DNA from: a virus
Length of the DNA stretch: 25,572 nucleotides
Direction: 5' to 3' (one strand)
Virus record (IMG/VR): IMGVR_UViG_3300020439_000072
Location: 1-25,572 of that record
This document shows positions 1-25,572 of this stretch, in pieces. The notes below the pieces were generated by a model. The model was not told the origin of the DNA. It did not search any database and was given only the letters and a program-made list of their open reading frames with translations. The translations under genes were made by a program, and so were the position numbers. Every line of letters begins with the position of its first letter. Position 1 is the stretch's first letter.

Positions 1-2
1 AT

Positions 3-89
3 ATTGCAGACGCACAGGACCAGATTGTGACTGAGTATCAGTCTATGTTCAGTCCCATCATTGCTCCTAGCAAGAAACTTGCTCTCTGA
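3..89 (+). CDS. C-terminal end of upstream gene, probably clamp-loader large subunit gp44 (partial)
   Basis: Only the third frame is open from the window edge to the TGA at 87-89; it encodes the last 28 residues, ending in APSKKLAL. The fragment carries no diagnostic motif. The guess of gp44 rests on gene order: in T4-like phages gp44 (AAA+ clamp-loader ATPase) precedes gp62 and regA, both of which lie just downstream here. If so, the nuclease/methyltransferase pair is inserted between the two clamp-loader genes. It could instead be another protein. Confidence 0.55.
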   Translation: MADAQDQIVTEYQSMFSPIIAPSKKLAL

Positions 90-104
90 TTCTTTTATTT
101 TATT

Positions 105-626
105 ATGATTAACATTGATCGCATCAACCTTGAACAGTTTTTTGGTTGCGTGAACGCTACTAATGACAAACAGATGAAGTCTAATGCATTCAAATCTCTT
201 CGTACTTGGTTGCAGGAGAATTCTTTTGCCAAGTGGAGTGATGGTCAATTTGAATATGTTGGAGATTACAAAGATGGAGTTGATTTTATTTCGGAAGATA
301 ATATCAACTATGAGATGAAGGGTAAACTCAAGATGTTTAACAAGAATGGATCTACATCTGTAATTGATCTTAAAAATTTCCGTGGAGATAAAAAAGTAGT
401 CGATAAGACCTTTGACTACATGTTGCTTGTGGATACTGGGTCTATGTCAATTGGAATTGTTGATTGGGACACTGTAGAAAAGCGTATTTACTTTACTCCT
501 AAATCTCCTACTGCCAAAGTTAAGTTTCTTGCAGGAGACTTTACTATGCTTGCTAAAGATATTAAACCTGCAGAGAGGAGTATTACCGCTTCTGACCTTA
601 TTGATAATCTGCAGGAGATTCTTTGA
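105..626 (+). CDS. Putative PD-(D/E)XK nuclease, possible restriction partner of the adjacent methyltransferase
   Basis: A 173-aa protein that I do not recognise by name. Residues 58-72 read G-V-D60, nine residues, then E70-M-K72, which fits the D-x(n)-E-x-K metal-binding core of PD-(D/E)XK nucleases. A beta-rich stretch around 85-120 follows (VIDLKNFRGD and FDYMLLVD), as expected for that fold. The gene is directly coupled to a Dam-type methyltransferase: its TGA at 624-626 overlaps the ATG at 626. Such a pairing is typical of type II restriction-modification. The motif is short and could be chance. A non-nuclease phage protein remains possible, and no catalytic claim is secure without a structure-based search. 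Confidence 0.6.
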   Translation: MINIDRINLEQFFGCVNATNDKQMKSNAFKSLRTWLQENSFAKWSDGQFEYVGDYKDGVDFISEDNINYEMKGKLKMFNKNGSTSVIDLKNFRGDKKVVDKTFDYMLLVDTGSMSIGIVDWDTVEKRIYFTPKSPTAKVKFLAGDFTMLAKDIKPAERSITASDLIDNLQEIL

Positions 627-1540
627 TGAAGAGTTATAAGACTCCTCTCCGCTACCCTGGAGGCAAGTCTAGAGCGTGTAAAAAGATGGACCCTTACTTC
701 CCTGATCTCAGGGACTATAAGGAGTATCATGAACCCTTCATTGGTGGTGGCAGTGTTGCCATACATCTCACTAAGAAGTATCCGCATCTGAAGGTCTGGG
801 TAAATGATCTTCACTATCCTCTGGCAACCTTCTGGCAACAGTTGCAAAAGAATGGATCACAAATGGAAGTGATTCTTGATGAACTAAAATCAAAGTATCC
901 AGATCCAGATCGTGCTAGGGGATTGTTCACTTCTGCAAAACAATATGTGGAAGAAGATAATTCAGATCCTCTGTGGACCGCCATCTACTTCTATGTTGTT
1001 AATAAGTGCTCCTTCTCTGGGTTGTCTCAATCATCTTCATTCTCAAGTCAGGCATCTGTTAGTAACTTCTCTTTTAAAGGGATTCTCAAATTGAGTGGTT
1101 ATCAACAACTTATACATAATTGGACGATAACTAATTACTCATACGATCAAATCTTAGATGAATCTTCGGAGCGATCTAATGCATTTGTTTATCTTGATCC
1201 ACCTTATGACATCAAAGATAATCTCTATGGTGCAAAGGGTGGCACGATGCATAAAGGATTTGATCATGACAAGTTTGCAGAAGACTGTAACAACTCTTCT
1301 ACAGACATGATGATTAGTTACAATTCTGATCAACTTGTGAAAGATCGGTTTACTGACTCTAAATGGAGAACGGGTGAGTTTGATCTTACATACACCATGA
1401 GATCTGTTGGTGATTACATGAGTGATCAAAAGGAACGTAAAGAACTACTCTTGATGAACTATGAATGCAAAAGTATCACTGTACAAAGCGGGCAAACTGT
1501 GGGAGGAGAGCTACGTAGCGCGAGACTTCCAGGATGCTAG
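626..1540 (+). CDS. dam: DNA adenine N6-methyltransferase, Dam/D12 class
   Basis: Transfers a methyl group from S-adenosylmethionine to adenine N6 in DNA; the D12 class includes Dam and DpnII-type (GATC) enzymes. The SAM-binding N-terminal motif RYPGGKS lies at residues 9-15, motif I EPFIGGGS at 36-43, and the catalytic DPPY at 191-194. The ATG at 626 is preferred over the in-frame TTG at 623 because it overlaps the upstream stop. The protein is 304 aa. The usual C-terminal end of the family (ELLLMNY) is reached at about residue 280. The last 25 residues run out of frame through the start of the next gene and look like a stop-loss extension. GATC is plentiful in the window (for example at 117 and 366), so the phage does not avoid that site. 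Confidence 0.93.
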   Translation: MKSYKTPLRYPGGKSRACKKMDPYFPDLRDYKEYHEPFIGGGSVAIHLTKKYPHLKVWVNDLHYPLATFWQQLQKNGSQMEVILDELKSKYPDPDRARGLFTSAKQYVEEDNSDPLWTAIYFYVVNKCSFSGLSQSSSFSSQASVSNFSFKGILKLSGYQQLIHNWTITNYSYDQILDESSERSNAFVYLDPPYDIKDNLYGAKGGTMHKGFDHDKFAEDCNNSSTDMMISYNSDQLVKDRFTDSKWRTGEFDLTYTMRSVGDYMSDQKERKELLLMNYECKSITVQSGQTVGGELRSARLPGC

Positions 1541-1634
1541 AGAGATTGCACTTGCAAGAAATCCTGGAGCAACTATTACAGGTGTTAGTGCAATTTTTGG
1601 TTCCGACGAAATTCCTGATCATTACAAGCAATAA
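1461..1634 (+). CDS. Small conserved-looking protein, 57 aa, function unknown
   Basis: The frame begins at ATG 1461 inside the end of the methyltransferase gene and stops at TAA 1632-1634, which overlaps the ATG of gp62 (TAATG). The product starts MNAKVSLYKAGKLWEE and ends IPDHYKQ. It has an ordered, mixed charged and hydrophobic composition with no low-complexity bias. It explains the otherwise empty stretch 1541-1633 and keeps the head-to-tail packing of the operon. I do not know its function. It is unlikely to be chance, because it spans the gap exactly and is coupled at its 3' end. Confidence 0.75.
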   Translation: MNAKVSLYKAGKLWEESYVARDFQDAREIALARNPGATITGVSAIFGSDEIPDHYKQ

Positions 1635-1999
1635 TGGAACTGAAAGACTGGTTGAATTCTATTAATCAAACAAAAGAGGACTTGTCTGAGGACATCAAGT
1701 CATATCCACCATTCATTGTCAATCGTTGCTTGTCTGGTCATTTGGATTGTGTTTTGTTTGCCAATGAGATGAATAAGAATGGTCATCTTGATAAAGACAT
1801 GCAATATTCTTTTTATCTAAATAGTTTGAGGAAGCGTAAAAGGTTTTCTCCTTGGCTCCGAAAGGATAAGATTACTGATCTTGATATTGTCAAGCAATAC
1901 TATGGTTATAGTAATGAGAAGGCAATGCAGGCATTGAAGATCTTGTCAAAAGATCAAATAGATTTTATTAAGAAACGACTTGACATTGGTGGAACATGA
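1634..1999 (+). CDS. 62: Clamp-loader small subunit gp62
   Basis: In T4-like phages gp62 and four gp44 subunits form the ATP-driven loader that places the gp45 sliding clamp on primer ends for polymerase gp43. The 121-aa product contains the cyanophage form of the family: YPPFIVNRCLSGH near residue 25, FANEMN, and LRKRKRFSPWL near residue 66, which parallels the basic P-R-GKRYGKWAK stretch of T4 gp62. It is shorter than the T4 protein (about 187 aa), as is usual for cyanophages. The start overlaps the upstream TAA, and the stop overlaps the regA start (ATGA), so translation of the two is probably coupled. Confidence 0.9.
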   Translation: MELKDWLNSINQTKEDLSEDIKSYPPFIVNRCLSGHLDCVLFANEMNKNGHLDKDMQYSFYLNSLRKRKRFSPWLRKDKITDLDIVKQYYGYSNEKAMQALKILSKDQIDFIKKRLDIGGT

Positions 2000-2433
2000 C
2001 AAACAGTATTGAACCCCAGGTAAACTGGACACCTGAGATGATGGTTGAAGTTATGTTGAATGAACCAGATGACTTCCTGAAGGTTCGTGAAACTCTTACC
2101 CGCATCGGCGTTGCTTCACGCAAAGAAAAGAAACTTTATCAGTCTTGCCACATTCTCCATAAGCAAGGCAGGTACTACATCACTCACTTCAAGGAATTGT
2201 TTGCTCTTGATGGTAAACATGCAAACCTTACTGTAAATGATGTTCAGAGACGGAACAGGATTGCGAGACTCCTCTCTGATTGGGGTTTAATTAGCGTAGT
2301 AGATGGCGAATCCATTATGGATATCGCACCTTTAAACCAAATCAAGGTTTTATCCTACAAAGATAAGAACGATTGGATTCTGGAACAGAAGTATAATATT
2401 GGGTCGAAGAAAAAAGTAGAAGCGACCGAGTAA
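1996..2433 (+). CDS. regA: RegA translational repressor of early genes
   Basis: RegA binds the initiation region of early phage mRNAs, including those of replication genes, and blocks ribosome access. The protein matches T4 RegA closely through EPDDFLKVRETLTRIG, LYQSCHILHKQGRYYI and HFKELF, followed by LLSDWGLI and a C-terminal K.DWILEQKYNIG. It is 145 aa against 122 in T4. Part of the excess is N-terminal: T4 RegA begins at the equivalent of MVEVMLNEPDDF. Initiation at ATG 2038 or 2041 is therefore possible, although ATG 1996 is coupled to the gp62 stop. A charged tail (KKKVEATE) is extra. Confidence 0.95.
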   Translation: MTNSIEPQVNWTPEMMVEVMLNEPDDFLKVRETLTRIGVASRKEKKLYQSCHILHKQGRYYITHFKELFALDGKHANLTVNDVQRRNRIARLLSDWGLISVVDGESIMDIAPLNQIKVLSYKDKNDWILEQKYNIGSKKKVEATE

Positions 2434-2437
2434 TCTT

Positions 2438-2635
2438 ATGGAAGATCTGGAACAAGACGGATATCAACTATTTTTATCGATAGAAGACGTTCGTCTGTTT
2501 TATGATCATACGTGCTATTCTATTGAGAAGTGGCCAGGAGCACCTGCTAGACCATACGAAGAACAAGAGTTTTTGCGGCATTTGAAGTCTCAACTGTTTG
2601 CTATGCTTGCTGACCACACGTTCAATAACGGTTAA
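2438..2635 (+). CDS. Small acidic protein, 65 aa, function unknown
   Basis: It begins four bases after the regA stop and ends at TAA 2633-2635. The product is acidic, starts MEDLEQDGYQLFLSIEDV and contains WPGAPARPYEEQEF, which looks like an ordered small domain. No membrane segment or catalytic motif is visible. Its position as the last gene of the clamp-loader/regA run, just before a non-coding gap, suggests co-transcription with regA. I recognise no function. Confidence 0.75.
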   Translation: MEDLEQDGYQLFLSIEDVRLFYDHTCYSIEKWPGAPARPYEEQEFLRHLKSQLFAMLADHTFNNG

Positions 2636-2751
2636 CCCTATAACCACATTCGGTTATCACGGTTACTCTTTTTTGTAGTTTATGGTTAAATAGTAGTGGA
2701 TGCCGTAAGGGTCCACACAACATAAACTCGCTTAGTAAAGGAGCTAAAACC
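2636..2751 (+). promoter_or_regulatory. Intergenic region upstream of hsp20: hairpin, late-promoter-like box and strong RBS
   Basis: Just after the upstream stop, ATAACC (2640-2645) and GGTTAT (2652-2657) can pair around a 6-nt loop, and a T-run follows at 2668-2674; this may be a weak terminator. TTAAATA at 2686-2692 is one base off the T4-type late box (NATAAATA). AAAGGAG at 2737-2743 is a clear Shine-Dalgarno site 8 bases before the hsp20 ATG. The terminator and promoter are tentative; the ribosome binding site is solid. Confidence 0.4.
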
Positions 2752-3186
2752 ATGGGTAACCTCATGAGATACGGTGCTGCAGATATTCCGCAGCTTCTGG
2801 ATAGAATCAATCGTAATAGTATTGGAATGGACGAGTACTTTGACCGTCTATTCAACGTACATGAATCATCTACCAACTATCCTCCTTATAATTTGATCCA
2901 GGTCAGCAATGTAGAATCGCGTTTAGAAATCGCGCTTGCTGGATTTAAAAAGGAAGAGGTAAATGTCTACACCGAATATGGAAAACTTTTTGTTGAAGGA
3001 CAAAAAGAATCTAAAGAAGATACAACAAGCTACGTCCATAGAGGAATGGCTCAACGATCTTTCACCAGAGCATGGACGCTCAGTGATGATACGGAAATTA
3101 GATCAGTTACTTTTGAGGATGGGTTACTGAGTGTTCAACTCGGTAAAGTGGTTCCTGAGCATCATGCTCGCAAAGACTACCTATAA
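2752..3186 (+). CDS. hsp20: Small heat-shock protein Hsp20 (alpha-crystallin family)
   Basis: An ATP-independent chaperone that holds unfolding proteins; cyanomyoviruses commonly carry one. The alpha-crystallin domain spans about residues 43-135. IQVSNVESRLEIALAGFKKE matches the family pattern of a beta strand followed by the A-x-P/G-F-x-K-E-D turn. VYTEYGKLFVEGQK, FTRAWTLSDD and the closing VTFEDGLLSVQL also match. The C-terminus (VVPEHHARKDYL) is the typical cyanophage tail. The gene has its own intergenic leader with a good ribosome binding site and is followed by a strong terminator, so it is probably transcribed alone. Confidence 0.93.
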   Translation: MGNLMRYGAADIPQLLDRINRNSIGMDEYFDRLFNVHESSTNYPPYNLIQVSNVESRLEIALAGFKKEEVNVYTEYGKLFVEGQKESKEDTTSYVHRGMAQRSFTRAWTLSDDTEIRSVTFEDGLLSVQLGKVVPEHHARKDYL

Positions 3187-3189
3187 ATA
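3182..3189 (+). promoter_or_regulatory. T4-type late promoter box (TATAAATA)
   Basis: A perfect match to the T4 late promoter -10 element; it overlaps the hsp20 stop codon (CTA TAA). T4-like cyanophages use the related NATAAATA. A transcript starting here would soon meet the terminator at 3219-3264, so it would either be a short RNA of about 70 nt or read through to the gene at 3297. Overlap with the coding end means chance cannot be excluded. Confidence 0.4.
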
Positions 3190-3218
3190 ACTGCGGGGAT
3201 ACCCAAATATCGTCGCCG

Positions 3219-3264
3219 CATGGGCGGGGTTGGTCAGAATCAACCCTTGCCCGCTTTTCTTTTT
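3219..3264 (+). terminator. Rho-independent terminator after hsp20
   Basis: GGGC at 3222-3225 and GGGTTG at 3227-3232 pair with CAACCC at 3241-3246 and GCCC at 3249-3252. The result is a long GC-rich stem with a small internal bulge and an 8-nt loop, followed by the T-rich run TTTTCTTTTT at 3255-3264. This is the clearest intrinsic terminator in the window. Confidence 0.85.
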
Positions 3265-3296
3265 CGTGCTAACATTATACTAAACTTCATTTAGTC

Positions 3297-3644
3297 ATGG
3301 CAATTAAATTAGCTGTCGTAAAGACAGGAGAACAAATTATTACTGATGTTGAAGAGATGCTTCTTGAAGACAAAGTAGTAGGATATTTCTTTAACAAACC
3401 TTGTGTAGTAAAAACTGGTGATCCAGAAGTCAGTGAGGAAGGTGGTGCTTCCTTTGAGATCAAACTGAGTCCTTGGATTGCTTTGGGTAAGGGATATAGA
3501 TTCCCAGTTCCTCTTGATTGGATTGTAACTTTTGTTGATCCTGTCAATGAACTCCATCGAATGTACATGGTTGACATCCTTAAGGAAGAATCTGAGGATC
3601 AAAGTCAATCTATGGTAGTAACTGATAGTTGTGAGGATTGCTGA
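3297..3644 (+). CDS. Small protein of unknown function, 115 aa, paralogue of the next gene
   Basis: The product starts MAIKLAVVKTGEQIITDVEE and is rich in beta-forming residues, with an acidic, cysteine-ended tail (SCEDC). Its layout is K-x-G-E-x-I, then E-E, then K-P-C-V-V, then L-S-P-W, then F-P-V-P-x-D-W-I-V-T-F-V-D-P. That layout recurs in the next protein, so the two look like diverged duplicates. A short all-beta (Sm- or SH3-like) fold is possible but only inferred. It lies after the hsp20 terminator and opens the run leading to polymerase gp43. I do not know the function. Confidence 0.8.
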   Translation: MAIKLAVVKTGEQIITDVEEMLLEDKVVGYFFNKPCVVKTGDPEVSEEGGASFEIKLSPWIALGKGYRFPVPLDWIVTFVDPVNELHRMYMVDILKEESEDQSQSMVVTDSCEDC

Positions 3645-3645
3645 T

Positions 3646-3900
3646 ATGGAACCCAAAGTCATTATCTTTCAAACTGGTGGAACTCTGATTGCTCGATTGG
3701 AGGAAGCACCTTCTGCTGACCTGGGCGAACCAGATTGTATTTTGGTACAACCATTCAATATTATGCCTGACGGAACCCTTCAAAATTGGTTGGGTGATAT
3801 CACGACAGACAGTAAGTTCAAGATTCATTCCGATAAGATCTTGACCATTGCCGAACCAACTGGTAGAATCAAAGAACTGTACAGCAGTTTGACTAAGTGA
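3646..3900 (+). CDS. Small protein of unknown function, 84 aa, paralogue of the previous gene
   Basis: I prefer ATG 3646, one base after the previous stop, to an upstream in-frame ATG at 3631 that would overlap the previous gene. The product starts MEPKVIIFQTGGTLIARLEE. It shares with its neighbour the order TGx-[IL] then EE, a CxLVxP/KPCVV strand, a central tryptophan, and a final strand with a proline (DKILTIAEP compared with DWIVTFVDP) followed by a short helix ending in Y. Its TGA overlaps the GTG start of gp43, so translation is likely coupled to the polymerase. Function unknown. Confidence 0.8.
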   Translation: MEPKVIIFQTGGTLIARLEEAPSADLGEPDCILVQPFNIMPDGTLQNWLGDITTDSKFKIHSDKILTIAEPTGRIKELYSSLTK

Positions 3901-6392
3901 GATTCTATACGAACGTCCAGATGGTCGGGAACCAGTTCCTCGTCAGGGGTTATGAAGACGGTAAACGCTTCACTACCCGCGAGAAGTGGAACCCGACCCT
4001 TTTTGTGCCCTCACAAAAGAAGACGTTCTATAAGACTCTTAGTGGAGAACAGGTTGAAGCAATCAAACCTGGGACCGTACATGAGTGCCGTGAGTTCATC
4101 AAAAAATATGATGGCGTAGAGGGATTTAAAATCTACGGTAATGAGAGGTTTATTTACCAATACATCTCTGAGAAGTATTCTGAGCAAGAGATTAAGTTTG
4201 ATATTGGTAAGATCATGCTATCTACCATTGACATTGAGGTTGCTTCTGAGAACGGATTCCCAGACGTAGAGTCTGCTGCTGAGGAAGTTCTTCTTATCAC
4301 TCTTCAGGACTATGCAACCAAGGAAATCATCACTTGGGGTCAGGGTCCATTCAAACTGAAGCAAGGGAATCACTATTACAAGCAGTTCAACAATGAAGAA
4401 GATCTTCTTCATGACTTTATCAGTTGGTGGATTGACAACACCCCAGAAGTTGTTACTGGATGGAATAGCAAACTGTATGATATTCCATACCTAGTTCGCC
4501 GTATTGATCGAATCCTTGGTGAGAAGTTGATGAAGCGACTTTCTCCATGGGGTCTTGTAACTGAGCAAGAAGTTTATATCCAAGGTAGGAAGCAACTGTC
4601 CTATGACATTGGTGGAGTCTCTCAGTTAGATTATCTGGATCTTTACAAGAAATTTACCTACACTAACCAGGAGTCTTACCGACTGGATCACATTGCAAAT
4701 GTGGAGTTAGGTCAGCAGAAGTTGGACCACTCCGAGTTTGATACATTCAAAGACTTCTATACAAACGGTTGGCAGAAGTTTGTAGAATACAACATCATTG
4801 ACGTGGAACTTGTTGACCGATTGGAAGACAAGATGAAGCTGATTGAACTTGCATTGACTATGGCATATGATGCCAAGGTCAATTATGAAGATGTGTTCTA
4901 TCAGGTGAGGATGTGGGACACGATCATTTATAACTACTTAAAGGGAAGGGGAATTGTTATTCCTCCTAAAGAGAAGTCTGACAAGAACGAAAAGTACGCA
5001 GGTGCTTATGTCAAGGAACCGACTCCAGGAAAGTATGATTGGGTGGTCAGTTTTGACCTTAATAGTCTGTACCCTCACCTTATTATGCAGTACAATATCT
5101 CGCCAGAGACGCTTCGTGATACCAGACATCCAGCGGCAACAGTTGATAGAATCCTTAATGAGGAGATAGACTTCGAGGATTACAAAGATAGTGCGGTGTG
5201 TGCTAACGGGTCCATGTACCGTAAGAATACTCGTGGGTTCTTGCCAGAACTCATGGATAAGATGTATAGCGAGCGAGTGATCTTCAAGAAGAAGATGCTC
5301 AAAGCAAAGCAAGCATATGAGAAGACCCCTACTAAAGAATTGGAGAAGGAAATTGCACGCTGTAACAATATTCAGATGGCTAAGAAGATCGCCCTTAACT
5401 CTGCCTATGGTGCTATTGGCAATCAATATTTTCGTTACTATAAACTTGCTAACGCCGAAGCAATCACCCTATCTGGACAAGTCTCCATCCGCTGGATTGA
5501 GAACAGAATGAATGCCTATCTAAATAGGATTCTAAAGACAGAAGACAAAGACTATGTTATTGCTTCTGATACTGATTCTATCTACCTACACCTTGGTCCG
5601 CTTGTTGATCGTGTATTTCCTGAAGGAACTGATGACAAAGGAAAAGTAGTGGAGTTCCTTGACAAAGCATGTCAAGATCAAATTGAACCCTTCATCGACA
5701 AGAGTTACAAGGAGTTGGCGGAGTATGTCAACGCTTATGATCAGAAGATGTTCATGAAGCGTGAGAACATTGCTGACCGTGGGATTTGGACAGCTAAGAA
5801 GCGATATATCTTGAATGTATGGAACAGTGAGGGTGTTGCCTATGCCGAACCCAAACTGAAGATCATGGGTATTGAAGCAGTTAAGTCATCAACCCCTGCA
5901 CCTTGTCGGACTATGATTAAGGGTGCTCTAAAACTTATGATGACTGGCACTGAAGAGGATGTGATTGAATTCATTGATAAGAGTAGAAATGAGTTTAAGC
6001 AACTCCCTCCTGAACAAATCTCATTCCCAAGATCTGTATCTAATGTCAAGAAGTATGAGTGTAGAACTTCTATCTACACAAAGGGAACACCCATTCACGT
6101 CAGGGGTGCTCTTCTATTCAATCATCATGTAAAGGATAAAAAACTGACTAATAAATATTCACTCATCAATAACGGAGAGAAGATTAAGTTCTGCTATTTG
6201 AAGGAACCAAACCCATTGAGAGAGAACGTCATCTCATTTATTCAAGAATTTCCTAAGGAACTTAACCTTGACAAGTATATTGATTACAACCTACAATTCG
6301 ACAAGAGTTTTGTTGAACCCGTAAAAACTATTCTCGACGCCATCGGATGGAATGTTGAGAAGACTGTAAACCTTGAACTATTTTTTGGATAA
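3897..6392 (+). CDS. 43: DNA polymerase gp43, family B, with proofreading exonuclease
   Basis: The replicative polymerase of T4-like phages, acting with the gp45 clamp, the clamp loader, the gp41 helicase and the gp61 primase. The N-terminal domain runs through MRFYTNVQMVGNQ. Exo motif I is TIDIE (D112, E114). Polymerase motif A is DLNSLYP at 387-393, motif B is K497 with NSAYG at 501-505, and motif C is SDTDS at 557-561. All catalytic aspartates are present. The 831-aa length is normal for cyanophages (T4: 898). The start is GTG at 3897, overlapping the upstream TGA; no ATG fits better. No intein or intron interruption is visible. Confidence 0.98.
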   Translation: MRFYTNVQMVGNQFLVRGYEDGKRFTTREKWNPTLFVPSQKKTFYKTLSGEQVEAIKPGTVHECREFIKKYDGVEGFKIYGNERFIYQYISEKYSEQEIKFDIGKIMLSTIDIEVASENGFPDVESAAEEVLLITLQDYATKEIITWGQGPFKLKQGNHYYKQFNNEEDLLHDFISWWIDNTPEVVTGWNSKLYDIPYLVRRIDRILGEKLMKRLSPWGLVTEQEVYIQGRKQLSYDIGGVSQLDYLDLYKKFTYTNQESYRLDHIANVELGQQKLDHSEFDTFKDFYTNGWQKFVEYNIIDVELVDRLEDKMKLIELALTMAYDAKVNYEDVFYQVRMWDTIIYNYLKGRGIVIPPKEKSDKNEKYAGAYVKEPTPGKYDWVVSFDLNSLYPHLIMQYNISPETLRDTRHPAATVDRILNEEIDFEDYKDSAVCANGSMYRKNTRGFLPELMDKMYSERVIFKKKMLKAKQAYEKTPTKELEKEIARCNNIQMAKKIALNSAYGAIGNQYFRYYKLANAEAITLSGQVSIRWIENRMNAYLNRILKTEDKDYVIASDTDSIYLHLGPLVDRVFPEGTDDKGKVVEFLDKACQDQIEPFIDKSYKELAEYVNAYDQKMFMKRENIADRGIWTAKKRYILNVWNSEGVAYAEPKLKIMGIEAVKSSTPAPCRTMIKGALKLMMTGTEEDVIEFIDKSRNEFKQLPPEQISFPRSVSNVKKYECRTSIYTKGTPIHVRGALLFNHHVKDKKLTNKYSLINNGEKIKFCYLKEPNPLRENVISFIQEFPKELNLDKYIDYNLQFDKSFVEPVKTILDAIGWNVEKTVNLELFFG

Positions 6393-6562
6393 TGGAACTT
6401 CCTATTACTGATGCAGAACTCGCTACTATCGTAAATGCCCTTCGTCTAGGTGGAGATACTTCTCTTTACCAAAAGTTGAAGATCATCAAGGAGATTCGTG
6501 AGGAGAACCCTGGTGGACCTTATAAAAAAATTGCCCGTGAACAGTTTGGATTTGTGATCTAA
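6392..6562 (+). CDS. Small protein between gp43 and uvsX, 56 aa, function unknown
   Basis: ATG 6392 overlaps the gp43 TAA, and its own TAA (6560-6562) overlaps the uvsX ATG, so the frame fills the gap exactly. The product starts MELPITDAELATIVNALRLG and has two likely helices. The second contains KLKIIKEIREENPGGPYKKIAREQFGFVI. The ending resembles a small helix-turn-helix or DNA-binding segment, but that is only an impression. Double coupling to two core replication genes makes it very likely real and co-expressed with them. Confidence 0.8.
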   Translation: MELPITDAELATIVNALRLGGDTSLYQKLKIIKEIREENPGGPYKKIAREQFGFVI

Positions 6563-7566
6563 TGGATTTTTTAAAAAGTATTGTAAAAGAGATTGGTGAT
6601 GAATACACACAACTCGCTGCCGATATTGACGAGACTGAACAATATGTGGACACGGGTTCGTACATTTTTAACGGACTCGTTTCAGGCAGTGTATTTGGTG
6701 GTGTATCTGGGAATAAGATTACTGCCATTGCTGGGGAGTCTAGCACTGGAAAAACTTTCTTCAGCCTCGCTGTCGTTAAAAATTTCCTTGACAGCAACCC
6801 TGATGGTTATTGTCTCTATTTTGACACTGAAGCAGCAGTTAATAAATCTCTTCTTCAGAGTCGCGGAATCGACCTCTCTAGGGTTGTCGTAGTTAATGTT
6901 GTAACTATCGAAGAGTTCCGAAGCAAGGCACTCAAGGCAGTTGATATGTATCTGAAAGCGCCTGAGGACGAGCGCAAACCGTGCATGTTTGTGCTAGACT
7001 CTCTTGGAATGCTATCCACGGAGAAGGAGATTACAGACGCTCTCAACGAGAAGCAAGTTAGAGACATGACCAAATCTCAACTTGTCAAAGGTGCGTTCCG
7101 TATGCTCACTCTTAAGTTGGGTCAGGCAAACATCCCCATGATCGTTACCAACCACACCTATGATGTTATCGGTGCTTACGTCCCCACAAAGGAAATGGGT
7201 GGCGGTTCTGGTCTTAAGTATGCTGCTTCCACTATCATCTATCTCAGCAAGAAGAAAGAGAAGGATGGGACAGAAGTGGTAGGTAACATCATCAAGGCAA
7301 AAACTGCTAAGTCTCGTTTGAGCAAGGAGAACAAAGATGTGGAAATTCGTCTTTATTACGATGAGCGTGGTCTTGATCGATATTATGGTCTTCTTGAACT
7401 CGGTGAACTCGGTGGTCTCTGGAAGAACGTTGCTGGACGCTACGAGATAGACGGTAAGAAAGTCTATGCCAAAGCAATCTATAAAGAACCTGAGAAGTAT
7501 TTTACTCCTGAAGTTCTAGAGCAACTCGACGTTATTGCTAAGTCCGAATTTAGTTATGGTGAGTAA
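6562..7566 (+). CDS. uvsX: UvsX recombinase (RecA family)
   Basis: An ATP-dependent strand-exchange protein that drives recombination-dependent replication in T4-like phages. Walker A GESSTGKT lies at residues 58-65. YFDTE at 87-91 follows the RecA-fold pattern. Walker B MFVLDS is at 142-147. The DNA-binding loop region follows, with TNHTYDVIGAY and GGGSGLKY. The C-terminal part is charged. The 334-aa length is close to that of cyanophage UvsX. The start and stop overlap the neighbouring genes, placing it in one translational run with gp43 and gp41. Confidence 0.97.
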   Translation: MDFLKSIVKEIGDEYTQLAADIDETEQYVDTGSYIFNGLVSGSVFGGVSGNKITAIAGESSTGKTFFSLAVVKNFLDSNPDGYCLYFDTEAAVNKSLLQSRGIDLSRVVVVNVVTIEEFRSKALKAVDMYLKAPEDERKPCMFVLDSLGMLSTEKEITDALNEKQVRDMTKSQLVKGAFRMLTLKLGQANIPMIVTNHTYDVIGAYVPTKEMGGGSGLKYAASTIIYLSKKKEKDGTEVVGNIIKAKTAKSRLSKENKDVEIRLYYDERGLDRYYGLLELGELGGLWKNVAGRYEIDGKKVYAKAIYKEPEKYFTPEVLEQLDVIAKSEFSYGE

Positions 7567-8951
7567 TGGAGTCTATTGAGCACACGATTCTAAAGAATCT
7601 TTTATATAATGAAGAATACTCCCGCAAGGTAATTCCCTTTATCAAACCTGAGTACTTCCAAGAAGTATCTCAGAAGATTATGTTTGAAGAGATTGTTACC
7701 TTCATCGCAACATATAATACTCAGGTTACAGTCGAAGCACTCCTTATTGAGGTCTCTAATAGGAAGGATCTCAATGAAGGTATGCTGAAAGAGTTGCAGA
7801 TTCTGATTACGAATCTGGAAGATACTCCTGCAGATCTTCAGTGGTTATATGATACTACTGAAAAGTGGTGCCGTGATAGGGCAATCTATCTTGCACTAAT
7901 GGACTCTATCAATATTGCTGATGGTAATGATGATAAGAAGAACCGAGATGCTATTCCATCCATCCTCAGTGAAGCACTAGCAGTCTCTTTTGATAATAAT
8001 ATTGGTCACGATTACTTTGCAAATGCCGACGAGCGATTCGACTTCTATCATAAGAAGGAAGACAAAATCCCCTTCGACTTGGAATACTTTAACAAGATTA
8101 CCAAGGGAGGTCTTGTTAATAAGAGTCTTAATGTCGCTCTTGCTGGGACAGGCGTCGGCAAGTCTTTGTTCATGTGCCATATGGCTAGCGCCTGTTTGCT
8201 TAACGGACGTAGCGTGCTATACATTACAATGGAGATGGCAGAAGAAAAAATTGCTGAGCGTATTGATGCAAACCTCCTCAATGTTCCCATACAAGAGATT
8301 GGTGAACTTCCTAAAGTGATGTTTGACAGCAAAGTCACAAAATTAGCGCAAAAAACACAGGGTGCTCTTATAATTAAAGAGTATCCAACTGCGGGCGCAC
8401 ATAGTGGACACTTTAAGGCACTTCTTAATGAGCTTGCACTTAAGAAGTCATTTAGACCTGATATTATTTTCATTGATTACCTTAATATATGTGCTTCCTC
8501 TCGGTATCGCCAGAGTGGCACTGTCAATTCATATTCTTATATTAAGTCAATTGCAGAAGAGCTTAGAGGATTGGCTGTTGAAGCAAACGTCCCTATCGTT
8601 TCTGCCACGCAGACCACTCGTTCTGGTTATGGTAGCAGTGATGTTGACCTTACTGACACTTCTGAGTCCTTTGGTCTCCCTGCTACTGCTGATCTTATGT
8701 TTGCCCTTATTAGCACAGATGAATTGGAGGAACTCGGGCAGATTATGGTGAAGCAGTTGAAGAACCGATACAATGATTTGTCTGTCAATAAGAGATTTAT
8801 TGTTGGTATTGATCGTGCTAAAATGAGACTGTATGATTGCGAGCAGTCTGCACAGAATGATGTTCTTGACAGTGGTCAAGACGAAGAGTATGAGTTTGAT
8901 GAGAAGAAGTCTTCTCGCAAAGAAAAGTTTGGATCCTTCAAGTTTGATTGA
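7566..8951 (+). CDS. 41: Replicative DNA helicase gp41 (DnaB-like)
   Basis: A hexameric 5'-3' helicase that unwinds the fork and binds primase gp61. The N-terminal domain (about 1-150) has the helical hairpin typical of the family. The RecA-like core has Walker A AGTGVGKS at 193-200, the YITMEMAEEKIAERID helix at about 219-234, Walker B DIIFIDYLN around 299-307, and further on SATQTTRSGY with the arginine region. The tail is acidic and then basic. The 461-aa length fits T4 gp41 (475). It starts on the last base of the uvsX stop codon. This is the last core replication gene before the accessory island. Confidence 0.97.
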   Translation: MESIEHTILKNLLYNEEYSRKVIPFIKPEYFQEVSQKIMFEEIVTFIATYNTQVTVEALLIEVSNRKDLNEGMLKELQILITNLEDTPADLQWLYDTTEKWCRDRAIYLALMDSINIADGNDDKKNRDAIPSILSEALAVSFDNNIGHDYFANADERFDFYHKKEDKIPFDLEYFNKITKGGLVNKSLNVALAGTGVGKSLFMCHMASACLLNGRSVLYITMEMAEEKIAERIDANLLNVPIQEIGELPKVMFDSKVTKLAQKTQGALIIKEYPTAGAHSGHFKALLNELALKKSFRPDIIFIDYLNICASSRYRQSGTVNSYSYIKSIAEELRGLAVEANVPIVSATQTTRSGYGSSDVDLTDTSESFGLPATADLMFALISTDELEELGQIMVKQLKNRYNDLSVNKRFIVGIDRAKMRLYDCEQSAQNDVLDSGQDEEYEFDEKKSSRKEKFGSFKFD

Positions 8952-8953
8952 TT

Positions 8954-9502
8954 ATGAAGAGCATTTACCCAGAACTAATTGGCGATTTTAAATCCATTGA
9001 GTATCCTGCACGGAGACAGTTTCCTAGTGATGAGATTGTAGAGCGTTGGAAGAATGTTGGACATCTATATGTTAACTACACTGGACTCCTTCGTGAAGAG
9101 TATCGTGGAGTTCCTGAATGGACGCATGAGATCGTAGATTCTCTCAAAAAGAAATATATTCCAGTTGGTAATAAGTGGTACTTTATGGATAAGACTTCCT
9201 TGTCCCTTTATAATATGCCTCCAGGAACAATCATGCCAGAGCATGAAGATACTTATCCAAGGTTCCGAGAGATTTATGGAGAACCAGACATCAATAAAAT
9301 TTGTAGGGTCTTGATTTTTCTTGAAGATTGGAAGACGGGACATTACTTTGAATTGGATCGTAAACCATACACTAATTGGAAGAAGGGTAGTTATGTTTGG
9401 TGGACGGGAGACACTACTCACCTTGCAGCAAACCTTGGTAAAGAGAATAGATATACTATGCAAATCACGGCAACTTTAAAATGCGGAAGCGAAGAGCAGT
9501 AG
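8954..9502 (+). CDS. 2-oxoglutarate/Fe(II)-dependent oxygenase-like protein (first of three)
   Basis: A probable hydroxylase of the double-stranded beta-helix superfamily, closest in layout to aspartyl/asparaginyl hydroxylase-like proteins. The iron ligands appear as H97-E-D99 (PEHEDT) and H156 (TTHLAANLG). R166 (NRYTMQI) is placed to bind 2-oxoglutarate. ATG 8954 is preferred to the in-frame TTG at 8948. The protein is 182 aa. The substrate is unknown. It opens the island and overlaps the sulfotransferase gene by 22 bases, so hydroxylation of a protein, sugar or small molecule in the same pathway is a reasonable inference. Confidence 0.8.
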   Translation: MKSIYPELIGDFKSIEYPARRQFPSDEIVERWKNVGHLYVNYTGLLREEYRGVPEWTHEIVDSLKKKYIPVGNKWYFMDKTSLSLYNMPPGTIMPEHEDTYPRFREIYGEPDINKICRVLIFLEDWKTGHYFELDRKPYTNWKKGSYVWWTGDTTHLAANLGKENRYTMQITATLKCGSEEQ

Positions 9503-10197
9503 TAGATGATCTTGTAGAGCAGTATGGTAAGTACTGCTCTTCTTTTACTTTCAAATTAAAAAAGGGAATAAAAGGACAAGAAATTCATAAAGAAGGATTT
9601 GTAAATTGTTATTGGAATAAAACTGATAAGTTGATTTACATGCACATCGATAAGTGTGGAAGCACATCTGTATCTTCTGCACTTATGCTCAACTGCCCAA
9701 AGTTTATATCTCTTGATAAACTAGAATCTGATAAAGATCCAGACTATCTGGCAAAATACTTTGTTGAGAGTGATCATAAATTTTTTGCTGTGACAAGAGA
9801 TCCTGCACAAAGATGGATCTCTGGATTGAATGAGTTTATGTGTAGATATAAACCACCCATGGATTGGGTTGTCAGTCAAATCAAAAATGGTAAGTACATA
9901 TTTGATGAACACACTGGTCCTCAGACAGCATTCTTGAGATTGTGCTTGGAGAATAGGGGTAAATTAGAACTTCTTAAACTTGATGGAGATCTGTCTGCAA
10001 AGGTAAATCTTTTTATGAAGAATAATACCTCAGAGTACAAACCATTTCCAGTTCCTCATCTTAGAGATTCAAAATACTTCACACCCAATTTCAAACCATT
10101 GTGTGCTAAGATATATACAGAATACGTAGAACCAAACAACAAAGAGTTTTTGGATCTTTATGAATCGGATTATGAATTGTACGCAAAAGGTATCTGA
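9481..10197 (+). CDS. Sulfotransferase-like protein (PAPS-dependent)
   Basis: The fold is recognised by two motifs of sulfotransferases that use 3'-phosphoadenosine-5'-phosphosulfate. The 5'-phosphosulfate loop is MHIDKCGSTSVSSAL at about 54-68 (K58). The 3'-phosphate site is AVTRDPAQRWISG at 103-115 (R106, R111, S114). Together these match carbohydrate sulfotransferases and the wider sulfotransferase-2/3 group. The protein is 238 aa with no signal peptide or membrane anchor, so it would act in the host cytoplasm. It sits beside sugar-modifying genes, suggesting sulfation of a glycan, but the acceptor cannot be deduced. A degenerate enzyme is possible. Confidence 0.8.
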   Translation: MRKRRAVVDDLVEQYGKYCSSFTFKLKKGIKGQEIHKEGFVNCYWNKTDKLIYMHIDKCGSTSVSSALMLNCPKFISLDKLESDKDPDYLAKYFVESDHKFFAVTRDPAQRWISGLNEFMCRYKPPMDWVVSQIKNGKYIFDEHTGPQTAFLRLCLENRGKLELLKLDGDLSAKVNLFMKNNTSEYKPFPVPHLRDSKYFTPNFKPLCAKIYTEYVEPNNKEFLDLYESDYELYAKGI

Positions 10198-10786
10198 CCC
10201 CTTCCATGCCGTTGAGAGGTTTGAAGATACGATAGCGAAATTTTATGGTGCAAAGTATGGAATTGCTACTGATTGCTGCACCCATGCAATTGAATTGTGT
10301 TTGAGGTATGAAGGATACGATAGAATAACATTACCAGAGCATACTTATATTTCTATTCCAATGACCTGCCAGAAACTTGGTCTTGATTGGAGATTTGATA
10401 ATATTCAGTGGTATGATCAATATTATCTTGGTGGCACTAATATTATTGATGGTGCAGTTTTGTGGAGACCAAATTCATATGTCTCTGGAACTTATTTGTG
10501 TTTGAGTTTTCAATATCGGAAGCACCTCTCTTTGGGTAGAGGTGGAATGATTTTGACGGATGATGAGTACGCTGCGGAACAGTTGCGAATGATGGCATAT
10601 GATGGACGTAAGAAATATGTTCCCTGGGGTGATCAAGATATTACTGTAATGGGTTATCATTATTATATGACCCCAGAGACTGCAAAGAAGGGACTTGAGG
10701 TATTTGAAGAAGTAAAGGATGCATTCCCTCTTGCAATGAGTTATAAGGATTATCCGTATCTTCCTGATATGGGAGTATTTAAATGA
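10160..10786 (+). CDS. Short DegT/DnrJ/EryC1/StrS-type aminotransferase-like protein
   Basis: Resembles the PLP-dependent aminotransferases that make amino sugars. The start of the PLP domain is present (KFYGAKYGIATDCCTHAIEL, 27-46), as is LPEHTYISIP at 58-67. The phosphate/ring aspartate region is IIDGA (D97). The lysine segment SFQYRKHLSLGRGGM matches SF-x-x-K-x-l-x-x-G-x-G-G, with K121 as the expected Schiff-base residue. The protein is only 208 aa against about 370 for the family and lacks the C-terminal domain and part of the middle. It may be a minimal enzyme, a binding protein or decaying. Either ATG 10160 or ATG 10172 could be the start. Confidence 0.75.
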   Translation: MNRIMNCTQKVSDPFHAVERFEDTIAKFYGAKYGIATDCCTHAIELCLRYEGYDRITLPEHTYISIPMTCQKLGLDWRFDNIQWYDQYYLGGTNIIDGAVLWRPNSYVSGTYLCLSFQYRKHLSLGRGGMILTDDEYAAEQLRMMAYDGRKKYVPWGDQDITVMGYHYYMTPETAKKGLEVFEEVKDAFPLAMSYKDYPYLPDMGVFK

Positions 10787-11637
10787 ATAAACTGAAGGGA
10801 CTTCCTCCCATCATGTATCTGAATCTAGATCACAGAACTGATAGGAAGGAACACATTGAAGGTCAATTTAAAAAGTGGGGGATTACTGATTTTACTCGGT
10901 GGTCCGCTTCTAGGTTTTCTACTGACAAGATTGATCAGTGGGGGCATAAGTTGGACTTGATGTTGCTTGCTCCTTCTGATGCATCTATTGTAATGAATGA
11001 ATTTACAATGATGATTGAGTGGTATGAGTCTGGTATATCTGAGACTTTGATGATCATACAAGATGATCTGTGCTTTGATCTTGTAGAGTATTGGCCATTT
11101 GATTGGGAGACAGTATTTAAAAGTCTTCCATATAATTGGGAGATAGTGCAGTTTTATCATTGTCATGATCATCATATAAAGATGCACCTCAATCCAAGAC
11201 AGTGGCACAGCTCATCTGCTGCTATCTTTATGATCAATAGATCTTTTGTTGAGAAGTTGATGAAGATTCATCTTCAACCAGATGGGTCGTTTAAGTTGAA
11301 TCAAAGCCTAAGAGATCTTCAAGTCCCTAGAGAATCTTATAGTAGTGATGACTTCTTGATTTATCAGGTTGGTAAATCATATTCTCTACCTCTCTTAACT
11401 CTTGATCCTAAATTAGCAGTAGCACAAGATAATAAGCAGCAGACGGGATCCGATTATGATCCTATCATCGCTGTTTATCATAACAAGATATATGACATTC
11501 TTGCCACTTCATGCATTAAAAAGTGGTGGGAAGAGAAGAGTTGTAGATATTCGGCGGAAGATATTTTATCTTGGGGTGGACCAATTCATGAGACAATGTT
11601 GATTCAGTTACCACGATATGATCATATAGCACCATGA
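10783..11637 (+). CDS. GT25-like glycosyltransferase, copy 1 of 5 (EDD changed to QDD)
   Basis: Family 25 includes LPS galactosyl/glucosyltransferases and collagen hydroxylysine galactosyltransferases. The N-terminal motif is intact: YLNLDHRTDRKEHIEGQF at 12-29. The metal/nucleotide-sugar site normally EDD is QDD (93-95), followed by the array's shared FDW. LPYNWEIVQFY and KMHLNP follow the array pattern, and a C-terminal KWWEEK/ILSWGGP block matches the other copies. The protein is 284 aa. It is coupled by ATGA to the aminotransferase-like gene. Loss of the first acidic residue makes activity uncertain. Confidence 0.82.
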   Translation: MNKLKGLPPIMYLNLDHRTDRKEHIEGQFKKWGITDFTRWSASRFSTDKIDQWGHKLDLMLLAPSDASIVMNEFTMMIEWYESGISETLMIIQDDLCFDLVEYWPFDWETVFKSLPYNWEIVQFYHCHDHHIKMHLNPRQWHSSSAAIFMINRSFVEKLMKIHLQPDGSFKLNQSLRDLQVPRESYSSDDFLIYQVGKSYSLPLLTLDPKLAVAQDNKQQTGSDYDPIIAVYHNKIYDILATSCIKKWWEEKSCRYSAEDILSWGGPIHETMLIQLPRYDHIAP

Positions 11638-12506
11638 TGGATGAATTAAAATTAGAATTGAATACTAGTTCTCCATCAAAGTTGGATGGACTTCCTAAAA
11701 TCATTTACAGGAATAACGATTCTGATGTACATGCTAAGGAGTCTATGGAGGAACAGTTTAGTTTATGGGGAATTAAAAATTATCAGAGACATTCTAATAA
11801 GTATCATGGAGATACTAATCCTGACTGGAAGGATATTGTTCTCGATAACGTCACCATGTTACCCTGGACTGATGTATCCTATTCATTAAATCTCATAGAT
11901 TCTATTATTGAGTGGTATGATTCTGAATCATCCGAGACATGTATCTTTGCAGATGATGGTCTTGATCTTTCTGTAGTTAACAGTTGGATGTTTGATTGGA
12001 AGTTTTTGGAACATCAGCTTCCATACAATTGGGACTGTATTCAATTATATACATCTTCTAGGAGATCAATTAAGATGCATCTTCACCCTTGGGTGAATAC
12101 AAATAAATCTCAGCGGTGTTTTATGATTAGTAGAACATTTGCAAAAAGATTGAAGCAGTTTCACTTTGTGGACAACAAATATAAGCTTGCATATGAAACA
12201 CCAAACAAGTCTGTAAGGTTTGATGAATATGGATTACTAGACACATTCTTTTTTGATATTGGTGTTACATATACTCTTCCTGTATTTGCATTTAATAATA
12301 CTTGTAAATTGAGTGTTGAAGAAAGAGTTGGGTCTGATGCTATTAAATATTGGTGGAAATATAAATCAAATAAATTCTCAAATTTTGAGTTCTTTCATTA
12401 TAATAAGGGTGATGATGAGTGGAAGATGGAAGTCATGTTCGACACTCAAGGTGGTAGATCAGAAGTTTACATGGACGAAGTTGAGGGCATAATGATATGG
12501 ATCTGA
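11634..12506 (+). CDS. GT25-like protein, copy 2 of 5, probably degenerate
   Basis: Clearly of the same array: QFSLWGIKNYQR, a VVNSWMFDW block, LPYNWDCIQLY, KMHLHPW and the C-terminal WWKYKSNKFSNFEFF. However, the NLDxRxDR motif is replaced by RNNDSDVHAKE (26-36), and EDD has become ADD (106-108). Both sites expected to hold the nucleotide sugar and metal are therefore altered, while the reading frame (290 aa) is intact. That points to a retained non-catalytic role or early decay. It begins with ATGATG overlapping the previous stop. Confidence 0.78.
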   Translation: MMDELKLELNTSSPSKLDGLPKIIYRNNDSDVHAKESMEEQFSLWGIKNYQRHSNKYHGDTNPDWKDIVLDNVTMLPWTDVSYSLNLIDSIIEWYDSESSETCIFADDGLDLSVVNSWMFDWKFLEHQLPYNWDCIQLYTSSRRSIKMHLHPWVNTNKSQRCFMISRTFAKRLKQFHFVDNKYKLAYETPNKSVRFDEYGLLDTFFFDIGVTYTLPVFAFNNTCKLSVEERVGSDAIKYWWKYKSNKFSNFEFFHYNKGDDEWKMEVMFDTQGGRSEVYMDEVEGIMIWI

Positions 12507-13402
12507 ATTATAAGATGAGAGGATTTCCAAAAGTTCACTTCTTCAATCTTGATAATAGGGAAGATAGACGTAAATGGATGGTTGAACAATTTGAAGTTTT
12601 TGATATTGAGTATCAGCGTGTCTCTGGCACTAAGTTTCTTGCGTCAGAGAATTCCAAATGGAAGCATCTCATTGCGGATATTGATGACTATAAACTTTTA
12701 GTTCCTATTGCTGCAAATGCAATTAGTCATTTAGATTTCTTGAAGAACTGGTATAAGGAGTCTAAAGATCCTTATGTGCTTCTCATGGAAGACGATTATG
12801 ATATGCAATTAATTGACTATTGGACATTTGATTGGCACACAATAATTGATAGGTTGCCTTACGACTGGGACTGTCTTTTGATGGGTTTTGAGAATCCAGA
12901 TGGCATTAGATTTCATCTACACCCTATTGAACCAGCACACGATTTTGGACCAGTTCTTCTAAAACGGTCTTTTGTTGAAAAGATATTAGATCTTCATTGT
13001 GTTGGTGACAAGTACAAGTTAGTCAATACTGTTGCTAATGCTGCTTGGAATAAACAATCTGATGTTGCTGGATCTGGAACAGTAGACTATTTTATGGTTC
13101 ATACTGGTAGGACATATTGTCTTCCTTTGATTACTGTTAATGCAAACTTTGGTAGTTTTGAAAACAATAGTATAATTCAGAAGTTCTATAGAAGTGAGGG
13201 TGACATTCTTGCTAGGAACACCTATTATTTCTGGTGGCAGCATGAATGTGATAGGTTCTCTTTAGATGATTTTTTTAGTTATGGGACTGGTAAACACGAT
13301 GATATGATATTAAAACCTCGTAAATTCCGTACATATGATATGACTGGGAAGTCATATAAATTATATGGGGAATCATACCTTGATTATTTTAGGAAATCAT
13401 GA
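12497..13402 (+). CDS. GT25-like glycosyltransferase, copy 3 of 5 (motifs intact)
   Basis: This copy keeps both hallmarks: NLDNREDRR at 17-25 and EDDYD at 97-101. They are followed by YWTFDW, LPYDWDCLLMGFENP and FHLHPI, then DYFMVHTGRTYCLPLI and the C-terminal FWWQHECDRFSLDDFFSYG block. With 301 aa and no signal peptide, it should act in the cytoplasm on a nucleotide-sugar donor. The donor (UDP-glucose, UDP-galactose or a derivative) and the acceptor cannot be told. It overlaps copy 2 by 10 bases and copy 4 by 4. Confidence 0.88.
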   Translation: MDLNYKMRGFPKVHFFNLDNREDRRKWMVEQFEVFDIEYQRVSGTKFLASENSKWKHLIADIDDYKLLVPIAANAISHLDFLKNWYKESKDPYVLLMEDDYDMQLIDYWTFDWHTIIDRLPYDWDCLLMGFENPDGIRFHLHPIEPAHDFGPVLLKRSFVEKILDLHCVGDKYKLVNTVANAAWNKQSDVAGSGTVDYFMVHTGRTYCLPLITVNANFGSFENNSIIQKFYRSEGDILARNTYYFWWQHECDRFSLDDFFSYGTGKHDDMILKPRKFRTYDMTGKSYKLYGESYLDYFRKS

Positions 13403-14205
13403 ATTTATACGATAAGTTTGCTGGGGTTCCTACCTTCTACTATTTTAATTCGGATTCAAACACTCCATTGAAGGATCATATGGAGAGAAATCTTATTAAT
13501 CTGAAGGTAAAGAATTATAAGAGGATATCTACTTCTAAGTATACTAATGCTAATGTAAGTGAATGGAAAGATCTATTGTTAAATAGGTCCAAGTATAAAC
13601 TTCCAATTGCTACAGCAGCATATTCAATAACTATTCTTGAGTCTTTGAAAGACTGGTATGACAATACTGAAGAAGAGTCATTAATAATAAGTAGGGATAC
13701 AATAGATTTTGGGTTGGTCCAATACTTCCATTTTGATTGGGAGTTTTTGATGAGTAAACTACCCTATGATTGGGATTGTTTTATGATGGGATTTGAGAAT
13801 ATAAACTATATTCCATTTTATCTTCATCAAATAATGCCAGCGCATACCTTTAACACTGCTCTTCTGAATAGAAGGTATGTTAAGAAGTTAATCAAACTTC
13901 ATTGTGTTGATGGGAAATATGATTTGTCAAACTTTAGTGCAAATAGAAGTTTTGGACTTCATTCTGGAACTCCAGATTACTTTATAGGACATTGTGGTAA
14001 AACATATTGTCTTCCAATGTTCCCAGGTCACACTGACTTCTTTGGCAAAACATCTAAGAAGTACCAAGTAGTTAAGGGGTGTAGATTAGCATATTATGAT
14101 TGGTGGAGGAATGATAAGAAGAGACATAGTATGGAAGACATATTTACTTATGGTAAACCAAATGATAGGGGAATGATTAAGAGGATTTGGTCGTACTTGA
14201 AATGA
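13399..14205 (+). CDS. GT25-like protein, copy 4 of 5, probably degenerate
   Basis: The overall sequence is close to copies 3 and 5 (LPYDWDCFMMGFEN, HTFNTALLNRRYVKKL, DYFIGHCGKTYCLPMF, DWWRNDKKRHSMEDIFTYG). The N-terminal motif is instead FNSDSNTPLKDH (16-27), and the EDD site is RDT (99-101). Basic or neutral residues in the metal site make catalysis by the normal mechanism unlikely. The 268-aa frame is uninterrupted. It is coupled by ATGA at both ends to the two intact copies, which would suit a partner subunit. Confidence 0.8.
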   Translation: MNLYDKFAGVPTFYYFNSDSNTPLKDHMERNLINLKVKNYKRISTSKYTNANVSEWKDLLLNRSKYKLPIATAAYSITILESLKDWYDNTEEESLIISRDTIDFGLVQYFHFDWEFLMSKLPYDWDCFMMGFENINYIPFYLHQIMPAHTFNTALLNRRYVKKLIKLHCVDGKYDLSNFSANRSFGLHSGTPDYFIGHCGKTYCLPMFPGHTDFFGKTSKKYQVVKGCRLAYYDWWRNDKKRHSMEDIFTYGKPNDRGMIKRIWSYLK

Positions 14206-15044
14206 ACTTAAAAAATAAACTAAAGAACTTCCCCCACATCTACTATACGAATCTCGATAATCGAACTGATCGTAGAGATTATATGGAAGAACAATTTGAT
14301 TATTGGAAGTTGCCCTTCACTAGAGTGTCTGGTTCAAAGTTCCTAGCATCAAATATTAATGATTGGGCAAAGGACTATGTTGTTGGATCAGTTACTGGCA
14401 TACCAGCATACGCTCTTGGTAATGCAGTAACTCATTTAGAGTTCATGAAAAATTGGATCGATACGAGTGAAGATGAATATCTTCTTCTCATGGAGGATGA
14501 TTATGATTTAACTTTATTTGAATATTGGAACTTTGATTGGGACTATTTGATGTCTCGATTGCCGTATGACTGGGATTGTATTCAACTAGGATTTGAATCG
14601 ACAGAGTTTATACCATTCTTTCTTCATCCTAAACTCAGGCATTCTTATTTTGGTCCAGTTCTTTTGCGGAGAGATTATGTTGAGAAGATTTTATCTCTTC
14701 ATTGCTACAAGGATAAGTATAGATTTGATTGCAAGACTGCAATACTTGACTTTAGCAGCAGTTCAACTACTGTGGATTATTTTGTGGGTCACACTGGCAA
14801 GACATATTGCATTCCTCTTATTACAACAAACACAAAGTTAACTAGCACGGAACACAGTCTTGAAATAAATAGACTACATCATGATAATTCAAGACATGCA
14901 TATTATTGGTGGTGGATGACTAAGCATCTTAATTATTCTTTGGATGACTTCTTCACATATGGAAAACCAAATGATCGTGAAATGATAATACTTACTACTT
15001 CTAAATTATCTATACCTGAACTGAGTACCGATGATAAATTCTAA
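14202..15044 (+). CDS. GT25-like glycosyltransferase, copy 5 of 5 (motifs intact)
   Basis: Starting at ATG 14202 (ATGA overlap) rather than the in-frame ATG 14187 gives 280 aa. NLDNRTDRRDYMEEQF lies at 17-32 and EDDYD at 98-102. Next come FEYWNFDWDYL, LPYDWDCIQLGFES, FFLHPK, DYFVGHTGKTYCIPLI and the C-terminal YWWWMTKHLNYSLDDFFTYG. All family landmarks are present, so it should be active. The last bases overlap the amidinotransferase start by 14. It is most like copy 3, with copy 4 between them. Confidence 0.88.
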   Translation: MNLKNKLKNFPHIYYTNLDNRTDRRDYMEEQFDYWKLPFTRVSGSKFLASNINDWAKDYVVGSVTGIPAYALGNAVTHLEFMKNWIDTSEDEYLLLMEDDYDLTLFEYWNFDWDYLMSRLPYDWDCIQLGFESTEFIPFFLHPKLRHSYFGPVLLRRDYVEKILSLHCYKDKYRFDCKTAILDFSSSSTTVDYFVGHTGKTYCIPLITTNTKLTSTEHSLEINRLHHDNSRHAYYWWWMTKHLNYSLDDFFTYGKPNDREMIILTTSKLSIPELSTDDKF

Positions 15045-16002
15045 AAATGAGTGGGACCAACTTAAAAAAGTAATTGTTGGAGTTGCAGACTTTGCTCAGA
15101 TACCTGAGATGGATAAAAGTCTCAGGACAATTAATTATGCAGATCGGGAGGATGTGTCATCGGTTAAAACTGGACCATATCCACAGCAGGTTATTGATGA
15201 GGCAAATGAAGACCTAGAGATCTTTTGTGACTTCTTGAAAGGAGAGAGTGTAGAAGTTCTGAGACCAAATAGAGAACCAACAGAATACTATAATTATTGT
15301 CCTAGAGATTCTGTGTTTATTCACAATGATCTTGTTGTAGCAACTCCACAACCACTAAGATCAAGAGCAGGTAATTGGAGATCATTCAAACATCATCTTA
15401 AAAATGTTGTGGAGATGCCATGTTCATATCATGATGGACTTTACAATTCTCGCTGTGTTGGTAATCCAGATATTCTTGCACTGACGGAAGTTACACCTGC
15501 CTTTGATGCTGCTAATGCGATTAGAGCAAATGAAGATGTTCTTTACTTACAATCAAATAGTGGTAACGCTGCAGGAGCACATCTTCTTCAAGTGCTTTTG
15601 AATTCTGATGCACACGTATCAATTGTGAAAGATATTTACACGTATGTTCACATAGATACTACCATTGCATTTTTGCGAGAAGGTCTGTTGATGGTCAACC
15701 CAACCAGAGTTACAGATCCCAAAAATCAGTTACCATACCCGTTTAATACTTGGGATGTTATTGAGGCACCAGATCCTATTGACATTGGATATTATCCTGG
15801 GTATAATAATGCTTCGGAGTGGTGTAACATGAACCTGTTCAGTGTATCACCTGATTTGGTAGCACTTGAAGAACATCAGCATCCAACCAGAGAAGTATTA
15901 GAAACATATGGCATAGAGTGTGCTATGTTGCCTATGAGGCATCAAAGAACTCTTAGTGGTGGATTCCACTGTGTAACTTTAGATTTGGAGAGAAGAGCAT
16001 GA
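15031..16002 (+). CDS. Amidinotransferase (glycine/inosamine amidinotransferase family)
   Basis: The family moves the amidino group from arginine to an amine acceptor through a cysteine intermediate; members make guanidinoacetate, streptomycin's guanidino-inositol and similar compounds. The catalytic triad is visible: D159 in TPAFDAANAIRANED, H207 in YVHIDTT, and C314 in LSGGFHCVTLDL, matching the D/H/C order of the human and StrB-type enzymes. CPRDSVF at 90-96 is also typical. The 323-aa length is slightly below that of relatives. Placed among amino-sugar, sulfation and glycosyl genes, its acceptor may be an amino sugar, but glycine or an amino acid is equally possible. Confidence 0.9.
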   Translation: MINSKNEWDQLKKVIVGVADFAQIPEMDKSLRTINYADREDVSSVKTGPYPQQVIDEANEDLEIFCDFLKGESVEVLRPNREPTEYYNYCPRDSVFIHNDLVVATPQPLRSRAGNWRSFKHHLKNVVEMPCSYHDGLYNSRCVGNPDILALTEVTPAFDAANAIRANEDVLYLQSNSGNAAGAHLLQVLLNSDAHVSIVKDIYTYVHIDTTIAFLREGLLMVNPTRVTDPKNQLPYPFNTWDVIEAPDPIDIGYYPGYNNASEWCNMNLFSVSPDLVALEEHQHPTREVLETYGIECAMLPMRHQRTLSGGFHCVTLDLERRA

Positions 16003-17321
16003 ACATAGGTATTATTGGTACTGGTAAACTTGGTAGACCTGTTGCTGAAGTTTGGGCAGAGAAGGGGTATCAGGTCTATGCATATGATCTTGCTCCTATG
16101 GAAGATATAAAGACGACGAAAGAAGGTGGATCTATAAAATATCAGAGTAGTATTAAAGAAGTTGTTGAAAGGTCTACAATTACCTTTATTGCAGTTCCTA
16201 CTCCACATGATAAAAAATATGGCGGAGATGTTCCTAGCACTCAACTTAAACCAAAAGATTTTGACTATAGTATTTTAAAGAAGGTCTTAAAAGAAGTAAA
16301 TAAGTACGCTTCTGATAAACAGCATGTTGTTTTAATTTCTACAGTTCTACCTGGAACAATTAGAGAGCAACTTATTCCCTTAGTTCCTAGATGTACATTC
16401 ATGTACAACCCATATTTAATTGCTATGGGTACAGTCAAGGAAGACTTTAAATCTCCTGAGATGGTTCTTATTGGAACCGAGAATGGGTTAGATAAAGAAG
16501 CCAAATTAGTTCGTAACCTTCTTACTTTTTATATTCGTTGTACTGATTTGGGTGGAATTGAGAATACAGATAATGAATCTGCTCTCTTAGATGAGAGGTT
16601 TATCATTGGTACTTACGAAGAGATTGAGTGCATCAAAGTTTTTTATAATACTTACATCAGCAGTAAAATATCTTTTGTCAATATGATTCAAGATGTTGCT
16701 GAGAAGCAAGGTAATATTGATGTTGATGTTGTTACCAATGCGTTAATTTCGGCAGGAACTCGTATTGTGAGTCCCGCATACCTGACACCAGGAATGGGTG
16801 ATGGTGGTGCATGTCACCCTAGAGATAATTTGGCATTGAGGTATCTCTCATCAAAATTAAAACTTGGGTATGACTTCTTTAAAGGAATCATGGCATCAAG
16901 AGAGGGACAAGCAAAAAATATGGCAGATTATCTTTGCCATCTTTCTAATGAGTTAAGAATGCCTATCGTGATTCATGGTAAAGCATATAAACCAAGAGTT
17001 CCTTACATTGATGGTAGTTACAGTCTGTTAATTGAACACTATATCAAGAAGAATAAAAAAACTGTAGAGTATGTTGATCCATATACTGGTGATACTCGCT
17101 CAAATGGATCCCCAGCAGTCTTTCTTTTAGCACATAGTGCATCAACAACATATCGTTATTGGGATGAGCAAAGTAAAACTGATGAGGTTTATTGTGACTT
17201 TCCTTTTGGTAGTGTGATTGTTGACCCTTGGAGGAAGTTTGTACCACCAGATGATGAACCATTGGAGGTAATCTACTACGGTAACACTAGAGGAAAATCA
17301 GAATTCGATGCTGGCAATTAA
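15999..17321 (+). CDS. UDP-glucose/GDP-mannose 6-dehydrogenase family protein
   Basis: This family oxidises the C6 alcohol of a nucleotide sugar to the uronic acid using two NAD+. The N-terminal Rossmann motif is GIIGTGKLG at 4-12. VPTP is at 67-70, STVLPGT at 114-120 and NPYLIAMGTVKEDF at 137-150. A substrate-side lysine K213 is followed by an N-x-x-I-S-S-K-I-S-F helix. The catalytic cysteine C272 lies in PGMGDGGACHPRD. The usual G-G-x-C-x-x-K-D lysine is arginine here, so the substrate may differ from UDP-glucose. The C-terminal NAD-binding domain (HGKAYKP near 324) is present. 440 aa. Confidence 0.88.
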   Translation: MNIGIIGTGKLGRPVAEVWAEKGYQVYAYDLAPMEDIKTTKEGGSIKYQSSIKEVVERSTITFIAVPTPHDKKYGGDVPSTQLKPKDFDYSILKKVLKEVNKYASDKQHVVLISTVLPGTIREQLIPLVPRCTFMYNPYLIAMGTVKEDFKSPEMVLIGTENGLDKEAKLVRNLLTFYIRCTDLGGIENTDNESALLDERFIIGTYEEIECIKVFYNTYISSKISFVNMIQDVAEKQGNIDVDVVTNALISAGTRIVSPAYLTPGMGDGGACHPRDNLALRYLSSKLKLGYDFFKGIMASREGQAKNMADYLCHLSNELRMPIVIHGKAYKPRVPYIDGSYSLLIEHYIKKNKKTVEYVDPYTGDTRSNGSPAVFLLAHSASTTYRYWDEQSKTDEVYCDFPFGSVIVDPWRKFVPPDDEPLEVIYYGNTRGKSEFDAGN

Positions 17322-17847
17322 AGACATATTCTCAATCAAAGTTATAAAATATTCTTTACCTGATTGGGAAGATAAAAAACCTAAATTTATTCGGATGATT
17401 GATGACGCCGATAGTAATTGGGATGGATGCGATACTGATTACTTTAAGTCTAGGGGTAGATCCCCTTACTTTGATGAATGGTACTCTATTTTAAAGGATG
17501 ATTTTGATGATCTCCTCCCTCAGATGGGATTGCCTTTTAAAGGTCCAGACGAGTGGCAACTTTGGTCACAGACATATAATAGAGGTGATTATCATTCCCT
17601 TCATAATCATGGAATTGGTAATATGTCTGCTGTCTTATATGTTGAATTTGATTCAGAGGAGCACACGTCAACAACATTCTATTGCCCATTTCAAGATCCG
17701 TTCTTTGGAAGTATTAATTGTATAAACTTGACAGACATTCAAGAAGGTGATATTATTCTGTTCCCAGCAATGCTTGGTCACGAGTGCAGGGTTCAGCAAT
17801 CAGACAAACCAAGAAAAATAATGTCATTCAATATTCCTGTTGGATAG
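17308..17847 (+). CDS. 2OG-Fe(II) oxygenase-like protein (second of three; phage 2OG-FeII_Oxy_5 type)
   Basis: The core HSLHNHGIGNMSAVLYVEF (96-114), the later LFPAMLGHECRV (151-162) and the closing RKIMSFNIPVG fit the small phage oxygenase group common in cyanophages. The probable iron ligands are H99 or H101 and H158, with R169 binding 2-oxoglutarate. The second ligand of the HxD motif is not an obvious aspartate (HNHG), as in several phage members. The protein is 179 aa. It closes the island and overlaps the dehydrogenase gene by 14 bases. The substrate is unknown. Confidence 0.8.
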   Translation: MLAIKDIFSIKVIKYSLPDWEDKKPKFIRMIDDADSNWDGCDTDYFKSRGRSPYFDEWYSILKDDFDDLLPQMGLPFKGPDEWQLWSQTYNRGDYHSLHNHGIGNMSAVLYVEFDSEEHTSTTFYCPFQDPFFGSINCINLTDIQEGDIILFPAMLGHECRVQQSDKPRKIMSFNIPVG

Positions 17848-17895
17848 ACAATTGATCCGTTTTAGAGTAAACTACTAGTAAATCAAATTAAAATT

Positions 17896-18300
17896 ATGTC
17901 CGTTGATACTCAAAAGTACGTCGAGTTCGTCAAGCAAACCACCAGTGCTCCTAGTCTGGATTATCCTGTTCTGTCTGCTCGACTGTCTCAACTTGAGGCA
18001 AATGACTGTAATGTCACTCAACTAATGACTGCTGCTTTTGGTCTGTCTGCTGAAGCAGGTGAGTTCACTGAAGTTGTTAAGAAGATTGTCTTCCAAGGTA
18101 AACCTTACAACGAAGAGAATGCATTCCACATGAAGCGTGAGTTGGGTGACATCATGTGGTATATGTCTCAGGCATGTATGGCACTCGATATCAGTATTGA
18201 AGAAGTTATTCAAATGAACTTTGAAAAACTCAGTGCTCGTTATCCTGAAGGTGCATTTAGCATTGAGCGTTCTGAGAATCGCGCAGAGGGAGACCTGTGA
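17896..18300 (+). CDS. mazG: MazG nucleotide pyrophosphohydrolase
   Basis: Cyanophage MazG hydrolyses nucleoside triphosphates (dNTPs, or ppGpp as once proposed) and is thought to adjust host metabolism in infection. The E-x-x-E plus E-x-x-D metal site is seen as SAEAGEFTEV (E53, E56) and ELGDIMWYM (E82, D85). The helical arrangement and the 134-aa length are normal. The gene follows a 48-base gap (17848-17895) that is AT-rich and may hold a promoter, though no strong element is evident. Confidence 0.93.
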   Translation: MSVDTQKYVEFVKQTTSAPSLDYPVLSARLSQLEANDCNVTQLMTAAFGLSAEAGEFTEVVKKIVFQGKPYNEENAFHMKRELGDIMWYMSQACMALDISIEEVIQMNFEKLSARYPEGAFSIERSENRAEGDL

Positions 18301-18455
18301 TCAACCTTGAACTGAATAGACGTGACGCAATTGTTTTGCGGCATCATCTGTTCTTGTATACAAAGGACCATCCTGGTTTCTTCTCTGATGAAGGTATCCT
18401 AAAAATCAGAGAGATTTCAAACCAAATAGACAAACAAATTGAGAATAATGAATGA
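18297..18455 (+). CDS. Small protein, 52 aa, paralogue of the gene at 18684
   Basis: It starts at GTG 18297, overlapping the mazG TGA, and ends at TGA 18453-18455, overlapping the next gene's ATG at 18448. The product starts MINLELNRRDAIVLRHHLFL, is helical and charged, and ends in a helix with IREISNQIDKQIENNE. It aligns by eye with the 54-aa protein at 18684: both have MIN-[LI]-E, an R-x-A pair, LF-x-x-T, F-x-S and then IRE with a second helix. Function unknown. Confidence 0.75.
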   Translation: MINLELNRRDAIVLRHHLFLYTKDHPGFFSDEGILKIREISNQIDKQIENNE

Positions 18456-18687
18456 CCTTAAAATCCCTTTTGCTATCGTATCTTTCCTGTTGGTTCAGGG
18501 TGCGGGTGCTGTCTGGTGGTCCTCACAAATAGATGGACGAGTCAAAACTCTTGAGGCGGAGAGTCTAAATATCGCCAGAGAAAATCGTAGGTACATTGAG
18601 CAAGTAATTCAACCATCCTACGGAATCAGCAGTGCTTGGAAAAATCAATACCACGACGAGTGGGTTTTAAAAGGAGGTTGGAAATGA
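18448..18687 (+). CDS. Small membrane-anchored protein, 79 aa
   Basis: ATG 18448 is preferred to an upstream TTG. Residues 7-25 (IPFAIVSFLLVQGAGAVWW) form one membrane segment with a short N-terminal tail. Then comes a heptad-like helix (KTLEAESLNIARENRRYIEQVIQ), probably a coiled coil. One membrane pass plus a coiled coil is seen in phage lysis accessories and membrane-tethered phage factors, but nothing identifies which. The gene lies between two small paralogues and ends just after the next ATG. Confidence 0.75.
   Translation: MNDLKIPFAIVSFLLVQGAGAVWWSSQIDGRVKTLEAESLNIARENRRYIEQVIQPSYGISSAWKNQYHDEWVLKGGWK
18671..18677 (+). promoter_or_regulatory. Strong ribosome binding site (AAGGAGG)
   Basis: A perfect 7-base Shine-Dalgarno core lies 6 bases before ATG 18684. 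It decides the start of the 54-aa gene: an upstream in-frame ATG at 18636 would begin deep inside the membrane-protein gene without such a site. Confidence 0.85.
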
Positions 18688-18848
18688 TTAACATTGAAAT
18701 GGAATTGCGTCAAGCAGCAGCAGTGCGTGAAGCATTGTTCCGCTCTACAGCACAAGACAGTTATGAGTTCCCATCTCAAAGAACCATTGAGATTCGAGAA
18801 GCGATTGTTGTTCTTGATGCTGCTATTGAGGAAGCAACTAAAGAGTGA
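18684..18848 (+). CDS. Small helical protein, 54 aa, paralogue of the gene at 18297
   Basis: The start is fixed by the AAGGAGG site. The product starts MINIEMELRQAAAVREALFR and has two predicted helices split by SYEFPSQRT. The second helix runs IEIREAIVVLDAAIEEATKE. It resembles the 52-aa product at 18297 along its whole length. Two-helix proteins of this kind are frequent in cyanophages; I cannot assign a role. Its TGA overlaps the next ATG at 18848. Confidence 0.8.
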   Translation: MINIEMELRQAAAVREALFRSTAQDSYEFPSQRTIEIREAIVVLDAAIEEATKE

Positions 18849-19468
18849 TGTCTAACTTTATTTCAACTCAAGATATTAGTACAAAGTTATCTCTATTGAA
18901 TACGTATCATGATACTATTCTAAAAGAGTATCGTGATAATATCTCTGAGTTAGAATTTAGAGATTTTACAAACGAACAAAATTATTACATCAGTAAGTTT
19001 AAGCAAGGTTATCCGATTGGATATGATACTTATTACAAAGCACGCTTGAAGTCTGATAAGTTGGGGTGGCACATCGCACCCCTTTTTGCTGAGCAGAAAT
19101 TATATACGTTAAACACAAAAAGACTTCCTACACTTACATCAGTTCTTGATCAAATTGGATTCACTGATGTTTGTGCCATTAATGTATTGGATCCAGGTCA
19201 GTCTTTGAACTGGCACATTGATAAAGATTATATACCTGGGGTTCAGTTACTTAGAATAATTTGGGGCATGGATGTTAGTGAAGGATCGTGCATCCAAATT
19301 CTGAATGATGACTATAGTGTAGAGACAAAGATAATGAAGAATAAAGAGTTCTATATTTTTCATCCACAGTCACGGCACAGAGTTGAGAACCTTGGAGATA
19401 ATCCTCGTGCTGTTGTCTGTATAGACTATATTACTGATGCTAAATATAGAAAGTCTGGCATATTGTAA
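18848..19468 (+). CDS. Aspartyl/asparaginyl hydroxylase-like 2OG-Fe(II) oxygenase (third of three)
   Basis: The C-terminal half holds a full facial triad: H123-I-D125 (NWHIDKD), H177 (PQSRHRVEN) and R187 (NPRAVVCIDY) for 2-oxoglutarate. LLRIIWGMDVSEGSC at 134-148 matches the core of the asparaginyl beta-hydroxylase group. The protein is 206 aa from ATG 18848; an in-frame GTG one codon upstream is less likely. It is separated from the island by mazG and three small genes. Many phage members of this group have unknown substrates, so protein or small-molecule hydroxylation is only inferred. Confidence 0.82.
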   Translation: MSNFISTQDISTKLSLLNTYHDTILKEYRDNISELEFRDFTNEQNYYISKFKQGYPIGYDTYYKARLKSDKLGWHIAPLFAEQKLYTLNTKRLPTLTSVLDQIGFTDVCAINVLDPGQSLNWHIDKDYIPGVQLLRIIWGMDVSEGSCIQILNDDYSVETKIMKNKEFYIFHPQSRHRVENLGDNPRAVVCIDYITDAKYRKSGIL

Positions 19469-19608
19469 TGGCCAAAGAATACAAGACTAGCGTAACTCTT
19501 CCATTAACAAAAGACTTAGTGACTAAAGTTCTTAAGAGAACCAAGTTCAAAAATCTTGATGAGTATTTGAACGCAAAACTCCAGGAAGATCTAGAAAGAT
19601 TAACTTGA
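19468..19608 (+). CDS. Small ribbon-helix-helix-like protein, 46 aa
   Basis: ATG 19468 overlaps the preceding TAA, and TGA 19606-19608 lies just before a late promoter. The product starts MAKEYKTSVTLPLTKDL. It has the layout of ribbon-helix-helix DNA-binding proteins: a basic and hydroxyl beta strand (KTSVTLP), helix A (TKDLVTKVLKRT), a turn (KFKN) and helix B (LDEYLNAKLQEDLERL). Such proteins bind DNA as dimers and act as repressors or antitoxins. No toxin gene is visible next to it, so a phage regulator is the better guess. Confidence 0.7.
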   Translation: MAKEYKTSVTLPLTKDLVTKVLKRTKFKNLDEYLNAKLQEDLERLT

Positions 19609-19614
19609 TACAAT

Positions 19615-19622
19615 TATAAATA
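19615..19622 (+). promoter_or_regulatory. T4-type late promoter box (TATAAATA)
   Basis: A perfect late -10 element in a short AT-rich gap, 20 bases before the ATG at 19642. It is placed exactly at the change from the early/middle genes to the late module, so it is probably used by the host polymerase with phage gp55-type sigma. Confidence 0.75.
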
Positions 19623-19641
19623 TTATTATATCCTGACAGAT

Positions 19642-20256
19642 ATGAAGAAATTTTCGCAATACATTGACGAAACAAGATCTCTTGCCTCTATTCAAGGTAA
19701 GAGACTTGGTTTAGTGCCTGATGGGCATGGATCTTTTCATCATAAAAAAACTGGAGAATTCATTGCGAAGAACGTTGGTGGTAAACTGAAGTTCTACAAT
19801 CAAAATCAAATTATTGGAGAACCTGATCCACCACAAAAAAGAACTCCGAATAATCAAAGACCAGTAGCAACACAAACTTCTACTAAAAAGAAGACAAAAA
19901 ATAGTGTAACTACTGAAGTTCCTGAACAACTTACACGCGAAAAAGAGCAAGAACTTAGAGAAAAGTATATTGCTGGTGAGATTTTTTGTGAAGGATCCTT
20001 TGTTCATAACATCAAGACAGACCAGGTTGGGAAGATTGTTCGTAGAGGTACAAATCATCTTATCTGTGTGACATCTGAAGATGAAATGTTCAAGTCTTGG
20101 ATTAGAGATGTTCGTGAATGGACTGAAGTATCTGGGGTTCCTGCCGATCAAAGACTAGTCGGAACGGATGCTCACAGAGAGTATGCCATGAGAATGACTG
20201 GAACAAAGAAAATCAGGAATTTCATAAATAAATACAAGGCAAAAAAGAAGCACTAG
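19642..20256 (+). CDS. Probable late/virion protein with a capsid-targeting-like N-terminus
   Basis: The first ten residues (MKKFSQYIDE) resemble the T4 capsid-targeting peptide of internal proteins (MKTYQEFIAE), which sends proteins into the prohead and is cut off by the prohead protease. Then come DGHGSFHHKKTGEFIAK and GKLKFYNQNQ, a disordered basic linker at about 60-95 (KKRTPNN, STKKKTKN), and a folded C-terminal part with FVHNIKTDQVGKIVRRGTNH and DAHREYAMRMTG, ending in a lysine-rich tail. It sits behind a perfect late promoter. The product may be packaged with the DNA, but the function is not known. Confidence 0.75.
   Translation: MKKFSQYIDETRSLASIQGKRLGLVPDGHGSFHHKKTGEFIAKNVGGKLKFYNQNQIIGEPDPPQKRTPNNQRPVATQTSTKKKTKNSVTTEVPEQLTREKEQELREKYIAGEIFCEGSFVHNIKTDQVGKIVRRGTNHLICVTSEDEMFKSWIRDVREWTEVSGVPADQRLVGTDAHREYAMRMTGTKKIRNFINKYKAKKKH
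20223..20230 (+). promoter_or_regulatory. T4-type late promoter box (CATAAATA)
   Basis: Matches the cyanophage late consensus NATAAATA and lies inside the end of the previous gene, 30 bases before the ATG at 20261. Together with the boxes at 19615 and 22132 it marks a late module. Chance occurrence in an AT-rich coding end is possible. Confidence 0.5.
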
Positions 20257-20260
20257 AGTA

Positions 20261-21340
20261 ATGGCAAACCTTAAGCATGTTGTCTCTGATCTTCATGAGG
20301 TCTACCTCACGGAGATGGAAGCAAAGATTAAACCTCAATTAGATAAGTCTTCTGCATCTTCCAGCGGATCAGATGATGGTGAGAAGAAGGATGATGCTGG
20401 TGGTGGCGGGGATAACATCCAGAAGGCAGCAAGACAACTTGCTTATGACACCAGATATAAAGCAAGAAGAGAAGGTATTCCTCTAGAGAGAGCATTTACT
20501 CAGTCTCTGCAGAACTCTAAAGCTTCTGCTCCTGTTAAGGATGCAGCAAAAGCAATGCTGTTTAAAGCAACTAAAGCGGAGTCTGTTGAGGTTGAAGGTG
20601 ATCTTGAAGAAGCAAGAGATAAGGGTAAGGAGAAGGTTCGCGTAATTCCTAAGAAGGGATATGGCGATGCTAAGGGGTATGTAAGATTTGCTGATGCTAA
20701 GAAGAAGCATGAGTTAAGATCGAACCCTCAGATCTCATCTGTAACTCCTACAGATCATGGTGATGCTTATGAGGGTGAGGATGATAAGAAGAAGAAATCT
20801 AAGAAGAAGTCTGGCAAACTTGATCCAGTGGGTCAGGAAGACGGTGATGTAAACAATGACGGTAAGAAGGATTCTTCCGACAAGTACCTTATGAAGCGCC
20901 GTAAGGCAATTGGTAAGGCAATTGCTAAGACTAAAAAAGAAGAGTTCTCTAACTGGAAGGCAGAACTTGGTCTTGAAGAAGAGACCATGGTTGAAGTTGC
21001 TGGAGAAGAAAAGCAAAAAAAGATCACTGAGAAGAACGTAAAGAATAAGATTGAGATTCATCCTGATCTCAAAGAAGGCATCGGTAAACTCGGTGGAGAA
21101 GTTCTTGAAGTTGAGGAGATCTCTGAGGAAAAACCTTATGAGAGAATTGATCGCTTGAATAAGGAGAGAATTGCTAAGCAGAAAGCAGCAAAAGATGCTG
21201 AGACTGCAAAGAGAGATAAGCGTGTTGCTGACTTCAAAAAGTTCAGAGAAGGTGAGCGTGCAAAGGGAACTCGTCACGATCACATCCTTGATAAGTGGCA
21301 ACAGAAGAAGATTGCTGCTGACAAAGCAAAAAAGCAGTAG
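20261..21340 (+). CDS. Large charged late protein with EF-hand-like loop; 0-frame product of a probable -1 frameshift pair
   Basis: 359 aa, strongly charged (lysine, glutamate, aspartate) and mostly disordered or helical. The N-terminus is MANLKHVVSDLHEVYLTEME. A polyacidic/glycine linker occupies 30-50. LAYDTRYKARREGIPLERAF lies near 60-79. A canonical calcium loop is seen at D196-x-N198-x-D200-G-x-x-D204-x-x-D207 within GDVNNDGKKDSSDKYLMKRR. A long coiled-coil-like tail runs from about 285. Such proteins are usual in cyanophage late regions and are probably virion or head-core components. The stop TAG 21338-21340 comes two codons after the heptamer A AAA AAG, and the -1 frame is open beyond it. 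Confidence 0.85.
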   Translation: MANLKHVVSDLHEVYLTEMEAKIKPQLDKSSASSSGSDDGEKKDDAGGGGDNIQKAARQLAYDTRYKARREGIPLERAFTQSLQNSKASAPVKDAAKAMLFKATKAESVEVEGDLEEARDKGKEKVRVIPKKGYGDAKGYVRFADAKKKHELRSNPQISSVTPTDHGDAYEGEDDKKKKSKKKSGKLDPVGQEDGDVNNDGKKDSSDKYLMKRRKAIGKAIAKTKKEEFSNWKAELGLEEETMVEVAGEEKQKKITEKNVKNKIEIHPDLKEGIGKLGGEVLEVEEISEEKPYERIDRLNKERIAKQKAAKDAETAKRDKRVADFKKFREGERAKGTRHDHILDKWQQKKIAADKAKKQ

Positions 21341-21370
21341 GCGAGGCGGCACAACCTAGTGCTTCCTCGC
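21328..21370 (+). promoter_or_regulatory. Probable -1 programmed ribosomal frameshift signal
   Basis: The slippery heptamer A AAA AAG (21328-21334) is in the correct phase of the upstream gene; it is the sequence used in E. coli dnaX. After a 6-nt spacer containing CAG and the stop TAG, a stem-loop begins. GCGAGG (21341-21346) pairs with CCTCGC (21365-21370). After a C/T mismatch, GGCAC (21348-21352) pairs with GTGCT (21359-21363, one G-T pair) around the loop AACCTA. This is textbook geometry. A chance indel in a continuous gene is the alternative. Confidence 0.75.
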
Positions 21371-21834
21371 TCAGGGCAAAGCAGCAAGATACTGAGCGTC
21401 AGCAAATGCAGAATGCAAGAGCTGAAATGGAGACCTCCAGAGCATCTGCTGGTCAGGCAAAGATTCAAGCAAGGAAGGATGAGAAGGCACTCAATGCTAG
21501 AATTCGTTCTATTGCTAATGAGGAGTCTGAGTTAGATGAGCGTACTCGTTACGCCAAGGAGACTGGTAAAGACTTCAAGACTGGTAATCCGTCTGAGAAG
21601 GGTGGCACCAGATCTGGTGATAGTGCCTTTGATAAAGTCAGTCGCGAAATGCGTAAGACTGGTGGGATGATGTCTTCTAGAAAGAATGCTATTCCACCTC
21701 AAGGTAAGAAGAAGGAAAAGGGTGCAAAGGGTTACAAAGGTGTAACACCTGTTGATAGAATTAGAAACAGACTTGCTCAAAAGAGAGCACCTAAACCCAA
21801 TCCATACAGACCAAGAGCTGGTGAATCTGATTGA
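21334..21834 (+). CDS. C-terminal part of the frameshifted late protein (-1 frame)
   Basis: In the -1 frame after the slippery site, translation continues AVGEAAQPSASSLRAKQQDT and runs without a stop to TGA 21832-21834. The result is 166 further residues and a fusion of about 524 aa. Composition stays the same as the upstream tail (charged helix rich in A, K, R, Q, E), then basic and glycine-rich, and ends NPYRPRAGESD. The first ATG in this frame, at 21406, has no clear ribosome binding site, so independent translation is less likely. The whole should be a virion-type protein with a long basic C-terminus. A separate 142-aa gene from 21406 is the alternative reading. Confidence 0.75.
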   Translation, partial: AVGEAAQPSASSLRAKQQDTERQQMQNARAEMETSRASAGQAKIQARKDEKALNARIRSIANEESELDERTRYAKETGKDFKTGNPSEKGGTRSGDSAFDKVSREMRKTGGMMSSRKNAIPPQGKKKEKGAKGYKGVTPVDRIRNRLAQKRAPKPNPYRPRAGESD

Positions 21835-21886
21835 TTAAAAAATCATAAAGTCTGCTATATAGTCTGTACTGCAGACTGAGGACATT
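21835..21886 (+). promoter_or_regulatory. Short leader with hairpin and repeated AGTCTG
   Basis: AGTCTG at 21861-21866 pairs with CAGACT at 21872-21877 around a 5-nt loop. A second AGTCTG at 21849-21854 could pair with the same CAGACT instead, giving two exclusive hairpins. The segment ends with GAGGAC 4 bases before ATG 21887, a usable ribosome binding site. Function unknown. Confidence 0.35.
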
Positions 21887-22081
21887 ATGCTTGCATTTCT
21901 TCTTCCATTAGCACAAAAAATTATTGTAGACGCAGTTGCTAAGATCCCCGACAACGAGGAACTGGGCGAAAAACTGATTGAAATTTGCCTGATCATCCTG
22001 GGCAAAGCGGTCAAACTGACCAAAACAGACATGGATGATAAGTTACTTGCGAAGGTAACAGAGGCGATGAAAGCTCGCTGA
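21887..22081 (+). CDS. Small amphipathic protein, 64 aa, with host-like codon use
   Basis: The product starts MLAFLLPLAQKIIVDAVAKI. It has a hydrophobic N-terminal helix, a NEELGEKLIEICLIILGKAVKL helix and a final charged helix (MDDKLLAKVTEAMKAR). All three are amphipathic, so membrane or virion-surface association is possible, but no classical two-pass holin pattern is present. Codons in 21950-22030 are GC-rich (CTG, GGC, ATC, GCG, ACC), unlike the CTT/GTT-rich neighbours, which suggests high expression or recent arrival. It has a good ribosome binding site and is followed by a terminator. I do not recognise it. Confidence 0.75.
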   Translation: MLAFLLPLAQKIIVDAVAKIPDNEELGEKLIEICLIILGKAVKLTKTDMDDKLLAKVTEAMKAR

Positions 22082-22087
22082 TAATTG

Positions 22088-22132
22088 ATCCCAGGGGAGC
22101 ATTGCTCCCCTCTCTTGTACGGGATGGTTTTT
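22088..22132 (+). terminator. Probable rho-independent terminator
   Basis: AGGGGAGC (22093-22100) and GCTCCCCT (22104-22111) form a perfect 8-bp stem with an ATT loop, followed by the pyrimidine-rich CTCTTG. An outer arm ATCCC (22088-22092) can also pair with GGGAT (22121-22125), after which a run of five T follows at 22128-22132. It closes the transcript of the preceding late genes. Confidence 0.75.
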
Positions 22133-22139
22133 ATAAATA
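22132..22139 (+). promoter_or_regulatory. T4-type late promoter box (TATAAATA)
   Basis: A perfect late -10 element directly after the terminator and 34 bases before ATG 22174. The order terminator, late promoter, structural gene supports real use. Confidence 0.8.
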
Positions 22140-22173
22140 AAAAAAGGTAACTGAATTTTACGGACAGTAAGAC

Positions 22174-22704
22174 ATGGCACTCTGGGGAAATAGTGATAAC
22201 GTAACCTCTGCAGGAACAGTCACCCTGAACTACGCAACTGGTATCTGTACTGGATCCAACACTGCATTTGGCGATGCAGGTAGTGCTCAGGAAGGTGATG
22301 TGATCAGATTCGGTGATCGCAGTGGTACTTATTTTGGTGATGCTGTAATTGTTAGCATCGCAAGCACAACTCAATTAACTATTGGTTCTACCGCAGGTCT
22401 TAGTGGTGCTGCAATTGGCGCTACTTCGTTCACTGTATCGCAGTGCCCTGTCAGCTCTATCGGTGATGTCACCTTCAGCGAAGGTGCTTCTGGAACAGAG
22501 GACAAGGTTGTATACGGTGTTGCTGCTGAAGGCGTAGATGCTACAACTACAACTAAGTATGCTGTAGATCATGGTGGTTGGGTTGGTGTTACAACCTATG
22601 TTGACCAGCATGGAGAATTAAGAGTCAAGAAGGAAGTTCTTGTTGCGATGTCTGGCATCACAACTGGTAACGCTCCTGTATATGACGCTGATCCACTGGG
22701 TTGA
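22174..22704 (+). CDS. Cyanophage virion structural protein (MALWG type)
   Basis: 176 aa, with the familiar cyanophage start MALWGNSDNVTSAGTVTLNY, then FGDAGSAQEGDVIRFGDRSG, TYFGDAVIVSIASTTQLTIG and STAGLSGAAIG, and a final part with YAVDHGGWVGVTTYVDQHGE and VKKEVLVAMSGI. The sequence is rich in G, A, S, T and V with short beta strands, as in phage head or tail decoration proteins, and it has almost no lysine until the end. It is expressed from its own perfect late promoter. Which particle it belongs to (head surface, tail or fibre) cannot be told from the sequence. Confidence 0.85.
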   Translation: MALWGNSDNVTSAGTVTLNYATGICTGSNTAFGDAGSAQEGDVIRFGDRSGTYFGDAVIVSIASTTQLTIGSTAGLSGAAIGATSFTVSQCPVSSIGDVTFSEGASGTEDKVVYGVAAEGVDATTTTKYAVDHGGWVGVTTYVDQHGELRVKKEVLVAMSGITTGNAPVYDADPLG

Positions 22705-22719
22705 TATATGATATAGATT

Positions 22720-23109
22720 ATGCAATTTAATGAGTTGAATGAAGATAACTTCCTTCTCTTTGCAATAAAAAATTATGAGAATCCTCAAGCGGTAACAAAA
22801 GAGGACTTTGATAAAGACTTAAATCACTTTAAGTATATAAAGAGACTGCTGAAGAGGTATCGCAATACGGGTCAACTAAAGACCCATTTGCTTATAAACC
22901 ATTTTATAGTTCTGTATAATATATTTGGAGAAGCAGCAACGCCAATGCTCTTCTACAAAATAGAGAGAGATCTGTGGGATGTTATGAAGACCTTTATCAT
23001 CTTTTTGAATCGTCTTCCAGAGTACCCTAAAACATATATTCATGACATCCCAGTTGATATTCACTGTCTGTCCGAGTTAAGAAAGGTATACAAGAATGAA
23101 TCCTCTTGA
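22720..23109 (+). CDS. Conserved cyanophage-type protein of unknown function, 129 aa
   Basis: A helical protein with LNEDNFLLFAIKNYENP, DKDLNHFKYIKRLLKRYRNT, LLINHFIVLYNIFG and EAATPMLFYKIERDLW. I recall this pattern from a family of unknown function widespread in marine T4-like phages, where it sits near the same neighbours; a family name would need a search. No signal peptide or catalytic motif is seen. It overlaps the next gene by 14 bases. Confidence 0.85.
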   Translation: MQFNELNEDNFLLFAIKNYENPQAVTKEDFDKDLNHFKYIKRLLKRYRNTGQLKTHLLINHFIVLYNIFGEAATPMLFYKIERDLWDVMKTFIIFLNRLPEYPKTYIHDIPVDIHCLSELRKVYKNESS

Positions 23110-23281
23110 TAAGATTATTAATATTGTGAGGACTCTTAAAGAAGAGGGTGGACCTACCATGGCAATGGGTAATGGTCAGATCGCGGGATCTTCTCAAGCA
23201 GGTGATGATCCTCCTGTAAGAAAAAAGAACAAGAAAAGATATATCTTCCAGAGAAATACTCGTAAGAATTGGAAGAAGTAA
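23096..23281 (+). CDS. Small basic protein, 61 aa, late module
   Basis: The product has an N-terminal helix (MNPLDKIINIVRTLKEEGG), a flexible centre (MAMGNGQIAGSSQAGDDPPV) and a strongly basic tail (RKKNKKRYIFQRNTRKNWKK). I recall similar short proteins between the same two neighbours in cyanophages. The tail would suit contact with DNA or a negatively charged partner. It starts inside the previous gene and ends one base before the next ATG. Function unknown. Confidence 0.8.
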   Translation: MNPLDKIINIVRTLKEEGGPTMAMGNGQIAGSSQAGDDPPVRKKNKKRYIFQRNTRKNWKK

Positions 23282-23282
23282 A

Positions 23283-23690
23283 ATGGCGTTCGGTCTTGGT
23301 AAGTTAGCAGTCCTTGAATCGAAGTTAGATATCTATGAAGACTTGTCCAAGGAGATGTTGGATAAGTTAGAACGTGCTGTTGGTACGATATCAGAGAATA
23401 GTAATAAGATTGCTGTAATCTTAGAGCGTCATGAGAATAGACTAGACGAAAGTGAGAGGGCAGATCAATTGATTCTCAAGATGATTGAGGAGATGAAGGA
23501 GACTCATTCTAAGGACAATTCTGTTGTCCACGAAAGAATCTCTGCATTACAGAAGAAGGTAGATCAAAATGCTAAGTTTGTTGTGGGAGCAGCAGCGGTT
23601 ATCGCAACGTTTGTGACAATTCTGCAAGTGATTCCACCAGTGATAGAAGTATTAACACCAGCACCAACTCAAGTTAGCATTCAAAAATAA
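23283..23690 (+). CDS. Coiled-coil protein with C-terminal membrane segment, 135 aa
   Basis: Residues 8-95 are a long heptad-rich helix (LESKLDIYEDLSKEMLDKLE and onward). One hydrophobic segment, KFVVGAAAVIATFVTILQVIPPVI, lies near 98-121, and a short proline/threonine tail follows. A tail-anchored coiled coil of this kind is common among marine phages and could be a lysis accessory or a membrane tether; neither is shown. It is translated right after the basic 61-aa protein. Confidence 0.85.
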   Translation: MAFGLGKLAVLESKLDIYEDLSKEMLDKLERAVGTISENSNKIAVILERHENRLDESERADQLILKMIEEMKETHSKDNSVVHERISALQKKVDQNAKFVVGAAAVIATFVTILQVIPPVIEVLTPAPTQVSIQK

Positions 23691-23693
23691 ATA
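23686..23693 (+). promoter_or_regulatory. Possible late promoter box (AATAAATA)
   Basis: Matches NATAAATA and overlaps the stop of the preceding gene. It would serve the small frame at 23715. The AT-rich context makes chance likely enough to keep this tentative. Confidence 0.3.
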
Positions 23694-23695
23694 AT

Positions 23696-23717
23696 CATGG
23701 TTTAACAACAAACCATG
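23696..23717 (+). promoter_or_regulatory. Perfect 8-bp hairpin enclosing a start codon
   Basis: CATGGTTT (23696-23703) pairs with AAACCATG (23710-23717) around the loop AACAAC. The ATG of the 41-aa frame at 23715 lies in the 3' arm, so the fold would hide it. No T-run follows, so it is not a typical terminator. Confidence 0.5.
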
Positions 23718-23840
23718 GAGAGACATAAAGATTCGCTGTATTACTTTCAAAAACTATCTAACTCTGTCTACATGTGGACCAGCATGATGACTGTCTGTTT
23801 GTGGGACCTGGAGGTTGACAGCAGGTTTTGGGAGTGTTAA
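23715..23840 (+). CDS. Possible 41-aa protein, aromatic-rich
   Basis: An open frame in the 174-base gap between the membrane coiled-coil gene and primase. It starts MERHKDSLYYFQKLSNSVYM and ends DLEVDSRFWEC, with three tryptophans and many aromatic residues, which is unusual for random sequence. The start codon lies in a hairpin and no clear ribosome binding site is seen. A 6-bp inverted repeat (TTGGGA 23828-23833, TCCCAA 23843-23848) sits at its end. It may be real or chance. Confidence 0.4.
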   Translation: MERHKDSLYYFQKLSNSVYMWTSMMTVCLWDLEVDSRFWEC

Positions 23841-23864
23841 GATCCCAACATAGACATTTACAAT

Positions 23865-24839
23865 ATGGATTTCGTTGACGTTAGGTTCATCAACCTAATA
23901 TCCAGTCGCCTGCCAAAATTCAAGAGGGTCAAACCTGATCTCTACAACTTCAGGTGCCCTATCTGCGGAGATTCTGAGAAGACTAAAAATAAGGCACGAG
24001 GATATCTTTATAGAATAAAGACGAATACGAATTACAAATGCCATAACTGTGGCATCAGTTTGTCATTCAATAATTTTTTGAAGCAAGTAGATCCTGCTCT
24101 TCACAAAGAGTATACTCTTGAGAAGTTTAAAGAGGGTCATACAGGTAAGAACTTTGTTGCCAAAGAACCTAAGTTTGAGTTTGAGAAACCAAAGTTTAAG
24201 AAGACCCTGAAGATTGGTTTACCAAAAGCATCTTCAAATCAGGATGCCAAGAAATATCTTGAAGATAGAAAACTTGATCCTGATAAATTTTATTATACGG
24301 ACAAGTTCAAAGAGTGGACCAACTCTAAAGTTCATACCTTTGATGATCTTACTTATGATGAACCAAGGATTATTATTCCTTTGATTTATGAAGACAAGTT
24401 TGTTGGATATCAAGGGAGATCTCTAGGTCCGAGCAAGGTTAAATACATTACCGTGATGCTGGATGATGACGCACCAAAAATCTATGGACTGGATAAAGTC
24501 GGAAGAGATGCTCCAGTCTTCGTTACAGAAGGACCTTTCGACAGCACGTTCATTCGCAATTCGATTGCTATGTGCGGAGCTGATGCTGACGTTGATCGTT
24601 GGGGGATTAGCAATCCTGTCTATATCTACGATAACGAACCGCGCAACAGAGAGATTGTCAACAGAATCAGTAAAACCATCGACAGAGGTTATCAAGTAGT
24701 TATTTGGCCAGATCACATTAATGTGAAGGACATAAATGATATGGTTATGTCTGGACTTGACGTGCAAAATCTGGTAGAATCTAATATCTATAGCGGACTA
24801 CAAGCAAAGCTAAAGTTTACAAACTGGAAAAAAATATGA
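23865..24839 (+). CDS. 61: DNA primase gp61
   Basis: Makes the RNA primers for lagging-strand synthesis as part of the gp41-gp61 primosome. A zinc-binding site of four cysteines lies at C31, C34 (RCPICGDSE) and C59, C62 (KCHNCGIS), matching the T4 spacing. The Toprim-like catalytic part follows, with FVGYQGRSLG, VTEGPFDSTFIRNSIAMCGA, YIYDNEPRN and VVIWPDHINVKDINDMVMSG. The 324-aa length is close to T4 gp61 (342). The stop overlaps the nrdA start (ATGA). Confidence 0.95.
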   Translation: MDFVDVRFINLISSRLPKFKRVKPDLYNFRCPICGDSEKTKNKARGYLYRIKTNTNYKCHNCGISLSFNNFLKQVDPALHKEYTLEKFKEGHTGKNFVAKEPKFEFEKPKFKKTLKIGLPKASSNQDAKKYLEDRKLDPDKFYYTDKFKEWTNSKVHTFDDLTYDEPRIIIPLIYEDKFVGYQGRSLGPSKVKYITVMLDDDAPKIYGLDKVGRDAPVFVTEGPFDSTFIRNSIAMCGADADVDRWGISNPVYIYDNEPRNREIVNRISKTIDRGYQVVIWPDHINVKDINDMVMSGLDVQNLVESNIYSGLQAKLKFTNWKKI

Positions 24840-25572
24840 GCAACGGTATTAAGGTAGTTAAGCGTTCAGGGCAAATTGAACCCATTGACCTAGAGAAGAT
24901 GCACAAGATGGTTGACGCCGCTTGTGAGGGTCTTGCAGGGGTCTCTGCGAGTCAGGTTGAGATCCAGTCTGGTATCCAGTTTTATGATGGCATTACAACG
25001 GGTGAGATTCAAGAGATCTTGATTCGCTCTGCGAGTGATCTTATTGATTTGGATCATCCAAATTATCAGTTTGTAGCAGCACGTCTTCTGCTCTTCTCTG
25101 TACGCAAATCTGTGTATGGCAAGATGCGCGATCTCCCAGATCTTCTTTCCCACATCAAAGAGTGTGTCAATCGCGGTATCTACGATGCAGAAGTCCTAGA
25201 TAAGTATAGTGAGGATGAGATTGAAAAAGTTAATTCATATATTGATCATCATCGTGACTTCCTGTTCACTTATGCAGGTCTACGTCAGGTCGTTGACAAG
25301 TACCTCGTGCAAGATCGCAGCACTGGAAAGGTTTACGAGTCACCACAATTTATGTATGTGATGATCGCCCTGACGATCTTTCAGGATTATCCCAAAGAGA
25401 CGAGACTCAACTATGTCCGAAGATACTACGACGCAATCAGCAAGCACAAAATCAACATTCCCACACCTATCATGGCAGGAGTGCGAACTCCACTTCGACA
25501 ATTTGCTAGCTGTGTTCTTGTTGATGTTGATGACACCCTCGATTCTATCTTTAGCTCTGATATGGCTATTGG
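24836..25572 (+). CDS. nrdA: Ribonucleotide reductase large subunit NrdA (5' part, runs off the window)
   Basis: Class I enzymes reduce ribonucleoside diphosphates to deoxy forms for phage DNA synthesis. The visible 245 residues show the start MSNGIKVVKRSGQIEPIDLE, an ATP-cone-like N-terminal region, LIDLDHPNYQFVAARLLLF, then YAGLRQVVDKYLVQD, SPQFMYVMIALTIF and the substrate-binding start PTPIMAGVRTPLRQFASCVL, in which the cysteine is the first of the redox-active pair. No stop or frameshift is seen. It follows gp61 directly, as in other cyanophages, and nrdB is expected downstream of the window. Confidence 0.95.
   Translation, partial: MSNGIKVVKRSGQIEPIDLEKMHKMVDAACEGLAGVSASQVEIQSGIQFYDGITTGEIQEILIRSASDLIDLDHPNYQFVAARLLLFSVRKSVYGKMRDLPDLLSHIKECVNRGIYDAEVLDKYSEDEIEKVNSYIDHHRDFLFTYAGLRQVVDKYLVQDRSTGKVYESPQFMYVMIALTIFQDYPKETRLNYVRRYYDAISKHKINIPTPIMAGVRTPLRQFASCVLVDVDDTLDSIFSSDMAI

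Follow-up and report, generated by a model that had tools for sequence, protein, structure and literature searches.

A very probable programmed -1 ribosomal frameshift in a mosaic gene family of T4-like cyanophages

The window (the whole stretch of DNA analysed, 25,572 nt) is a 25.6-kb virus contig, and its best matches to isolates (e.g. S-SM2, S-SCSM1 and Bellamy) identified it as a T4-like cyanophage of the Kyanoviridae. The gene starting at 20261 is flanked by a nucleotidyltransferase-like gene and a short acidic-basic ORF, with no adjoining tape measure gene. The following features were located:

20261..21340, plus strand: zero-frame ORF of 359 aa (pI 9.3), the N-terminal part of a mosaic, highly charged protein and the product expected without frameshifting
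21016..21022, plus strand: second in-phase A AAA AAG, used as internal negative control; the -1 frame is shut at once
21328..21334, plus strand: slippery heptamer A AAA AAG, in phase and identical in the related contigs L008-L013 and L121
21334..21834, plus strand: -1 frame extension of 166 codons plus stop (pI 10.3), containing a conserved C-terminal module that begins RTRYAKETG (PHROG 11470)
21338..21340, plus strand: zero-frame stop TAG, the second codon past the heptamer
21340..21371, plus strand: two-part stem-loop, 21340-21346 with 21365-21371 (7 bp) and 21348-21352 with 21359-21363 (5 bp), loop 21353-21358
21406..21408, plus strand: first ATG in the -1 frame, 65 nt past the TAG; it is GCA in L013 and not conserved as a start

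Modules of the zero-frame ORF are homologous to Bellamy gp171 and S-SCSM1 ORF92. The ORF ends ..GAC AAA GCA AAA AAG CAG TAG, and the heptamer, of the X XXY YYZ type, lies in phase within the overlap of the two frames. The -1 frame contains no stop from 21322 up to the TGA that ends it at 21834, and slippage at 21328-21334 would give a product of 358 + 166 = 524 aa. In the initial annotation it was stated that the 359-aa frame ends two codons past an in-phase A AAA AAG, that the -1 frame is open for 166 further codons, that a two-part stem (6 and 5 bp) begins 6 nt past the heptamer, and that the heptamer at 21016-21022 has no clear stem. All of these sequence facts were confirmed on rechecking (TAG at 21338-21340, TGA at 21832-21834).

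The outer stem has 6 bp (21341-21346 with 21365-21370), or 7 bp with the G21340-T21371 pair counted, and starts 5-6 nt 3' of the heptamer, within the 5-9 nt expected of a stimulatory structure. Its folding energy was -20.6 kcal/mol (z -3.05), and 3 of 200 shuffled sequences folded equally well. Folding downstream of the control heptamer was no better than chance (z 0.01). The structure was also conserved by compensation: in L013, a more distant relative with a homologous extension, the inner stem GGCAC/GTGCT was replaced by AGTGG/CCACT, three pairs being altered on both sides. An Rfam search gave no match.

Three further observations were made in the window. The commonest repeated module, DPVGQEDGDVNNDGKKDSSDKYL (20843-20890), is similar to the calcium loop of dockerins (Pfam Dockerin_1, below cut-off). 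The ORF upstream of the frameshift gene (19642-20256) ends GCA AAA AAG AAG CAC TAG, and its -1 frame is shut after four codons by a TAA overlapping the ATG that follows. With only 204 aa, the ORF matches the C-terminal region of the cytidylyltransferase-like PHROG 395 and seems to lack the enzyme domain. Finally, five successive ORFs of 268-301 aa (starting at 10783, 11634, 12497, 13399 and 14187; 10783-15044) resemble tandem relatives of each other, with common stretches such as LPYDWDC.

The signal had been described as dnaX-type, which holds in part. As in E. coli dnaX, A AAA AAG is followed shortly 3' by a stem. However, the Shine-Dalgarno sequence found about 10 nt upstream of the heptamer in signals of this type is absent from the window cassette (it is present in cassettes B, C and D, see below), the -1 product of the window is longer whereas that of dnaX is shorter, and the proteins are unrelated. 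In E. coli, A AAA AAG and G GGA AAG rank with the most efficient heptamers (PMC4066793; PMC5009743). In three unsplit relatives, L006 (S-SM2 gp186, 222 nt before the stop), L129 and L024, an in-phase A AAA AAG precedes [TA]CTGA and a stretch that may form a stem (about -13 to -14.6 kcal/mol), and the -1 frame stops one codon on, as it does in E. coli dnaX. A truncated form of these proteins is possible.

An alignment of homologues had been proposed as a check, and it showed conservation of the heptamer, the stop and the stem. All three were kept in six more contigs from different metagenomes (L008-L012 and L121; seven with the window); where the extension was compared, these share 80-98% identity with the window. 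The -1 frame contains no start codon from the heptamer to the ATG at 21406. Eight sites vary in this stretch, each of them a third position of the -1 frame, and none of the changes alters an amino acid. This silent-only variation indicates that the stretch is translated in the -1 frame past the stop, and with no start codon there it can be reached only from upstream.

In a nucleotide search against annotated phages the window cassette had no match, and isolates with other cassettes were therefore used. Three cassettes besides that of the window were found in the gene family. Their slip site is A AAA AAG or G GGA AAG, an upstream Shine-Dalgarno sequence is present in most, and all act in the -1 direction. 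In S-BM3 the homologous gene is split at GCA AAA AAG TAG, which is preceded by AGGAG at a distance of 8 nt and followed by two hairpins (z -6.67). In SynMITS9220M01 it is split at CTA AAA AAG ACT; here AGGAG lies 11 nt upstream and there is a long stem (z -4.03). In the public record of each isolate the split gene is annotated as two hypothetical genes. The fourth cassette (D), CTG GGA AAG TAG, occurs in 12 contigs (8 distinct around the site). In most of them GAGGAGG or a variant lies 10 nt before the heptamer. The structure that follows this cassette is weak in L196 but clear in L261. Two cassettes are present together on one phage contig (G001), each in a different gene.

The shifted products correspond to proteins that relatives encode in one frame. 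The product of cassette C, ..IQEKLNLKK/DSMGDVIKDFYKSDAPQ.., matches dozens of proteins with ..VDEKLNLKKADMGDVIKDFYKSDAPQ.. in a single frame, and that of cassette D, ..EEEDRLGK/VDEKLNIKK.., corresponds to the unsplit ..EEEDRLGKSEVSEKMNL.. of L145. Codon-position counts, cited here for cassettes C and D, likewise favour the -1 frame: its third positions made up 21 of 29 variable sites past the heptamer in C and 9 of 11 in D. Cassette C alone is weaker evidence, since an ATG lies just past its heptamer; its AGGAG is too distant upstream to serve that ATG. Assignment of the MGDVIKDFYKSDAPQF module of cassette C to DUF6321 was rejected, as Pfam places DUF6321 further downstream.

In-phase heptamers were also seen at the ends of other genes. 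Those of L074 and SynMITS9220M01 (L219:14784) were treated as chance occurrences with little structure, and at L219:14784 the next gene apparently has its own Shine-Dalgarno sequence and ATG. In L247 and L252 an unrelated 169-aa ORF has a G-rich stretch, GTCCGC AAAAAAG TAG and a 129-codon -1 extension, and is possibly another frameshift gene.

S-BM3, SynMITS9220M01 and two contigs together have 164 -1 overlaps with long extensions, in which six in-phase A AAA AAG or G GGA AAG heptamers were found where 0.37 were expected, and five of the six belong to mosaic proteins. The 111 mosaic ORFs contain 59 such heptamers: for the 11 that lie within 15 nt of the stop, the -1 frame continues for 109-297 codons, while for the other 48, at least 111 nt from the stop, the -1 frames are shut within 18 codons. 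Two modular halves meet at 26 distinct -1 junctions, 14 with a heptamer, 11 with a start codon at the stop and one (L032) at an A13 run; the junction table contains no +1 junction between modular halves. A +1 pair in S-ShM2 without a slip site was left out of this count (L005, 1886-1940: adjacent modular ORFs, the second frame being open from just before the stop). Since the junction loci are often related, the independent count is at least four cassettes rather than 14, and a family-wide chance test on independent cassettes only was weak (p about 0.013). The overlap count and the codon signature are the stronger tests.

Taken together, the conserved slip site, the compensated stem, the -1 coding signature before any start codon and the restored unsplit-type proteins argue that 20261-21834 is very probably expressed by programmed -1 ribosomal frameshifting. 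The majority of ribosomes would terminate at the end of 20261-21340 and so produce the 359-aa form. Some would slip at A AAA AAG, where tRNA-Lys would re-pair from AAG to AAA, aided by the two-part stem 5-6 nt downstream, and would continue in the -1 frame to give the 524-aa form. The two forms proposed in the initial annotation (359 and about 524 aa) are thus supported, since homologues keep the signal and other cassettes split the same family in the same direction. The ratio of the two forms may be fixed in the particle.

Translation as two separate genes, with termination at the TAG and a restart at the ATG at 21406, is very unlikely. An in-frame ATG does lie 65 nt past the stop, and some relatives do carry two genes, an arrangement named in the initial annotation as one that would speak against frameshifting. 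In those relatives, however, the second gene begins with a start codon of its own at the stop of the first, and there is no heptamer. In the window the -1 frame is constrained at the protein level before the ATG at 21406, where there is no start codon, and that ATG is replaced by GCA in L013.

Transcriptional slippage at the A run would produce mixed mRNAs, from which the longer form would arise by standard translation. It is plausible in one relative (L032 1396-1412, and L033), in which the -1 split lies at an A13 run and no start codon occurs up to +107; this is a candidate for transcriptional slippage, or an assembly error. The documented bacterial case involves runs of 9 A or T (PMC5009743). 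For the window it is very unlikely, as the run is only A6 (A3 in cassette D) and the stem and Shine-Dalgarno features suit ribosomal slippage. It can be practically ruled out that the gene has a single frame whose A run was misread, misassembled or recently changed by a one-base indel: A runs are indel-prone, and Bellamy and S-SCSM1 encode both halves in one frame, but the six further contigs from different metagenomes agree with the window in heptamer, stop and stem, the A AAA AAG sites at which isolates split the family are different ones with different surroundings, the splits are all -1 and none +1, and such an error would leave the conservation and compensatory change of the stem unexplained. 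Since many relatives do without frameshifting, the family does not depend on it.

As a mechanism, frameshifting is not new, and the best-known -1 frameshifts of tailed-phage structural genes are those of tail-assembly chaperones. No chaperone match was obtained among PHROGs, Pfam and NCBIfam, and neither family nor position agreed with lambda G/GT. The lambda gpG/gpGT protein is unrelated, the neighbours in the window are not tape measure genes, and mature virions lack gpG and gpGT (PMC5009743), whereas a homologue of the present protein is annotated as a virion protein. That homologue is from S-SCSM1, for which virion proteins were identified by mass spectrometry; the part of the study's text seen here does not name the ORF. 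The CsoS2 protein of alpha-carboxysomes (PMC11365436), likewise repetitive and largely disordered, occurs in a protein shell, and -1 frameshifting yields two lengths of it, of which the longer has an extra C-terminal domain. Unlike the phage protein it belongs to a cellular organelle and has no proteolytic modules, and the likeness is drawn without any claim of sequence relation. An AlphaFold2 model of the extension consisted of a long helix and disorder (pTM 0.27).

Several modules of the family begin right after a recurrent motif. For the RTRYAKETG and KLNLKK modules, [LIVMF]-x-E directly precedes the module in 41 of 41 and 35 of 35 contexts (background 2.2%); its middle residue is variable, and homology starts at the motif. 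The AVYGG, NRRAAR and GKKKGLW modules behaved in the same way in smaller samples, and some other modules had no such motif at the position tested. Seven of eight cassette variants have a site by the frameshift junction (VGE, VKE, VAE, IQE, VDE, VDE and VEE); it is absent in L013. L/I-X-E is the motif of the T4 prohead protease gp21 (PMC9026906). Because modules start right after [LIVMF]-x-E and a site lies by nearly every junction, the protein could be a mosaic head-internal polyprotein, its modules bounded by prohead-protease-like sites, with frameshifting setting a smaller dose of the C-terminal part per head; we give this reading about an even chance.

The internal head and core proteins of T4 are not known to be made by frameshifting. 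Those proteins, including the core proteins cleaved by gp21, resemble the present one in being charged and in L/I-x-E sites fitting gp21 (PMC9026906). The protein here likewise has an N-terminal stretch ending LHE and LTE, which could be a targeting propeptide. They differ in that no sequence match was found and that the present protein is a multi-module mosaic. PHROG, Pfam and NCBIfam searches gave no match to the families of T4 Alt, IPI-III, gp22, gp67 or gp68, and fast divergence makes this absence weak evidence.

Frameshifting could also be real in a protein that is a tail or baseplate part, or is non-structural. The evidence from the homologue concerns virion association only, and no family of known function was matched in PHROGs, Pfam or NCBIfam, but the boundaries of the two best-sampled modules always carry a prohead-protease-like motif. 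This alternative is possible, though we would not favour it.

L246 and L066 have different upstream modules joined to one downstream module exactly at the slip site, as do L013 and the window, so that the slip site behaves as a recombination joint. Under the polyprotein reading, the modules might be cut apart by the prohead protease, and the swappable cassettes might be recombination joints that set the C-terminal dose and were repeatedly gained, lost and swapped. This fuller scheme is offered tentatively, at slightly less than an even chance.

In the open-access literature searched, no earlier report of a -1 frameshift was found for T4-like cyanophages or for any mosaic protein associated with virions, nor was there a description of this gene family, its cassette exchange or a link to putative prohead cleavage. 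The sequence comparisons point to an overlooked way for marine cyanophages to make two forms of a probable particle protein. If confirmed, the pairs of hypothetical genes in the public genomes of S-BM3 and SynMITS9220M01 would each be one gene with two products. The different cassettes within one gene family would provide natural replicates for the requirements of frameshift signals in cyanobacteria, and the conserved [LIVMF]-x-E boundaries would give a testable list of possible head contents in such phages.
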